From Verrucomicrobiaceae bacterium (GTDB lineage: Bacteria > Verrucomicrobiota > Verrucomicrobiia > Verrucomicrobiales > Verrucomicrobiaceae), in contig JAEUHN010000047.1 of the NCBI GenBank assembly GCA_016795365.1, forward strand, positions 186,001 through 250,000: a DNA stretch of 64,000 nt, written 5' to 3'. The translations under genes were made by a program, and so were the position numbers. Under the pieces are notes generated by a model. The model saw only the letters and a program-made list of their open reading frames with translations. It was not told where the DNA came from and did not search any database. This document shows, piece after piece, positions 1 through 64,000 of the stretch (positions within the stretch are counted from its first letter, which is position 1; each line of letters opens with the position of its first letter).

Positions 1-2117
1 TCGTGCTCGTGGAAGGTCGGGTATTGGAAGGACTTCGGCGTCTCGAAGCGGTATTTGCGCTCCCATGTTTTGCCATCGCGGGAGATGTCCACGTTGAACA
101 CGCTGCGATTTACGTTCTGAATGCGCGTGGACTCTTGCCATCCGAGGTAATACACGCCGCCGAAGCGGTCGAAGGTCGGTTTCGAGTTCGCGCCGTTCGG
201 GACATGCGGCAGCGGCTTGCCGACGCTCCATATTTTGCCATCGACGCTGGTGGTGAAGTGGTAGTTGCCCTTGTCGTTGCGCACGATGGCCATCCAGGTT
301 CCATCCGGCAGCTTGTTGATGGCGGATTCGCTGAGCTGCTCGCTCTGTGGCTCGTTGAAGTGGCCGAGCACTTCAAACGTCGCCAGATCGTCGTGCACGA
401 GCGCGAGGGCGTTTTGCTTCCCGCCGAAGTTGTTCAGCGCGACGTGCAGTTTGCCATCGAAGCGCTTGAAGGAGTCAAAGATGAAGAAAGAGGAATCCTC
501 CGGCTTCTTCGTGAAGCCCTGCGCAGCAGCGTCCGCATGAAAATGCTGCGGCTGGAAGTCAAAAGTGCCCGCAGCGGTTTTGAGCCTGGCTTTGTGAATG
601 GTCGGCAAGAACTCGCCCCGCTTCAGATCGAAGTCGCGATACCACATCTGCGACTGCCGCTTGCCCGGATCTTCACTGGTGAAGTAGCAGCGCAGCGAGC
701 TGGCATCTTTTTGGATGATGCGCGGCACAAAGCAGGCCCCGACGGGCAGCGTCTCGTTTTCAAACACCTGCTCGCTCTTCGCGAAGTCGATCACGCGCTC
801 CGGTTTCAGCGTCCTCAGGTTCACGATCGACATCGTGGCATAAATGAACGGCCAGCCCGCACTCTCGCCCGCCTTCAAATCATTCGCCTCGGCGACAATA
901 TAGGCCTTTTCGCCGACACAGACGAACTCCGCATCGTGCGCGCCCTTCACCTGTGGCGCAGAGGTGTTTACGAGGCGCTGCATCACGATGTCACCCGCGA
1001 GCGCGGGGTCCCAGTTGGCGGGCAGCAGAGATGGCTTGTCGAGTTTGTTCACCACCTGCTTCATGGTCACCGTGCCAGACACGTTCTTGCCAGCGAGCAC
1101 GTCTTCCTCTTTGAACTTGGCGAGCAGGATCTCCCCCGCGCCACCGCGATCACGATCATAGGCGATCCAGATGACGCCGTCCTTGTCCTGCACGCCATCG
1201 GGATACGAGATGCCTTTGCGTTCATCGAGCAGCAGGCCGTCAATCCACGTCGCGCCATCGTCGGTGGATATCTGTGCCGTGAGATGGCTGCGGCCCGTGA
1301 ACTTGTAATGGTTCACCAGCAGCAGATTACCCGACGCGAGCCGACGAATGAAGAAGCGTGAGCCCGGATTCGCGATGGTGCTGGCTTTGGCCTCGCTCCA
1401 AGTGCGGCCTTTGTCGCTGGAATGGCTTTCCCATAGAAAACCGCCGCCGGTGCGTGTGAGCAGCCAGAGGCGACCGTCCTTCAATTCGGTGATCATGCAC
1501 TCCAGCGCCCACTTCGGAGCTTTGAGCGCCCCATGCAGCTTCCATGTATTGCCTTCGTCGGTGGAGATGCCCACGCCTTGCAATTGCTTCTCCTGCGCGA
1601 ACCAGTCTTTCATCGGCTCCGTCGCATGCGTGACTGGCATCATCCACTCGCCGGTGGAGAGCACGGTGGGCTTGTTCATGCGGAAGGCGTAGGCACCATA
1701 GCCAACTCGGAAGGCCTCGCCAAAGAACGGCGTCGTCGCATCGGGATCGTCGCAGATGCGCGCCCACACATCATGCTGCGCGGTGTCTTTGTTGCCGCGA
1801 TTGAAGACATACCAAAGCCGTCCCTTCGGATCGATCCACACCGTCGGATCAAAGCAGCGCGTGCCATCCTTGGGCTCACCCATCACCTTCGGTGTCGTGA
1901 AGGACTTCGCGCCATCATCGCTCCAGCACAGAAGCACCTCGTTATCAGGTGCCGGCTCCTTTGGCCCACCGGTGAACCAAGACATGAACACGCGTCCCTT
2001 CGCCGTGCGCTCCAAACCTGGAATGCCCTGCCAGATGCGTTTGGGGTCCACGGGACGCTCAGCGAGAAGCTGGGAACAAAGAAGTGCGATTAGACAGAGA
2101 ACAGATCGTGAGAGCAT
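1..2117 (-). CDS. Secreted sialidase-like BNR/Asp-box protein (3' end cut off by window edge)
   Basis: The frame stays open from the ATG at 2117 to the left edge, giving at least 705 codons. A signal peptide (MLSRSVLCLIALLCSQLLA) starts it. Asp-box motifs of the S-x-D-x-G-x-x-W type lie near residues 184 (STDEGNTW), 231 (SSDKGRTW), 282 (STDDGATW), 621 (TSVDGKIW) and 676 (SRDGKTW). The two clusters suggest two beta-propellers or one long one. Proteins of this kind are exported exo-sialidases or related glycan hydrolases or binders; the substrate cannot be told. It lies 55 bases downstream of a second sialidase-like gene on the same strand, so the two are probably cotranscribed under the divergent LacI-type regulator. 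The C-terminus is missing. Confidence 0.85.
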   Translation of the reverse strand, partial: MLSRSVLCLIALLCSQLLAERPVDPKRIWQGIPGLERTAKGRVFMSWFTGGPKEPAPDNEVLLCWSDDGAKSFTTPKVMGEPKDGTRCFDPTVWIDPKGRLWYVFNRGNKDTAQHDVWARICDDPDATTPFFGEAFRVGYGAYAFRMNKPTVLSTGEWMMPVTHATEPMKDWFAQEKQLQGVGISTDEGNTWKLHGALKAPKWALECMITELKDGRLWLLTRTGGGFLWESHSSDKGRTWSEAKASTIANPGSRFFIRRLASGNLLLVNHYKFTGRSHLTAQISTDDGATWIDGLLLDERKGISYPDGVQDKDGVIWIAYDRDRGGAGEILLAKFKEEDVLAGKNVSGTVTMKQVVNKLDKPSLLPANWDPALAGDIVMQRLVNTSAPQVKGAHDAEFVCVGEKAYIVAEANDLKAGESAGWPFIYATMSIVNLRTLKPERVIDFAKSEQVFENETLPVGACFVPRIIQKDASSLRCYFTSEDPGKRQSQMWYRDFDLKRGEFLPTIHKARLKTAAGTFDFQPQHFHADAAAQGFTKKPEDSSFFIFDSFKRFDGKLHVALNNFGGKQNALALVHDDLATFEVLGHFNEPQSEQLSESAINKLPDGTWMAIVRNDKGNYHFTTSVDGKIWSVGKPLPHVPNGANSKPTFDRFGGVYYLGWQESTRIQNVNRSVFNVDISRDGKTWERKYRFETPKSFQYPTFHEH

Positions 2118-2172
2118 AAATCGAAGGAGAAGATGGTTGATGTGTGAGCGCAACTTCGACGAGCCGTCGAAG

Positions 2173-3924
2173 CTACTTCAATTGGTCGATGGGAATCACC
2201 GACAGTTCGTTCGCGGCGTGAGACTTGTGCGTGTAGCCGATATAGAGCTTGCCGTCGTGCTCGATGGCGTAGGGATAGCTGAAGTCGGCTCTCGCATCGG
2301 ACACGCCAGACGTGCCTTGAAACACAGAAGTGCGGATGACGAAGACTTTGCTGAAGGTCTTCTCGCCCGGCTTGCTGACCGCGATGGTCAATGGCGAGCG
2401 CTTGCCGCCAGTGTCCGCTGTCGTGGTGCACACGAGGTAACGCTGTCCGGTGCTCAACGTGCCTGCGTAGGGTTTGCTCGTGGCCATCGGGAGATTTGAT
2501 GGCACGGACGACGTCCACGTGCGGCCATAGTCTTCGCTCACGGAGGCGAGTGCGAGCGGACGCTTGCCGTAGCGCGAGATGTTGAGGATGCGTTTGCTAT
2601 CCACGATCACGGTGGACTCGCCCCAGACATTGCCAAGCCCACGCACGACCGGAATGACGATAAGATCCCACTTCGTGAAATCATCACCGTGACTGATCGC
2701 CACAGCGGGCGGATCGCTGGTGAAGTCGTAGCCCTTTGCGATGCGCGCACCCGCCATGATCCAATTCCCATCCGCCATGCGCTGAGGTTCTTGCATGGGC
2801 CAGAAGCCGTTCTCGATCACGATGCCGCGTGCTTCCCATTCGCCTGTCGTTTCATTCAGCGTGTAAGCTCGCGTGTGCGTGCGCTGAAACTTGTCGTAGA
2901 ACGCGCCCATGAATGCCCACAGCTTGTCGTTGTGCGAAAGGAAGACGCCGTGGCTCACGCCGAGATTGCCTTCGCCGTGGTCCATGACCACAGGCTGCCC
3001 CCATGACTTGCCACCGTCGTCGCTGACTCGGACATGCGCTTCTTCAGTGGGCGTGTTTTCGTCGCCAAGATTGAAGCCATACGAGACGAAGAGCTTCCCT
3101 TTGTGCCACGCTAGACCGACGCCGAGCGTCCACTTTGCGCCATCGGTATCGGGACGCTGCCTCTTGATCACATGAAACTCCGCGCCATTCACGAAAGGCA
3201 AGGCATTCGCGCCAGCGAGCTTTTGTGAGTCATCCCACAGCGTGTAGCGAGCACCCATGGCCGCAGGCACTTCATGCGTCGCCTTGATGGAATGATAACT
3301 CGCCGCAATCTCCTCCGCGCTCAACGCTCGCGATTCGATGCGCACCTCATCCAGCGCACCGATGAACTGCTGCCGTGGTTTGTCTGGATCGAGAATGCCG
3401 CCAAGCGTGATCGTTGCCTTCGTCGCGGGAATCGACTGCGTTAGTTTCACCTCGCCAACAGACTTGCCATTCAAATACAGCGTCGCTCGCTCGGGCGTCA
3501 CGACCAGTGTCGTGAGATGCCAGTGCCCAGCCTTCAAGGGTTCCGCACAGGTGATCTCGCTCCAGCGCTTCTGCTGCAAGTGCGCGCGCAGCTTACCATC
3601 AGGCTCGATCGTGATGCCCCACTGGCGTTCGTTCAGCGAGTAGCGATTCTTCCCCGCGATCATCTGCTGCGAGCCACTGAGCAGATATGGGTTGAGCCAC
3701 ATGGAGACTGTGAAGCTCGCGCCACTCGCAAGCGCGCTGCTGTTCTTTAACTCGATCACTGAATCGCCGTCGAGCACGAGACTTTGCGCCACTGCTCCCG
3801 TCGCCGATTTACTCTGGCCATACACCTGGATCGAAGCATCTACGGCATCAAGCGACCACACCTCAGCCATGGCGGAAGTGGTGAGCAGCGATAAGGCACA
3901 GAGAGTCCAGCGCAGTGTTTTCAT
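2173..3924 (-). CDS. Secreted LamG-sialidase (exo-alpha-sialidase family protein)
   Basis: The 583-residue product begins with a signal peptide (MKTLRWTLCALSLLTTSAMA). Residues about 60-210 form a LamG/concanavalin-like domain, with FTVSMWLNP near its start and the LDEVRIESRALS ending typical of LamG_3. Residues about 250-580 form a sialidase-type propeller with Asp boxes VSDDGGKSW and SEDYGRTW. LamG followed by sialidase is a common secreted layout in Planctomycetes and Verrucomicrobia. Its role is probably recognition and hydrolysis of glycans outside the cytoplasm, but true sialidase activity is unproven. It is the first gene of the minus-strand pair and is divergent from the LacI-family gene at 4000, with 75 bases between the starts. 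Confidence 0.88.
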   Translation of the reverse strand: MKTLRWTLCALSLLTTSAMAEVWSLDAVDASIQVYGQSKSATGAVAQSLVLDGDSVIELKNSSALASGASFTVSMWLNPYLLSGSQQMIAGKNRYSLNERQWGITIEPDGKLRAHLQQKRWSEITCAEPLKAGHWHLTTLVVTPERATLYLNGKSVGEVKLTQSIPATKATITLGGILDPDKPRQQFIGALDEVRIESRALSAEEIAASYHSIKATHEVPAAMGARYTLWDDSQKLAGANALPFVNGAEFHVIKRQRPDTDGAKWTLGVGLAWHKGKLFVSYGFNLGDENTPTEEAHVRVSDDGGKSWGQPVVMDHGEGNLGVSHGVFLSHNDKLWAFMGAFYDKFQRTHTRAYTLNETTGEWEARGIVIENGFWPMQEPQRMADGNWIMAGARIAKGYDFTSDPPAVAISHGDDFTKWDLIVIPVVRGLGNVWGESTVIVDSKRILNISRYGKRPLALASVSEDYGRTWTSSVPSNLPMATSKPYAGTLSTGQRYLVCTTTADTGGKRSPLTIAVSKPGEKTFSKVFVIRTSVFQGTSGVSDARADFSYPYAIEHDGKLYIGYTHKSHAANELSVIPIDQLK

Positions 3925-3979
3925 GAGCGGCTAAACGCGCGTCAAACCTTCGACTGATCGTCAGATGCGCATTTGGAGA

Positions 3980-3990
3980 GTTATGATAAC
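3980..3990. promoter_or_regulatory. Palindromic operator candidate in divergent promoter region
   Basis: GTTATGATAAC is a perfect inverted repeat (GTTAT/ATAAC) around one central base. It lies 9 bases before the ATG of the LacI-type regulator and 55 bases before the sialidase start on the other strand. TATGAT inside it resembles a -10 box on the plus strand and TATCAT on the minus strand. LacI-family dimers bind odd- or even-centred palindromes, so autoregulation plus control of the sialidase pair is a reasonable inference. I did not find a second copy in the window. Confidence 0.45.
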
Positions 3991-3999
3991 ACTCTGCTC

Positions 4000-5043
4000 A
4001 TGAGTTCCTCCGCCACTCTGAAAGACGTCGCACAAGCGTCGGGCGTTTCGTTGATGACCGTGTCGCGCGTGCTGCGCGGTGCGCCGAAGGTTTCGGCAGA
4101 GACACGTGCGCGCGTCCAAACCGAAGCCAAGCGTCTCAATTATCAGCCGGATCCGCATTTCGCGCGGCTGATGCAGGTGGTGCGTGGGAAAAAGCAGACA
4201 CGGGTGCGGGCAGTGATCGCGGTGATTCGCGAGCATGTGCCGCAAGACGGTTTGCTCAGCGCGTCATATCAATACGTGCCCATCGAGCCGATCCGCAGTC
4301 GCGCGCATGGCCACGGCTATGCGGTGGAGGAGTTTTATCTGGGCAAGGACGGGCTCACGCCGAAGCGGCTGCAAAAGATTTTGCACGCGCGCGGCATCGA
4401 AGGCGTGATCGTTTCACCGCAGAGCATGGAGCTGCCGTGCAGCAAACTCGACTACTCGCCGTTCGCTGCGGTGACGTTTGGCAATGCGATGCAACAGCCC
4501 GCATTGCACATGTGCGCGGGGAACATGACGCTCGGCATCCACACCGCAGCGGAGCAACTCACCGCACGCAGCTACAAGCGCATTGGTGTCGCTGTGACCA
4601 AATGGATCGTGAACCGCTCGCAGTTCGGCTACAGCGGCGGCTTGTTTCATTGGCAGCTCGGTGTGCCGGAGTCGGATCGCGTGCCGCTGCTGCTCTTCCC
4701 AAACAACGACATCAGCCGCGGCTTCGAGGTCTTTGCCAAATGGATGCGCGATCACGAACCCGATGCGCTGATCACCTTCGATACCCATGTGCCCGGCTGG
4801 CTGAAGCGTCTCGGCCTGCGCGTGCCGAAGGACATCGGCTTCGTCGTGCATGACTGGACGCCGAACATGAAAGAATTCGCCGGCATCTATCAGCGTCGCG
4901 ATCATCTCGCAGCGGCTGCGGTAGATCTCATCGTGACGCAGCTCTCGCAGCACGAGCACGGTGTGCCCGAAGTGCCGCGTCAGATCATGATCCCGCCGCA
5001 GTGGGTGGACGGACCGAGCCTGCGAAAGCTGAAGGCACGGTGA
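4000..5043 (+). CDS. LacI-family transcriptional regulator
   Basis: The product has 347 residues from the ATG at 4000. Residues 5-30 are a LacI helix-turn-helix (TLKDVAQASGVSLMTVSRVL), followed by the hinge-like KRLNYQPDPHFARLM. The rest is a periplasmic-binding-protein-like effector domain, with EGVIVSPQ and a C-terminal IMIPPQWVDGPSL. A TTG at 3973 would extend the frame by nine codons but would place the palindrome at 3980-3990 inside the gene, so I prefer the ATG. LacI proteins of this type repress catabolic genes and respond to a sugar. The divergent sialidase-like genes are the natural targets. The effector cannot be predicted. Confidence 0.9.
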   Translation: MSSSATLKDVAQASGVSLMTVSRVLRGAPKVSAETRARVQTEAKRLNYQPDPHFARLMQVVRGKKQTRVRAVIAVIREHVPQDGLLSASYQYVPIEPIRSRAHGHGYAVEEFYLGKDGLTPKRLQKILHARGIEGVIVSPQSMELPCSKLDYSPFAAVTFGNAMQQPALHMCAGNMTLGIHTAAEQLTARSYKRIGVAVTKWIVNRSQFGYSGGLFHWQLGVPESDRVPLLLFPNNDISRGFEVFAKWMRDHEPDALITFDTHVPGWLKRLGLRVPKDIGFVVHDWTPNMKEFAGIYQRRDHLAAAAVDLIVTQLSQHEHGVPEVPRQIMIPPQWVDGPSLRKLKAR

Positions 5044-5118
5044 TCCGATCAGACAAACGGCAAACCTCTTGAAAAGCTGCCGCTTTGGCACAATCGAATG
5101 TGAAGCCACGCTGCGATC

Positions 5119-5823
5119 ATGAGCGACCTGCGCATTGACGACATCTTCCTCACCCAGCACGCAACGGCGGAGCGGATGGATGAGTTGTGGGCGACTGGCT
5201 GGAGGCATCAGGGGACTTTGTTCTTTCGTTACTCGCACTGGCCGACCGCAGGCATTGAGCATCAGATCATGCCGGTCAGGCTCGACCTCGCGAGGTTCAC
5301 CCCGAGCAAGAGTCAACGCCGTGTGCTCCGCAAGAACGAGGATCTTCGCTGGGAGATCGCGCCCGTGGAGTATTGCGATGAGATGCATGAGATCTTCGCG
5401 AAACACAGCTCCAGGTTTCATGAGAACATCCCGCAGTCGCTGTTCGATTTCTTGGGTCATGCACCAGCGACGATACCCTGCCAGTGTCTCATGCTGAAGG
5501 CGATGCTCGGGAGCCAGATGATTGCGGTAAGTTTCATGGATTTGGGCGAGCGGGATGTGTCGAGTTCGTATGCGATCTTCGACCCCGACTTTTCCGCACG
5601 CGGGCTTGGCACACTCACCTTGTTACGTGAGATCGAGCACGCGAGGTCCCTCGGGCGGCGTTACCTTTACCACGGCTACGCCACGCGCACCCCGAGCCAC
5701 TACGACTACAAGAAGACGTTCAACGCGCTGGAGGCCTATGACTGGGCCAGAGATGAGTGGTTGCCGCAGCCGAGGCACCTAATCCCGCCTCCACCGAAGC
5801 CAACGGCTGAGATCAGTGATTGA
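5119..5823 (+). CDS. Arginyl/leucyl-tRNA-protein transferase (ATE/Bpt) homologue
   Basis: The 234-residue protein matches the C-terminal core of ATE1/Bpt aminoacyl-transferases: LARFTPSKSQRRVLRKNEDL, then SSSYAIFDPDF, GLGTLTLLREIEHA and YLYHGYA. These enzymes move Arg or Leu from aminoacyl-tRNA onto protein N-termini and mark them for ClpS/ClpAP degradation. The N-terminal cysteines usual in the family (a PCSYL-type motif and a CxxCxxC motif) are absent; the aligned stretch reads FFRYSHWPTAG. The protein starts roughly where Bpt proteins have residue 40. It could be a functional short variant or a relative with another acceptor. Its 3' end overlaps the convergent DUF1549 gene by 11 bases. Confidence 0.75.
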   Translation: MSDLRIDDIFLTQHATAERMDELWATGWRHQGTLFFRYSHWPTAGIEHQIMPVRLDLARFTPSKSQRRVLRKNEDLRWEIAPVEYCDEMHEIFAKHSSRFHENIPQSLFDFLGHAPATIPCQCLMLKAMLGSQMIAVSFMDLGERDVSSSYAIFDPDFSARGLGTLTLLREIEHARSLGRRYLYHGYATRTPSHYDYKKTFNALEAYDWARDEWLPQPRHLIPPPPKPTAEISD

Positions 5824-8002
5824 ACACGAAGTCGCGCGCGCTCATCACGCCCCAGAAGATGTCTTCGAGCGTCTGGCGTTTGTCCTCGGGCTTCGCGCTT
5901 GTGAGCAGCTTCGTGACTTCAGCTTTCTCCTTCGCCGTAGGGAAGCGTGACAGCGCGCAGAGATAGACTTCGTCAACGATCTCCGCTGGCGACTTGCCGC
6001 TGGCGAGGAGTTGATCGAGGCGGTTGTTCTTCTGCACGAGCTTCTGGTTGAGCGTGTCGCCGTTCGCGATGTGGAGCGCTTGCGCCATGCTTGGCTCGTT
6101 GGTGCGTTCGCATTCGCAGGTCTGCACGCGATCGGGGCGGCCGAAGGCGTTGAGGAAGTAGCTGCGCGTGTTGCTGTCTGGCACTTGCAGCGCACGGAAG
6201 CCCATCGGGTAGGCTTCGCCGAGCCCGCGATTCGCATTGCGGCGCTCCATGTTAAACGACGTGGGCGCAGCGGTCACTTGGCTGATCGCATCAAGCAGCA
6301 CCTCGGCCATGAGACGCTTCGGGTAGTAATGCGAGTAGAAGCGCGTGTCGGCCTTGTTCTCCGCGAGCGCGACGCTGCTGCGCTGGTAGGTCTGGCTCTG
6401 GAGGATGGCGCGCATCAGCGCCTTGAGGTCGAACTTGTGGGTGATGAGATGCTGCGCGGCATCGTGCAGCAGCTTCTCATTGCTCGCGGGGTTGGTCATG
6501 CGCAGGTCGTCCACGGCATTGACCAGACCGGAGCCGAAAAAGTTGGCCCACACACGGTTGGTAATGCTGCGGGCGAAGTAGGGATTCGTGGGCGACGTGA
6601 CCCACTCGGCGGCGGTGATGCGCCGATCCTGCGTGGACGTCATGCTGATGCTCTGCGCATCGAGTGGAGCCGGTGCCTGCGGCTTGCCAGTGAGCGGCTG
6701 CACGATGTCGCCTGTGGTCGCGCTGAAGACGACCTGCTCGTCCTTCAAGCCCGTCGTCTTCGCACGCACGCGGGAGAACAGATTGGCGAAGGCAAAGTAT
6801 TGATCGTTGGTCCACTTCTCCATCGGGTGGTTGTGGCACTTCGCGCAGGCGATGCTCATGCCGAGGAAGGCGACGCTGGTGGTCTCGGCGAGCTTCGTGG
6901 GTTCATCGTGCAGCGTGAAGAAGTTGCTCGCGCCATTCTCCAGCGTGCTGCCGGTGGCGGTGAGCAGGTTGCGCACGAGCACATCCCACGGCGTGTTCTG
7001 CTCCACGTTGCGCCTGATCCATTGGTAGTAGCTCCACATCGGACGCACCGCGAGCTTATCGCTGTTCACCAGCAGGAGGTCGCTCCATTTGTAGCTCCAG
7101 TAGTCGGTGAACTCGGGGCGCTTCAGCAGGCTGTCGATCAAGGCATCCCGCTTGGTGCTGCTCGTGTCGGCGAGGAAGGCGCGGACTTCCTCAGCACTCG
7201 GAAGCACGCCGAGCGTGTCGAGGAAGGCGCGGCGGATGAACTCGTCATCAGTGCAAGCGGCGGAGGGCGGGATGTTGAGTTCGCGCAGTTTCTCGATGAC
7301 GCGCTCGTCGATGAAGTTGCGCGGCTTGAACGCAGCGAAGATGTCGGCTTTGACCTGCTGCTCGAACGGCACCGTGATCGTCGCGATGCTCAGACGGCTG
7401 AGATACCACGCTGTGATCGTGCCCTCGCCCTGGCCGCTGACCTTCACATTGCCCACGTCGTCCACGGTCGCGACCGCGTTATTGCCAGCGGTGTATTTGA
7501 CCCAGCGTGTCACGTCTTCGGACGCACCATTGTCGAAGAACGCGGTGACCTTCAGCGGCAGCGCGGCACCGGGTTTTAGCGTGGCATGAGACGGCGTGAT
7601 CTCGATGCGCTGGATGTTCGGATCGCTGGTCTGCGGACCCGGCGCGCCGCCTGCGATCCAGTCGGCCAGGATCTGATACTCGCGGGAGCCGGTCTTGATC
7701 TTCTCACCGCCTTTGTGCGGCACGGTCTTCGTGGCTTTCAGCAGGAGAAGACTGCGCGCGGGATCTTCGACGACAATGCGACGGCCATTGGCCGCGCGTG
7801 CGATCGCGAGCTGATCACCGATGTGGTCGTAGCCGAGCAGTGACAACTTGAAGCCGCCCTGACCCGCCGCTGCGCCGTGGCATGCGCCGGTGGAGCAGCC
7901 GAACTTCGCGAGGATGGGTTGCACTTGATTGCGGAAGCTGGGCGCTGGCGCGGCGATGACGGAAGTGCCGAACGCGAGGGCGATGAGGGCGGTGATCTTC
8001 AT
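5813..8002 (-). CDS. DUF1549/DUF1553 secreted protein with N-terminal cytochrome-like motif and Ig-like domain
   Basis: This 729-residue product starts at the ATG at 8002, which opens a signal peptide (MKITALIALAFGTSVIAA). Earlier in-frame starts would read into the coupled upstream gene. Residues about 20-125 hold a planctomycete-cytochrome-like segment with CSTGACHG, residues about 130-215 a BIG_2-like Ig fold (VTAFFDNGASEDVTRWVKY), residues about 230-450 DUF1549 with CAKCHNHPMEKW, and the rest DUF1553. Such proteins are exported and nearly always paired with a DUF1501 protein, as here (13 bases apart). The biochemical role is unsettled; roles in polysaccharide handling have been proposed. 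CAKCH is a normal haem motif, whereas CSTGACH has four residues between the cysteines. Confidence 0.88.
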   Translation of the reverse strand: MKITALIALAFGTSVIAAPAPSFRNQVQPILAKFGCSTGACHGAAAGQGGFKLSLLGYDHIGDQLAIARAANGRRIVVEDPARSLLLLKATKTVPHKGGEKIKTGSREYQILADWIAGGAPGPQTSDPNIQRIEITPSHATLKPGAALPLKVTAFFDNGASEDVTRWVKYTAGNNAVATVDDVGNVKVSGQGEGTITAWYLSRLSIATITVPFEQQVKADIFAAFKPRNFIDERVIEKLRELNIPPSAACTDDEFIRRAFLDTLGVLPSAEEVRAFLADTSSTKRDALIDSLLKRPEFTDYWSYKWSDLLLVNSDKLAVRPMWSYYQWIRRNVEQNTPWDVLVRNLLTATGSTLENGASNFFTLHDEPTKLAETTSVAFLGMSIACAKCHNHPMEKWTNDQYFAFANLFSRVRAKTTGLKDEQVVFSATTGDIVQPLTGKPQAPAPLDAQSISMTSTQDRRITAAEWVTSPTNPYFARSITNRVWANFFGSGLVNAVDDLRMTNPASNEKLLHDAAQHLITHKFDLKALMRAILQSQTYQRSSVALAENKADTRFYSHYYPKRLMAEVLLDAISQVTAAPTSFNMERRNANRGLGEAYPMGFRALQVPDSNTRSYFLNAFGRPDRVQTCECERTNEPSMAQALHIANGDTLNQKLVQKNNRLDQLLASGKSPAEIVDEVYLCALSRFPTAKEKAEVTKLLTSAKPEDKRQTLEDIFWGVMSARDFVFNH

Positions 8003-8015
8003 GGCGCAGTTGATC

Positions 8016-9389
8016 TCACGCGAACAATTCATGGATCGCTTCCACGCCGCGATCGACGACAGGGAAAGGACGATTCTGCGGACCGGGAATCTCGGTTTCC
8101 AAGTCAATGCCAAGCGCTTGGTAGATCGTGGCGACGACGTTGCCGGGATTGACCGGACGCTCTGCGGGATAGCCTCCAATGTCGTCGCTGCGACCGATGA
8201 CACGACCACCCTGAACGCCACCGCCAGCGAAGCCGATGGTCCAGCATTGCGGCCAGTGATCGCGACCGCCGGCGGGGTTGACCTTCGGTGTGCGGCCAAA
8301 CTCGGCGAGGTTCGCGACCATCGTCTTCTCCAACATGCCGCGCTGGTGCAGGTCCTCGATCAAGGCGCTGTAGCCCTGGTCATACATCGGAGCAACGAGG
8401 TCTCTCATGCCTTCGATGCTCGTGAAGGGTTTGCTGCCGTGGATGTCCCAGGTGATCTCGTTGAAGACGGTGATGAAGCTGTTGACCGTGACGAAGCGCA
8501 CGCCGCGCTCGACCAGACGCCGCGCCAGCAGACAGCACTGGCCGAAGCGGTTCATTCCGTAACGCTCGCGCACCTTCATCGGCTCTTGCGTGAGATCGAA
8601 GGCTTCGCGTGCATTCGCGCTGGTCATGAGGCGGTAGGCGTCCGCGAAGTTCTGATCCATGAGCTTCGCTTGCTCGCTGGCTTCAAAGTTCTTCACCGCG
8701 CTGTCCACGAGCGCGCGCAGTGATTTGCGGCGTTCGAGACGCACCTCGCTGATCTCCTTGGGCGGCAGTAGATCGGGAACCTTGAAGTCCTTGGCGCTCG
8801 GGTCCGCATTGAGCACGAAGGGATCATAAGTCTTGCCCAGGAAGCCCGCGTCCTGACCGTGCGGCATGTTGCCTCCGGTGGGTCCCATCGGCTCCGGCAG
8901 GATCACATGCGCAGGCATGTCGCCACGGCGGCCTTTGAGAAACTCCAGTGTGCAGCCGACGTGGGGCGTATTGATGCCACCGGTAAAAAGGCGACCTGTT
9001 TGAAGCATCTGGTGCCCGGTGTCATGCACGGCAGCGGCGGTGTGATAGACACTGCGCACGAGCGAGAACTTGTCCGCGATCTTCGCCATTTGCGGGAAGA
9101 TCTCCGTGATCTGGAAGTCACCCTTGGTGTTGATCGGTTTGAACGGCCCGCGAATCTCGCGTGGGGCATCCGGTTTCGGATCCCAGGTGTCCATCTGGCT
9201 AGGCGCGCCGAGGTTGAAGATGAGGATGCACGCCTTGCCGTCATCCGCCTTCACCGCGTTCGCGGCCTTGAGCGCATTGAACTGCTGCAAGCCAAAGCCA
9301 AGCGCGCCCAGGGTGCCGACTTGCAGGAAGTCGCGCCGGGTGACGCCATCGCAGTTGGTGACTGAGCCTTTGCCAGTGAGAGTGAACAT
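8016..9389 (-). CDS. DUF1501 protein, Tat-exported, alkaline-phosphatase superfamily
   Basis: The 457-residue product is read from the ATG at 9389. A Tat signal (VTRRDFLQVGTLGALGFGL) near residues 15-35 implies export of a folded protein. The body has DUF1501 hallmarks: FNLGAPSQMDTWDPKPDAP near the start, HDTGHQMLQTG, a RGVRFVTVN segment, and LAEFGRTPKVN followed by GGRDHWPQCW near the C-terminus. DUF1501 belongs to the alkaline phosphatase/sulfatase fold, and the Asp/His residues in these motifs are plausible metal ligands. It is upstream of and cotranscribed with the DUF1549/DUF1553 gene. The substrate is unknown; a secreted hydrolase is the best guess. Confidence 0.9.
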   Translation of the reverse strand: MFTLTGKGSVTNCDGVTRRDFLQVGTLGALGFGLQQFNALKAANAVKADDGKACILIFNLGAPSQMDTWDPKPDAPREIRGPFKPINTKGDFQITEIFPQMAKIADKFSLVRSVYHTAAAVHDTGHQMLQTGRLFTGGINTPHVGCTLEFLKGRRGDMPAHVILPEPMGPTGGNMPHGQDAGFLGKTYDPFVLNADPSAKDFKVPDLLPPKEISEVRLERRKSLRALVDSAVKNFEASEQAKLMDQNFADAYRLMTSANAREAFDLTQEPMKVRERYGMNRFGQCCLLARRLVERGVRFVTVNSFITVFNEITWDIHGSKPFTSIEGMRDLVAPMYDQGYSALIEDLHQRGMLEKTMVANLAEFGRTPKVNPAGGRDHWPQCWTIGFAGGGVQGGRVIGRSDDIGGYPAERPVNPGNVVATIYQALGIDLETEIPGPQNRPFPVVDRGVEAIHELFA

Positions 9390-9495
9390 AGTGCGAGGGG
9401 TTACGAGTGACGGCTGTGACTTTATCACAACGCTCATCCCTTGGGCATGGAGAATCCGGCCCGCTGGCACGGGAGGTCTGGCGCGGCTCGCCCGA

Positions 9496-11073
9496 CTATT
9501 CGATGCGCTTCAGCTCACCGATGCGGTAAGCACCGCCGAGGAGAGCGAGGTTGTCGCGCTCGGCTTGGATCGCATCCAAATAGAGGCGTTTGGGTCCGTC
9601 TTCGAGTTCGATGGTGTGCAGGCCATCCTTTGGTTGCTTGAGCGCTGCTTCGAGATCCTTGAGGTCGTTGATGGCCTGGCCATTGACCTTGTCCACGATG
9701 ATCCAGCTCACACGATCGTAGCCCTGCGTGCTCGGCGTTGGCAGTGCGCCGCTGAGGAAGACGAGCTTGCGGCGCCCCGCCTTTTCATAGTCCTCGGGAT
9801 GATTGACCACCCATTGCAAACGGGCGAGCTGAGCACCGCCACGATCGCCGTAGGCAGCGAGGTAGGGGCGGGTGAGTTCCTGGAAGACGAGACCGCCAGC
9901 GACGAGGTAGTTGGGGCCTTTGTCGAACAGGTAAGGACGGACCAAATACTCATCGGGGGCCTTGCGCTTGAGCTTGCCCTTCAGGGTCTCCGTCTTGCCA
10001 TCGCGCAGGACCTTGACCTCCATCTCGTCACCGACGTAAGCACGTCCGCGCACGATGTGGCTCATACTGAGGCGACCGTAGTCCGGGTCTTCGTAATCGC
10101 CGCGAGCATCGATGGCGAAGCCGTTCAAGGAGAGCACGATGTCGCCCTTTTTGAGGCCGAGGGCCTCAGCGCTGCCACCTTTGCTCACCGCGCTGACGAA
10201 CATGCCGCCCTGCTCGCCCTTGAGTCCGAGGTAGTCGCGGAACTGTTCATCCATCGTGTTCTGGAATTCGATACCAAGGCTGGGGAAGCCATCGTTTTGT
10301 CCATCGGCGATGTCTTTGAGGAAGTGCTCAATGATGGGGGCAGGCAGCACCGTGGTGAGCTGGTTCTTCGAGTCATAGTTCAGCAGCAAGCCGGCGAGGC
10401 GGCCGCCTTTGACGATGGGGACGGTGAAGCTGTTGCCCTCGCTGCGCACGATGCCCTGGCCTTCGTAGACGAGGAAGCGTGAGCCCTCGACGACGTATTG
10501 CGAGGTGAGCACCTTGCTGAGCTTGAGATTGGTCACGATGAGATCGCCCACCCGACCGAGCTGCCAGATGTTGAGGTTGTCGCCGATGCGGGACTTGGTC
10601 TCGAGCTGCATGGGCTTGAGGCCACCGAGGAAGGCCTTGGAGCGTGTCTCGTTCACATTGGAGACGAGCACAGCGAGGTTGGCCTCGTAGTCCACGGCGG
10701 CGACCTTGGCGGGCAGTTTCTGGCCAGAGTCGGCGAGTTCCAGTTCGATGTAAGTCGCGTCAGCCACGAGCTGGCCGGTGACGAGCACTCGATTGCCATC
10801 GATGAACACGCCGAGGCCGCGACGTTGCCCAGGGCTTTCCTTTTGCCACGGGATGTGCGGCGCGTAGCCCTGGTAGGTCACGTTGACCTTGAGCAGCGAA
10901 TCGTTTCGAAGCACGGCCTCGCGAGGCACGGGGCGAGCATCAGGATCAATGATGGGGGCGATGGTGCCCGTCGGGCGCGCGCCGGGACGAGTGGTCGGAC
11001 GTTCGACGCGGCGTTCCTGAGCGCTGGCGCTGATCACGAAACCGAGTGCGAGGAGGGTAAGGAGAGTCTTCAT
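9496..11073 (-). CDS. HtrA/Deg-like protease paralogue lacking catalytic residues, with PDZ
   Basis: The 525-residue product has a signal peptide (MKTLLTLLALGFVISASA) and an HtrA-like layout similar to its upstream neighbour: a trypsin-like domain about residues 60-245, a PDZ domain about 250-350, and a C-terminal second PDZ-like part with VDKVNGQAINDLKDLEAAL. Aligned by eye with the neighbour, the catalytic His is replaced by Gln101 (VTGQLV against TNAHVV), the Asp by Asn132 (EANLAVL against DCDLALV), and GNSGGP by GNSFTV at 213-218. It should therefore not cleave peptides. It may be a chaperone, substrate adaptor or regulator of the active enzyme. It follows the active gene after 22 bases in an apparent operon. 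Confidence 0.85.
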   Translation of the reverse strand: MKTLLTLLALGFVISASAQERRVERPTTRPGARPTGTIAPIIDPDARPVPREAVLRNDSLLKVNVTYQGYAPHIPWQKESPGQRRGLGVFIDGNRVLVTGQLVADATYIELELADSGQKLPAKVAAVDYEANLAVLVSNVNETRSKAFLGGLKPMQLETKSRIGDNLNIWQLGRVGDLIVTNLKLSKVLTSQYVVEGSRFLVYEGQGIVRSEGNSFTVPIVKGGRLAGLLLNYDSKNQLTTVLPAPIIEHFLKDIADGQNDGFPSLGIEFQNTMDEQFRDYLGLKGEQGGMFVSAVSKGGSAEALGLKKGDIVLSLNGFAIDARGDYEDPDYGRLSMSHIVRGRAYVGDEMEVKVLRDGKTETLKGKLKRKAPDEYLVRPYLFDKGPNYLVAGGLVFQELTRPYLAAYGDRGGAQLARLQWVVNHPEDYEKAGRRKLVFLSGALPTPSTQGYDRVSWIIVDKVNGQAINDLKDLEAALKQPKDGLHTIELEDGPKRLYLDAIQAERDNLALLGGAYRIGELKRIE

Positions 11074-11095
11074 GTTCGGAAGAAAAGGTTGGTGG

Positions 11096-12601
11096 TTACT
11101 CGCCCAGGTAGCTGTCCTCGGTGATGCGATAGTTCTTCATGATTTGCGGATGCGCCTCCTCGGCAAGCTGGCGCTTGAGGATGAGCGGGCGGCCCTTTTC
11201 GAAGAGCTTGATCTCGATGAAGTCGGGCTTCGAGCCCTTTGCCTTGAGTGCGTCCTTGAGGTCATTCATCGTCTTGATCTTCACGCCGTTCACTTCGTCC
11301 ACAATGCTGGGAGCGAGTGACTGCACGTAACTGTTCACATCATCAGCGAGCACATTGGTGAGGATCACCACGTCCGGGCGTTCGACGTAAATCTTCTTCG
11401 AGAGGTAGTTGTCGAAGACGTAGCTGACGACGGGATCGCGAAGCTGGTAGGCATCAACAAGGTTGCGATCCATGGGCTGGAAGACGAGCCCGGCATACAC
11501 GAGGTAGCGCGGGCGCTTGTCGTGCTGCTCGCCGAGCGTCACATAGGGAGTGAAGCGCTTGAGTGTCATCTCAGTCTTCATCGGCTTGCCATCGCGGATG
11601 AGGTCGATGGAGACCTTTTCGCCGGCGAACTTGCGCTCGATGACCTCGTTCTTGTCAATGAGCTGGCCGTCCACTTTCATGAGGCCGTTGCTCAGCACGG
11701 GATTGCCATCGAGCGCGCGGAGGACATCGCCTTCCTTCAGCACATCGGCGGCACTGCCGATCGGCTCCACATCGGCGACCATGACGCCGATGCCATCATT
11801 GGGAAGACCCAGGGCTTTGCGTTGGGCGGGGTTCTCGACGGGGAAGTCACTGATCGCGAAATCGACGTAGTGGTCGTATTTGCCGTCTTCCACATCCTTG
11901 AGGAAGCGCTTGATGATCGGCGTGGGAATCATGTAGCCAACGTTTTGGGCAACGCGTCCGCTGTAGGCCTGGAAGGCGACGCCGACAACCTTGCCATCCT
12001 GAAGGACGGGACCGCCGGAGTTGCCGGGATTGATCGCGGCATCGACCTGGATCGTGAGATGCGAGTCCACACCTGTGTGGCTGTAGGGCTGGAAGTCGAT
12101 GCGCGAAACGACACCGCGCGTGACGCTGATGCGCTCGCCGCCGATCGGGTAGCCGATGACGCTGACTTCGGTGTTCAAATCTGGGATGCCACCGACTTCG
12201 AGAGGTTTGAGATGATCGAAGTCCTTCTCATCAATGGCTTCCACCAGGGCGAGGTCGCAATCGTGAGCGACGGCGACGACGCGTGCCGGATGCGGCTCCG
12301 AGTCGCTGGTGGAACGAATGATCAGACGCGTGCCATCACTGACCACATGCGCATTGGTGACGAAGCGGTTCTTTCCCACCAGCCATCCCGTGCCGGAACC
12401 GCCACCGGGCTGCCCCGCGTTCCACGGCTCGCGGTAATCTGGTGTGAGCGTGGAGACCTGGATATTGACGATGTTGTCCCATTCACCCGTGGCGAGGTTG
12501 ATCGGCTGGGCGGCACTGGGCACCGATTTGGACTCGCCAAAAAGGCAGGGAGCCGTGGCGCAGGCGAGGAGCAGGAAGGGCCGGAGCAGAGTGGATTTCA
12601 T
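11096..12601 (-). CDS. HtrA/DegP-like periplasmic serine protease with PDZ domains
   Basis: The 501-residue protein begins with a signal sequence (MKSTLLRPFLLLACATAPCL). The trypsin-like domain has a complete triad: His85 in VTNAHVV, Asp116 in DCDLALV, and Ser195 in NPGNSGGP. A PDZ domain follows at about residues 240-350, and a second one near the C-terminus contains VDEVNGVKIKTMNDLKDAL. The layout, with a long segment between PDZ domains, recalls the Deg9/Deg10-like branch rather than E. coli DegP. It probably degrades or monitors misfolded envelope proteins. It is the first gene of a two-gene operon with the inactive paralogue at 9496. Confidence 0.92.
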   Translation of the reverse strand: MKSTLLRPFLLLACATAPCLFGESKSVPSAAQPINLATGEWDNIVNIQVSTLTPDYREPWNAGQPGGGSGTGWLVGKNRFVTNAHVVSDGTRLIIRSTSDSEPHPARVVAVAHDCDLALVEAIDEKDFDHLKPLEVGGIPDLNTEVSVIGYPIGGERISVTRGVVSRIDFQPYSHTGVDSHLTIQVDAAINPGNSGGPVLQDGKVVGVAFQAYSGRVAQNVGYMIPTPIIKRFLKDVEDGKYDHYVDFAISDFPVENPAQRKALGLPNDGIGVMVADVEPIGSAADVLKEGDVLRALDGNPVLSNGLMKVDGQLIDKNEVIERKFAGEKVSIDLIRDGKPMKTEMTLKRFTPYVTLGEQHDKRPRYLVYAGLVFQPMDRNLVDAYQLRDPVVSYVFDNYLSKKIYVERPDVVILTNVLADDVNSYVQSLAPSIVDEVNGVKIKTMNDLKDALKAKGSKPDFIEIKLFEKGRPLILKRQLAEEAHPQIMKNYRITEDSYLGE

Positions 12602-12697
12602 GCGTGGGTGATGAGGAATCGTGAAACTAAACGACGCCGGACGCGGAGCCGTCGTGCTGACAGTGAAAGAAAAAGCTACGAAGGTTCTGCGCGGCTG

Positions 12698-13939
12698 TCA
12701 TGCATTCCTTGCATTATTGTCAGCGCGGGCGGTTTCACCTTTGGGCCATAGCAGAGCCAGGGACGCCACGCCGAGGAGCGGGGCAAGGCCAGCCAGCGCC
12801 ATGCCGAGGTCGAAGGACTTGGTCTTATCGATGACCGCACCGAAGATCTTGTGCATGGGCGAAGTCACGGCCCAGGCGAGCATGCTTAGCAGCCCGGTCA
12901 GGCGCCCCACGTGCTCGTCAGACAGCTCCTGAACGAAGCTGTAGTAGCAGGGGAACAACCCGAGCGAACCTGCGCCCACCAGCAAGATGACCGTCAGCAG
13001 CATCCAGCCTGCGGGCAGCCACATCACAAGCACCGCCAAGCAGGTGAGCAGCGCACAAAGCAGATACACACGGCGCTTCGAATCATGCGCGGACATGCCC
13101 AGCGAACGCGCCAGCCAGAGCGAGAGCGCTCCTGCGAGAATACAGCCCACATCGGTCGAGATGAAGTAGGCCGAGTTGAACCACAGCGCTTCCTTCTCCG
13201 AGTAGCCGCGACCTTCCTGGAGAAATTTCGGCAACCACACGCGGAACAAATGCCAGCAGGTCTGAATGCCGAGCAGCAAGATGGCGACGGCCCAGAAGCG
13301 ACGACCGAGCAGCACCGCCATGAGCGGAGTGCTGGGCTTTGATTCGTTCGCATCGGACACGGATTGAAAATCACTGGCTCGAATCGCGATGAACCACAAA
13401 GCGACCCAGAGCACGCCCGTGAAACCCACCACCTGGAAGGCCAGCCGCCAGGTGCCAAGCTCGTCTGTCATCAGCCAGAGCATCACCTGGGGCGTGATGA
13501 TGGCGCCGATGGAGGCACCGCTTTGCAGCACGCTGTTCCCCATCGTTCGTTCCTGGGGCGAGAGTAGGGCAAAGGTCGTTTTCAGCGCACAGGGCCAGTG
13601 GGCTGCTTCGAAGAGGCCGAGAGCAATGCGACACCACAGGAGTTGCTCATAGGTTCGTGTCCACGCGGAAACCACTCCGGCCATCGACCACCCGAGCAGC
13701 ACCACCGGATAGAGCCAGCGCACATTCACGCGGTCCGCCACGAAGCCAAACACCAGCGATCCAGCCGCGAAAGCCCAGCCAAACCACATCTCCATGTCCC
13801 CGTATTGTTCCTGGGTCAGGGAAAACTCCTTGGTCACCCGCGTGGCCGCATTGGCCAGCGTCTGGCGGTCCATGTAATTAATGGTCGTGGCTAGCAGGAG
13901 GAGGCCGCAGATCCACCATTTGCGGTGAAGTCGATACAT
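12698..13939 (-). CDS. MFS transporter, anion:cation symporter (hexuronate-type) family
   Basis: The product has 413 residues from the ATG at 13939 (MYRLHRKWWICGLLLLATT). A GTG at 14014 would add 25 residues that look non-structural, so the ATG is preferred. About twelve hydrophobic segments are visible. NYMDRQTLANA in TM1 and GFVADRVNVRW in the loop between TM2 and TM3 are typical of the ACS family, which includes ExuT and galactonate/glucarate carriers. The likely role is proton-coupled uptake of a sugar acid or a similar organic anion across the inner membrane. No catabolic gene lies beside it, so the substrate cannot be assigned. Confidence 0.85.
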   Translation of the reverse strand: MYRLHRKWWICGLLLLATTINYMDRQTLANAATRVTKEFSLTQEQYGDMEMWFGWAFAAGSLVFGFVADRVNVRWLYPVVLLGWSMAGVVSAWTRTYEQLLWCRIALGLFEAAHWPCALKTTFALLSPQERTMGNSVLQSGASIGAIITPQVMLWLMTDELGTWRLAFQVVGFTGVLWVALWFIAIRASDFQSVSDANESKPSTPLMAVLLGRRFWAVAILLLGIQTCWHLFRVWLPKFLQEGRGYSEKEALWFNSAYFISTDVGCILAGALSLWLARSLGMSAHDSKRRVYLLCALLTCLAVLVMWLPAGWMLLTVILLVGAGSLGLFPCYYSFVQELSDEHVGRLTGLLSMLAWAVTSPMHKIFGAVIDKTKSFDLGMALAGLAPLLGVASLALLWPKGETARADNNARNA

Positions 13940-14133
13940 GGAGAGGGAGGGGTGAAAGGGTTGGCTGGAAAAGGCAGGCCAGTGAAGTCGTTCGTGGGAG
14001 GAGATTGTTTTCACGGCACTCGCGCCCGGCTCGAAGGTGATCTTTCCGCTTGAAAAATCATAGCGGCCCGCTAGTAAGCGCGTCCCCTGCGCCCTGTGGT
14101 TCAGGGAATTCTCATCCCCTGCTACGATCCACC

Positions 14134-14352
14134 ATGAAGGCCGAACTGGTTGAACAAGCCGCCCTAGTCATTACCGACCCGCCGATTCTCATCAATCTCG
14201 TGTCGAAGCGCGTTCGTCAGCTCCAGGCGGGCCGTCCCGCTTTGGTTGAACGCCGTCCCGGCCTCCGTGATGCCGATATCGCGCTCACCGAGATCATCCA
14301 GGGCAAGATCAAGCCCGGCGTGACCGAGGAGATCGAAGCCAGCGAAGAGTAA
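14134..14352 (+). CDS. rpoZ: DNA-directed RNA polymerase omega subunit
   Basis: This small protein (72 residues) starts at the ATG at 14134. Its sequence VSKRVRQLQAGRPALVE corresponds to the conserved omega helix (normally around V-x-x-R-A-x-Q-L), followed by ADIALTEIIQGKI, which matches the family's A-x-x-E-I-x-x-G-K-I. Omega binds beta-prime and helps assemble RNA polymerase. It lies directly before smpB (49 bases), a gene for another small essential RNA-related protein, and the two are probably cotranscribed. TACGAT at 14123-14128 could serve as a -10 box just upstream of the start. The frame is open further upstream, but that part has no family similarity. Confidence 0.85.
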   Translation: MKAELVEQAALVITDPPILINLVSKRVRQLQAGRPALVERRPGLRDADIALTEIIQGKIKPGVTEEIEASEE

Positions 14353-14401
14353 GTCTTGGCCAGTCGCTGGGCCGCTCTGAGGACCACAGTGCCTCCGTAT
14401 C

Positions 14402-14872
14402 ATGCCGCCCATTCCCGACATTGCCGTCAATCGCAAGGCCCCCCGCGATTATCACATCCTTGAACGCTACGAAGCCGGGATGGAATTGCGTGGGACGGAG
14501 GTGAAGTCCATCCGCCAGGGACGCATCAATATCAGTGATGCCTTCGCCCGGGTAGAGAAAGGACAGGTCTGGCTTTATGGCTGCGATATCCAGCCCTACG
14601 ACAAGGCCAGCCACACTCAGCACGAAGCAAGGCGCACTCGTCGGCTCCTGTTGCACAAGCGCGAGATCGACAAGCTCGCTGGCTCCAGCCAGATCAAGGG
14701 CCTCGCCCTGCCCATCCTGCGCATGTATTGGAAAGATCAGCGCGTGAAAGTGGAACTCGGCGTGGGCAAGGGCAAAGACTTCGCCGATCAACGGCAGGAC
14801 CTGAAAGCCAAGGTGGAGAAACGCGAAGCTCAGCGTGTGGTGAAGAGCTTCAATGAGAAGCACGGGCGCTGA
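14402..14872 (+). CDS. smpB: SsrA-binding protein SmpB
   Basis: The 156-residue product has the full SmpB pattern: AVNRKAPRDYHILERYEAG at the N-terminus, GTEVKSIRQGRINISDAFAR, RRLLLHKREIDKL, and a basic C-terminal tail ending RVVKSFNEKHGR. SmpB binds the tRNA-like part of tmRNA and brings it to stalled ribosomes for trans-translation. The usual DKR tail motif is DQR here (KDFADQRQDLK). The length is normal for the family. It follows rpoZ and precedes a membrane-anchored unknown after 55 bases. No tmRNA gene was seen in the window. Confidence 0.96.
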   Translation: MPPIPDIAVNRKAPRDYHILERYEAGMELRGTEVKSIRQGRINISDAFARVEKGQVWLYGCDIQPYDKASHTQHEARRTRRLLLHKREIDKLAGSSQIKGLALPILRMYWKDQRVKVELGVGKGKDFADQRQDLKAKVEKREAQRVVKSFNEKHGR

Positions 14873-14927
14873 GTCTGCTTCGCTGGTTGCACACAGCCCT
14901 CGGCCAGTGTCCTTTTCAGCGCTGACC

Positions 14928-15368
14928 ATGCGCGGATCGCCTCCAGTTCAACTCGCTCTCTTGCTCGCCGGATTCCTTCTGGTGGCGGTGCCTTTGATGC
15001 AGTTAACGAACGCGCGAAACGTGGAGCCTGGAGCGGCAGCTCCAAAGGCCGTCGAATCACAAGTGGCTACCGCAGCGACTCTGCGGGTGCGGTTTGCTCA
15101 TCATCCTGCTGGTCTTTCGATCAAGCATGGTGACCGGGATTTGCTTCAGGGTGTGGATGCCTCCGAATCACCTTTGGAGACGGGCGTGGAACTGGTGATT
15201 CCGAAGGAAGGAATCGAGTTTCAAGTGACCGCGAAGTGGCCCGAAGGAACGCCTGACACGGCATTGACGGTGGAGCTGGAGCCGGATGCCATGGACGCCC
15301 AATCGCAAACACGATGGAGTGTGGGTGGTGCGATGCAGGAGACCTTCGTGTTTCAATGGAAGCCATGA
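14928..15368 (+). CDS. Membrane-anchored protein of unknown function upstream of metal ABC ATPase
   Basis: The 146-residue product is not a family I recognise. An N-terminal hydrophobic helix (residues about 6-24, VQLALLLAGFLLVAVPLMQL) should anchor it in the inner membrane or act as an uncleaved signal. The rest, about residues 45-146, looks like a small beta-rich periplasmic domain with few cysteines and several acidic residues. Its stop codon overlaps the ATG of the ABC ATPase gene in an ATGA arrangement (15365-15368), which implies translational coupling and possibly a shared role in metal transport. The ATG at 14928 was chosen because the hydrophobic helix follows it directly. Confidence 0.7.
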   Translation: MRGSPPVQLALLLAGFLLVAVPLMQLTNARNVEPGAAAPKAVESQVATAATLRVRFAHHPAGLSIKHGDRDLLQGVDASESPLETGVELVIPKEGIEFQVTAKWPEGTPDTALTVELEPDAMDAQSQTRWSVGGAMQETFVFQWKP

Positions 15369-16150
15369 GCCACCACGTCCATACCGCTGACTGCGATCAC
15401 GACCATGACCACGTCTGCTGGGGTGGGGGGAAGGCGCATGATCATCATCACCGCCTGGAGGTCATGGACCTCAGCGTGAGCTATCGCGAGGTGAAGGCGA
15501 TCGAGCACATCCAGTTCCAGACTGAGTGTGGGCGCAGCATCGCTTTGATCGGGCCGAACGGTGCGGGCAAAAGCACCCTGCTCAAGTCGTTGGCCGGTCT
15601 GATCAAGCCTGACGAAGGCGTCATTCGGTGGCGCGGCCATCCCTTGACGGAAAGCAGCCGCGAGATTGCCTACCTGCCGCAGCGTGGGGATGTGGACTGG
15701 AACTTCCCGATCACCGTTCGTGGCCTCGTGGAGATGGGACGGTATCCAAACCTTGGCTGGTGGAAGAGCTACAGCAAGCATGACGCCGAGATCGTGGAGC
15801 GTGCGCTCGAATCGATGCAGCTGCATGACCTGCAGCATCGGCAAATCAGCGCCTTGTCCGGCGGGCAGCAGCAGCGCGCGTTCATCGCTCGCGCCCTCGC
15901 TCAGGAGGCGCACGTGCTCCTGCTGGATGAGCCCTTCACCGGGCTGGACCGGCCCGCCCAGGAAAACCTGGAAGTGCTCTTCCGCGATCTCGCCAAGGAA
16001 GGCCGTCTCTTGATCGCCAGCCATCATGATCTGCAAACGGTCGATCGCATCTTCGACGATGTGCTCCTGATCAAGCGTCGCCAGCTGGCCTTCGGTCCCG
16101 TGGCGGAAGTATTCACCCCGGAGGCCATCACCGGGGCCTACGAGACGTGA
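15365..16150 (+). CDS. Zinc/manganese-type ABC transporter ATP-binding protein with His-rich N-terminus
   Basis: The 261-residue protein has Walker A GPNGAGKST, Q-loop LPQRGDVDW, signature LSGGQQQR, Walker B HVLLLDEP and switch His in ASHHDLQTV. The Q-loop and the motif WNFPITVRGLVEMGRY are typical of the ZnuC/MntB/SitB metal-uptake group. Residues 3-32 are crowded with His, Asp and Cys (SHHVHTADCDHDHDHVC then HDHHH), which is unusual for an ATPase and may bind or sense metal. The start at 15365 is fixed by an ATGA overlap with the preceding gene. No permease follows: the next gene is convergent ptsI after 3 bases. The permease must be encoded elsewhere. A matching binding protein lies at 49620. 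Confidence 0.88.
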   Translation: MSHHVHTADCDHDHDHVCWGGGKAHDHHHRLEVMDLSVSYREVKAIEHIQFQTECGRSIALIGPNGAGKSTLLKSLAGLIKPDEGVIRWRGHPLTESSREIAYLPQRGDVDWNFPITVRGLVEMGRYPNLGWWKSYSKHDAEIVERALESMQLHDLQHRQISALSGGQQQRAFIARALAQEAHVLLLDEPFTGLDRPAQENLEVLFRDLAKEGRLLIASHHDLQTVDRIFDDVLLIKRRQLAFGPVAEVFTPEAITGAYET

Positions 16151-16153
16151 TCG

Positions 16154-17914
16154 CTACGCCAGCAACTCGGGATAAGAACGCATCGCGAAGTCGGCGCTGA
16201 GCTGATGGATTTGCTTCGGGCAGCAAAGCCGCAGCACTTCGTCCACCAGCTTCTCGCACTCCGTCTGGTTGAGCTTGCGGATGGCTTGTTTCACACGAGG
16301 CACCTGCCCCGTGGCCACGCTGAGTTCGTCCAGACCCAAGCCCACGAGCAGAGGTGTCAGCTCGATGTCGCCGCCCATTTCACCACAGATGCCGACGCGC
16401 ACATTCGCTTTGCGACCTGCATCGACCACCATGCGAATCAGCCGCAGCACGCCTGGATGAGTGGCTTGATACAGATCGGCTACGCGGTCGTTCAGGCGGT
16501 CCACGGCCAGGCTGTATTGGATCAAGTCATTGGTGCCCAGGCTGAAGAAGTCCACCTCCGGGGCGATGAGATCAGCTGTGGCCGCAGCACTGGGGATTTC
16601 GATCATCGCGCCCACTTCGATGTGCTCTGCCATGCATACGCCTTCGGCCTGGAGTTCGGCGCGGCATTCGGCGAGCACGGCTTTGGCAGCGGTGACTTCC
16701 TCCACGCCACAAACCATCGGGAACATGATGCCGATGGGACCATGGCATGAGGCGCGAAGCAGGGCCCTGAGCTGGCGTTTGAAAAACTCGGGACGATTGA
16801 GGGAAACGCGGATCCCTCGCCAGCCAAGGAAAGGGTTGGGCTCCGGCTCGGCGGCGAGCAGAGGATCGAGTTTGTCGCCACCGAGGTCGAGCGTGCGGAA
16901 GATCACCGGTTTCGGATTCATCCGTTTCACCACGGCTTCGTAAAGTTCTGCCAGAGCGTCCTCGGATGCGTTGGGATCTTCGAGATAAACAAACTCGGTG
17001 CGGAACAAGCCCACCTCCTCAGCACCGGACTCGACGATTGAGTCGAGTTCATCGATGAACTCACCATTCGCTCCCACGCGAACGTTGCGTCCGTCCGCAG
17101 TTGTGGCGGGTCCCTGGCTGCAAGCGAGCAGCATGTCGTCCTGTGCCTCGGCCTGGGCTTCGACTTGACGATAACGGGCGAGCGTCTCTGGCGACGGACG
17201 TTGGATGAGCAGGCCCTCGTCGCCATCAAGCACCACGCGCTCACCGGAGACGACACCCTCCAGCAGGCCATGCAGTCGCACCACGGCCGGAGTGCCCAGC
17301 GAACGGGCGATGATCGCGGCATGGGAGTTCACACTGCCGGTTTCCACGGCAAACCCGAGCACCATGCTGCGATCGAGTTGAACGGTATCCGAAGGCGCAA
17401 GATCGTGGGCCACGATGATCACCGGCTCATCGAAGGTCAGATCCGCGCGATGCTCACCACGGAGATGGCGCATCACACGCTGAGTGATGTCCTTCAGATC
17501 AATGTAACGCTCGCGCAGGTAGGGGTCGTCCACGCCTCGGAGTGCCTCAATGTGCTTGCGCATCAGCTTGTGGTAAACGGAATCCACATTGCGCAGCTTG
17601 GTCCGCACCGTGCGGCGGACGTGATCCAAGATCGAGACGTCCTCCAAAATCATGAGATGCGTCTCGAAGATCTCGGCTTCGCTCGAGTCTCCACGCGTCT
17701 CGATCGTCTTCTGCAGAGCCTGAATCTCTTGCTTGGTCTTCTGCATCGCCGTGTCCAGGCGGGCGAGTTCGCTTTCGATTTCGTGCTCTTCGATGCTCTC
17801 CTCGGGCGGCTCATCAAAGCTGTCCTGAAGCACATGCACGACCGCCTCAGACACGCCCGGAGAAACGGGAAGACCGGACCAGATGCGTTCGAGGGAGTCG
17901 GAGGGAGTCGGCAT
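16154..17914 (-). CDS. ptsI: Phosphoenolpyruvate-protein phosphotransferase (PTS enzyme I)
   Basis: The 586-residue product has the enzyme I layout: HPr-binding and phosphohistidine domains with His198 in GSVNSHAAIIARSLGTP, then a PEP-utilising barrel with GLFRTEFVY, GGDKLDPLL, FFSLGTNDLIQYSLA and the active Cys in VGICGEMGGD. It transfers phosphate from PEP to HPr. The start at the ATG at 17914 places the protein like other EIs; a TTG at 17956 would add an unrelated basic stretch. It is the last gene of hprK-ptsH-ptsI, 57 bases after ptsH. No EII gene is in the window, so its role may be regulatory. Confidence 0.95.
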   Translation of the reverse strand: MPTPSDSLERIWSGLPVSPGVSEAVVHVLQDSFDEPPEESIEEHEIESELARLDTAMQKTKQEIQALQKTIETRGDSSEAEIFETHLMILEDVSILDHVRRTVRTKLRNVDSVYHKLMRKHIEALRGVDDPYLRERYIDLKDITQRVMRHLRGEHRADLTFDEPVIIVAHDLAPSDTVQLDRSMVLGFAVETGSVNSHAAIIARSLGTPAVVRLHGLLEGVVSGERVVLDGDEGLLIQRPSPETLARYRQVEAQAEAQDDMLLACSQGPATTADGRNVRVGANGEFIDELDSIVESGAEEVGLFRTEFVYLEDPNASEDALAELYEAVVKRMNPKPVIFRTLDLGGDKLDPLLAAEPEPNPFLGWRGIRVSLNRPEFFKRQLRALLRASCHGPIGIMFPMVCGVEEVTAAKAVLAECRAELQAEGVCMAEHIEVGAMIEIPSAAATADLIAPEVDFFSLGTNDLIQYSLAVDRLNDRVADLYQATHPGVLRLIRMVVDAGRKANVRVGICGEMGGDIELTPLLVGLGLDELSVATGQVPRVKQAIRKLNQTECEKLVDEVLRLCCPKQIHQLSADFAMRSYPELLA

Positions 17915-17971
17915 GAAAAAGTGCGCGATCTTTCGCCGCACCAGCCGTCGCGTCAATCCCAGCCTGCCTGC

Positions 17972-18238
17972 TTATTCGACATCGCCGAACCCGCTGGTGA
18001 CCAGCGCGCCGAGGGCATCCATCGCCTGGGGGGCATCGGCACCATCGGTGATGATCTTGATGCACTCGCCCTTGGCTGCGGCAAGCATCATGAGGCCCAT
18101 GATGCTCTTGCCATTCACCTGCTCGTCGTCTTTCTCGACCAGCACCTCACATTTGAACTGGCTCGCCTGCTTGACGAACTGGGCCGCAGGGCGTGCGTGC
18201 ATGCCGTTCTTGTTGGTGATGGTGAATTCCTTTTCCAA
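17972..18238 (-). CDS. ptsH: Phosphocarrier protein HPr
   Basis: This 88-residue protein has both phosphorylation sites of HPr: His14 in NGMHARPAAQFV (target of enzyme I) and Ser45 in VNGKSIMGLMMLAAAKG (target of HPr kinase). The length and sequence are normal. It lies 20 bases after hprK and 57 bases before ptsI on the same strand. In organisms that lack EII components, Ser-phosphorylated and His-phosphorylated HPr act mainly as a signal of energy and carbon state. That role is inferred here from gene context. Confidence 0.96.
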   Translation of the reverse strand: MEKEFTITNKNGMHARPAAQFVKQASQFKCEVLVEKDDEQVNGKSIMGLMMLAAAKGECIKIITDGADAPQAMDALGALVTSGFGDVE

Positions 18239-18258
18239 GGTCGTGAGGAGGGTTGGCG

Positions 18259-19227
18259 TTAACCTAGTTGATCATCGGCTATCTTTTTCAACAGCGTTTC
18301 TTTGAAGTCCCCGGCACTGTCGTAGCCAAAAGACTTCAGCTTGTGATTCAAGGCGGCGATCTCGATGAGTCCAGAAATGTCTCGCCCAGGAGCCACGGGA
18401 AGATCCACGCTCGGAACAGGCAGGCCGAGCACCTCTTCCATGCGGAGTTCACCACCCACGCGTTCCAGTTCGTGCAATTCAACGCCGACCTTGAGATGAA
18501 CGATCAGGTCCAGGCGCTTCGACAAGCGGACCGCTCCCACGCCGAACAGCCGTGCCACGTCGAGAATGCCCAGTCCGCGGACTTCGATCTTGCTGCGAGT
18601 GAGTTCGGGTGCCGTTCCCACCACTTCGCGATCTTCGTTGAGGCGCAACCGCACGGCATCGTCCGCCACCAGGCTACCTCCGCGCTGGAGCAGGCCCAGA
18701 ACGCTCTCGCTCTTGCCGCTGCCGCTGGGTCCCATGATCAGCACGCCGATGCCCTGCACGTCCACCATGCTGCCGTGCATCGTCGTTGAAGGAGAGAAGG
18801 CCCAGTCCAGGCGCATGGTCGCGAGATTGATGAACTTCATCGTCACCATGCTTGTCTGGAACACACAGATGCCGGCATCATTGGCCACGGTGATCAGGTC
18901 GTCAGGCACGCTGCGGCCACGGGCGATGATGAGGCAGGGAATGTCCCAGCCGCAGAGGGCAGCGAAGCGTTGTCGTCGGGTGGCCTTGCTCAGTTCATCC
19001 AGGTAGGACAGCTCGGAATTTCCCAGCACCTGCACACGCTTGTAGGCGAAGTAGTCGAAGAAGCCCGAGAGCGCCAGACCGGGACGATTCACCGAGGGCT
19101 CCTGGATGCGGCGCTTCATGCCTGCCTCGTTGCCCACCAGCTTCAGTCTCAGGGCGTCGCGGTCATGCTGATAAAAATCGGCCACGCTGATCGATGCGGG
19201 CTTTCTGACTTTGTGGGGCAAACTCAT
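18259..19227 (-). CDS. hprK: HPr(Ser) kinase/phosphorylase
   Basis: The 322-residue product has the HprK P-loop GPSGSGKS at 166-173 and the signature LRMEEVLGLPVPSVDLPVAPG with GRDISGLIEIAALNHKLK, which covers the kinase/phosphorylase region. The N-terminal domain (about residues 1-130) includes LCGWDIPCLIIARG. The enzyme phosphorylates and dephosphorylates Ser45 of HPr in response to ATP, phosphate and glycolytic intermediates. I chose the ATG at 19227 (MSLPHKVRKP) over a TTG at 19263. It is the first gene of the hprK-ptsH-ptsI operon and is followed by ptsH after 20 bases. Confidence 0.95.
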   Translation of the reverse strand: MSLPHKVRKPASISVADFYQHDRDALRLKLVGNEAGMKRRIQEPSVNRPGLALSGFFDYFAYKRVQVLGNSELSYLDELSKATRRQRFAALCGWDIPCLIIARGRSVPDDLITVANDAGICVFQTSMVTMKFINLATMRLDWAFSPSTTMHGSMVDVQGIGVLIMGPSGSGKSESVLGLLQRGGSLVADDAVRLRLNEDREVVGTAPELTRSKIEVRGLGILDVARLFGVGAVRLSKRLDLIVHLKVGVELHELERVGGELRMEEVLGLPVPSVDLPVAPGRDISGLIEIAALNHKLKSFGYDSAGDFKETLLKKIADDQLG

Positions 19228-19275
19228 GCCCGACCATCCTAACGAGGAAACGAACGCCGCCAAGTGCGGTCGCGA

Positions 19276-20571
19276 TCACTCCACGGATGGCAGCTTCACT
19301 TCCTTGGGGCCGAAAACCGAGCCAGACTCCTGTTTCGTCGCCATCTTCCACGCGGCGAAGCCATTCACATCGTGGTTCTTGTAGAGGAAGAAAGCGTCGT
19401 CAGCTCCTGCGTCGGTGTAGTAATGATTATCGCTCAAGGTGTTGCCCTCACCACCCACAGAGATCTGGGCCAGCGGGCTCTCGCTGCCATTGACGATGAA
19501 GGTATTGTTCTTCACCTCGTTATCGCTGGCCCACTGGATCCACAGCTCCCCATTGTGATCTTCTTTGTGCCGGTTGTTCTGGTAGCAAAGATTGCCGCTG
19601 AAGGTGCTGAGTTGGACTCGCCCGGTGGACTTCTCGTAACCTCCAAAGATGAGGCCCGCCTTGTCGTTGTGGAAAATCACGTTGTTTCGCACCGTGATGT
19701 TGAAAGCCACGGTGCCCTTGTTTTCAGCGCCAATCTCAATGCCCAGATCGCACTGCGTCACGATATTGTCTTCCACCACGATATCATGCCCGCCATCAAC
19801 ATAAATGCCGGCGGCGTAGCCGTCCTCGTAGTTGGACCGGCAGCGATAGACCTTGTTGCCCCGGCACACGCCGTTGCGCGCCACCTTGGTGCCGTCGCCC
19901 GTGGTGGACACTTCGCCGCCAATCATGTCGATGCCGATATTGTTGACATCGTGGACCACGTTGTTCGTGATCTGGAAATGGGAGACGTTGCCATTGAGCA
20001 CCAGCGCCTCGCTCTTGGCCGGATCGCAATCGTAGATGTGATTGCCATCGATCACGATGTAATCGACCGGGCGGGCCTTGTCGGTTCCATAGACCGTGAT
20101 GCCCATGGCATCTTTGCCACGGATCTCATGGATGCGGTTGTTGCGAAACTCAAGATGAGAGCCGTGACCTTCCACCCGGATGCCTGATCCGTCGTTCACG
20201 TGAAGATTGTCGCGCAGCTCAAGGCCTTCGATGGTCACGAAGCTCTGATCCTTGAGGTGAATCAGATCGGTGCCCTTGACTCCTTTGCCGCTAATGACGG
20301 CTCCGGGCCTGCCCTGAATGATGATTGGGCTGCCTTCCTCACCGCTGACCCGCACCTTGATCTTTTCCTCATAAACACCGGGCAGGACCGTGAGGGTGTC
20401 GCCAGGCTTCAGTTCGTCGCACCCATGCTGGATCGTTCTCCAAGGAGCTGACTCTGAGCCGACTGCCGTATCATCGCCCGACGTGGAGACGAACCTCGAC
20501 TCGCCGAGCACCAAGGTGCTGGACAAGGCAAAGCTGAACCAGAGGAGTCGAGACAGGGTGGGAGCGAACAT
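19276..20571 (-). CDS. Secreted right-handed parallel beta-helix protein (DUF1565/pectate-lyase-like)
   Basis: The 431-residue product starts with a signal peptide (MFAPTLSRLLWFSFALSSTLVLG). The N-terminal motif FVSTSGDDTAVGSESAPWRT with LKPGDTLTVLPGVYEEKI is typical of DUF1565-type beta-helices. Residues about 100-400 show repeated N-x-I/V turns (RNNRIHEI, DGNHIYDC, TNNVVHDV, EDNIVTQC, RNNVIFHN) as in pectate lyases and chondroitinase-B-like enzymes. Such proteins are usually polysaccharide lyases, epimerases or binders outside the cytoplasm. No catalytic residues can be assigned by eye. It is on the same strand as hprK, 48 bases upstream of it, and could be cotranscribed. Confidence 0.85.
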   Translation of the reverse strand: MFAPTLSRLLWFSFALSSTLVLGESRFVSTSGDDTAVGSESAPWRTIQHGCDELKPGDTLTVLPGVYEEKIKVRVSGEEGSPIIIQGRPGAVISGKGVKGTDLIHLKDQSFVTIEGLELRDNLHVNDGSGIRVEGHGSHLEFRNNRIHEIRGKDAMGITVYGTDKARPVDYIVIDGNHIYDCDPAKSEALVLNGNVSHFQITNNVVHDVNNIGIDMIGGEVSTTGDGTKVARNGVCRGNKVYRCRSNYEDGYAAGIYVDGGHDIVVEDNIVTQCDLGIEIGAENKGTVAFNITVRNNVIFHNDKAGLIFGGYEKSTGRVQLSTFSGNLCYQNNRHKEDHNGELWIQWASDNEVKNNTFIVNGSESPLAQISVGGEGNTLSDNHYYTDAGADDAFFLYKNHDVNGFAAWKMATKQESGSVFGPKEVKLPSVE

Positions 20572-20641
20572 GCGAGAGATTCAGGGCGGGAGCCGTTGAA
20601 CGTCTTACAGCATGTTTTTCGTTCGTGAAACTATCAATCCG

Positions 20642-20658
20642 TGACGCAGAAAGCGTCA
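20642..20658 (-). terminator. Small hairpin after the peptide ABC operon
   Basis: TGACGC and GCGTCA form a perfect 6-bp stem with a 5-base loop, 30 bases past the stop of the last ABC ATPase gene. No T-run follows on the minus strand, so intrinsic termination is doubtful. It could instead be an RNA 3'-end processing hairpin or chance. Confidence 0.25.
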
Positions 20659-20688
20659 GATATCAGCCGCATGATCATGGGTGAAACC

Positions 20689-21660
20689 TCACTCCATGCA
20701 ACACGGGCAAGCTTGAACCCAATGACCTGGAGATATCTCTTTAAGTGAGAGGTCCATGCTCACGCTTTGCTCCCAGTTCGGATGTTTCATGCGATGTCCG
20801 AAGGCACACCCCGGAGGAGGATTGATCGGCGAAGGCACATCGCCTTGCAGCAAGTGGCGCTCACGGCGCCTCGCGGGATCGGGCACCGGAATCGCATCCA
20901 GCAGCGCCTTGGTGTAGGCGTGGCGAGGATTGCGATACAGCTCCTCGGCCGGCGCGAGTTCCATAATCTTGCCCAGATACATGACCGCCACGCGATCACT
21001 CATGTGCTTCACAACGCTAAGGCCGTGCGCGATGAAGAGATAGCTCAACCCCATCTCGCGCTGGAGGTCGAGCAGCAAATTCAGCACCTGACTCTGCACC
21101 GACACGTCGAGCGCCGAGACAGGCTCATCGCATACGATCAGCTTCGGCTTCAAGGCAATCGCTCTGGCGATGCCAATGCGCTGCCGCTGACCACCGCTGA
21201 ACTCAAAGGGAAACTTGTCTGCCGCACTCGCACTGAGGCCGACCTTGTCGAGCAACTCAGCGACCCACTTCACACGCTCCGCGCTCGTGCCGATTTTCTG
21301 CACGATGAAAGGTTCCATCAGAATGTCCCGCACCGTATGGCGCGGGTTCAGCGACTCCGCCGGGTCCTGGAAGATCATCTGCACATGCCGCCGCATGGGA
21401 CGCAACTCGCCCATGCTCGCATGCGTGATGTCCTGGCCATCGAATACGATCTTGCCATCCGTCGGCTTCAGCAAACGCACCACCGCCTTGCCCAGCGTCG
21501 TCTTGCCGCAGCCCGATTCTCCGACAAGGCCAAGTGTCTCGCCCGTGCCGAGTTCGAAGGACACGCCATCGACCGCCTTGCACGCCGCAACCGCACGCAT
21601 CAACACGCCCCCTCGAACGGGGAAATGCTGCTTCAAGTTCTGGACAGTGAGCAGGGCCAT
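20689..21660 (-). CDS. Oligopeptide-type ABC transporter ATP-binding protein (OppF/DppF-like)
   Basis: The 323-residue protein has Walker A GESGCGKTT, signature FSGGQRQR, Walker B PKLIVCDEP, the D-loop SALDVSVQSQ, and the oligopeptide-transporter C-terminal extension from about residue 235 (NPRHAYTKALLDAIPVPDP) with a Cys-containing end (QACPCC). It pairs with the OppD-like protein at 22116 to energise peptide uptake. The two genes are normally adjacent, but here a hicBA pair separates them. It starts 3 bases after the hicA stop, so it is probably on the same transcript. Confidence 0.93.
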   Translation of the reverse strand: MALLTVQNLKQHFPVRGGVLMRAVAACKAVDGVSFELGTGETLGLVGESGCGKTTLGKAVVRLLKPTDGKIVFDGQDITHASMGELRPMRRHVQMIFQDPAESLNPRHTVRDILMEPFIVQKIGTSAERVKWVAELLDKVGLSASAADKFPFEFSGGQRQRIGIARAIALKPKLIVCDEPVSALDVSVQSQVLNLLLDLQREMGLSYLFIAHGLSVVKHMSDRVAVMYLGKIMELAPAEELYRNPRHAYTKALLDAIPVPDPARRRERHLLQGDVPSPINPPPGCAFGHRMKHPNWEQSVSMDLSLKEISPGHWVQACPCCME

Positions 21661-21663
21661 CGG

Positions 21664-21870
21664 TCAAAGATCTCCTTCCGTGAGTCCGGCCTGTTTCATG
21701 AGGGCTTTGAGAAGGCCGATCTTCAAGGGCTGATTGGAGTGAACAGGAATCGTTAAGATTGAGGATTCTCCCTCTTTAAGGAGGATATGATGGCTGCCTT
21801 TGATTCGATCAACCACCCAGCCGTGGTCAGCCGCAATTTTGATCAAAGCCTTCCCACTTACCTGCTTCAT
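21664..21870 (-). CDS. hicA: HicA-family mRNA interferase toxin
   Basis: This 68-residue protein has the HicA double-stranded-RNA-binding-like fold signature: MKQVSGKALIKIAADHGW, then RIKGSHHILLKEG with the catalytic His in GSH, and LTIPVHSNQPLKIGLLKALM near the end. HicA cleaves mRNA when it is not bound by HicB. The start overlaps the hicB stop in an ATGA arrangement, and the gene ends 3 bases before the OppF-like start. The catalytic His is present, so the toxin looks intact. It lies inside a peptide transporter operon. Confidence 0.88.
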   Translation of the reverse strand: MKQVSGKALIKIAADHGWVVDRIKGSHHILLKEGESSILTIPVHSNQPLKIGLLKALMKQAGLTEGDL

Positions 21871-22076
21871 GCGGCAAGCGAAAGCACGTTTGAGTTCGCA
21901 TCCATGTGCTTGATGGCATTCTCTGTGGCTGCGTCGGTCCAACCCTGGATAGCCTCAAGCAAGTTTGCTTTCAGTTCCTCCATTGTCTCACCCTCGGTCA
22001 TGCACCCAGGGAGGGCAGGAACTTCAGCCCAATAACCGCCCTCTTCAGCGGGATGAACGATGGCTTGGATAGTCAT
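21867..22076 (-). CDS. hicB: HicB-family antitoxin (short form)
   Basis: The 69-residue product has the HicB degenerate RNase-H-like pattern: IVHPAEEGGYWAEVPALPGC, TEGETMEELKANLLEAI. It neutralises HicA by direct binding. The C-terminal DNA-binding domain found in longer HicB proteins is missing, so autoregulation may be absent or need another factor; expression could depend on the surrounding transporter operon. The antitoxin gene comes first and overlaps hicA by 4 bases. It starts 39 bases after the OppD-like stop. Confidence 0.88.
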   Translation of the reverse strand: MTIQAIVHPAEEGGYWAEVPALPGCMTEGETMEELKANLLEAIQGWTDAATENAIKHMDANSNVLSLAA

Positions 22077-22115
22077 GGTGGATGGATAAGAGATGAAGTT
22101 CGGCTTTTCAAATGT

Positions 22116-23105
22116 TCATACGACGCACACCGGACAAGCCTCCACCCAGTGGTTGGCGGACACCTCGACGAACGGAGGCCGCGTGTTGAGGTGATCGGCG
22201 TTATGCTCCTTGCCCGAGCGGTCGGCAAAGCGGCAGCCCGGCTTGAAATCCGCAATGCCAGGGACATTGCCCGGGATAGCTTTCAGCTTTGTCTTCGGCT
22301 TGCTGTCGAGACGGGGGATCGAATCGAGCAGTCCGCGCGTGTAAGCGTGGCGCGGATTCGCGAAGAGTTCATGAACTTCGGCGCGCTCGACGATGCGGCC
22401 GCCATACATGACCACGACTTCATCGCAGGTTTCCGCGATCACGCCGAGGTCGTGCGTGATGAGGATCACGCTCATGCCGAGGTCGCGTTGCAGGTCCTTG
22501 ATCAGCTCCAGAATCTGCGCCTGCACAGTCACGTCGAGCGCAGTCGTCGGTTCGTCGGCGATGAGCAGCTTCGGCGTGTTGATCAGCGCCATCGCGATCA
22601 TGATTCGCTGCCGCATGCCGCCGCTGAGCTGATGCGGATACTCGTGGATGCGCTGCTCGGGCGCAGGGATGCGAACCTTGCGCATCATGTCGATGCAGCG
22701 CGCTGTGACGTCGCTGGGATCGCATTTCTCGTCGTGGAGAAGAATGGCTTCCGCGAGCTGTTTGCCCACGGTCTGCACCGGATTGAGAGCCGTCATCGGC
22801 TCCTGGAAAATCATCGAGATATCGAAGCCTCGCAGCTTGCGCATCTCATCATGCGGGAGCGTGACGAGGTCTTTGCCATCAAAGGTGATGCTGCCACTGA
22901 GAATCTTACCGTGAGGCTGCGGCAGCAGTCGGGTGATTGAAAAGGCTGTCACGCTCTTGCCGCATCCCGACTCGCCCACGATGCCCAAGGTTCTCCCACG
23001 AGGCACCTCGAAGCTCACGCCATCGACGGCCACCATGCGGCCAGCGTCGGTGTCGAAGGCCGTCACCAGATCGCGCACTTGAAGAATGGAAGACGAATCG
23101 CTCAT
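22116..23105 (-). CDS. Oligopeptide-type ABC transporter ATP-binding protein (OppD/DppD-like)
   Basis: The 329-residue protein has Walker A GESGCGKS, signature LSGGMRQR, Walker [21 protein letters not shown], and the OppD C-terminal extension with [18 protein letters not shown] and a final Cys cluster (VEACPVC). The ATG at 23105 overlaps the TGA of the binding-protein gene by one base, which supports this start over a GTG one codon earlier. It supplies ATP hydrolysis for the peptide importer encoded by the upstream genes. It is separated from its OppF-like partner by the hicBA pair. Confidence 0.94.
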
Positions 23106-25063
23106 CACTTCTGCCGGTATTGATCAAAAATCCGCGTGGTTTCTCCGAAGCTGCGTCCTTCGCGTTTAGCGGCGAGCGTCTCAGCCTTGATATCCTCGTC
23201 AATCCACCAAACGAAAGCGTCTGTAGCTTCGCGAGTGATCTTCAGATTCCCATCCTTTGGCCAGCGCATCCATCGGGCGTGGTAGTAGCGATAGAATGGC
23301 GACTCATAAGTGGGGATTTGGCAGCCAAGATTCTGGACAAACTCTTCGATCAGCCAGCACAGACGCTGCATTTCATCTTCGTTCGGAGCCTTGCGCTGCT
23401 GGTCGATCAACTTGTCCAGCTCGGGATGCGAGGTCATTGTGAAGTTGTTGGAGTCCACCTTCTTTACCTTCGTGCCGTCAGGCTTGGTTTCCCAGGCGTT
23501 CTCCGAGTGGAAATACTCATGCATGTGCGGATACGGAGGCATGGAGCCAAACCCGGCAAGGATAATCTCGTGTTCCTTTTGATCGCCCTTCTTGAAGAGC
23601 TGCGTGAAGTCCAGCGCTTCGATCCTCAGTTCGAGACCCGCTTTGAGTGCGCCTTCTTTCCAGATCAATGCCATCTGGGTGTAGAGCGGCGTGTTGCCGA
23701 CGCTGAGCAGGAAGGACAAAGGCTTGCCCTCAGCATTCTCGAGCACGCCCTTTTCGTTACGCTTGGTGAAACCGGCCTTCGCGAAGTGCTCTTGCGCTTT
23801 GACAGGATCGAACGGAAGGGCGCGCAGCTTCGGATTGGTGAACCGGCCATAACCCGACCAACTGCTCTGCATGCGCACCGCGTCGCCACGCAGGACCACG
23901 TTGATCACCTTGTCCATGTCGATGGCGTAGTTAAGGCCTGTGCGAATATCCTGGTTATCGAGCAGGGGCATGGACTGATTCAGATAAAGGCAGCGCGGGA
24001 TACGGGGGAACTCATTGAAGAAGGTGTAGCGCTCGATGTAGCCGTTGAGCAGCTCGGGAATGTCGCCTTTGTCATACCAGTAGTTCGGCGGCACGGTGAG
24101 CGCACTTGAACTGAAGAAATCCAGCTTGCCCTGTCGGAGTAGTTCAAAAGAGGTGTCGATGCTGGCCACCAAGCGATAAACGATGCGATCCGGGTTGTAG
24201 CGATAGCGATAGTATTTCTTGTCCTTTGCCCACCAGTCCTTCACGCGGGTAAGCGTGATGCTGCGTCCATGCTTGATGTCTTCCGGCTTGATGTCGTAGG
24301 CACCCGTGGTCGGCATCTTGCGCCACTGATAACGAGCCGGGAAATCCTCGCCAAACTCGCGGAAGAAGTGTCTTGGCAATGGCAGCACTGAAGTCGCCGT
24401 GAGGATAGGGTCCGGCTTTGTTTCTTTGAGCGTGATGCCCAATGTGCGGTCATCGTATTTGGTGATCGCCGAATACTCCTTGCTGTAGTAGTCGGGCAGA
24501 AATGGGTCCTTCGCGTGCTTGGACAGCGCCACGTAGAACATCATGAAGAAGTCCTCGACAGCCACTTTCACGCCGTCCGAATAGCAGGCGGCGGGATCGA
24601 GTTGGAAGAACACGGTCATGCGATCTTCGCTGACGGCCCACTTCTCTGCGATGCAGGGAATCCACTTGTCTTCGTTCAGGTGCTTCGCGAGCAAGGCCAT
24701 CTCAATGTTGTCCCAGTGCTCGCTGCGAAAGGTATTGCCACCATCAGGGCCCATGAACCGTAGCGTGGGCGGAAAGTTCGGCATGTCGTAGTTGAACTTG
24801 CCGCCCTTCTTCGCGTCGGGATCACCCATCTCGGGGTAATCCAATCCCGTCTCCCACTTCAAGTTTGGCGGCAGATCGGCGATGGACCTGAATCGATACA
24901 AGTCGGGCTTCGACTTCCATTCGGCTTCGACTTCTGCGGTGTTGTCGTAGGGCGGGAATCGATCATCACTGCCGGGTGAGCAGGCAGACAGCAGCGCAAG
25001 CAGCGATGCGCCGAAGATCAGCTGCATCTTGCTCCACAAGCCTGAGTCCGTGCTTCTCATCAT
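23105..25063 (-). CDS. Peptide ABC transporter substrate-binding lipoprotein (family 5, YejA-like)
   Basis: The 652-residue product is a lipoprotein with lipobox LLSAC near residue 28. The body is a family 5 solute-binding protein, with [20 protein letters not shown] near the start in the style of Yej[20 protein letters not shown], and the inner motif [20 protein letters not shown]. At about 650 residues it is as long as YejA and longer than OppA (about 540). It should deliver oligopeptides (microcin-C-like in E. coli) to the two permeases. Its ATG overlaps the upstream permease stop (ATGA, 25060-25063) and its stop overlaps the OppD-like start. Confidence 0.92.
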
Positions 25064-26565
25064 TCGTAAGTGGTAAACTTCTTCGGATCAAAAGCCTCGC
25101 GCACGGCTTCGCCCACGAAGGTCACGAGGACGAGAGTCACACCCATGGCAGCGAAGGCACTGCTGACGATCCAGGGGTAAGCGAAGTTATCCACGCCCTC
25201 GTGCAGCAGACGACCCCAGCTCGGCACATCCGGTGGCAGACCAAATCCAAGGAAGTCCAGCGAGGCGAGCGCGGTGATGACACCAGCGACTTCGAAGGGT
25301 GCAAGCGTGACGAGAATCGCGATCACGTTCGGCAGCACGTGATGGAAGATGATGCGCGGCGTGCTGGCACCGAGCAGTCGGGCGGCGGCCACGTAGTCCC
25401 GTTCCTTCTCTTTGAAGGTGGCGGTGCGGAGATACATCGTCGTGCTCATCCAGCCGAACACCGCGAGGATCATCACCAGCACTCCGAGCGTGGGACTGAT
25501 CAAGGCGCTGATAATCATCACGATGAAAAGGAAAGGCAGCACCGACCAGATCTCGATCAAGCGCTGGCCCACCAAGTCCACCCAGCCACCGAAGTAGCCA
25601 AGGGTGCCGCCGATCAAGACGCCCGCGAGGAAGACCACGGCGACGAAGAGCACCGCAGCGATCAAGGCCTGTTGCAAGCCACCGAAGAGCATCGCGAGCA
25701 CATCGTTGCCCGTGGTGTTGGTGCCGAGGTAATGCTTCTGCGAGACCGAAGGCGGCGCAGGCGGATACACCAGACGCTGCCACAAGCTGTTGCTTTGGGA
25801 CTCGAGCGCCGCTGCTTTGCCATCGGTGAAGTCGGTGTAAGTCACGCGCTGACCTTGCTTGAAGGAACCCTGCTCCACAGGCTCGCCCTTGTCGTTCCAT
25901 CCGCGGAAGTCGCCATGCTTCACGCCATCACGGAACTGAAACTCCTGACGTTTTTGCGCCGGATTACTGGCAAAGGAAACATACGCGGCTCCGCTGTAGG
26001 CGCGGCCATTGCGCAGCAGCTTCCCATCACGCATCTCCAGCGTCTCTATGATCGCGGGCGTATCCAGCGATGCAGCGAATGGCACCAGGGGCATGATCAC
26101 CCAATCACCTTTGCCTGCGGTGCGGCAGTCGGCTTGCAGTTGCCGATAGTCCGTCTCGGCATCGGTGGGCTGGCCGAAGGTCTTGCCAGGAATGACCTCA
26201 CTGACAAAGGGGAAGCTCCACTTGCCTCCGTAGCTCACCATCAGAGCACGCTTGCCAACGAGGAGACTGTCCAGCGATGCGATGCCTGTCAGCGCCAGCA
26301 GAATGAGGAAGGACACATAACCTCGACGGATGCGAGTGAAGCGCTGGAGCTTCTTTTGCGTCAGCGGCGAGATGTTCCAGTGCGCGCCGCCTTTGAGCAG
26401 CCACCACACACCGAGCGCCAGCAAGGCGAGGGCGAACACCCAGCCGACGCCATCGCCCGCGAGGTAGGGCAGCTTCAGCACGGGCACATGCAGCCCCGCC
26501 AGCCGCTGCGCCATGGCGAGCAGCGTGTAAGCGATGAGCGTGATGCCTGTGTTGCGTGGAGACAT
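25060..26565 (-). CDS. Peptide ABC transporter permease (YejE/OppC-like) with large periplasmic insert
   Basis: The 501-residue protein has an unusual N-terminal half: two or three hydrophobic segments in the first 110 residues, then about 150 polar residues before HYLGTNTTGNDVLAMLFGGL, where the OppC core begins. The core carries six predicted helices and the EAA motif DYVAAARLLGASTPRIIFHHVLPN. The insert includes about residues 208-245, KHGDFRGWNDKGEPVEQGSF, which resembles MORN_2 repeats. YejE also has an N-terminal extension, but I do not know a MORN-like segment there. The gene is coupled by ATGA to the binding protein and lies 3 bases after the OppB-like gene. Confidence 0.9.
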   Translation of the reverse strand: MSPRNTGITLIAYTLLAMAQRLAGLHVPVLKLPYLAGDGVGWVFALALLALGVWWLLKGGAHWNISPLTQKKLQRFTRIRRGYVSFLILLALTGIASLDSLLVGKRALMVSYGGKWSFPFVSEVIPGKTFGQPTDAETDYRQLQADCRTAGKGDWVIMPLVPFAASLDTPAIIETLEMRDGKLLRNGRAYSGAAYVSFASNPAQKRQEFQFRDGVKHGDFRGWNDKGEPVEQGSFKQGQRVTYTDFTDGKAAALESQSNSLWQRLVYPPAPPSVSQKHYLGTNTTGNDVLAMLFGGLQQALIAAVLFVAVVFLAGVLIGGTLGYFGGWVDLVGQRLIEIWSVLPFLFIVMIISALISPTLGVLVMILAVFGWMSTTMYLRTATFKEKERDYVAAARLLGASTPRIIFHHVLPNVIAILVTLAPFEVAGVITALASLDFLGFGLPPDVPSWGRLLHEGVDNFAYPWIVSSAFAAMGVTLVLVTFVGEAVREAFDPKKFTTYE

Positions 26566-26568
26566 GGA

Positions 26569-27825
26569 TCAGTTGAAGCGAACGCGTGGATCGGTGAGCG
26601 CGACCAGGTAGTCGGACAAGATATTGCCCAGCATGATGAGGACGACGTCCAGCGTGAGGATGCCCATCACGAGCGGGTAGTCACGATCAGTGATGCTCTG
26701 AATGGTGAGCAATCCGAAGCCATCGATGGTGAAGATGCGCTCGATGAGCAGCGAGCCCGCGACGAACACCGTGGTGATGCTGCCGAGTGTGGTGACGATG
26801 GGGATCAAGGAGTTCCGCAAGGCGTGTCCCAGCACCGCGTGCCGATAGCTGGAACCTTTCGCGATGGCCGTGCGCACGTAGTCGGCGGCGAGGTTGTCCA
26901 TCAGGTTGTTCTTCATCAGCATCGTTAGGAAGGCGAAGCTGCCGACCATGTAACAGGCCAGCGGCAGGATCGCATGATGCACGACATCCCAGATCTTCCC
27001 GAACACGCTCAGCGAGGCAAAGTTCTCGCTCGTGAATCCTTCCGTGGGGAACCACTCCATGCGGGCGGCGAGGAACACGACGAGCAAGCTGCCGAGCAGG
27101 AATCCAGGAATCGAGTAGCCGATGAAGATCAGCACCGAGGTCACATTGTCGATCACTGTGCGATGCTTGATCGCCTTCAGAATGCCCAGCGGAATGCACA
27201 CCACGTAAGCCATGAAGAAGGTGAGCAACCCGTAAAACAGAGACACCGGCATCTTGGACACCATCATGCCGAGCACCGGGAGATTGTAACTCGTGGACAG
27301 GCCGAAGTTGCCCTGAAGCAAGCCATTGAATTGCGGACGATACACCACCACGCGCTGCTTCTCAGGCTCGGTCCGCACTTTCCAGACCTTCAGCGCGTCG
27401 GCGTCGGGAGCTGTCAGCTTGCCATCTCGTGTGATCGTTGCCTGCGTGATCTTGTAGGCGTTGTTGGGCTTCCACTCCGCGCGCGGCAGCAGCATCTTCA
27501 GCGTCACATTGACCTCGTCCTTGCCTTCTTCGAACTTGATGAACATCGGCGTCTCCTCACGTCGCATGATGCCCAGCCAGACGGCATAGGCCGTGAGGTA
27601 AGGCTTGTCGAAGCCGTAGTAGGCAGCCATCTCATCCTTCTGCTCCTGGCTCAGCGAGCCGCCTGCATTCTTGCCGCCACCGCCGTGATCGCCCATCAGC
27701 GCGACCTGCATGGCACGCTCATAAGGTCCTCCCGGCGTGATGCGTGTGATGCCAAAGACGACCAGCGTCGCCCCGATCAAAGTCGGGATGATGAGCAGGA
27801 AGCGTCGGATGAAGTAGTCGCGCAT
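26569..27825 (-). CDS. Peptide ABC transporter permease (YejB/OppB-like)
   Basis: The 418-residue protein starts with the OppB-type N-terminus MRDYFIRRFLLIIPTLIGAT and RITPGGPYERAM, which is closest to YejB. A polar loop of about 130 residues (about 45-175) separates TM1 from the core; it includes LKMLLPRAEWKPNNAYKI. The core has the EAA-type motif DYVRTAIAKGSSYRHAVLGHALRN. With the OppC-like protein it forms the membrane channel for peptide import. It is the first gene of the operon 27825-20689. A spaced TTGAGA and TAATTT pair upstream on the minus strand is a weak promoter candidate. Confidence 0.93.
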   Translation of the reverse strand: MRDYFIRRFLLIIPTLIGATLVVFGITRITPGGPYERAMQVALMGDHGGGGKNAGGSLSQEQKDEMAAYYGFDKPYLTAYAVWLGIMRREETPMFIKFEEGKDEVNVTLKMLLPRAEWKPNNAYKITQATITRDGKLTAPDADALKVWKVRTEPEKQRVVVYRPQFNGLLQGNFGLSTSYNLPVLGMMVSKMPVSLFYGLLTFFMAYVVCIPLGILKAIKHRTVIDNVTSVLIFIGYSIPGFLLGSLLVVFLAARMEWFPTEGFTSENFASLSVFGKIWDVVHHAILPLACYMVGSFAFLTMLMKNNLMDNLAADYVRTAIAKGSSYRHAVLGHALRNSLIPIVTTLGSITTVFVAGSLLIERIFTIDGFGLLTIQSITDRDYPLVMGILTLDVVLIMLGNILSDYLVALTDPRVRFN

Positions 27826-27909
27826 GGAAGAGAGGGCACCAAAATTACGGCGAGTCTGTCGTGGCTCTCAACAGTTTGTGAAGCTTTTCAAAACAAATCT
27901 CGACGGGCG

Positions 27910-27938
27910 TTGACACAATCGACCGAGGGGTGGCTAAT
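27910..27938 (+). promoter_or_regulatory. Sigma-70-like promoter for the CAP-domain gene
   Basis: TTGACA at 27910-27915 is a perfect -35 box. GCTAAT at 27933-27938 matches the -10 consensus at four of six bases, with 17 bases between. The ATG at 27948 is 9 bases after the -10 box, so transcription should start only a few bases before it. That would give a very short or leaderless mRNA. Confidence 0.5.
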
Positions 27939-27947
27939 TTGCGAGCT

Positions 27948-30068
27948 ATGGCAATACGATTCAGCCCCCACGGGTCGCTTATCAAAGTGACAGCCCTGTT
28001 CACGCTTGCATTAACGCCTGGGGCATGGGCTTGGTTGCCGGGCACGAGCAGCCCGACGGCGGTGGATGGATTCTCGGTAAATGCGGCGGATCGTCGGGAT
28101 GTGCTAGCCTTCTACAACTGCATTTATACGGCCTCCGAAGGCTATGCCTCGAACATCGCCTGGACCGGCAATGTGGCGTCCACCATTCCAGGGACCACGT
28201 CGGCTGCCTTCAAAGATGATGTGCGCAGGCGGGTGAACTTCTTCCGCGCGTTGTGCGGCCTGCCAGCGGACATCACCTTTGATGCGACCAAGTCGTCGAA
28301 GGATCAGGAGGCGGCCTTGATGATGTCGGCCAACAACGCCCTCAGCCACACGCCGCCGCCCAGCTGGCTGGGTTACACTGCGAATGGTGCGGAAGCCGCA
28401 GGCGCCTCGAACATCGCGCTTGGCACGTTCGGCCCAGGATCGGTGAACGCCTACATGCGCGACGATGGCTCAAACAACACCGTCGTTGGTCATCGTCGCT
28501 GGATTCTTTATTCGCGCGCTCAGGAGATGGGCACGGGCGACATCCCGTTCAATGGCAGCTACAACGCCGCGAATGCACTCTGGGTCATCGGCAACTTTAA
28601 GGCCGCGCCGACGCCTGCGTTCACGACCTGGCCGAATGAGGGCTTCGTTCCGGCATCGCTGACGCCTGCCCGCTGGTCGCTCTCGTATCCAGGGGCAGAC
28701 TTTGGCTCGGCGACGGTGACGATGACACAGAATGGATCGAACGTGCCTCTGACCATCATTTCCAACTCGACAACAAATGTGGGTGACAACTCGATTGTTT
28801 GGGAACCCACGGGACTTCCTTCCTCCGTGACGAGTGATGTGCCTTACGTCGTGACCGTCTCCGGCATCGGCGGCGGTGGACCCACGAGCAAGACTTACAC
28901 CGTTACCTTGTTCAATCCTGACATCCTCGGCGACTCGATCACCATCGCTGGCACGAACACGCCATCGACCAGTGGTCAGGGCTACACCTTCAACAGCATT
29001 GCCCAGGCCGATTCGTATCAAGTGGAAGTCTCCACCGGCAGCACCGCCGCCTGGACGGAGGGTGCGGAGGACTCGCCTGCGCCACAGATCACCGAAGGCA
29101 TTTCAGCAGGCTACACATTGCGCCAGACTGGCCTCGTGCGCACGGGCTCCAAAGCCTTCCAGCTCACTTATCCCTCTGGCGTTTTCAGCGATCAAACCTT
29201 CACCGTCACGCGCAACGTCATTCCTGGGGCCACGAGCAATCTCCAGTTCTATGATCGCGCGCGATTCAGCGTGACGACGACCACCTTGGAAGCCCAGGTC
29301 TCGACCGACAATGGCTCGACCTGGACCACCGTCTCCACGCGCAATGGCGTCGGATTGAGCAGCGCCCTCTGGGATGCCAGCTGGATCAGTCGCAACGTCA
29401 GCCTCTCGGCTTATGCGGGGCTGCCGATTCAGGTTCGGTTCACCATGAAGGCCAACGGCGGTTCAGTGACTCAAGGTGCTTCGTCCAGCTTCGGTTTCTT
29501 CATCGACGACATCACCATCACCAACGCCACCCAACTCGTGAATACCACGACCACCATGCTCGCGGGATCGGCCACCTCGTTTAACCTCAATGCCACCACC
29601 GCAGGCAGCGCTCTGGTGAATGGCACGAGCTACTACCTGCGCGCCCGACCCAACGTCGGCTGTCGCTGGTTCGGCTTTGGTGCGCTCAAGACGGTGACCG
29701 CGCAGACACCGAGCGGCTATGCTGGTTGGGTGGCAAGTCAGTATCCAGGTGTCATAGGTGGCTTCACGGCCGATCATGAGAATGACGGCATCGCCAATGG
29801 CGCTGAGTATGCCTTTGGTTTGAATCCTACGGCGGCGAACAACCTCGCCATACTGCCGCAAGCAACGCTGGCTGGCAGCACGTTGACCTTCAGCTACACC
29901 GAGCCGCCATCGATCACGGGCATCACCTATGGTGCTGAGTGGTCGGAGAATCTCACGGTATGGAATCCGATCACCGACACGGGCAGCGGCACCTCGCATC
30001 TCTTCAGCGTCAGCACCACGGGCAAGACCAAGGTCTTCATCCGTCACAAGATCACGCAAAACCCATGA
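27948..30068 (+). CDS. Secreted CAP/SCP-domain protein with C-terminal verrucomicrobial domain
   Basis: The product has 706 residues from the ATG at 27948. A signal peptide (IKVTALFTLALTPGAWA) is followed by a CAP domain at about residues 45-205: RRVNFFRALCGLPADITFD, NNALSHTPPPSWLGY, NIALGTFG and VVGHRRWIL. CAP proteins are secreted and may bind lipids or act on the cell surface or host; bacterial functions are mostly unknown. Middle segments look like Ig/fibronectin-type beta domains. The C-terminus (ADHENDGIANGAEYAFGLNP) is a repeat-like tail often seen on exported proteins in this phylum. It overlaps a small lipoprotein gene by ATGA. Confidence 0.8.
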   Translation: MAIRFSPHGSLIKVTALFTLALTPGAWAWLPGTSSPTAVDGFSVNAADRRDVLAFYNCIYTASEGYASNIAWTGNVASTIPGTTSAAFKDDVRRRVNFFRALCGLPADITFDATKSSKDQEAALMMSANNALSHTPPPSWLGYTANGAEAAGASNIALGTFGPGSVNAYMRDDGSNNTVVGHRRWILYSRAQEMGTGDIPFNGSYNAANALWVIGNFKAAPTPAFTTWPNEGFVPASLTPARWSLSYPGADFGSATVTMTQNGSNVPLTIISNSTTNVGDNSIVWEPTGLPSSVTSDVPYVVTVSGIGGGGPTSKTYTVTLFNPDILGDSITIAGTNTPSTSGQGYTFNSIAQADSYQVEVSTGSTAAWTEGAEDSPAPQITEGISAGYTLRQTGLVRTGSKAFQLTYPSGVFSDQTFTVTRNVIPGATSNLQFYDRARFSVTTTTLEAQVSTDNGSTWTTVSTRNGVGLSSALWDASWISRNVSLSAYAGLPIQVRFTMKANGGSVTQGASSSFGFFIDDITITNATQLVNTTTTMLAGSATSFNLNATTAGSALVNGTSYYLRARPNVGCRWFGFGALKTVTAQTPSGYAGWVASQYPGVIGGFTADHENDGIANGAEYAFGLNPTAANNLAILPQATLAGSTLTFSYTEPPSITGITYGAEWSENLTVWNPITDTGSGTSHLFSVSTTGKTKVFIRHKITQNP

Positions 30069-30244
30069 GCACTCGTTTCAACTCCTGGCCTCTCATCGTG
30101 CTGAGCTGTGTGGCATTGTGCCAGTGCGGCAAGCCTGCTCCCGCACCGCCTGAGATCAAAGCGGTGGCCACGCCTCCGCCACCACCTCCTGAGGTGAAGC
30201 TCGGCGAGGCTCCACGCCTGCCGTTGGAGCCTCCAGCGAAGTAG
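30065..30244 (+). CDS. Small Pro-rich putative lipoprotein
   Basis: The 59-residue product starts in an ATGA overlap with the CAP gene. The N-terminus has a hydrophobic helix ending in VALCQCGK, a possible lipobox around the last Cys. The remainder is Pro-rich (PPPPPPEVKLGEAP) without a fold I recognise. Small Pro-rich lipoproteins often sit in the periplasm or span it toward the wall. The translational coupling suggests it works with the CAP protein. The convergent gene ends 8 bases later. Confidence 0.55.
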   Translation: MSTRFNSWPLIVLSCVALCQCGKPAPAPPEIKAVATPPPPPPEVKLGEAPRLPLEPPAK

Positions 30245-30252
30245 CGCCCCTG

Positions 30253-30954
30253 TCACTCCACGGGCTTGCGGTCGCGAGCCTGCACATCGTCGATCCACAG
30301 CTTCTTCCCCGCTCCCGCGAGGAAGACGAGTTTCGACTTTGACACGTCAAGCACGGTGGCCTTCGCCTTGATGACTTGGCCATCATTGATCGTCACCGTG
30401 ACATCGTTGCCATGGGCGATCACTTTCAGTGCGAGCCATTCTTGCGGTGGAGTCGTGAGCTTGGCTATGGCCAGCGATTCGGTGCGGTAGAAGGCTGGGT
30501 CGGCGAGCTGCTCGGGAGTCGGCTTCGGCATGGGCTGCCCGGTCTTTTTGGCAGAGGCTTTCGCCTTGGCTTGTTCCATCTTGGACGCAAGCGAGCCTCG
30601 ATCTTGCGCGATCGTGAGCCGGTCGCCACTCACCGCCACACGCAGCAGATGTGCCTGTCCACCGAAAGCCGAGTCGCCATCGATCAGCATTAGCGCATAC
30701 GATCCCGGCTCGCGCCTGAGCTTGAACGAAACCGACACATTCGTGGCCGGCAGCGGCGTGCTGATGCTGGGGCCATGATCATCGGTGGGATTGCAGTCGC
30801 CTTGCAACGCGCCGTCCACCACCGACCACGAACCTGGGCGTCCGCCCGGTGTCCATGACTTCGGCAGTGCCGGACCAGAGAAGTCTTCATGGACCAGATC
30901 GGATGCCGTGATGGACGATGTCAGGCTGAAGATGAGGAAGAAGATGGTGCGCAT
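30253..30954 (-). CDS. Secreted DUF1080-like/LamG-like protein
   Basis: The 233-residue product has a signal peptide (MRTIFFLIFSLTSSITA). The mature part reads HEDFSGPALPKSWTPGG and GSWSVVDGALQGDCNP, followed by SVSFKLRREPGSYALM and KLWIDDVQARD at the end. This is the jelly-roll pattern of the DUF1080/3-keto-disaccharide-hydrolase-like group. It may bind or act on saccharides outside the cytoplasm. A charged stretch, EQAKAKASAKKTGQPMPKP (about residues 126-144), is a probable loop. It is transcribed away from the DUF1800 gene at 31164 and converges on the lipoprotein gene. Confidence 0.75.
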   Translation of the reverse strand: MRTIFFLIFSLTSSITASDLVHEDFSGPALPKSWTPGGRPGSWSVVDGALQGDCNPTDDHGPSISTPLPATNVSVSFKLRREPGSYALMLIDGDSAFGGQAHLLRVAVSGDRLTIAQDRGSLASKMEQAKAKASAKKTGQPMPKPTPEQLADPAFYRTESLAIAKLTTPPQEWLALKVIAHGNDVTVTINDGQVIKAKATVLDVSKSKLVFLAGAGKKLWIDDVQARDRKPVE

Positions 30955-31051
30955 GATGGAGCGCTAAAGAACGGAATGGAGGGGAGCTTCGATCAGGCGA
31001 ATTTGTTCTTGCCGGATCCGATGGGGAAACCAGATGACAGGAGGCGATCAA

Positions 31052-31116
31052 GTGACGAGCTTAGCACCCGCTGGCGAGTCATTGTTCCCACACCGCAAGT
31101 CTGGGTGCCTCGTCAC
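31052..31116. promoter_or_regulatory. Nested inverted repeat between divergent genes (structured leader candidate)
   Basis: GTGACGAG (31052-31059) pairs perfectly with CTCGTCAC (31109-31116), and GCACCC (31064-31069) pairs perfectly with GGGTGC (31103-31108). A 4-base bulge (CTTA) lies on the 5' side and 33 bases form the apical part. The element ends 47 bases before the ATG at 31164. In RNA this would be a 14-bp stem. No T-run follows. I cannot match it to a known riboswitch class; a protein-binding DNA site is also possible. Confidence 0.4.
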
Positions 31117-31163
31117 GAATGAGCGGACAGGCTACGGTTTTTCAGCTCAGTCTCTTCATTGCC

Positions 31164-33755
31164 ATGAAAGCCTTCGTCGCACTCAGTCTTGTTATTGCGG
31201 TCACCGCGCAGGCGATCGATGCCAATTCGAATCAGCAAAGCGACATCTGGGAGATTCGCTACGCGGCGCAGAATCTGCCAGCGCTGACGGACTCCGATCA
31301 TGATGGGTTTTCCAATGCCCTGGAGAGCGTGGCGGGCACGAATCCTCTTGATGCTGCTTCGTTCCCATCGGTCGGAATGTCGGGTGGCCTCGCAGGCCAG
31401 GTGAATCTGCAATGGTCGAGCGAACGGGGGAAGAGCTATGCCATCTATGGCAGTCCGGATTTGAATCCAGCGAACTTCACCCTGATCGGCACACTCATGG
31501 GCGATGGCTCCGCCATCTCTGAAGCACTGGCGACGAACGGACAAAGCCGATGGTTCTTCCGATTGCAGGCGACTGACGTGGACAGTGATGGCGATGGCCT
31601 CAGCGATTGGGAAGAGGCGACGATTGGATTCAATCCACAGCTCGATCACAGTGACCGCGATGACACGGAAGACCTCACGCGGGTGCAAACCACGCTGAAC
31701 GCCACAAGCACCATCACCGTGGGGCTGGTGGATGGCGATATGCGCGAGGACTGGCCGGACAAGGGCGTGATTGCCATTCGTCGCAGCGGCGGGCTGAAGC
31801 CTCTGACGATCAATGTAACCTTTGGCGGCAGTGCGACGCGCAATGGCGACTACACAGCGAGCATCGCTGGCACGCAGGTGACGGTGCCCTTTGGTGCGCG
31901 TGAGACGTGGATTGAACTCACACCCATCAACGATGCGAGTGTGGAAGGCGTTGAGAACATCACTGTTAGCGTCGCGGCTGGGAGTGGTTACACGCTTGGT
32001 GGTATAACGAGCGCAACAGCAACGCTTGGCGATGCCTCGTCACTTCCATCGGCAAAAGAGGCGGCGCGCTTTTTGATTCAGGCGGCCTTTGGTCCTGATC
32101 AAGATGGCAGCGATGGTGACGGCATTCCGGAGAATGTGGAGGAGGTGATGGCGACGGGAATCGAGCCATGGATTGAAGATCAGTTCACCCGGCCCATTGG
32201 CTACATCCAGCCCTACACGACTTGGGCGCTGCAATACGGCAACGGCATCCAGCTCTACGGCAACTACAAGGAGCACTCGTGGTGGCGTCGCGCGATGGGC
32301 TCGCCCAAGCTGCGGCCCGACTCCGCCACGGACCAGCTGCCCGATCCATTGCGTCAGCGAGTGGCCTTTGCGCTGAGCGAAATCCTCGTCACCAGTGACC
32401 GGCCCGAGACGCTCGCCGTGGATTACGAGGGCATGGCGAACTACTACGACATCTTCGAGGAACACGCGTTTGGCAACTACCTCGACATCCTCAAGAAGGT
32501 CGCGATGCATCCGGTGATGGGCGTTTACCTGAGCCATCTGGGCAATCAAAAAGCGAACCCCGCGCTGAAGATTCACCCCGATGAAAACTTCGCGCGTGAG
32601 ATCATGCAGCTCTTCACGATCGGGCTCTGGGAACTGGAGACCAATGGAGTGCGCAAGCTCTACCAGTCTCCCCATCCCCATGCGGGCCAGCCCATTCCGA
32701 CATATAGCAATGCCGATATTACGGAACTGGCGCGCGTCTTCACCGGCCTGACCTGGTATGACAGCATCGGCTTCAATCCCAGCAACCTCACCAACGGTGA
32801 CCGGCTGCACCCGATGAAGATCTGGGATGCCTACCATGACTGCGATGCGAAGACGCTGCTTGGCGGCCTCGCACTCCCGGCTCGCACGCCCAGTGCTGGC
32901 AATACAGGCACCGCAGGCGCGCTCGACATTGATGCGGCGGTGACGAACCTCTTCAATCACCCGAATGTCGGCCCGTTCATCGCGCTGAGATTGATCCAGC
33001 GCTTCGTGACCTCGAATCCTAGTCACGCCTACATCGGACGTGTGGCGGCGAAGTTTAACAACAACGGCAGCAACGTGCGCGGCGACATGAAGGCCGTGAT
33101 CAAGCAGATCCTCATGGACCCTGAAGCCCGTGATCCAGCGATGATGGACTCGTCCACCTTTGGCAAGCTGCGCGAGCCATTCCTGCGCGTAGTGAATCTC
33201 GCGCGTGCCTACAATGCGGCCTCTACCTCCGGGCACTATCCACTGGATCAGTTCAATCTGGATCACCTGCAGGACCCGCAGAACTCACCGAGCGTATTCA
33301 ACTTCTTCCTGCCTGCGCACAGCCCGCCTGGACCCGTGACTCAGATGGGCCTTGTGGCACCCGAGTTCCAGATCCTCAACGCCAGCTCTGCCATCACCGG
33401 TGCGAACTACTTCCTGCAAGCCATTGGCGACAACAGCCTGCACCGCTGGGGCAGTGGCACCGCCGCCTACAACGTGCGGCTCAACCTTGATCCCGAACTC
33501 AGCCTCATCGTGCCCGCCGCTACCATCAACGAAGATGAGCCGAGCGTCTCTGGCTTGATGGATCTCGATGCCTTGATTCGTCGCTACGATCTCACGCTCA
33601 TGAGTGGCACGATGTCGCCACAGCTTTTCCAATGCATCCGCGAGTCCGTGGATCGCATCAAGCCGCCGGACTACAACTGGCAATGGCACCGAGAACGCCT
33701 ACGCCAGCTCATCACGTCCATCGTCACTTCCGCTGAGTTCAATGTGATGCGCTAA
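31164..33755 (+). CDS. Secreted DUF1800 protein with Calx-beta domain and calcium-binding repeats
   Basis: The 863-residue product is read from the ATG at 31164, which opens a signal peptide (MKAFVALSLVIAVTAQA). Thrombospondin-type-3-like calcium repeats follow (DSDHDGFSNALE, then DVDSDGDGLSDWEEA at about residue 137), then a Calx-beta domain about residues 190-290. From about residue 310 it is DUF1800: KEAARFLIQAAFGPD, RQRVAFALSEILVTSD, NENFAREIMQLF-like text (DENFAREIMQLFTIGLWEL) and NVGPFIALRLIQRFVTSNP. The family has no settled biochemical activity. The gene is followed after 18 bases by a DUF1501 gene, the usual partner. Confidence 0.9.
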   Translation: MKAFVALSLVIAVTAQAIDANSNQQSDIWEIRYAAQNLPALTDSDHDGFSNALESVAGTNPLDAASFPSVGMSGGLAGQVNLQWSSERGKSYAIYGSPDLNPANFTLIGTLMGDGSAISEALATNGQSRWFFRLQATDVDSDGDGLSDWEEATIGFNPQLDHSDRDDTEDLTRVQTTLNATSTITVGLVDGDMREDWPDKGVIAIRRSGGLKPLTINVTFGGSATRNGDYTASIAGTQVTVPFGARETWIELTPINDASVEGVENITVSVAAGSGYTLGGITSATATLGDASSLPSAKEAARFLIQAAFGPDQDGSDGDGIPENVEEVMATGIEPWIEDQFTRPIGYIQPYTTWALQYGNGIQLYGNYKEHSWWRRAMGSPKLRPDSATDQLPDPLRQRVAFALSEILVTSDRPETLAVDYEGMANYYDIFEEHAFGNYLDILKKVAMHPVMGVYLSHLGNQKANPALKIHPDENFAREIMQLFTIGLWELETNGVRKLYQSPHPHAGQPIPTYSNADITELARVFTGLTWYDSIGFNPSNLTNGDRLHPMKIWDAYHDCDAKTLLGGLALPARTPSAGNTGTAGALDIDAAVTNLFNHPNVGPFIALRLIQRFVTSNPSHAYIGRVAAKFNNNGSNVRGDMKAVIKQILMDPEARDPAMMDSSTFGKLREPFLRVVNLARAYNAASTSGHYPLDQFNLDHLQDPQNSPSVFNFFLPAHSPPGPVTQMGLVAPEFQILNASSAITGANYFLQAIGDNSLHRWGSGTAAYNVRLNLDPELSLIVPAATINEDEPSVSGLMDLDALIRRYDLTLMSGTMSPQLFQCIRESVDRIKPPDYNWQWHRERLRQLITSIVTSAEFNVMR

Positions 33756-33773
33756 CCCTTTTCTTCCATCGCC

Positions 33774-35204
33774 ATGATCACCTTCAATCAAAGCCGCCGT
33801 CAGTTCCTTGGGCAGAGCAGTTGCGCGGCGATCAGCTCCATTCCGGTGCTGAACACCTTGCTCAACCTCTCGGTCACAGAGAAACTCTCCGCCGTCACTG
33901 CGCCAGCGAATGGCGAGTATCGCGCGCTGGTGTGCCTTTTCCTTTCGGGCGGCAATGACAGCTTCAACATGCTCGTGCCCCGCGAAGCCTCGGCCTATGC
34001 GCAGTATCAGAGCACGCGCTCGAATCTCGCACTGGCTCCTGGTTCGCTCATCGACATTCATCCCACCGGGCAGCCCACCTTTGCTGTGCATTCCGGGATG
34101 CCGGAAGTCGCGAGTTTGTTTGAAGCTGGAGACGCGGCGTTCGTTGCGAACGTTGGCACGCTGATCGAACCCGTGCAGAATCGCACACAGGTGAACACGC
34201 TCGCGAAGCAGCTCCCGCTAGGCCTTTTCTCACACTCTGATCAGATCGAGCAATGGCAGACGAGCCTGCCGCATCAGCGCTCCGGCATCGGCTGGGCGGG
34301 TCGCACAGCTGACCTGCTGCAAGAACTGAATGCCAATCAAAAGGTGCCGATGAACATCTCGCTGGATGGCAGCAACGTCTGGCAGACGGGCAACGATGTG
34401 GCCGAGTATGCCATCACCATCGGCGGCGCGGTCGCGTTGCAGAACTACAAGTTCGGCTGGCAGCAATACGACACCGGCAGCCAGGCTTTCAGCCAGGGTG
34501 TGGACAGCCAGCTCGCGTTGCAATACTCCAACGTGCTGATGCAGACCTTCAACACGCGGAAGAAGGCCGCCCTCGATGCCTACAATGCCTTCACCACCGC
34601 GACCTCAGCCGCACTGCCGGGAGGTGTCACCTTTCCATCAACTTATGTGGGATCGCGTTTGCAGATGATTGCCAAAGCCATCCAAGGCCACGCGCACGCG
34701 GCGCTTGGAGCCGTTCGGCAGACCTTCTTTGTTAACTGGGGAGGCTGGGACCATCACAGCGGTGTGCTCACGTATCAGAGCCAAATGCTGCCACAGGTCA
34801 GTGCTGCCATCGGAGCGTTCTACTCTGCGCTCACCGCGATGGGCATGGCGAACAACGTCACCCTCTTCACCGCTTCTGACTTTGGCCGCACACTGACCAG
34901 CAATGGCCAGGGCAGCGACCACGCCTGGGGCGGCAATCAGCTTGTGGTGGGCGGCAGTGTGCTCGGCAAGAAAATCTACGGCCAGTATCCCAGCCTCGCG
35001 CTCAATCCCGAAAGCGGAGCGGAAGTAAACCCGCTCGATACCGGCAGCGGACGGCTCATTCCCACGACCAGCTGCGACCAGTTCTTCGCCGAACTCGCTC
35101 TCTGGCTTGGCGTGTCACCCTCCGATCTGCCGCTCGTGTTCCCGAACATCGGCAACTTCTACTCTCCCGGCAGCAGCTCGCCGCCGGTGGGATTCATGGC
35201 ATAG
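33774..35204 (+). CDS. DUF1501 protein, Tat-exported (partner of upstream DUF1800 protein)
   Basis: The 476-residue product starts with a Tat-type signal (SRRQFLGQSSCAAISSIPVL). DUF1501 markers are VCLFLSGGNDSFNMLVP, FSHSDQIEQWQTS, GWDHHSG, TASDFGRTLTSNGQGSDHAW and GGNQLVVGG. The Asp/His pattern fits a metal-dependent alkaline-phosphatase-superfamily hydrolase. It should be exported folded and act outside the inner membrane, probably with the DUF1800 protein. The second DUF1501 gene at 41913 is clearly homologous, which makes the two DUF1800-DUF1501 cassettes paralogous. Confidence 0.92.
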   Translation: MITFNQSRRQFLGQSSCAAISSIPVLNTLLNLSVTEKLSAVTAPANGEYRALVCLFLSGGNDSFNMLVPREASAYAQYQSTRSNLALAPGSLIDIHPTGQPTFAVHSGMPEVASLFEAGDAAFVANVGTLIEPVQNRTQVNTLAKQLPLGLFSHSDQIEQWQTSLPHQRSGIGWAGRTADLLQELNANQKVPMNISLDGSNVWQTGNDVAEYAITIGGAVALQNYKFGWQQYDTGSQAFSQGVDSQLALQYSNVLMQTFNTRKKAALDAYNAFTTATSAALPGGVTFPSTYVGSRLQMIAKAIQGHAHAALGAVRQTFFVNWGGWDHHSGVLTYQSQMLPQVSAAIGAFYSALTAMGMANNVTLFTASDFGRTLTSNGQGSDHAWGGNQLVVGGSVLGKKIYGQYPSLALNPESGAEVNPLDTGSGRLIPTTSCDQFFAELALWLGVSPSDLPLVFPNIGNFYSPGSSSPPVGFMA

Positions 35205-35373
35205 CTTGGCTTCACGAAGCACCATCAAACAACAGCGAGATGAATGATATGTCGGAATGTCACGCAGGGGTGAGGTGGGCTGACGCAGTCGATCGCCACG
35301 CAAACGGGCAGTTAAAACGAAGCTCACAAAATTAAGCTTCCCGAAATGACAAGGAGACCTAGGGGCTTTCATC

Positions 35374-35402
35374 TTGCCTGAGTTTCATAATCACCATAAC
35401 AT
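35374..35402 (+). promoter_or_regulatory. Promoter candidate just upstream of the PA14-DUF1800 gene
   Basis: TTGCCT (35374-35379) and TAACAT (35397-35402) are separated by 17 bases and each matches consensus at four of six positions. The ATG at 35409 is 6 bases after the -10 box, so a transcript would start at or next to it. The remaining 204-base gap 35205-35408 holds only a weak hairpin (GAAGCT/AGCTTC, 35319-35340). Confidence 0.35.
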
Positions 35403-35408
35403 TCGAAT

Positions 35409-38400
35409 ATGAATTTCAGAATAGTTACTGTGGCCGTGATGTTGTCCACGGCTGTTTGCGGCCAAAGTGGCATGCTGCGCGAGGTCTGGACGCAGTTGGA
35501 TGGCAGTTCGGTGGGCGATTTGATCACTTACCCCAACTACCCTGAAGCACCACTATTGCGAACCCTGGAAGCAGAGTTTCGCAGTCCTGCGAACTTGACC
35601 GATCGCTATGGCGTTCGAATGCGTGCTTACCTGACGCCGCCTTCGTCGGGGAGCTACACCTTTTGGATCAGCGGTGACGACAACTGCGAGCTGTATCTGA
35701 GCACGGATGACACGTCGGCCAACAAGATGCGCATCGCGCGGGTGTCTTCGTGGACCAATGTGGATGCCTGGACGACTTACGCCGAACAGAAGTCCGCACC
35801 CATCGCGCTCGTGGGCGGTCGTCGCTATTATGTGGAGGCGCTGATGAAGGAGGGTGGCGGTGGGGACTCGGTGTCGGTCGCGTGGGCGACATCGCCGGAT
35901 GCGACGCCAGTGGTGATTCCGGGTGCGGTGCTGACGCCGGTGGCCGCAGCGGGTCCGGTGCTCACAGGGGTTGTCGTTCAAGCCGGTGCCGACATCACGC
36001 AGTATGCGCCGAACCTCACGGTGCAGCTCAGCGCGCAGGCCTTGCATCTGGCCAATCCGAGCCGCACGCCGACCTTCGTGTGGACGCAGGTGAGTGGTGA
36101 TCCGGTGGTGATCAAGACGCCGACGTTGGGCAATACGACGGTCGAGCTGCCAGCCGTGGGCACGTATGTGTTTCGCGTGACCGCGAATGTAAACGGCGGT
36201 GCGGGCACGGATGACATCACGGTGAAGGTGCTGCCGAAGCTCGCGCCCGATGCGGGCTCGGCACTCGCGGAGTATTGGTTCGGTGCGGGTGGTTCGGCGG
36301 TGAGTTCGCTGCTGAGCTTCGTGGACTATCCTGGCTTCCCACATGGGCATCGCGTGGTGACGAGCCTCACGGCGGCGAGCACGCAGGCGGATCAATTCGG
36401 CAGTCGCACGCGGGGTTTCATCTTGGTGCCGACGACGGGCAATTATCGCTTCTTCCTCGCGGCGGATGCGACGGCGGAATTCTGGCTGAGCACGGATGAC
36501 AAGCCCGCAAACATTCAGCGTCGCTGCCAGGTGACCACGGCGGTGAATGCGGAGGACTACTTCGCACGCACGGAGCAGGACTCGGGCTTCGTCGCGTTGG
36601 AAGCAGGCAAGCGTTATGCCTTTGAGCTGCGGCACAAGGACGACTGGGGCAGCGATCATTGCTCGCTCGTGTGGCAGCATCCGGGCAGTGAGTTCGTCAC
36701 CGATGTGACCGCTGAGTATCTCGCGCCGCCCGCCGATGCAGCAGCGATCAAAGCCATCGCGAATGCTTTCGATCAGAACTCCGATTTCGTCCTGAACGCG
36801 GGCCGCGATCAGGTGCTCTATCTGCCTCAGATCAGCACCGCGCTGAGCGCGTATGAATCGCGTCGCTACTGGGCTAGCGATACGCCGACGCGCACGTGGT
36901 CGAAGGTGAGCGGACCGGGCACGGTGACGTTCTCGGCTGTGGGACTGGCGCAGACGAATGTCGCCTTCTCAGCGGTGGGTGTTTACGTCTTGCGTTACAG
37001 CGTCACGACGCAGCGCAACACGAGCACCGACGATGTCACGATCGAAGTCAAAGCGGCGCTGAATGCGAACACCGGCAAGCTTACGCGGCAGGTCTGGTGG
37101 AACCGCAACTACGCCGACCTCGCCGCCTTCAAGGCCGATGCCGCTTTTCCAAACCAGCCGGACATCACGGACAGCATCACTGATCTTCGCCAGGTGAATG
37201 ACTGGGCCGACATGTATGGCACGCGCGTCACGGGCATTCTCAATGTGCCGCCGGGCGGCAGCGACCCGGTGAACTACACCTTTTACTGCGCGGGCAGCGA
37301 GGCGGTGGAGTTCTCGATCAGCACGGATGCGACGCCGGGCAATCTGCGTGCGGTGTGCTTCGCGACGAAGCAGAGTGGTCGCGAGGTCTATACTTCGGAA
37401 GCCTCGCAAGTGTCCGCACCGGTCTCGTTGAAACCCGGTGGTCGCTACTTTGTGCAACTCCTGCACAAGGCGCGCTGGGGTAGCGACTACTTCTCGGTCG
37501 CGTGGAGTCGTGAGGGCGACAAGCTGCCGCGGCTCATCGGCGCGAGCTACCTGGAGCCGGTGCAGAGCGCGCCGATGTTCAGCGAAGGGCTCAACACCTA
37601 TGCCGCCGCTGGTCGCGATCGCACCTACTGGTGGCCGCACAACAAGGCGCGTCTCACAGGCACCGCGTTGCGTCGTCAGAACAACGCCAACCCGGTGACC
37701 TACTCATGGCGCAAGGTGAGCGGACCGACCTCGACCATCTCCACACCGAGCGAAGCCGCGACTGACGTGAGCTTCTCGGCAGTCGGCACTTATGTCTATG
37801 AACTCGCAGTTGCTGAACTCGGAGTGGTGCATCGCGACACCATGCAGATCAGCGTGCTGGCTGCGCAACCAGGAGTCACCGGTTATCTGACGCGTTCAGT
37901 GTGGTTCGATGTGAGCGGCAACAAGATCACCGATCTGACGGCGATTGATCCGACGCTGAGCAATCCACACTTTGAAGACCTGCTGCCCGGAGCCGAGACA
38001 CCCACGAACTGGGCTGACTACTACGGCCAGCGTTTGAAAGGCACGGTGAAGGTGCCGATCACGGGTAGCTATGTGTTCGCGATTGGCGGCGATGATCAGG
38101 CCGACTTCAAGATCGATATGCTCGACGGCAACGGCCTCACGCGCATCGCGTATGTGGACCACGGCGAAGGCGTGCGTAGCTATGACGCGCATCCATATCA
38201 GAAGACGCCAGCGCTCACGCTCACGGCGGGCACGGCTTATCCGATCGAGATCATTCACAAGGAGCATGACTGGAACGACCATCTCTCCATCGCGCTCGAT
38301 GGTCCGGCGACCAATGGCCGCGAGCAGCTCTCGCCTGGCTTCCTCACGCAATGGCGCAATGCACCGGTCTTCAATTCTGAGATCACGGTCGCGCTCGGCA

Positions 38401-41400
38401 TTGATCGCACGGTGCTGTGGCCGACCAATGGCATCACCATTGCCGCCGTGGTCTATGATTTGAAGCAAGGTCCGAACGCGATGACCTACAAGTGGACCAG
38501 CACGGCGAGCACGGTGACGTTTGAAAGCCCGACGAGTCCAGTGACCACCGTGAAGTTCCCCGGCCCTGGCGTTTATGAGATCAAGATGACCGCCAGCGAT
38601 GGCGCGAACTCTGGCAGCGATGTGATGCTGGTGACGGTGCGCAATCCGATGGTCGCAGGCGCTGGCGGCTTGCTGCGCGAGGTGTGGATGAATGTGCCAG
38701 GTTACTACCTCACGGACCTCACCAACTCCGCTGCTTATCAAAAGGCACCGACGTTCAGCGATGTGTTGAGCAGGTTCGAGTCACCGACAAACTTCGGCGA
38801 CAACTATGGCCAGCGACTCACCGGTTGTCTCTCGGTCGCGACGGAAGGCGACTATGTCTTCCTCATCTCCAGCGATGATCAGAGCGAACTGTGGTTCAAT
38901 GCGAACGGCGAAACCGCCGAAGGTGCACAGCGCATCGCGAGCGCGCCATGGGCCACGGGCCGTTATTATTATGGCAATGCCTCGCAGGTCTCGGCCTCGT
39001 TCCATCTCGTTCCAGGAAAGAAGTATTTCATTCGCGCCCTGCACAAAGAAGGCGGCAACGATGACTATCTCGCGGTGGCGTATCGTCGTGCGGACCAACC
39101 CAACAGCGCGGCAGTCGTCATTCCCGGCGTGATACTCAGTGCGCCCACGGGCACGGCTGCCAGTGCCTACGATGGACAGATCGCGGTCGAGGCAGGCGAG
39201 AACATCACCAGCTACTGGCCGAAGTCGCGCTACTCGCTGCGTGGCACAGCGGTGGACTACACGCCAGGACCGCAGCCGCTCGCGTATCGCTGGTCGGTGG
39301 TCGCGGGTTCAACGACAGCCGCCAAGGCACTCGCGACTGCCGTGGTCTTCAGTGCGCCGACGTCGTTGACGACGGATGTCGAGTTCCCAGCTGCTGGCAC
39401 TTACCAACTCCAGCTCACGGCCACGGATGGTGTGGTGAGCAAGTCGGATACACTGACTGTCACGCTGAATGCGCAGCTCGCCGCCGGCACGGGCACGATC
39501 CTTTGCGAAGTCTTCAATGGCATCTCTGGCTCCTGGGTCACCGACTTGGTGAACAACGCGAAGTTCCCGAACTCGCCTGATCGTCGCTACCAGCTCACGA
39601 AGGCGGAGATCCCCTCGAACCAAGGCGACAACTATGGCGTGCTTGTGCGCGGCTACCTCTATGCGCCGAAGACCGGCGTGTATCGGTTCAACATCGCGAG
39701 CGATGACTGGGGCGAGGCTTGGCTGAGCACGGATCGCACGCCGGAAAACAAGTCGTTGCTGTGCTTCACACCCTCGGGCGTGGACTACTACGAGTGGCGG
39801 AAGTTCCCTGACTATCAACTCTCGCGCCCCGTAACGCTGACCGCAGGCCAGAGCTACTACATCGAGCTGCGCATGAAGGAATCCGGCTGGCGCGATCATC
39901 TGGCGCTCGCGTGGCTATGCCCAGGCAAGACCAGCTTCGAGGTGATTGATGGCCCCTTCCTCGCGCCCTTCAAACTTGCCGATGCTGCTGCGCCAACGAT
40001 CACGCTCAGCGGTGGCAGCAACGTCACGCTGCAAGTCGGCCAGACCTTCACCGATCCGGGCTTCACGGCCACGGACGCGATTGATGGCGATCTCAGCGGA
40101 CGCGTGACGAAGGAAGGCAATGTCGATGTGACCACGCCCGGCACGTATCAGATTCGCTACACGGTCACCGATGCCGCTGGCAATCAAAGCACGACCATCA
40201 CGCGCACGGTCACGGTGGCAGTCGCACCGAATCAATCACCGACGTATCCCGCCGACACGAGCGGCAGCTATCCGACCACACCTTGGTCTTCGACCACGAA
40301 GCCCGCTGATCTCGAAGCCTCGCGCTTCCTGCGTCAGGCCACGTTTGGCCCAAGCGATGCATCGCTCGCTCGCGTGAAGGCCATCGGCATCGCGGCATGG
40401 ATTGACGAACAACTCGCAATGCCTGCGAGCTTGCATCTCGATGCGATGGATCGCATTGCTCGTTATCAAGGTGCCCGCACGAACCTCGTGCAGATCGCGC
40501 GCACCGCCGACATGGCCGCACTGATGCCCGGCAGCATGATGCCGATGAGCAGCTCGAATTTGAATACGAACGACCGCCTCTATGCGTGGTGGACGCACGC
40601 GATCACCGCGCCGGATCAACTGCGCCAGCGCGTGGCCTTCGCGCTCAGCGAAATCCTTGTCGTGTCGGACCTCGATCCCACGCTGCAAAACTACCCACGC
40701 GGCATGGCGAACTACTACGACCTGCTCGTGAAGCGCGCCTTTGGCAACTATCGCGACCTGCTGCAAGACGTTAGCCTCAATCCGATGATGGGCATCTGGC
40801 TCACCTCCGTGCGCAGCTCGAAGACGAAGCCGAACGAGAACTATGGCCGCGAAGTGATGCAGCTCTTCAACATTGGGCTGGAGCATCTGAATCGCGATGG
40901 CACCTTCAAGCGCGATGCGAACGGCGACGCGATCCCGACCTACACGCAGAAGGAAATCGTCGAAGTCTCCCGCGCGCTCACCGGCTGGACCTTCGCAGGC
41001 TCGCCGAGCTTCACGTCCAGCGGCAGCAGTCTCGATCAAATCAATCCGATGATTCCTTTCGAGGATCAGCATGATCGTGGGCAGAAGGTCATCGTCAGCG
41101 GTGCCACGGTGCCTGCGGGACAGACGGCGCAAGAAGACGTGAAGCGCGTGCTCGATGTGCTCTTCAATCATCCGAACGTCGGTCCCTTCATCGCACGTCG
41201 TTTGATTCAACGCCTGGTCACCAGCAATCCGAGCCCAGCTTACATCTACCGCGTCGCGGGCAAGTTCGACAACAACGGCTCCGGTGTGCGTGGTGATCTT
41301 GCCGCCGTGGTGAAGGCGATCTTCCTCGATCCTGAAGCACGCAATGCCTTGCCCGAAGCCACGGGTGGCAAGGTGAGCGAGCCGATCCTTCGTCTCACAC

Positions 41401-41894
41401 GTTTGCTGCGCGCCTTCCCGCAACCACCGCCGGAAAGCTCGCCGATCCTTGGCCGCTACGTGCTCGCGAATCCGCGCGACGACTTCAATCAAGCACCGCT
41501 GCAAAGCCCCACGGTCTTCAACTTTTTCCATGTGAACTTCCAGCCGCAGGGCGCGATCTCGAACGCGGGCCTCTATGCGCCGGAAATCGAGATTCATACA
41601 CCGCTCTCCACCACCGACACATCGAACTACTTCTACGACGCGGTGCGCTACGGCTTCCCCACGAATGCACAGCCAAGCGTGAGCATGAACCTCACCGAGC
41701 TGAACACGCTCGCTGCCACACCGGAGGCGCTGATGACACGCATTGAGACGCTGCTGCTCAGCCGCCCGATGTCTGCGAAGCTGCGCACCGCTCTGACCAC
41801 GATCCACACCACCTACGCCGGCAGCACGTCCAGCCAGGTGCAGAACATCCTCAGCGTGCTGTGCTCCTCGCCGGAGTTCGTCGTCGATCGCTAA
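35409..41894 (+). CDS. Giant secreted protein: six PA14 domains, PKD/Ig-like linkers, DUF5011-like and DUF1800
   Basis: The 2161-residue product has a signal peptide (MNFRIVTVAVMLSTAVCG). Six PA14-type domains lie at about residues 18-177, 282-438, 554-716, 822-980, 1085-1240 and 1360-1518, recognised by L-REVW/T-R-x-W starts, YG-x-R-x-x-G middles, F-x-x-x-x-DD-x-x-E-L/F-x-x and H-K-E/D-x-x-x-D ends. PKD/Ig-like segments such as GTYVFRVTANVNG and GTYQLQLTATDGV alternate with them. A DUF5011/HYR-like domain follows (about 1529-1604, DPGFTATDAIDGDL), and DUF1800 covers about 1635-2161 (LEASRFLRQATFGP). PA14 domains bind carbohydrate in many proteins, so multivalent glycan capture coupled to DUF1800/DUF1501 is plausible. 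A DUF1501 gene follows 18 bases later. Confidence 0.9.
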   Translation: MNFRIVTVAVMLSTAVCGQSGMLREVWTQLDGSSVGDLITYPNYPEAPLLRTLEAEFRSPANLTDRYGVRMRAYLTPPSSGSYTFWISGDDNCELYLSTDDTSANKMRIARVSSWTNVDAWTTYAEQKSAPIALVGGRRYYVEALMKEGGGGDSVSVAWATSPDATPVVIPGAVLTPVAAAGPVLTGVVVQAGADITQYAPNLTVQLSAQALHLANPSRTPTFVWTQVSGDPVVIKTPTLGNTTVELPAVGTYVFRVTANVNGGAGTDDITVKVLPKLAPDAGSALAEYWFGAGGSAVSSLLSFVDYPGFPHGHRVVTSLTAASTQADQFGSRTRGFILVPTTGNYRFFLAADATAEFWLSTDDKPANIQRRCQVTTAVNAEDYFARTEQDSGFVALEAGKRYAFELRHKDDWGSDHCSLVWQHPGSEFVTDVTAEYLAPPADAAAIKAIANAFDQNSDFVLNAGRDQVLYLPQISTALSAYESRRYWASDTPTRTWSKVSGPGTVTFSAVGLAQTNVAFSAVGVYVLRYSVTTQRNTSTDDVTIEVKAALNANTGKLTRQVWWNRNYADLAAFKADAAFPNQPDITDSITDLRQVNDWADMYGTRVTGILNVPPGGSDPVNYTFYCAGSEAVEFSISTDATPGNLRAVCFATKQSGREVYTSEASQVSAPVSLKPGGRYFVQLLHKARWGSDYFSVAWSREGDKLPRLIGASYLEPVQSAPMFSEGLNTYAAAGRDRTYWWPHNKARLTGTALRRQNNANPVTYSWRKVSGPTSTISTPSEAATDVSFSAVGTYVYELAVAELGVVHRDTMQISVLAAQPGVTGYLTRSVWFDVSGNKITDLTAIDPTLSNPHFEDLLPGAETPTNWADYYGQRLKGTVKVPITGSYVFAIGGDDQADFKIDMLDGNGLTRIAYVDHGEGVRSYDAHPYQKTPALTLTAGTAYPIEIIHKEHDWNDHLSIALDGPATNGREQLSPGFLTQWRNAPVFNSEITVALGIDRTVLWPTNGITIAAVVYDLKQGPNAMTYKWTSTASTVTFESPTSPVTTVKFPGPGVYEIKMTASDGANSGSDVMLVTVRNPMVAGAGGLLREVWMNVPGYYLTDLTNSAAYQKAPTFSDVLSRFESPTNFGDNYGQRLTGCLSVATEGDYVFLISSDDQSELWFNANGETAEGAQRIASAPWATGRYYYGNASQVSASFHLVPGKKYFIRALHKEGGNDDYLAVAYRRADQPNSAAVVIPGVILSAPTGTAASAYDGQIAVEAGENITSYWPKSRYSLRGTAVDYTPGPQPLAYRWSVVAGSTTAAKALATAVVFSAPTSLTTDVEFPAAGTYQLQLTATDGVVSKSDTLTVTLNAQLAAGTGTILCEVFNGISGSWVTDLVNNAKFPNSPDRRYQLTKAEIPSNQGDNYGVLVRGYLYAPKTGVYRFNIASDDWGEAWLSTDRTPENKSLLCFTPSGVDYYEWRKFPDYQLSRPVTLTAGQSYYIELRMKESGWRDHLALAWLCPGKTSFEVIDGPFLAPFKLADAAAPTITLSGGSNVTLQVGQTFTDPGFTATDAIDGDLSGRVTKEGNVDVTTPGTYQIRYTVTDAAGNQSTTITRTVTVAVAPNQSPTYPADTSGSYPTTPWSSTTKPADLEASRFLRQATFGPSDASLARVKAIGIAAWIDEQLAMPASLHLDAMDRIARYQGARTNLVQIARTADMAALMPGSMMPMSSSNLNTNDRLYAWWTHAITAPDQLRQRVAFALSEILVVSDLDPTLQNYPRGMANYYDLLVKRAFGNYRDLLQDVSLNPMMGIWLTSVRSSKTKPNENYGREVMQLFNIGLEHLNRDGTFKRDANGDAIPTYTQKEIVEVSRALTGWTFAGSPSFTSSGSSLDQINPMIPFEDQHDRGQKVIVSGATVPAGQTAQEDVKRVLDVLFNHPNVGPFIARRLIQRLVTSNPSPAYIYRVAGKFDNNGSGVRGDLAAVVKAIFLDPEARNALPEATGGKVSEPILRLTRLLRAFPQPPPESSPILGRYVLANPRDDFNQAPLQSPTVFNFFHVNFQPQGAISNAGLYAPEIEIHTPLSTTDTSNYFYDAVRYGFPTNAQPSVSMNLTELNTLAATPEALMTRIETLLLSRPMSAKLRTALTTIHTTYAGSTSSQVQNILSVLCSSPEFVVDR

Positions 41895-41912
41895 CCCTCA
41901 CGCCTCGTCACC

Positions 41913-43313
41913 ATGAATGCTCCTCAAACACCCACGCTTCTGACACGGCGCAACTTCCTCGGCACCAGCGCCTGCTCCGCGATGTCCACGGCGGGCCTGC
42001 TCAACACGTTGCTCACGCTGCGCTCGATCAATGCGCACGCACAGGATGTCTCGTCGGATACTTACAAGGCCATCGTCTGCGTGTTCTTGTATGGCGGCAA
42101 TGACTCGAACAATCTCGCGCTGCCGCGTGAGTCCTCCGCGCACGCGAAGTATCTCGCGAGCCGCACCGTGGTCGGCATTCCGCAGGCGCAAATCTTGGCG
42201 CTCAACTCGCTGAACGACAACGGCATGCAGATCGGTCTGCATCCGAACATGACCGGCTGCCAGTCGCTCTACAATGCAGGCAAGCTCGCGCTGGTGACGA
42301 ACCTCGGCACGCTCGTCGCGCCGGCCACGCTGCAGGATTATCGCAATGGCAGCCCCGCGATCCCGGACAATCTTTTCTCCCACAGCGACCAACAGATGGC
42401 GTGGCAAACATCGGCTTACACCATGGGCGCTGCGAACAGCCGCACCGGCTGGGGCGCACGCATGGCTGAGGCGATCATGGCCAGCCAGGGCACCACGAGC
42501 ATCTCCATGCTCGTGTCACTGAGCGGCACCAATTTCTTCCAGACCGGCACCACCTTGCTGCCCTTCCGTCCGGGTCCCGGTGGCACTCCGACCTTCAAGC
42601 TCGGCCAGAGCAGCGCAGCCAAAGACGTGACGCGCTACACCACCTTCCGCAACCTGCTCAGCGAGGAGTATGCGAACGTGATGGAAGATGCCTTCGCGGA
42701 TCTCTCGAATCAATCCATCGTCGAGGCCGACACGATCAACACCGCGATCAAAGGCACGAGTGCGTTCACCATGATTCCGAACTCCGGACTCGGCGACCAA
42801 CTGCGCACGGTGGCCAAGCTCGTGCAAGCCTCTGGTCCGCTCGGCATGAAGCGCCAAGTCTTCTTCTGCGCCACCGGCGGCTTCGACACGCATGGGCCGC
42901 AGCTCGCTCCGCACGCGAACCTGCTCGGTGGTTTGAGCGATGCGCTGAAGGGCTTCCAGGATGCGCTCGATAGCATCGGCATGGGTGCGAACGTCACCAC
43001 GTTCACGGCCTCCGACTTTAACCGCACCTTTGACTCCAATGGCCAGGGCACCGACCACGGTTGGGGCGGCCATCACATGGTCATGGGCGGCTCCGTCAAC
43101 GGCCAGAAGCTCTACGGCACTTTCCCCGATCCCAACATCACCACGCCCGGCAATCCGCTCGACACCGGCCGCGGTCGCTGGGTGCCGACGACGAGCGTGG
43201 ATCAATACGCCGCGACGATGGCGAAGTGGTTCGGTCTTAGCGACTCGCAGATCCGCGATGTGCTGCCCACGATCACGAACTTCGATCCGAATCTCGGCTT
43301 CATGAAGGCGTGA
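41913..43313 (+). CDS. DUF1501 protein, Tat-exported (partner of the PA14-DUF1800 protein)
   Basis: The 466-residue protein has a Tat signal (LTRRNFLGTSACSAMSTAGLL). DUF1501 motifs include VCVFLYGGNDSNNLALP, LFSHSDQQMAWQTS, CATGGFDTHGPQLAPH, TASDFNRTFDSNGQGTDHGW and GGHHMVMGGSV. It is a paralogue of the 33774 protein; the two share the order of motifs and a similar C-terminus (TTSVDQYAATMAKWFGLSD). It is presumably exported to act on or near the cell surface. It is the second gene of the cassette and is followed by a membrane-anchored protein after 2 bases. Confidence 0.92.
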   Translation: MNAPQTPTLLTRRNFLGTSACSAMSTAGLLNTLLTLRSINAHAQDVSSDTYKAIVCVFLYGGNDSNNLALPRESSAHAKYLASRTVVGIPQAQILALNSLNDNGMQIGLHPNMTGCQSLYNAGKLALVTNLGTLVAPATLQDYRNGSPAIPDNLFSHSDQQMAWQTSAYTMGAANSRTGWGARMAEAIMASQGTTSISMLVSLSGTNFFQTGTTLLPFRPGPGGTPTFKLGQSSAAKDVTRYTTFRNLLSEEYANVMEDAFADLSNQSIVEADTINTAIKGTSAFTMIPNSGLGDQLRTVAKLVQASGPLGMKRQVFFCATGGFDTHGPQLAPHANLLGGLSDALKGFQDALDSIGMGANVTTFTASDFNRTFDSNGQGTDHGWGGHHMVMGGSVNGQKLYGTFPDPNITTPGNPLDTGRGRWVPTTSVDQYAATMAKWFGLSDSQIRDVLPTITNFDPNLGFMKA

Positions 43314-43315
43314 CC

Positions 43316-43882
43316 ATGAAGCGCCTCTGGAAGCCCGCGCTCATAATCCTCGCACTGCTGCTCGCCGTGCTCAGCGGCATCGTCATCGGCGACAAGCGCG
43401 GCCTGAGCGAACTGCTGCGCGACTGGCTCAAGCCCGCTCCGAAGTTTGGCCCCACGTCTCCCAACGATCCCGCTCTCAAAGCCGGTCTTCCCACGCCCGA
43501 TCCCGAAGCGCAGTTCCCGAACTGCCCACTCAACGCGTTGCTCAAACCCGGTCTCACGCCCCAAGAACAAACCGGCATCATCGGCCAAATGCTCATCGAC
43601 TACTGGACCACCACTCGCACCCTACCGAACGGAACGTGGGAGGAAGTCTGCGCCCAACTCGCCGGCAAGAACCGCGAGAAGCTCGCTATGGTCCCTGCCG
43701 GTCATCCCGCGCTCGGCAAAGACAGTTTCATTTCCAGCAAAGACCAGCCTGGCATCCGCCTGCACGTCATCGGCTCCAGCACCTGCGTCTTCCAACTCAT
43801 CTACGACGGCCCCGACGACAAGCCCTACACCGATGACGATCTTATTCGGAACTTCCCACCGGAGGCAGAAGTGTCACGATGA
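43316..43882 (+). CDS. Membrane-anchored protein of unknown function at end of DUF1800-DUF1501 cassette
   Basis: The 188-residue product (ATG at 43316, 2 bases after the DUF1501 stop) has one N-terminal transmembrane helix (PALIILALLLAVLSGIVIG) and an extracytoplasmic domain of about 160 residues with PNCPLNALLKPGLTPQEQTG and a C-terminal DGPDDKPYTDDDLIRNF, which recalls type-II-secretion pseudopilin-like acidic C-termini (typical D-x-x-P-x-T-D-D-D). I do not recognise a family. The tight spacing ties it to the upstream cassette. Its 3' end overlaps a small convergent gene by 9 bases. Confidence 0.7.
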   Translation: MKRLWKPALIILALLLAVLSGIVIGDKRGLSELLRDWLKPAPKFGPTSPNDPALKAGLPTPDPEAQFPNCPLNALLKPGLTPQEQTGIIGQMLIDYWTTTRTLPNGTWEEVCAQLAGKNREKLAMVPAGHPALGKDSFISSKDQPGIRLHVIGSSTCVFQLIYDGPDDKPYTDDDLIRNFPPEAEVSR

Positions 43883-44113
43883 GGAAGCACTCACCGATGC
43901 TGCCAACAAGGCAGGTGAATCTGCTTCGTTAGACGAAGGCACTGGCTCGATCCCCTGCGTGATGAACGGAATGCCGCGCTCCTTCAGTTTCTCCAGCAAT
44001 GCCTCAGGCAACGACAGCGCGCCGTTGTGCCAGTCTTTAACCAACGCGTTGCCAGTGAGGCATGCCACCGCCTTGTCTTTGAGCGCTCGCGTCTTGAAGC
44101 GGATCGTGATCAT
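43874..44113 (-). CDS. Small protein of unknown function
   Basis: The frame gives 79 residues from the ATG at 44113 (MITIRFKTRALKDKAVACL). The first 60 residues alternate beta-like and helical stretches and contain KDWHNGALSLPEALLEKLKE; the tail is Ser/Ala-rich. No family is recognised. A perfect hairpin lies 4 bases upstream of the start. It is on the same strand as the toxin-antitoxin-like pair just upstream and might be a third member of that locus, but this is a guess. Coding status is uncertain. Confidence 0.5.
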   Translation of the reverse strand: MITIRFKTRALKDKAVACLTGNALVKDWHNGALSLPEALLEKLKERGIPFITQGIEPVPSSNEADSPALLAASVSASSS

Positions 44114-44117
44114 GGTC

Positions 44118-44139
44118 AAAGCCTAGCGAACTAGGCTTT
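44118..44139. other. Perfect 9-bp inverted repeat between small genes
   Basis: AAAGCCTAG and CTAGGCTTT flank CGAA. On the minus strand the loop is TTCG. The element sits 35 bases after the stop of the toxin-like gene (44175) and 4 bases before the start of the small gene at 44113. It could be an attenuator or terminator for the minus-strand transcript, could mask the ribosome-binding region of the small gene, or could be an operator. Confidence 0.5.
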
Positions 44140-44174
44140 GCATGACAATCCTGATTCCCCGCCTCTTGCCAGAG

Positions 44175-44441
44175 TTACAATTCGACGAGGTCCACAATCC
44201 GCAACTCCATGGGAGAGCGGTCCAGCCAGTAAGTGAAGATGAAGCCATCGACTCTAACGTTGCTCAGCAAGCGGCCCGTGGAGTCTTTGGTGTGATAGTC
44301 AGGCTCACGAAAAGGCGGAGCAGCGAGGGCATAGGCGACCTTCGCGAGCTTGCGTTGTCGCGCCTTTGACAGGCTCAAGAACACCTCCAGAGCCTGCGAC
44401 GAAAACACAGGCTCATAATCGAGGCTGTGGCGACGAGCCAT
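44175..44441 (-). CDS. RelE/ParE-like toxin candidate
   Basis: The 88-residue protein reads VFSSQALEVFLSLSKARQRK, then KDSTGRLLSNVRVDGFIFTY and LRIVDLVEL. The order (helical pair, then beta strands with a basic/aromatic patch, I-V-D at the end) fits the RelE/ParE toxin superfamily, which are ribosome-dependent mRNases or gyrase poisons. Conservation is too weak to choose between them. It begins one base after the antitoxin-like gene stop, which supports a toxin-antitoxin operon. Confidence 0.6.
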   Translation of the reverse strand: MARRHSLDYEPVFSSQALEVFLSLSKARQRKLAKVAYALAAPPFREPDYHTKDSTGRLLSNVRVDGFIFTYWLDRSPMELRIVDLVEL

Positions 44442-44442
44442 T

Positions 44443-44637
44443 TTAGGCGGACTTCAGAATCGCCGAGAGCGAATGCTTCTTCCCCGAATCCATCGCCGCC
44501 ATTCGCCGACTCATCTCCCTCTTCCACACAGGAGATTCCTGCTTTTGCCGATGCAGCAGCGCACTCAATTCAATGCGCTGGCGCTCGGTAAGCGCAGCAA
44601 CTTGCTCTTTGAGGCTGACAAAGGCACTGGCGGTCAT
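44443..44637 (-). CDS. Antitoxin candidate upstream of RelE/ParE-like gene
   Basis: The 64-residue protein has VAALTERQRIELSALLHRQK near the N-terminus, resembling addiction-module component proteins that begin with a short helical 'L-x-x-x-E-R-x-E-L' motif, and a basic C-terminal half (KREMSRRMAAMDSGKKHSL) that could bind nucleic acid or the toxin. It precedes the toxin-like gene by one base on the same strand. Length and order fit a type II antitoxin. The family assignment is by pattern only. Confidence 0.55.
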   Translation of the reverse strand: MTASAFVSLKEQVAALTERQRIELSALLHRQKQESPVWKREMSRRMAAMDSGKKHSLSAILKSA

Positions 44638-44667
44638 GGGGCGATTGTAACCATCGCGATGGCTTAC

Positions 44668-46482
44668 TCAAGCCTTCGCTTCTTCGTCCTTCGCCTTCGG
44701 CTTGAAGGTGCTCTGGATGTAGAGTTCGCGCAGTTGCTTGAAGTCCACGTTTGTCGGCGAGTCGGTCATGAGGTCGAGCGCCTTGTTGTTCTTCGGGAAG
44801 GCAATCACCTCGCGGATGCTGTCTTCACCGGCGATGAGCATCGCGATGCGGTCGAGTCCGAGGGCAAGGCCGCCGTGCGGAGGAGCACCGAATTTGAAGG
44901 CTTCGAGGATGTGGCGGAACTTGATCTGCTGCTCTTCCGGGGTGACGCCGAGGATGCCGAACATCTTCGCCTGCAAGTCGGACTCGTGGATTCGGATGGA
45001 GCCGCCGCCGAGTTCGTAGCCGTTGAGCACCACGTCGTAGGCTTCGGCGCGAACGGTAGCATTGTCGGTGCCGAGCTTGCCCACGTCATCGGCGTTCGGG
45101 CGCGTGAAGGGATGGTGAACGGCGACCCAGCTCTGCTCTTCGGGGCTGTAGGCGAGCAGCGGGAAATCGACGACCCAGAGGAAGTTCAGCTTCGTGCTGT
45201 CCTTGTTGAGTTCCATGAAGTTCGCGACTTCGATGCGTGTGCGACCGAGGACGTTGCTGACCATGTCCTTCGGTCCGGCGACGAAGAAGATGAGGTCGCC
45301 TTCGCCCATGTCGAGCTTCGTGGTGAGCGCGGCTTTCTCTTCGTCGGAGAAGACCTTCCACAGGGGGCTCTTGTATTCGCCGCCTTCGATCTTGATGTAG
45401 GCGAGCTGCTTCACGGCTTCCGGCAGACCGGCTTCGTGAGCGAGTTCGTTGAGGCGGTTCATCTGGCCGGTGGTGATGCCAGCGAAGCCTTTGCAGTTGA
45501 TCGCACGCACCACTTCACCGCGCTCGAGCACGCCTTTGAAGATCTTGAAACCCGTGTTGGCGAACACATCGGCGAGGTCGGTGATCTCCATGCCGTAGCG
45601 CGTGTCCGGCTTGTCACTGCCGTAGCGATCCATCGCGTCGGCATACGTCATGCGCGGGAAGGGAAGCGGGATGTCGATGCCCTTGCCAGCCTTGAACATG
45701 GCGGCCAGCAAGCCTTCCACGAGCTTGATGATGTCTTCCTGCTTCACGAAGCTGGCTTCGATATCAATCTGCGTGAACTCGGGCTGACGATCAGCGCGCA
45801 GGTCTTCGTCGCGGAAGCAGCGGGCGATTTGGAAGTAGCGCTCAAGACCAGCGACCATGAGCAGCTGCTTGTATTGCTGCGGAGCCTGCGGCAGCGCGAA
45901 GAACTTGCTCGGGCTGAGACGCGCAGGCACGAGGAAGTCGCGCGCGCCTTCGGGCGTGGGGTTGGAAAGGATCGGCGTCTCGACTTCGCAGAAGCCGTTC
46001 TGATCAAGATAGTTCCGCGCGGCGAAGGTGATCTTGTGCCTCATGCGGATGTTCTTGTTCATGCGCTCGCGGCGAAGATCGAGGTAGCGATACTTCATGC
46101 GCAGGTCTTCGTTGCTCAGCTCGCGGTCGAGCTGGAAGGGCAGCACATCGGCCTTGTTGATGATCTTCAACTCCGTGGCCACGACTTCGACGGAGCCCGT
46201 CGCGATCTTCGTGTTCTCGGTGCCTGCGAGACGCTTCTCCACGCGGCCCACGATCTGCACCACGTCTTCATCACGCAGCTCATGGCTGCGCTTGGCGATC
46301 TCGGCATTCTCCTCGGGACGGAACACCACCTGCGTCATGCCTTCGCGGTCGCGAAGGTCGATGAAGATGACGCCGCCATGATCGCGTGCGGAATTGACCC
46401 AGCCAGCAAGCGTGACGGTCTGGCCGATGTGGGATTCGCGCAGGGCGTTGCAGTTGAGGGAACGATAGACGTTGGGGATCAT
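44668..46482 (-). CDS. aspS: Aspartyl-tRNA synthetase (bacterial type; possibly non-discriminating)
   Basis: The 604-residue product has the full bacterial AspRS layout: anticodon-binding OB fold (about 1-115), class II motifs including FRDEDLRADRQPEFTQID, the inserted GAD-type domain (about 285-420), and the C-terminal motif 3 region GLALGLDRIAMLIAGEDSIR. It charges tRNA-Asp. The OB fold has His35 in VNSARDHGGVIF where E. coli has Leu in RRDLGS; His at this point marks non-discriminating AspRS enzymes that also charge tRNA-Asn. Such organisms normally have GatCAB. The gene stands alone on its strand. Confidence 0.96.
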   Translation of the reverse strand: MIPNVYRSLNCNALRESHIGQTVTLAGWVNSARDHGGVIFIDLRDREGMTQVVFRPEENAEIAKRSHELRDEDVVQIVGRVEKRLAGTENTKIATGSVEVVATELKIINKADVLPFQLDRELSNEDLRMKYRYLDLRRERMNKNIRMRHKITFAARNYLDQNGFCEVETPILSNPTPEGARDFLVPARLSPSKFFALPQAPQQYKQLLMVAGLERYFQIARCFRDEDLRADRQPEFTQIDIEASFVKQEDIIKLVEGLLAAMFKAGKGIDIPLPFPRMTYADAMDRYGSDKPDTRYGMEITDLADVFANTGFKIFKGVLERGEVVRAINCKGFAGITTGQMNRLNELAHEAGLPEAVKQLAYIKIEGGEYKSPLWKVFSDEEKAALTTKLDMGEGDLIFFVAGPKDMVSNVLGRTRIEVANFMELNKDSTKLNFLWVVDFPLLAYSPEEQSWVAVHHPFTRPNADDVGKLGTDNATVRAEAYDVVLNGYELGGGSIRIHESDLQAKMFGILGVTPEEQQIKFRHILEAFKFGAPPHGGLALGLDRIAMLIAGEDSIREVIAFPKNNKALDLMTDSPTNVDFKQLRELYIQSTFKPKAKDEEAKA

Positions 46483-46714
46483 GGCAGGTGGGACTTAAAG
46501 GGCGCGCAAAGTCGGGAGATTTGGCCGGAGTGCAAGCGCGGGGAGCGTCGCGATGGGTGTCTGCGAGCAGGGGTGAAGCGGTGCGACGGCTCCTCGTTTT
46601 TCCGATGCCGGATGAAATGATCACGGAGATCATCCGAATAATGGAGATTGGCAGATGCAAAGCGTCCTGCTACTCTCGCCACTCTTTTTCCCAATCCCAA
46701 TTGTCCCTCCCGGA

Positions 46715-49576
46715 ATGGCGGAACAGCGATATACCATCCATGAACAGCTCGGTGCCGGCGGCAATGGTGCCGTCTTCCGGGCCTATGATACACAGCTCAA
46801 GCGGTGGGTGGCGATCAAGCGACTGCTCACGGCGAATGAGACGTCGAGCATGGACCCGAACATGGAGGAATTGCGGCGGGAGGCCGACATGCTGGCTTCG
46901 TTGCGCAATGCGAACATCGTCACCATCTTCGATGTGGCGAAAGATGACGAAGGGCTTTTCATGGTGATGGAATTGCTCGAAGGGCCGGACTTGGCGGACA
47001 CCATTGCTCGTGGTCCGCTAATGATGGAGGACTTCAAGCAGCTGGCCGAGCAGACTCTCGAGGCATTGCTGGCCGCGCACAATCTCCGCATCCTGCATCG
47101 CGACATCAAGCCGGAGAACATCAAGGTGGAGCGTCTGCCGGGCGGACGATTCCAAGCGAAGATCATCGACTTCGGCCTTGCCCGCACGGGTCTCGCTGCG
47201 CGCAAGCAGACCGAGGACCAGGAAGGCAGTGTGATGGGCTCCATTCACTACATGGCACCCGAGCAGCTCTCTCGTGAGCCCACGGATGTCCGCACGGATC
47301 TCTACTCCCTGGGCTGTGTTTTTTATGAGGCCGTGTCCGGTCGTAAAGCTTTCGATGGCAAGACAGTGAACGAAGTCATCGACAAGCACATCGATCACGA
47401 TCTGCTCCCTCTTCACCAGATCTGTCCGCATCTGCCGCAGTGGCTGACCTATTGGGTGATGCGTCTCATGGCGTGCAAGCCCGATGATCGTCCCTCCGGG
47501 GCTCAGCAGGCCATTGAGGAGTTCCGCGCCTGGGAGAAGCTGCCACCCGCCCCTGGCATGATGCCGTGGATGCCAATGAATTACGGCTACGGTTATGGTG
47601 CACCCGGAGCCTACAACACCGGCCCCGTGCCCGTGTATCAGGCACCCACCGGGCATGTGCCGGTGCAGACGGGAGCCTACTACCCGCATGTGACGAGCTC
47701 GTCCGTGCCGATCACCACTCAGGCACAAGTGCCAGTGGCTGCCCCCGTGGTGGAGCAGTCCGTGCCGATGGCTATTCCGGTTGCGCCAGCGGTAGCGGCA
47801 CCTCACCGCCCGATGGGGCCGCAGACCAGACCGGCGCAGCCTTCGAAGGTTGCTATGCCTGCGAAAGCGAAGTCTGCGAGCCCGACTCCCGCCAGCAAGA
47901 AGAAGTTCATGTTCATCGGCGCAGGTGCCTTGGTGCTCGTCCTCATCGCCATTTTGGCACTCAGTGGTGGTGAGAAAAAAGACACAGGGAAAGCAGCCCC
48001 GCCTCCTTCGAGCGTGCAGATTGGCGAGGCTCGCGAGGATTTGTTTCCTCAGGAACGTCCCTTTCCGCAACCCGATGCCGCGCGCGTGTTTCACGTGATG
48101 GCAGCCGTGGCCCGGCATGGTTACCTGGCGAACGGCAGTCCCTCGCCGAACATTGACGGCGGCAACACTGTCTCGATCTTGGAGGATGTGAGCAAGGTGG
48201 GAACCAACACGCCCCTTGTGGCCGTGGGTTACTCGCCAGCGACCAGCCCCGAGCGGATTGGCTGGAATACCTCGGACAAAGCGATCAAGGACAACCGCGC
48301 AGCCCTGGACTTCAAGGCGAAGTCAGGAAAGCCAGTCGTGATGCGGGCACTCAAGAGCGATCAGAATGCGGCCAAGTTCCCTTTTGGCGGAGAGATCGCC
48401 CCCGGTCAGCCTGGCCTCACGTTGGCCGTGGTGTTTCAGGCCGATGACAAGCAGCTGCCCGCCCGTATGGTGAAGCTCGCTTCCATAGATGGTCAGACCG
48501 AGGTTACGCTAGGCATCAACGAGGGCCGCAATGTGGAGGTGAAAGTTAAACAACCCTCAGGCGAGACCAAGGTCACCTCCGGCGGTGTGGATGCCACGAA
48601 GCCGTCGATCGCCATCCTGATCTGGGATGGAAACAAAGGCGAATTGCGCCTTCGCACTCGTGACCAGCGGGGCATGACGCATTCCGCCACGGGCAACGCC
48701 ACCTCGCCGACGGGGCCCCTGGCAACCCTCGAAGTCGGCAGCAGCGATCCTGATCGAACCAAACAATTCTCCGGCAAACTCGCTGAACTCATCCTTATCT
48801 CAACATCTCAGAAAGACGATCAGGCCAGCCTGCTCGACAAGGACCTGCGCGACTACTACTTCAACACCCCCAAACCTGGGGTGCTCAATCCCACCAAGAA
48901 CAAGAATCTCGCCGACTTCCCCGTTGGCGAAGAGCGCGACATCTTCAATGGCCGTGACCTCTCCGGGTGGGACGGAAGCAGCAAGTTTTGGTCGGTGAAG
49001 GAAGACGCACTCACTGCCAAAGGCGACCCTAACGGCACTAGCAGCGGCAACTGCCATCTCGTCTGGAAGGATGGCACGGTGGGTGACTTCGAATTGTCTC
49101 TGAAATTCCGCTGCAAAGGCGGCTCGAACACGGGTGTCTTCTATCGGGCTTACATCACCGGGCGCAATGGCGACGGGCCGAGTGTCAATGGCTATCAGTT
49201 CGACCTGGATGCCGGGCAGAGGCAAAAGCTGGGCGGCCTTTACGAGAGTGGCACTCGCAATGATCTCGGCAAGTCAGGGCAGAAAGTGAAAGTGAAAGAC
49301 CACTCGGATGTGAAGAAGGCGAACCTCGAAGCCCAGGACAATGCCTTTCCTGAGGGCCTGACGGAAGCGAAGGGCATGAAGTTCGATCAGTGGAACGATC
49401 TTCGAATCGTTGCCCGAGGGAACAAGGTCGAGCACTACATCAACAACAAGCAGGTGCTGGAGCTGATCGATGAAGGCCATGGCCGCGTGCAGGAAGGTAT
49501 CATCGGCTTTGAGTGGCAGACGAAGAACGGCAGCACCGGACAGTTCAAAGACATCCGGGTGAAGCGGCTGAAGTGA
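46715..49576 (+). CDS. Transmembrane Ser/Thr protein kinase with extracytoplasmic LamG/DUF1080-type domain
   Basis: The 953-residue protein starts at the ATG at 46715 (MAEQRYTIHEQLGAG). The kinase domain (about residues 7-275) has the Gly loop LGAGGNGAVF, Lys35 in AIKRLL, catalytic HRDIKPENI at 128-136, DFG at 152-154 and MAPEQL. A Pro/Tyr/Ala-rich linker (about 290-395) precedes one transmembrane helix at about 397-418 (MFIGAGALVLVLIAILALSG). The extracytoplasmic part has an unclear domain (about 440-730) and a DUF1080-type domain (about 743-953, DIFNGRDLSGWDG to GQFKDIRVKRLK). This suggests a glycan-sensing receptor kinase. No phosphatase gene lies beside it. Confidence 0.9.
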   Translation: MAEQRYTIHEQLGAGGNGAVFRAYDTQLKRWVAIKRLLTANETSSMDPNMEELRREADMLASLRNANIVTIFDVAKDDEGLFMVMELLEGPDLADTIARGPLMMEDFKQLAEQTLEALLAAHNLRILHRDIKPENIKVERLPGGRFQAKIIDFGLARTGLAARKQTEDQEGSVMGSIHYMAPEQLSREPTDVRTDLYSLGCVFYEAVSGRKAFDGKTVNEVIDKHIDHDLLPLHQICPHLPQWLTYWVMRLMACKPDDRPSGAQQAIEEFRAWEKLPPAPGMMPWMPMNYGYGYGAPGAYNTGPVPVYQAPTGHVPVQTGAYYPHVTSSSVPITTQAQVPVAAPVVEQSVPMAIPVAPAVAAPHRPMGPQTRPAQPSKVAMPAKAKSASPTPASKKKFMFIGAGALVLVLIAILALSGGEKKDTGKAAPPPSSVQIGEAREDLFPQERPFPQPDAARVFHVMAAVARHGYLANGSPSPNIDGGNTVSILEDVSKVGTNTPLVAVGYSPATSPERIGWNTSDKAIKDNRAALDFKAKSGKPVVMRALKSDQNAAKFPFGGEIAPGQPGLTLAVVFQADDKQLPARMVKLASIDGQTEVTLGINEGRNVEVKVKQPSGETKVTSGGVDATKPSIAILIWDGNKGELRLRTRDQRGMTHSATGNATSPTGPLATLEVGSSDPDRTKQFSGKLAELILISTSQKDDQASLLDKDLRDYYFNTPKPGVLNPTKNKNLADFPVGEERDIFNGRDLSGWDGSSKFWSVKEDALTAKGDPNGTSSGNCHLVWKDGTVGDFELSLKFRCKGGSNTGVFYRAYITGRNGDGPSVNGYQFDLDAGQRQKLGGLYESGTRNDLGKSGQKVKVKDHSDVKKANLEAQDNAFPEGLTEAKGMKFDQWNDLRIVARGNKVEHYINNKQVLELIDEGHGRVQEGIIGFEWQTKNGSTGQFKDIRVKRLK

Positions 49577-49619
49577 TTTCGTCATTCGCTAGAATCGGGG
49601 CGTTCGTAGTGTTTGGATC

Positions 49620-50507
49620 ATGCCTATGAAAACACTCCTCGCCGCCTTGATGCTCGTGCCGTTTGGACTGGTCGCTGCCGACGCTCCTGTCCGTGTCGCT
49701 GTGGCCAATTACCCGCTGAAGTATTTCACGGAGCGCCTCGCGGGCAGTCACGTGCAGGTGGTCTATCCGGTTCCTGCTGACGAAGATCCTGCCTTCTGGA
49801 AGCCCAAGGATGATGACGTTGCCGCCTTTCAACAGGCAGACCTGATCATCATGAATGGCGCGACCTATTCGAAGTGGGCTGACAAGGTCACGCTGCCTCG
49901 GCGCAAGACCGTGGACACCGCGGCCGGATTCAAAGACAAGTTCATCGTCGTGGCTAACGCGACCAAGCACTCGCATGGCCCCGGCGGTGAGCACTCGCAC
50001 AGCGGCACGGCGTTCACGACGTGGCTCGACCTCCAGCAGGCAATCGCCCAGGCTCAGGTTGTGAGCGAGGCATTGGCCAAGAAGCTGCCCGCAGCGAAGG
50101 ACGAGATCGAGAAGAACTTCGCGGCCCTCCGCACCGACATCGAAGCCCTCGATACAAGGCTTGCCGCCGCAGGCAAAAAGCTGGCGGGTCAGCCGCTCGT
50201 CGCGAGTCATCCCGTGTATCAATACCTCGCGCGTCGATACAGTCTCAATCTGAAGGACGTGCTCTGGGAGCCGGAAGAAGTGCCTACCGCCGAACAAATG
50301 GGCGACCTCAAAAAACTGGTCGCCGGCCACCCCGCGAAGTGGATGATCTGGGAGGGTGAGCCAGCCAAGGAATCGGTGGCCAAGGTGCAGACGCTGGGGC
50401 TTCAGAGCATCGTTTTCGATCCCTGCGGGAATACGCCAGAAGGCGGTGACTGGCTGAGCGTGATGAAGGACAATGTGGCGGCCCTGGAGAAGATAACTGC
50501 GCCGTGA
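49620..50507 (+). CDS. Zinc/manganese-type ABC transporter substrate-binding protein (ZnuA-like)
   Basis: The 295-residue product has a signal peptide (MKTLLAALMLVPFGLVAA; an ATG at 49626 is also possible). The ZnuA-like cluster A-1/TroA fold shows in VRVAVANYPLKYFTERLAG, DLIIMNGATYSKWADKV and LVASHPVYQYLARRYSL, and a His-rich loop HSHGPGGEHSHSG precedes the central helix. The His of DP-H-x-F-E-P in ZnuA is replaced (DPAFWKP), so metal binding may differ. The His in ASHPVYQYL is kept. No permease or ATPase gene is adjacent; an orphan ATPase gene of the same type lies at 15365. Confidence 0.85.
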   Translation: MPMKTLLAALMLVPFGLVAADAPVRVAVANYPLKYFTERLAGSHVQVVYPVPADEDPAFWKPKDDDVAAFQQADLIIMNGATYSKWADKVTLPRRKTVDTAAGFKDKFIVVANATKHSHGPGGEHSHSGTAFTTWLDLQQAIAQAQVVSEALAKKLPAAKDEIEKNFAALRTDIEALDTRLAAAGKKLAGQPLVASHPVYQYLARRYSLNLKDVLWEPEEVPTAEQMGDLKKLVAGHPAKWMIWEGEPAKESVAKVQTLGLQSIVFDPCGNTPEGGDWLSVMKDNVAALEKITAP

Positions 50508-50593
50508 CTTGCCAAAGTCCGAGTCTGGTGTAGCAGCTTTCCCCCGTCCACGCCTGACAAGCGTGGGTTGAACCTTCAACCAGGCATTTGCAA

Positions 50594-51205
50594 ATGAGCG
50601 AGATCCTGAATCGGGCGATAGTTCTTGTGCTAAATCGACATTGGCAGGCAATCGACGTGAAAACGCCGGTTGAGACTTTTTCCATGTTAGTCAATGGCTC
50701 GGCCACCGCGCTGGACATCACCTTGGGCGAGGAAATGCGTCCGGTGACATGGGATGAGTGGCTCACGCTGCCCGTGCGAGAAACCGACTTCGCCATTGGC
50801 ACCGTGCGCGGCGGCATCCGAGTCCCGACGGTGGTGGTACTGGCACGTTTTGACAAAGTTCCCAAGCGGCGGCCCAAGTTCTGTGCTCGCGCCATTTGGG
50901 AACGCGATGGAGGTGTCTGCCAATACACGGGACGCAAGCTGCGACCCAGCGAGGGCAATATCGACCACATCGTGCCGCGCTCTCGTGGCGGCAAAACCTC
51001 GTGGGAGAACTGCGTGCTCGCCGACAAGCGGGTCAACAGCAAGAAGGGCAACAAGCTCCCGGAGGAGGTGGGCCTGCGGCTTCTGCGGCAGCCCTTCGTG
51101 CCCAAGGAAATCCCCACCAGCGCGCTGATTCGCAATCACTTCAGCGTGCGCGAGTGGGACCTCTTCATCGGCGAGCCAGCCCACCGACAGGTGGCCATGG
51201 TCTGA
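50594..51205 (+). CDS. HNH endonuclease family protein
   Basis: The 203-residue protein, read from the ATG at 50594, has an HNH motif in the C-terminal half: CQYTGRKL, NIDHIVPRSRGGKTSWENCV and LADKRVNSKKGN. The first 90 residues (SEILNRAIVLVLNRHWQAID) match the N-terminal part of a widespread chromosomal HNH family with a RRPKFCARAIWERDGGVCQY link. Such proteins are often single-copy genes in bacteria with no known role in restriction. DNA cleavage is likely but the biological target is unknown. No methylase or phage genes are near. Confidence 0.85.
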   Translation: MSEILNRAIVLVLNRHWQAIDVKTPVETFSMLVNGSATALDITLGEEMRPVTWDEWLTLPVRETDFAIGTVRGGIRVPTVVVLARFDKVPKRRPKFCARAIWERDGGVCQYTGRKLRPSEGNIDHIVPRSRGGKTSWENCVLADKRVNSKKGNKLPEEVGLRLLRQPFVPKEIPTSALIRNHFSVREWDLFIGEPAHRQVAMV

Positions 51206-51216
51206 GCCTTGCGCCG

Positions 51217-52650
51217 CTACTCCTTGGCTTTCTTCTTACCCTTGCCTTTTCCTTTGCCCTTCCCTTTCGTGGAATCGACCGGCTTGATGTCGGTGTTCGG
51301 AGTTGGCATCGGTGCTTTGATCTCCGTTTGCCAAGCGTGCAGTTGGTCCACCAAAGCCTTCGCTCTGTCTGCGTTGGAAGCCGCGAGATTGTTCCGCTCA
51401 CCGATGTCTTCGCGCAGGTTGTAGAGTTCCAGGTGCTTGTCCTCCATGAACTCCATCAGCTTCCAGTCGCCGCTGGTGATTGTGGCCACGGGGGTCGTGC
51501 GCCAGGTGTTGTTGCCTGCGCCGAGGTAACCGGGGAAGTGCTGAAAGATGGCGGTGCGCTTGAGGTTTGCTGAGCCGTCCTTGAACAAAGGCACCAAGCT
51601 CTCGCCATCAAGCACTTGGTTCGCTGGTGGTGTGCCGCCCGCGATCTCGAGGAAGGTCGGGTAGATGTCCACGTGCGCCGTGTTCACACCGCAGCTCGTG
51701 CCTGCCTTGGTCACGCTCGGCCAGCGCACGATGAAGGGCTCGCGGGTGCCGCCTTCGTAGAGGCTGCCTTTGCCGTTTCGCAGCGGCGCATTGTCCGTAA
51801 TGCTGCCGCCTTGGATGCCCTCGCGTTCATAGCCGCCCACACCGCCGTTATCTGATGTGAAGATGAGCACCGTGTTGTCAGCGAGTTTGAGTTCATCGAG
51901 CGTCTTCATCACGCGACCCACGCTTTCATCCACGCTCGCGATCATCGCAGCATACACGGGGCTGTTGTGACCGCCGACGGGAGGCTTATCTTTGAACTTG
52001 GCAATGAGGTCTTCCTTCGCCTGATGCGGCGAGTGAACGCCAAAGTGCGGCAGGTAGAGGAAGAACGGGCCGTCCTTGTGCCGCTGGATGAAATCGACCG
52101 CCATGTCGGTGAGGAAGTCGGCGAGATAAGTGCCCTTGTCGTATGGTGTCTTCGGGTTCGTGGCGAAGTCGAAGTGCTGCCCCATGCTCACGATGGCTTC
52201 ATCGAAGCCGCGCTTTCCGGGATGGTAGTCGCCCTTCTCGCCGAGGTGCCACTTGCCAAACATCGCGGTCGCATAGCCTGCCGACTTCAGGGCCTGGGGC
52301 AAAATGACCCGATCCAGCGGCAATTCCGTGACATTGTCCGCTGGTCGCAGCGGACGCGACTCCCACTCGAATCGACCGATGCCGCCGACAGTGTAAACGC
52401 CTGTGCGTGCGCCATACTGACCGCTCATCAAGGCAGCGCGCGTGGGCTGGCAGTTCTGGCAGTGGTGATGGCTGGTGAGCTTCATGCCCTGCGTTGCCAG
52501 CTTGTCGATGTTCGGCGTCTCGTAATACTTGCTGCCAAAGCAGGCCACGTCCGTGTAGCCCAGATCATCCGCGAGGATGAAGATGATGTTCGGCTTCGAT
52601 GCCGCAAAGCTGGCTGTGGCGCAGAGAAGGAAAGCGATCAGGAATTTCAT
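51217..52650 (-). CDS. Secreted formylglycine-dependent sulfatase
   Basis: The 477-residue product has a signal peptide (MKFLIAFLLCATASFAASK), the metal-binding motif NIIFILADDLGYTD, and the formylglycine motif CQPTR at 67-71 (C-x-P-x-R) followed by AALMSGQYGARTG. DNGG in TSDNGGVGGYE supplies further metal ligands. It should remove sulfate from a sulfated glycan after maturation by a formylglycine-generating enzyme, which is not in the window. An unusual Lys/Gly repeat tail (KGKGKGKGKGKKKAKE) ends the protein. It is the last gene of a run shared with the barrel protein. Confidence 0.94.
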   Translation of the reverse strand: MKFLIAFLLCATASFAASKPNIIFILADDLGYTDVACFGSKYYETPNIDKLATQGMKLTSHHHCQNCQPTRAALMSGQYGARTGVYTVGGIGRFEWESRPLRPADNVTELPLDRVILPQALKSAGYATAMFGKWHLGEKGDYHPGKRGFDEAIVSMGQHFDFATNPKTPYDKGTYLADFLTDMAVDFIQRHKDGPFFLYLPHFGVHSPHQAKEDLIAKFKDKPPVGGHNSPVYAAMIASVDESVGRVMKTLDELKLADNTVLIFTSDNGGVGGYEREGIQGGSITDNAPLRNGKGSLYEGGTREPFIVRWPSVTKAGTSCGVNTAHVDIYPTFLEIAGGTPPANQVLDGESLVPLFKDGSANLKRTAIFQHFPGYLGAGNNTWRTTPVATITSGDWKLMEFMEDKHLELYNLREDIGERNNLAASNADRAKALVDQLHAWQTEIKAPMPTPNTDIKPVDSTKGKGKGKGKGKKKAKE

Positions 52651-52686
52651 GCGCGCCTGGAACTCAGGCACGCGCGGAATCTATCA

Positions 52687-53562
52687 TTAGAACTTCCAGC
52701 TCAGGCCCACGGCTGCGAAGGCACCAGGATCGAGATCGCTGGCGAACTCGACGCGTTCGCCACCATCGCGCAGCTCCAGATCGCCGCCGAGATGCACACC
52801 ACCACGCACGCTGACGTAGAGATTCTCCATCAGGCGGCGCTCAACCATCAGCGATGCGGTCCAGAGGCTGAGATCGATTTGCTCGACACGATCCCTCGAC
52901 TCGATCTGCCAGCTTCCACCATTGGGCAGGAAGGTGAGAGCCATGCGCCAGTCGTTGTTTGGCTTCCAAGAGACCACAGCCAGGGGCGGTGTGAGCTGGA
53001 TGCGCCATTGGTCGGATGGCGACCACACGATGCCGATGCTCGGATACGCCATCACATCGCCGAGCGAGTAGCTGGCATAACCCGCGATCGCCCAGCTGAA
53101 CTTCGGAGTCATCTGGTAGCCCCAGAACCCAAGCACCGAGAACTGCCACGCATCACTGTTGAAGTCACCGAAGTCGGAGCCCACGCCACCTGTGACGTTT
53201 AGCATCCCGATCCAGCCGCGCTCCTTGGGGAAGTGCGCCCACTTGGCCGCGATGTCGATGCTGTGGAGATCGACTTCGCTCAAGGCGGGCACGCCCAGCA
53301 GTTCGAATCGCGTCCAGTCATAACGCAGCTCCAGGCCAACGACGCTGTCACCTGTGCGCACTTTCCAGAAGGGTGCATCCAGCCTCAAGCCCGAGAGGTC
53401 GACACCACCCGTGCCATCTTCGAAGTCCAGCGTGTCAGACCAGTTGGCCTCGGCGGAAATGGTCGGTGCGCCGAAGCTACGCATGTCAGGCACCTTGGCA
53501 GCATGAAGGATCGAACTCAGAGAGAGCCCGACGATGGAGAGGAAGAAGCAACGTGAAATCAT
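52687..53562 (-). CDS. Outer-membrane beta-barrel protein (DUF6268-like)
   Basis: The 291-residue product has a signal peptide (MISRCFFLSIVGLSLSSILHA) and alternating amphipathic strands throughout (VGLELRYDWTRFEL, WGYQMTPKFSWAIAGYASY, LYVSVRGGVHLGG). The last residue is Phe (VGLSWKF), the signature recognised by the BAM complex. This fits a barrel of about twelve strands and resembles DUF6268. It is probably in the outer membrane; transport or structural function is unknown. It lies between the U32-like gene (51 bases) and the sulfatase gene (36 bases) on the same strand. Confidence 0.75.
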   Translation of the reverse strand: MISRCFFLSIVGLSLSSILHAAKVPDMRSFGAPTISAEANWSDTLDFEDGTGGVDLSGLRLDAPFWKVRTGDSVVGLELRYDWTRFELLGVPALSEVDLHSIDIAAKWAHFPKERGWIGMLNVTGGVGSDFGDFNSDAWQFSVLGFWGYQMTPKFSWAIAGYASYSLGDVMAYPSIGIVWSPSDQWRIQLTPPLAVVSWKPNNDWRMALTFLPNGGSWQIESRDRVEQIDLSLWTASLMVERRLMENLYVSVRGGVHLGGDLELRDGGERVEFASDLDPGAFAAVGLSWKF

Positions 53563-53613
53563 CGGGCAATGAACGGCTGTGCGTCCAGGTGAGACGCAAC
53601 TTCTTCCGTGAGA

Positions 53614-56058
53614 TCACTCGCCCAAGGTGCCCTTTGTGACGCCGAGCTGCGATTGCGCACGCAGCTCGCGCCACAAGGCCTGGACGTCGTTCTTGCCTGC
53701 GAGCAACTGCTGATACTGTCGCAGTGTGTGCGCGGTTTCGTCACGATTCTCTTCGAGCAGTTCGATGCGGAAGCTGCGCAGTCCTGCCTCAACGAGTTGC
53801 GGGAAGAAGCTGGCTCCTGTTTGCGCACTCGCATTGAAGAGCGTGTTGCGACAGCCCACGTCGGCCTTCAGCGGATGCATCATGCCCACGCGATCACGCA
53901 GGTGGACGCGATGCTTCTCGCACGGGCGACCGCAGTTGGTGAAGTCGGTGCCTTTCGACAGGAAGGCTGCGAACGCGCAGTGCTCCATGTGAAACATCGG
54001 CATGTGCTGATGCAGCGTGATCTCGAACCACTCCGGTGGCGCGGCACGCAGAAGGTCGAGCACTTGCTCAATGTTGAGATCATAGCTGATCGTGAGCTGC
54101 TCCAGCGCCGTGTTGGTCTTCAAGAAGTGCGCCGTGAGCGGATTCGCGACATTGAGCGAGAAGTCGCCGGTCACACGCAGGCCCGTGCCTTCAAAGAACG
54201 ACAACGCGCCGAGATTGCGGATCAGCACGCCATCAGGTTGCGAGCGTTCGATGAGCTTGAAGAAGCCAGCTTCGCCCGACTTCTGAATACGCGGCGTGGC
54301 GAGGAAGATCTCTGCCTTGTGTGCATGCTTGCGGATGTGCTGCACGGCCTCGCCGTATTTGCGGATGTCCTCGAAGTCGATGTAGAGCCGCGGCACCGCG
54401 TGGTTCAGTGCGACATCGATGTGGTCGAAGGTGCGGCACAGAACGGACAATTCCTGATGCTTGATTCCTGATTCCTCAATCAAGGTGCCTCGTGCGTCGG
54501 CGAGCATAGCTTCGAGCGAAGTGCTAGCCGCCTTGGCTGCGGGAGGTGAATCAGGAATCAGGATTCGCGAATCAGAAATCAGATCCCGCCTCATGCGATT
54601 CAGCTCGCTGACGGGCACGATGACGTCGCCTTCGACTTCGAACTTCACCTCGCCCAATTCAAACGTGGTGCCGCCGAGCCGACCGAACTGATCGCGAATC
54701 GTCTCCAGGCTGAGCGGACGCTTGAGCGCGGCTTGCAGTGGCATCGATGACTCAATGGTCACGCCCTGACACGACACGCGCAGTGGCTCACCCACACGAC
54801 CCGTGACCGTGAGATCCAGGCGGTGCTGCTTGCGCAGCGGGATGTCGTTCTCAAACGTCTGGCGCAGCGCGCGATTGAGCGCGGGATCGCTCGTCTTGTA
54901 AACGCGCGTGCCGTTCGGGATGAAGTCCATGTTCAGCAGCCCGTGACGGAAGGACAACACGGTGCCGTCCATCTCATAGACGCTGCCGCCTTGCTCATCG
55001 TTGGTGTTGAACGTGTTCTCGAACACGACGCCGTCGCCTGGCTTCATCGCGATGTGCAGCTCATCGAGCTTCACGGTGTCATTGTCGATCACGCCAACCA
55101 CCTTGCCCACATAGGGACCGCGCTTCTTGCCGTAGCGAGCACCGACGAGTTCCTGGTGATTCACACCGTGCATCCAGCCCGTGTAGAGCCCTCGCGAGAA
55201 GGTCATCTCCATCGCATACATGTCGGCGTCGTTGATCGGATCAGGACGGTTCGCTAGTGCGGCGTCGATGGCCTTGCGATAAGCTTGTGTGACCGCAGCT
55301 ACGTATTCAGGTGTCTTCAGGCGGCCTTCGATCTTGAAGCTCTTGATGCCCAGCTCGATCAGCTTTGGGATTTCATGCACTGCCGCGAGGTCTTGTGGCG
55401 AGAGCAGATACGCCTTGTCGCCGAGGTCCACCTTCTGGCCATCGACAATCATCTCATAAGGCATGCGACACGCCTGCGCGCACTCGCCGCGATTGGCGCT
55501 GCGTTTGCCCAACGATTCGCTGGTGAGGCACTGGCCCGAATACGCGACGCACAGCGCGCCGTGCACGAAGGTCTCCAGCGGCACCGCGGTGTCCTTGAAG
55601 CGTTCTAGTTCGCGCAGCGACAGCTCACGCGCGAGCACAGCCTGATCAATGTCCAGCTTCTTCGCGAACTCCAGGCCCTCGGGCGACGTGATCGTCATCT
55701 GGGTGCTCGCGTGAAGGCGCAGGTTCGGCGCGAGTTCCTTCACCATGCGCGCGAGGCCGAGGTCCTGCACGATCACGGCATCCACGCCCGCGTCTTCGAG
55801 CAGCTTCAACTGCGCCGCCGCATCGTTCAGCTCGCTGGTGAAGACGAGCGTGTTGAACGCGGTGTAGCCTTTCACGCCATGCTGATGAAGGAAGGTCATC
55901 AGCGCAGGCAGGTCCTCCTCGGTGAAGTTGTCTGCACGCAGCCGTGCATTGAACCTCGGCATGCCGAAGAAGATCGCGTCCGCTCCATTCGCGACCGCAG
56001 CGCGCGCGCAGTCCCAGTTGCCAGCGGGCGAGAGGAGTTCTGGTCGTGATGGATTCAT
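53614..56058 (-). CDS. U32 family protein (RlhA/YdcP-like, long form)
   Basis: The 814-residue product is read from the ATG at 56058 (MNPSRPELLSPAGNWDCARA). Peptidase-U32 markers are ELLSPAGNW, LHASTQMTI, FVHGALCVAYSGQCL, and the Cys cluster GECAQACRMPYEM. The extended C-terminal half matches DUF3656-type proteins such as E. coli RlhA, which hydroxylates 23S rRNA C2501, with SIASTCV absent but CGRPCEKHRVHLRD present. A protease role is now doubted for this group. Between the two halves sits a low-complexity stretch encoded by an inverted-repeat-rich segment at 54462-54573. It is 76 bases downstream of guaB. Confidence 0.9.
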   Translation of the reverse strand: MNPSRPELLSPAGNWDCARAAVANGADAIFFGMPRFNARLRADNFTEEDLPALMTFLHQHGVKGYTAFNTLVFTSELNDAAAQLKLLEDAGVDAVIVQDLGLARMVKELAPNLRLHASTQMTITSPEGLEFAKKLDIDQAVLARELSLRELERFKDTAVPLETFVHGALCVAYSGQCLTSESLGKRSANRGECAQACRMPYEMIVDGQKVDLGDKAYLLSPQDLAAVHEIPKLIELGIKSFKIEGRLKTPEYVAAVTQAYRKAIDAALANRPDPINDADMYAMEMTFSRGLYTGWMHGVNHQELVGARYGKKRGPYVGKVVGVIDNDTVKLDELHIAMKPGDGVVFENTFNTNDEQGGSVYEMDGTVLSFRHGLLNMDFIPNGTRVYKTSDPALNRALRQTFENDIPLRKQHRLDLTVTGRVGEPLRVSCQGVTIESSMPLQAALKRPLSLETIRDQFGRLGGTTFELGEVKFEVEGDVIVPVSELNRMRRDLISDSRILIPDSPPAAKAASTSLEAMLADARGTLIEESGIKHQELSVLCRTFDHIDVALNHAVPRLYIDFEDIRKYGEAVQHIRKHAHKAEIFLATPRIQKSGEAGFFKLIERSQPDGVLIRNLGALSFFEGTGLRVTGDFSLNVANPLTAHFLKTNTALEQLTISYDLNIEQVLDLLRAAPPEWFEITLHQHMPMFHMEHCAFAAFLSKGTDFTNCGRPCEKHRVHLRDRVGMMHPLKADVGCRNTLFNASAQTGASFFPQLVEAGLRSFRIELLEENRDETAHTLRQYQQLLAGKNDVQALWRELRAQSQLGVTKGTLGE
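54462..54573. repeat. Inverted-repeat-bounded segment inside U32 gene
   Basis: TGATTCCTGATTC (54462-54474) is perfectly inverted as GAATCAGGAATCA (54548-54560). Immediately beyond lies the 12-bp palindrome GATTCGCGAATC (54562-54573). The segment is in frame and encodes a Ser/Ala-rich linker containing SDSRILIPDSPPAAKAAS. It looks like a small mobile or slipped-repeat insertion rather than conserved enzyme sequence. Confidence 0.55.
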
Positions 56059-56134
56059 GGATGCGAATGGGGAAACGATGGCCGCACAGTGCGCCACGTT
56101 TCGCCCCAGGTCATTCGACATTCGTCGTGTCGGC

Positions 56135-57598
56135 CTACTCGCCGCCCGCCTCGTAGTTCACCGGTTCCTCGGTGATCGTCACATCGTGCGGATGGCTTTC
56201 TTTGAGGCCACCAGCGGTGATGCGGACGAAGCGTGCCTTCGCGCGGAGTTCAGCGAGATTCGTGGCACCGACGTAGCCCATGCCGCTGCGCAGACCGCCC
56301 ATGAGCTGGAACACGACATCGGCGAGACGACCTTTGTAAGGCACGCGTGCTTCCACGCCTTCGGCCACGAGCTTGCCGCTCGCGTTCTGTCCGTAACGAT
56401 CGCTCGCGCCTTTGCGCATGGCCTTGAGACTGCCCATGCCACGATATTCTTTGAATGTGCGGCCCTGCCACTTCACCATCGCACCAGGGCTCTCGCTGGT
56501 GCCTGCGAGCAGCGATCCCAGCATCACCAAGTCACCACCGCCGGCGAGCGCCTTCACCACGTCACCGGAGTAACGAATACCGCCGTCCGCGATGATCGCG
56601 ATGCCAGCGGGACGTGCAATCTCCGCGACTTCCTGAATCGCGGTGAACTGCGGCATGCCCACGCCGCTGATGATTCGCGTGGTGCAGATCGAGCCGGGAC
56701 CGACGCCCACCTTGATCGCGGAGACGCCAGCGCTGACGAGGTCCTTCGCGCCATCGCGTGTGACGACGTTGCCAGCGACGATTGGCACGGCTCCACCGAG
56801 CGCATCGCGCAGATCGTTCACCACCTTGATGACGCGCGTCGTGTGACCGGTCGCTGCGTCGATGAAAAGCGCGTCCGCACCGGCGGCGACGAGCGCCTTG
56901 CCACGATCCACGCAGTCCTCGCCCACACCCACAGCGGCACCGCAGCGGAGGCGGCCCTGGGTGTCTTTGCAGGAAGAGGTAAACATCGCGCGCTTCTCAA
57001 TGTCGGTGCGCGTGATGAGGCCAGCGAGCTTGCCGTTGTCATCCACGAGCGGCAGCTTCTCAATACGACGACCAGCAAGCAATCCGCGTGCTTCATCGAG
57101 CGTCGTCGTCGGTGAGCCGACGGTCAGCTTCTCACGTGGCGTCATCACCTTGCTCACGGGTGTGTTCATGTCGTCCACGCCCCAGAGGTCGCGACTGGTC
57201 ACCATACCAAGCAGGTTGCGCTGATCATCGACGACTGGGAAGCCCGCGATGCGATGCTGGCTCATGAGGCGATGAAGTTCGCCCACCGTGGTCTCCAGGC
57301 GCGCTGTCATGGGCTCCAGGATGACCGTGTTTTCACTGCGCTTCACGCGGGCGACAAGCTCGGTCTGGAAGTCGATCTTGTTATTACGATGGATGACACC
57401 CAGGCCGCCTTCACGAGCGAGCGCGATGGCGAGTTCCGATTCGGTCACGGTATCCATCGCGGACGAGAGCACCGGAATATTGAGCCTGATCTCAGGCGTC
57501 AGGTGGGTGGAGATGTCTGCATCGCCGGGGAGCAAGTCGCTCAACGCCGGAAGCAGCAATACGTCGTCAAAACTCAGTGCTGTGGTGATTTCGCCCAT
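56135..57598 (-). CDS. guaB: IMP dehydrogenase
   Basis: The 487-residue protein, read from the ATG at 57598, has [20 protein letters not shown] at the start, two CBS domains at about residues 95-210 ([40 protein letters not shown]), the catalytic loop [18 protein letters not shown] with the active Cys, and the flap region [15 protein letters not shown]. It converts IMP to XMP with NAD+, the committed step to GMP. The length is typical. A U32-like gene follows after 76 bases, and a small tandem repeat lies upstream of the start. Confidence 0.97.
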
Positions 57599-57650
57599 GC
57601 GCGAGAAAAGGCACGCTTCGGGTAGTTTCAAGTGCGAAGTTCAAGTCCAC

Positions 57651-57677
57651 CACGGAATGCACGGAAAACACCGAATG
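57651..57677. repeat. Imperfect 9-bp tandem repeat in guaB upstream region
   Basis: CACGGAATG, CACGGAAAA and CACCGAATG follow each other without a gap, in the 89 bases between the guaB start and the end of the glycosyltransferase gene. Short strings of this sort, with sequence like TTCCGTG on the other strand, are a form of dispersed repeat I recall from related genomes. This is from memory and was not checked. Confidence 0.4.
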
Positions 57678-57687
57678 GATGGGCCGC

Positions 57688-59010
57688 TCAGCGAGGAACG
57701 ATGGAGCGGAGATGCTCGCGCAACTGCGCTCCGCGCGTGGTCCAGGTGAAGTCGTGAAGGCACCGTGCGCGGGCCGCAGCGCCGCGCGTTGCCCGCTCGG
57801 CGATGTCCGTTGCGAAGGCGTGGAGGGCGCTCGCGAGCCCGTCGATCGCTGCGTCTGGTGTGATCGCTTGAACCTTCCAGCCACAGTCGTCACCGACGAT
57901 GAAGTCGGGGCCACCGTAGCGCAGGCAGAGGATCGGCAAGGCAGCGGCCATGGCTTCGAGCACCGCATTGCCCCCGGAGTCGTGCAGACTGGGGTAGAGG
58001 AAGCCATCGGCGCCGCGATACGCTGCGAGCACTTGGTCACGCGGGAGTTCGCCTTCAAAGATGACGCGATCGGCGAGGCCGAGGCGTTGGGCTTCGGCTT
58101 CGAGGTAGGGCCGAAGTGGGCCGTCACCGATGATGCGGAAGCGGAGATGCGAGGGTCTCTGTGCGAGCGCTCGAAGTGCGAGGTGAACGCCTTTCCACGC
58201 GATGAGTCGGCCGACGTAAAGGAGCGCGAGCGGCTCTTGGTTGTAGCTGGCCTCTGTGAGGCCGGAGACGTGGGGCTTCGATGGAGCTTGGGCGTCCGCC
58301 CAACCAAGTCGTCCGCTCGTGCCATCCGCATCAGGTCCGGGCTCACAGAGCCCGGCTACAGTTGCCAACTCATCCTCCGAGAGCGCTACGGCGGTGAGCA
58401 CTTCGACGCGATGGGCACCCAGCTTGCGCAGTGCCTCAGCGGTGTCGTGTGTGACGCCGAGAGCGATCGTGCTGCGTCGGCAGCACAGGCGCAGGAAGGG
58501 ATCGAGCAAGGCAAGCTTTTGCAACGCGACGCGCGCGGCTTCGGCGAAGCGCGTCTTGAGGCCGAACTCGCGGTAGAACTGTGCCGGTGCACGCTCGGCT
58601 CCGCCAACGGGACCAAAGATGAACGGAAGGCCAAGGAGATGGAGAAAGCTCGGCGTGTTGTATTTCACAAAGGTGACGTGCTGGCAGGCATCGAAGCGAT
58701 GCTGGTCGTGCAATCGCGTGGCCGTGATCCACGCCGCGATCTGCCAGAGGTAGTAGTAGATCAGCCAGCACAGGCCGCTGTTCAGAGGGCCTTCGACCAA
58801 GCTGGTCAGCACTGGGATGCGAACGAAGTGCAGATGAATGCGAGGATGTTCCTCGGGACGGAAGACACGCTGCACCTTGGGCTCCCAGTTCGCATCGACC
58901 AGCGCGTGGAGTTCGTGCTCGCGTGCGAGTTCCTCCACGGTGTGCCATCCCACGCCCGGCTCGGAGCCTCGGCCAGGGGAGAGGGAGAAGGCGGTGACGA
59001 GGAGACGCAT
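57688..59010 (-). CDS. GT4-family glycosyltransferase with in-frame palindromic insertion
   Basis: The 440-residue GT-B protein has AFSLSPGRGSEPGVGW at the N-terminus, YVGRLIAWKGVHLALRALA and GDGPLRPYLEAEAQRLGLAD in the second lobe, and the nucleotide-sugar site SLHDSGGNAVLEAMAAALP. It moves a sugar from an NDP-donor onto an unknown acceptor, probably in surface polysaccharide. Between the two lobes about 39 extra residues (GLCEPGPDADGTSGRLGWAD and onward) are encoded by the REPIN-like element at 58243-58359. The gene is separated from the queG operon by a terminator and has its own 68-base upstream gap. Confidence 0.88.
   Translation of the reverse strand: MRLLVTAFSLSPGRGSEPGVGWHTVEELAREHELHALVDANWEPKVQRVFRPEEHPRIHLHFVRIPVLTSLVEGPLNSGLCWLIYYYLWQIAAWITATRLHDQHRFDACQHVTFVKYNTPSFLHLLGLPFIFGPVGGAERAPAQFYREFGLKTRFAEAARVALQKLALLDPFLRLCCRRSTIALGVTHDTAEALRKLGAHRVEVLTAVALSEDELATVAGLCEPGPDADGTSGRLGWADAQAPSKPHVSGLTEASYNQEPLALLYVGRLIAWKGVHLALRALAQRPSHLRFRIIGDGPLRPYLEAEAQRLGLADRVIFEGELPRDQVLAAYRGADGFLYPSLHDSGGNAVLEAMAAALPILCLRYGGPDFIVGDDCGWKVQAITPDAAIDGLASALHAFATDIAERATRGAAARARCLHDFTWTTRGAQLREHLRSIVPR
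58243..58359. repeat. REPIN-like element: inverted pair of GTAG-hairpin repeats
   Basis: The left end reads GTAG (58243-58246), then GGCCTC-TGT-GAGGCC (58249-58263). The right end reads CCGGGCTC-ACA-GAGCCCGG (58337-58355), then CTAC (58356-58359). Reverse-complemented, the right end is TGTAGCCGGGCTCTGTGAG, which matches the left end TGTAGCTGGCCTCTGTGAG except at positions where stem pairs swap together. A third hairpin, TTGGGCG-TC-CGCCCAA (58288-58303), lies between them. GTAG before a palindrome is the hallmark of REP sequences handled by TnpA-REP (RAYT) transposases. The element is exactly 117 bases (39 codons) and in frame. Confidence 0.7.
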
Positions 59011-59033
59011 GGGTCAGTGGGGCGGAAGTCGGT

Positions 59034-59092
59034 AAAACAGTGGGACAGTGGAGCAACTCTGGTTTCGGTTCCACCGACCTACTGTCCCACTG
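59034..59092 (-). terminator. Rho-independent terminator of the queG operon
   Basis: CAGTGGGACAGT (59081-59092 on the minus strand) pairs perfectly with ACTGTCCCACTG (59038-59049 on the minus strand) across a 31-base loop, and TTTT (59034-59037) follows at once. The 5' arm overlaps the last codons and the stop of queG. The loop can itself pair in part (GGT/ACC). It separates the operon from the glycosyltransferase gene. Confidence 0.6.
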
Positions 59093-60107
59093 ATCTACTG
59101 ACGATCTGCTCCACGGCCCACCGAGCGTGCTCGGCGATGAGTTCGTGCGGATCGTTCACTGCGAGTTCGAGGGCGGGCAGATCGTCTGGTGTGCCGGTGT
59201 TGCCGAGCGCGACGCAGACATTGCGGAGGAAGGCTGGGCGTTTGATGCGCTTGATGGGGCTCTTGCGGAAGAGGTCACGGAACTGGTCGTCGGTGAGCGC
59301 GAGGAAGTGGCGCAGCTTCATGGTGAAGACGGACTCACGAGCGGTGAAGGTGGCCTCTTGGCTGACTTGCGCGAACTTGTTCCAAGGGCAGGCCGTGAGG
59401 CAGTCGTCGCAGCCGTAGATGCGGTCGCCGATCAGTGGGCGGAATTCGAGCGGGATGCTGCCTTTGTGCTCGATGGTGAGATACGAAACGCAGCGCCGCG
59501 CATCCATGCGATGCGGTGCGGTAATAGCGTGGGTGGGGCACGCGTCGATGCAGCGGGTGCACTTGCCGCAGAGGTCCTTCGCGGGTGTGTCGGCTCCGAG
59601 ATCGAGCGTGGTGATAATGGTCGCGAGGAAGAACCAGGTGCCTAGCGAGCGATGGATTTGCATCGTGCTCTTGCCATTCCAGCCGAGTCCCGACTCGCTG
59701 GCGAAGTCGCGCTCCAGCACGGGGCCGGTGTCAACGTAGTGACGCTGGGTGCCACCGTGCGACTTGAGCAGTGCGTCGAGCGACCACAGCCTCGCCTCGA
59801 TCATGTCGTGGTAGTCGTCGTTCCACGCATAGCGAGCGATGCGGTAGTCGGTCGCGTGCGGCGCATTGCCTTGGAAGTAGTTCATCGCGAGCACGATGAC
59901 GCTCCGGGCATCGGGCACGACGAGTCGCGGATCGGTGCGGCGCTCAACGTTGCGCGCGAGCCACTGCATGTCGCCATATTTACCCTCGGTCACCCATTGC
60001 TCGAAGACTTCGCGATGAGCTGCTGGCAGTGCCGGTGCGACGCGGCATTCGGCGAAGCCCAGTCGCTGGGCTTCGGCGACGAGCAGCGCTTTCACCTCGT
60101 GGCTCAT
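59079..60107 (-). CDS. queG: Epoxyqueuosine reductase QueG
   Basis: The 342-residue protein starts at the ATG at 60107, fixed by an ATGA overlap with the upstream gene. It has RYAWNDDYHDMIEARLWSL, DTGPVLERDFASESGLGW, and two 4Fe-4S sites: CGKCTRCIDACPTHAI and CDDCLTACPWN. QueG uses cobalamin to reduce epoxyqueuosine to queuosine at position 34 of certain tRNAs. A HEAT-like C-terminal part (KRIKRPAFLRNVCVALGNTG) is normal. It is the last gene of amidase, SDR-shikimate kinase, queG, and a terminator overlaps its 3' end. Confidence 0.95.
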   Translation of the reverse strand: MSHEVKALLVAEAQRLGFAECRVAPALPAAHREVFEQWVTEGKYGDMQWLARNVERRTDPRLVVPDARSVIVLAMNYFQGNAPHATDYRIARYAWNDDYHDMIEARLWSLDALLKSHGGTQRHYVDTGPVLERDFASESGLGWNGKSTMQIHRSLGTWFFLATIITTLDLGADTPAKDLCGKCTRCIDACPTHAITAPHRMDARRCVSYLTIEHKGSIPLEFRPLIGDRIYGCDDCLTACPWNKFAQVSQEATFTARESVFTMKLRHFLALTDDQFRDLFRKSPIKRIKRPAFLRNVCVALGNTGTPDDLPALELAVNDPHELIAEHARWAVEQIVSRSVGQ

Positions 60108-61516
60108 GTCTTTTGCGTGAACCACACGCGCGCGCTTTCGGCCACGCCGTAGCTGGTCTCTTGCGGCGTGAGGTCGTCGGTCTTGATCCGCAGGTCGGCG
60201 AGGTCTTTGTAGAGGGGTTTGCGGACGTTGAGTAGGCCTTCGAGCTTGGCCTTGGGATCTTCGTCGCGCAGCAGCGGACGATCATTGCTGCTAGCGGTGC
60301 GACGGACCAGCGTGGTCACGTCGGCATCGAGCCAGACGATGAAGCCGAGTTGCTTGAGCAGCGGAATGTTGCGCGGTTGTGTGATGATGCCGCCGCCGGT
60401 GGCGATGACGTGGCCACGCTTGCCGAGCAGGGAACGCAGTGCCGCGCTCTCGCGCAGACGGAAACCGGGTTCACCTTCGCGTTCGAAGATGCGAGGAATA
60501 CTCGTTTGTGCCTCGTCGCAGATGAGCTGGTCGGTATCGACGAACTTGAAGCCGGTCATGCCGGCGACGATGCGACCAACGGTGCTTTTGCCGCAGCCCA
60601 TGAGGCCGATGATGATGATGTTGGGGCTGCGAGGGATCGTGCCGTGCTCGGCGAGCACTTGGTCGAGGATGGAAGACACGAGCATGGGGTCGTGCGCGAC
60701 GGCGTCGAGGCAGCTCGGGAACACGGGCAGCCAGCCAGTGGCGCGCAGCTTCGCATTGCTGACGAACTTGTGCGTCCAGCCACGCTTGCGATCCGGGTTG
60801 GGCGGCGCGGTGGGAGGCAGCGGGGCGTTGAAGAGCGGGCAGAGCTGTTCGAAGCATGTGCGCTGGGTAAACTTGTCGTCGTCCGCGACATTGAAAATGC
60901 CGGAGTCGTTGCGCTCGATGAGATGCATAAGCGCGCGGGCAGCGTCTTCGCGATGAATCTGGTTGAGCGCGCGACCATTGCCTTCGTTGCCTTCGATGTT
61001 GGCAGTGCCAGCGAGCAAGTTCTTCAGCACATGCCAGCGCCCCGGGCCGTAGATGCCGGCGAGCCGCGCGACGATGCCTTCGCGGGCGATTACGAGGTCC
61101 TCAGCGGCTCGCAAGATCTTGCCGGTCTCGCGTTCGGGCACGGTGGCAGATTCTTCAGTGACGCTGCTGCCATCGGTCTGGGTGTAAACGCTGCTGCTGC
61201 TGGTGAAGACGAGCTTCGCGGTGGGGAAGCGATGCGCGAGATGAGTCAGCCCGTGCTCAAAGACAAGGCGATACATGTCGGCGCCGCCGCGACTCGAACT
61301 CGCGCAGTGCACGACGACATCGCATTCAACTTCGAGCGCGTTGACTGACTCCGCGTTGCTGATGTCGCAGGCGAGCACGCGCCATGGCTTGACTTGAGCC
61401 AAACGAGCTGCGGACTCGGGTGAGTGGGTGAGGCCGGTGACATCATGACCGGCGTCGTGCAGCAGATCGGCGAGGCGTTCGCCGACGTAGCCGCAGCCTG
61501 CGATCAGCGCCTTCAT
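60104..61516 (-). CDS. Fusion of SDR/NAD-dependent epimerase-like domain and shikimate kinase
   Basis: The 470-residue product joins two enzymes. Residues about 1-285 are a Rossmann SDR of the YeeZ-like type with MKALIAGCGYVGERLADLLH, VVVHCASSSRG, FTSSSSVYTQTDG and RLAGIYGPGRW. Residues about 296-470 are shikimate kinase with P-loop GLMGCGKSTVGRIVAG, DTDQLICDE, GEPGFRLRESAAL, VIATGGGI and NDRPLLRD. The kinase phosphorylates shikimate in the chorismate pathway. The SDR half may act on a nucleotide sugar or be an unrelated oxidoreductase; YxxxK is not obvious. ATGA overlaps link it to both neighbours. Confidence 0.9.
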   Translation of the reverse strand: MKALIAGCGYVGERLADLLHDAGHDVTGLTHSPESAARLAQVKPWRVLACDISNAESVNALEVECDVVVHCASSSRGGADMYRLVFEHGLTHLAHRFPTAKLVFTSSSSVYTQTDGSSVTEESATVPERETGKILRAAEDLVIAREGIVARLAGIYGPGRWHVLKNLLAGTANIEGNEGNGRALNQIHREDAARALMHLIERNDSGIFNVADDDKFTQRTCFEQLCPLFNAPLPPTAPPNPDRKRGWTHKFVSNAKLRATGWLPVFPSCLDAVAHDPMLVSSILDQVLAEHGTIPRSPNIIIIGLMGCGKSTVGRIVAGMTGFKFVDTDQLICDEAQTSIPRIFEREGEPGFRLRESAALRSLLGKRGHVIATGGGIITQPRNIPLLKQLGFIVWLDADVTTLVRRTASSNDRPLLRDEDPKAKLEGLLNVRKPLYKDLADLRIKTDDLTPQETSYGVAESARVWFTQKT

Positions 61517-62967
61517 TTGCGCTTGCTCCGGTAGTAGTTCACGAGGCCGTCGATGATGCCCTGGGCATAGTCTTCGTAGATGCTGCTTCGCAGGCGGCCA
61601 TTCGTCAACGTGCGCCCGGTGTAGGGTCCCTGAAGCAGGCGGTGATAGACGTCTTCATTGTTCATGACGAAGGGCTCCAGATAGATCACGGGGCATTCGT
61701 AGAGCCGGTTGGCCAGGAGGTTGCGTGCATAGACGTAGCCGGTCTCGCTCACTAGCTTGGCATTCGGGGTGACGTAAACAAAAGGTGGCAGCCCGGTGGA
61801 CTGGGACATGGACTTGGCCACGGCGGTGGCGATGGGCAGTTCCTCTTCGTGCATGCGGCTGAAGAGCCGGTGGAGCATCTCGAAGCGGGTGTCCTGCATC
61901 CGGAGTTCCTCGGGGGCGTAGCAGCCATTCACGAGCAGGTGCAGGTGGTTTTCGAGTGAGAAGACTTGTTCGCCTGCTTCACCCCAGGGCGCTGCGTTGA
62001 GATGCATGCAGATGACCAGGTCGGGCTTCAGTTCCGTGTTCACTTTCTGGGCTCGTGCGCGGATTTCGCTCACGCGGTAGAAGAGCTTTTCGGACTCCCA
62101 CTGGATGGTGTTCATCTTTTGGAAGGCGGGTAGGCCTACATAAGATTCAGGCGGGTTGGTGTGGCCGTTTTGGTGGAGGATATCGATCGCCGTGGACCGC
62201 ATGTCTGCGGGGCGCTGCGACGTGACGGGCTCTTGCTTGTCACGGACGAGGCTGACGATGGCACCGAGGGCTTCGAGGCGTGGCTTGAGCAGTTGGGCAA
62301 CGGTGAGCACGTGGTCGCCTTCGGCGATGAACTCGGTCGGGTCTTTGGGGTTCATCGTGAAGAAGCGCTCCTCCACCTTGGCGAAGCTGCCGCCGATATG
62401 TCCCGGATCGAGGGCGATGCGAAGGCCGGTGAGGACTGGCTTGCCCTGCAAGGGAGGCAACTCCGAGGCCGTGCGCCAGGTGCGCTTGGGCTGGTTCAGC
62501 GGATCACCCGCTGTGCGGAATTCCACCCGAACGGTCGAGCCGTCGGAGGTGCCGGTGGGAACGGTGATGCCCGCGGCATCGCGTTTCCATGGCGGCGGTT
62601 CGTTGCGTCCGTCGGAGAAAAAGGTGCTCCAGGCGAGGTCGAACTCCTCGGCGGTCATCGTCTTCGAGAGATCGGCGAGGCGGCTCCAGTTCGGTGCTTC
62701 AGCGAGAGGGGTGCGCTTGCTTAGTTCTGCCGGGTTGAAGACGCGGACGGGCGGCGCGGGAACGGCGGGAGGCTGGGGCACCGGGGCCGCTCCCGGAGTG
62801 GCGGCAGGTGCCGCAGGTTGCGCTGGTGAGGGCGGCGGCACGGGCATGCCAGGGGCCGGAGCTGTGGCCGAGGCGGGGCTTTGGGCCTGCAGGGTTCCAG
62901 GCAGCACTCCTCCGAGCATAACGGCGCAGGCAGCCGTGGCGACGAGGAGAATGGGCGGGCGAATCAT
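61513..62967 (-). CDS. N-acetylmuramoyl-L-alanine amidase (Amidase_3 family)
   Basis: The product has 484 residues from the ATG at 62967. A signal peptide (ILLVATAACAVMLGGVLPG) is followed by an Ala/Pro-rich linker (about residues 30-75) and the Amidase_3 domain at about 185-480: GLRIALDPGHIGGSFAKVEE, EGDHVLTVAQLLKPRLEALG, ICMHLNAAPWGEAG and IYLEPFVMNNEDVY. The His residues in DPGH and MHLN and the acidic residues nearby fit the zinc site. It should cleave the amide between MurNAc and the stem peptide in peptidoglycan. It is the first gene of a translationally coupled operon. Confidence 0.88.
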   Translation of the reverse strand: MIRPPILLVATAACAVMLGGVLPGTLQAQSPASATAPAPGMPVPPPSPAQPAAPAATPGAAPVPQPPAVPAPPVRVFNPAELSKRTPLAEAPNWSRLADLSKTMTAEEFDLAWSTFFSDGRNEPPPWKRDAAGITVPTGTSDGSTVRVEFRTAGDPLNQPKRTWRTASELPPLQGKPVLTGLRIALDPGHIGGSFAKVEERFFTMNPKDPTEFIAEGDHVLTVAQLLKPRLEALGAIVSLVRDKQEPVTSQRPADMRSTAIDILHQNGHTNPPESYVGLPAFQKMNTIQWESEKLFYRVSEIRARAQKVNTELKPDLVICMHLNAAPWGEAGEQVFSLENHLHLLVNGCYAPEELRMQDTRFEMLHRLFSRMHEEELPIATAVAKSMSQSTGLPPFVYVTPNAKLVSETGYVYARNLLANRLYECPVIYLEPFVMNNEDVYHRLLQGPYTGRTLTNGRLRSSIYEDYAQGIIDGLVNYYRSKRK

Positions 62968-63020
62968 GTAACGATCATAGACTTGTTGAACGCCACCGCA
63001 ATCCTCCGCTATGTAGCGCG

Positions 63021-63869
63021 ATGGATTCTGCACCTTCCATCCCTCCTGCGGAGGAAACTCCACCGACCAAGATTCGACTGCTTTTCCTCGGCGACGTGGT
63101 GGGCGAACCAGGACGTCGAGCCGTGATCGATGCTCTGCCGGAAATCAAAGAGGAGATGGGCATCGACTTCATGATCGTGAATGGCGAGAACTCCGCGAAT
63201 GGTCGTGGAATCACCCCAAAGATCGCTATCGCCCTCATGCGTGCGGGCGCGGCGGTCGTGACCACCGGGGACCACATCTGGGATCAGAAGGAAATCATTG
63301 AATACCTGCCCACGGAGCCTCGCGTGCTGCGCCCGGCCAACTATCCCGATGGCGTGCCTGGCTATGGCTACGTGGTGCTCGAGACCAAGAAGGGCAAGGT
63401 AGCGGTGATGAATCTCCAGGGGAATGTCTTCATGCGCCAGCCGCTCGAGAATCCGTTCTTCTGCGCCAGTCGAGTGGTTGATGAGATTCGCAAGGAAACG
63501 CCGGTGATCTTTGTCGATTTCCATGCCGAGGCCACGAGTGAGAAAGTGGCGATGGGCTGGCATCTCGATGGCAAGGTGAGCGCTGTGGTAGGCACGCATA
63601 CGCATGTGCCCACGTCCGATGAACGCGTGCTGCCGAAAGGCACCGCCTTTCTGTGTGACGCGGGCATGTGTGGCCCCGATGATAGCGTCATTGGCAGCGA
63701 GGTGGAAGCTGTGCTGGAGCGATACTACACCATGATGCCCACTAGGTTTGGGGTGGGGAAGGGGACCGTGCGGATCAATGGTGTCGTCGTGGATGTGGAT
63801 GTGAGCACCGGGCGTGCGCTGCACATTGAGCGTGTGGTTCGCTACTGGGACCGCGAGGCAAGCGCCTGA
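63021..63869 (+). CDS. ymdB: YmdB/TIGR00282 metallophosphoesterase (2',3'-cyclic nucleotide 2'-phosphodiesterase-type)
   Basis: The 282-residue protein has the YmdB metal-binding series: FLGDVVGEPGRRAV, VNGENSANGRGITPK, TTGDHIWDQKEI, FVDFHAEATSEK and VGTHTHVPTSDERV. In Bacillus, YmdB hydrolyses 2',3'-cyclic nucleotides and affects biofilm and motility decisions; here only the activity class is safe. About fifteen residues before IRLLFLGDV are extra and Pro-rich. It is divergent from the amidase gene with 53 bases between starts and is followed by a terminator hairpin. Confidence 0.94.
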   Translation: MDSAPSIPPAEETPPTKIRLLFLGDVVGEPGRRAVIDALPEIKEEMGIDFMIVNGENSANGRGITPKIAIALMRAGAAVVTTGDHIWDQKEIIEYLPTEPRVLRPANYPDGVPGYGYVVLETKKGKVAVMNLQGNVFMRQPLENPFFCASRVVDEIRKETPVIFVDFHAEATSEKVAMGWHLDGKVSAVVGTHTHVPTSDERVLPKGTAFLCDAGMCGPDDSVIGSEVEAVLERYYTMMPTRFGVGKGTVRINGVVVDVDVSTGRALHIERVVRYWDREASA

Positions 63870-63880
63870 TGACAATGAAA

Positions 63881-63908
63881 GAGGCGCATGACTTTCGCCA
63901 TGCGCCTC
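63881..63908 (-). terminator. Terminator hairpin between convergent genes
   Basis: GAGGCGCATG (63881-63890) and CATGCGCCTC (63899-63908) form a perfect 10-bp stem with an 8-base loop. On the minus strand the stem is followed by TTTCATTG, so it should mainly end the gene entering from the right edge. It may also stop ymdB transcription without a T-run. Confidence 0.6.
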
Positions 63909-63936
63909 CAGAGATTCAGCGATCGCTTTTGGACGA

Positions 63937-64000
63937 CTAGCTTGGATCAGGCTTCGGAGTCGCGTCCGTGCTGGCGGGCAGCGTTGGCTCCTTGATGTAG
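63937..64000 (-). CDS. C-terminal fragment of an unidentified gene (5' part outside window)
   Basis: The minus-strand frame entering from the right edge reads YIKEPTLPASTDATPKPDPS and ends at a TAG at 63937. The Pro/Thr/Asp-rich tail gives no family clue. A terminator with a T-rich 3' side lies 28 bases past the stop, which supports a real gene end here. Only 21 codons are visible. Confidence 0.4.
   Translation of the reverse strand, partial: YIKEPTLPASTDATPKPDPS

Follow-up and report, generated by a model that had tools for sequence, protein, structure and literature searches.

A probable REPIN-type repeat pair inserted in frame in a glycosyltransferase gene of a Verrucomicrobiaceae genome

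Introduction

The usual view is that REPIN-type elements travel as single-stranded DNA, their hairpins being recognised by a Y1 (HUH) transposase. GTAG repeats occur in the PVC superphylum and, in the survey by Di Nocera et al. (2013; PMC3733652), their intragenic copies are most numerous in Opitutus terrae. The survey already describes head-to-head dimers, heterodimers, REPs that lie wholly within ORFs and degeneration of the tag. In this paper we look at a palindromic insert inside a glycosyltransferase gene, located in a window of 64,000 nucleotides (the whole stretch of DNA that was analysed). The original prediction regarded a coding insertion as unusual for Verrucomicrobiota, an expectation that the survey does not support.

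Results

The features of the locus are collected in Table 1. The insert consists of GTAGCTGGCCTCTGTGAGGCCGG, 71 nt and CCGGGCTCACAGAGCCCGGCTAC, and the boundaries (58243-58359) and length (117 nt) first proposed for it were correct. Both ends are composed of GTAGC, a G+C-rich stem and a TCTGTGA loop region; each is a GTAG tag next to a hairpin of 8 bp and a TGT loop, if the T-A and C-G pairs within TCTGTGA are included. The two 23-nt ends are inverted, with the tags outside and with a spacing that falls within the 20-100 nt range set for such pairs.

Table 1. Coordinates of the glycosyltransferase gene, the insert and its parts in the window.
Feature	Position	Strand	Remarks
GT4-family glycosyltransferase, GT-B fold, 440 aa	57688..59010	-	intact; insert at about residues 218-256
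REPIN-type head-to-head REP dimer, 117 nt	58243..58359	.	inside the GT4 gene
REP end GTAGCTGGCCTCTGTGAGGCCGG	58243..58265	+	insert 3' end in gene orientation; model R1, 39.3 bits, E 2e-6
REP end GTAGCCGGGCTCTGTGAGCCCGG	58337..58359	-	insert 5' end in gene orientation; model R1, 41.3 bits, E 5.8e-7
Central hairpin TTGGGC-GTCC-GCCCAA	58288..58303	.	related copies without it
Inner flank ACCTGATGCGGATGG	58322..58336	-	ACCTGA start recurs beside REP ends (G001 copies, host second copy)
Inner flank CGAAGCCCCACGTCT	58266..58280	-	close match CGAAGCCCCACGCCT in G001 HEAT-gene copy

The claim of two inverted, GTAG-tagged REP ends was borne out by folding, by pattern matches and by a covariance model. 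Folded as a single strand, the segment reaches -33.6 kcal/mol compared with -21.9 +/- 2.8 kcal/mol for its shuffles (z = -4.2; 0 of 200 as good), and a degenerate end pattern gave two zero-mismatch matches in the window against 0.18 expected by chance with three mismatches allowed. The covariance model, which was built from 12 sequences with both insert ends among them, finds the ends at E values of 5.8e-7 and 2e-6 in the 6.74-Mb host genome. Among the 12 variant ends all eight stem pairs are 100% paired and five of the eight show two-sided changes, a covariation score reached by none of 500 shuffles; the compensatory stem changes noticed earlier are thus real. A third hairpin had also been described between the ends and it is present at 58288-58303, but it is missing from related copies. 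A search of Rfam with the element gave no match, and a plasmid search returned only matches at E = 0.6 with at most 20% query cover, which are not meaningful. The observation itself is confirmed.

The original prediction that the insert keeps the frame of a GT4 gene and forms a linker between the lobes agrees with the open 440-aa ORF, whose reading frame continues across the insert, and with the AlphaFold model. The protein contains a Glycos_transf_1 C-terminal domain (PF00534, E 1e-25) and has a GT-B fold; its best Foldseek match is MshA (3c4q, E 1e-17), and sucrose-phosphate synthase and BshA are also among the top structural matches. The AlphaFold model, made from a five-sequence alignment, has a mean pLDDT of 78, with lobes that are well predicted on either side of a stretch below 50 at residues 223-251. 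This stretch corresponds to the core of the insert and sits between the last helix of the N-lobe and the first strand of the C-lobe, and the insert is therefore predicted to be a disordered linker that joins the two lobes. Comparison of the host and its same-genus relative gives an omega of 0.11 for the N lobe, 0.16 for the C lobe and ~0.63 for the insert, the alignment of the insert being uncertain. The insert is under little constraint and evolves almost freely as long as the frame stays open.

A close orthologue of the gene was found in only five of 68 genomes of the family, the host included. Alignment of these orthologues, which had been proposed as a check, showed that the three family-level ones (G008, G010 and G013) do not carry the 39 residues and that the one from the same genus carries a related insert. 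Within the genus the comparison is between the host (G000) and one other genome, G001, whose orthologue shares 80% protein identity with that of the host and bears a related REP pair of 124 nt (GAAGCCGGGGTCTGTGACCCCGG ... CCGGCCTCACAGAAGCCAGCTTC) in the same linker. The right junctions of the two inserts fall at the identical base and their right REPs have the same T.G wobble and the same GCTGGC start. The G001 insert differs from that of the host in its GAAG tag, in its interior and in its left junction, which is 17 nt away. The interior of the host insert is closest to another G001 copy, found in a HEAT-repeat gene, and not to the G001 glycosyltransferase insert; it is the inner flanks ACCTGA.GCG and CGAAGCCCCACG that tie the two copies together (z 6.3). 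The length of exactly 39 codons that had been emphasised holds here, but a multiple of three is no property of the element, as the G001 ORF stays open despite its 124-nt insert.

The G001 copy in the HEAT-repeat gene (C315), which also contains CxxCH, is in frame as well, and this REP pair is absent from the host orthologue and from six others. In this genus, then, insertion of the REP family into coding sequence with the frame kept has happened two or more times. Retention of the frame is to be expected, because out-of-frame insertions would be lost, and no special mechanism is needed. The HEAT-repeat gene of the host has an in-frame palindromic insert of its own (GGCATCCTGCC...GGCCGGATGCC; G000:C22:59306-59343), a few codons beyond the G001 REP site, and in its exact form this insert occurs only once in the genome. 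Elsewhere in the window, within the large ORF 53614-56121, the inverted repeat ATTCCTGATGCTTGATTCCTGATTC at 54450-54572 has 25-nt arms that lie 73 nt apart and is possibly another in-frame palindromic insertion.

How widely is this REP family distributed? Copy counts are based on pattern and covariance-model searches, and with both of them a replicating population of dimers was not found in the host genome. The genome-wide search that had been suggested gave no further intact pair in the host beside the glycosyltransferase insert, but it did give one decayed, GAAG-tagged pair. This second clear copy (C20:60528-60658, 131 nt) is partly decayed. The larger family that had been supposed thus has indirect support: the host has almost none of it, but G001 has a small family of these pairs and Planctomycetota have very many. 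The model search at E<=1 gave 19 matches in G001 and 34 in G010. G001 has several REP pairs of 124-162 nt, some with inner flanks common to the host insert, and all the G001 copies examined have the GAAG tag at their ends. Two regions of G010 (C41:46500-49500 and C49:52400-53000) hold arrays in which the REP variants GTAGGCCGTCTCTGTGAGGCGGC and GTAGCCTGGCTCTGTGAGCCAGG alternate; here a diverged REP class that shares the loop has expanded locally.

Scanning GTDB contigs for GTAGCCGGCCTCTGTGAGGCCGG gave at least 120 stretches, mostly from Planctomycetota (among the listed matches Gemmataceae, Pirellulales and Isosphaera) and a few from Verrucomicrobiota, and the exact form GTAGCCGG-NN-TCTGTGA occurs in none of 387 other sampled Verrucomicrobiota genomes. 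In the collected loci 69 of 76 close pairs face inward like the host pair; end-to-end lengths are mostly 47-68 nt (commonest 67, 68 and 47 nt) and the stems are of the types GGCC/GGCC, GGGG/CCCC and GAGG/CCTC. A frame of at least 300 codons spans 31% of the planctomycete dimers compared with 84% of random positions; since the dimers avoid long open frames, an intragenic position is the exception. Direct horizontal arrival of this insert from a planctomycete is an unnecessary assumption because the inner flanks match same-genus copies, although the family as a whole may have come in that way.

Another question is which transposase could have moved the insert. The host has ten Y1_Tnp matches. 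By NCBIfam, three short Y1 proteins (two from the host and one from a relative) are IS200/IS605 TnpA, and one host gene is RAYT-like at 60.8 bits, under the 80-bit cut-off. This gene (G000:C30:2124-2912) has GGAGCGCGGGCACTCCTGCCCGC-type inverted repeats on both sides, ~110 nt apart, and together with its flanks it is likely a complete REPtron of another REP class. A RAYT had been suggested as the mover of the insert, but the repeats beside the RAYT-like gene (GGAGCGCGG-type) are unrelated to the TCTGTGA class, so that a cognate RAYT is not supported. Two similar short IS200-like Y1 genes, one at G000:C30:62790-63410 and one in G001:C34, lie between inverted GTAGC hairpins whose loop is of the TTTCAA type; the G001 gene has such a hairpin on each side, and the host gene has an intact copy and another that is slightly altered. 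The layout is REP-like, but the transposase at its centre is no classical RAYT. Given these flanking GTAGC hairpins, a Y1 protein could plausibly move GTAGC-tagged dimers. TCTGTGA ends were found beside none of the Y1 loci examined, among them a part of the Y1 genes of G001 and of the Planctomycetota genomes, so that we infer Y1-driven movement from the known biology of REPINs. A tblastn search of the collected loci for a RAYT or Y1 gene gave no match, although this is a weak test with some queries on the wrong strand.

Discussion

The explanation that fits these data best is that the insert is very probably a relic GTAG/GAAG-tagged REP dimer, of the REPIN type and non-autonomous, which sits in the flexible linker of the glycosyltransferase, where it is tolerated and has kept the frame. 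On this reading a Y1 transposase would have mobilised the dimer and placed it between the two Rossmann lobes of the GT4 enzyme, most likely ahead of the split between the two species of the genus. The frame may have been kept at insertion or restored by small indels nearby. Its position in a disordered loop, together with the kept frame, would mean that the insertion was tolerated, and the insert appears to be neutral for the cell. Counting against this explanation are the near absence of the family from the host genome, the Y1 loci, which as far as examined lack flanks of the TCTGTGA class, and the differences between the G001 insert and that of the host.

A single ancestral insertion is probably to be favoured over two. 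One possible but less likely option is that a GTAG subfamily in the host and a GAAG subfamily in G001 inserted separately in the same linker, which would then be a tolerated hot spot. This would fit the different tags at both ends, the 17-nt shift of the left junction, interiors that are not significantly alike and the nearness of the host interior to the HEAT-gene copy, yet the right junction is identical and the right REPs have their wobble and start in common. In addition, the genus is represented by a single further genome, and conversion from another copy after one insertion accounts for both sets of facts.

It could also be argued that the insert was co-opted and that the linker, or an mRNA hairpin, tunes the enzyme, since in both species the frame has stayed open through the insert although the insert itself has changed greatly. 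We consider this improbable: the omega of the insert points to little amino-acid constraint, the insert is predicted to be disordered, its interior is not conserved, and selection on the C-terminal lobe alone would keep it in frame. That the segment is a palindrome by chance, or a native linker particular to this lineage with no more than a likeness to a REP, would agree with the single intact copy in the host genome but is extremely improbable when the ends belong to a family that is multi-copy elsewhere, the stems covary, the covariance model finds the ends at E 6e-7 and 2e-6 in the 6.7 Mb of the host genome and more distant orthologues have no insert.

Beyond the relic dimer itself, a rather doubtful but broader suggestion is that the REP class with the TCTGTGA loop is common to Planctomycetota and this verrucomicrobial genus, and that within the genus it entered genes in frame repeatedly and switched from GTAG to GAAG, perhaps with short IS200-like Y1 transposases, whose genes here bear inverted GTAGC hairpins with a different loop, and not classical RAYTs as its movers.

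Compared with known systems, the insert resembles the GTAG-tagged REP superfamily, as described in PMC3733652, in its GTAG terminus, 6-9 bp stem and compensatory subtypes, in its head-to-head arrangement (mostly 20-100 nt apart, with heterodimers of different stems) and in that some copies lie inside ORFs. It differs in being nearly single-copy in the host genome and in the GAAG tag, in place of GTAG, of the sister species; the comparison is made at the level of the superfamily. With the REPINs mobilised by RAYTs (Bertels and Rainey, 2011; PMC3116915) it shares two inverted REPs around a spacer, thought to be one moving unit, whereas the host has neither a replicating population nor a RAYT with matching ends. 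The RPE elements of Rickettsia, cited in PMC3733652, are likewise palindromic and lengthen proteins by a peptide in frame, but their sequence family is another one, RPE-4 and RPE-6 being members of the CGTC superfamily, and so is their host, where they are multi-copy. The locus is a clean example of a small palindromic repeat that lengthens a protein: the insert is found in both available species of the genus and not in distant orthologues, and it is placed in the one loop of the enzyme that is likely to be tolerant. The tag differs between the sister genomes (GTAG against GAAG), and this may be of use in finding out which transposase recognises it. The element is thus a sound new example of a documented kind and not a new class of element.
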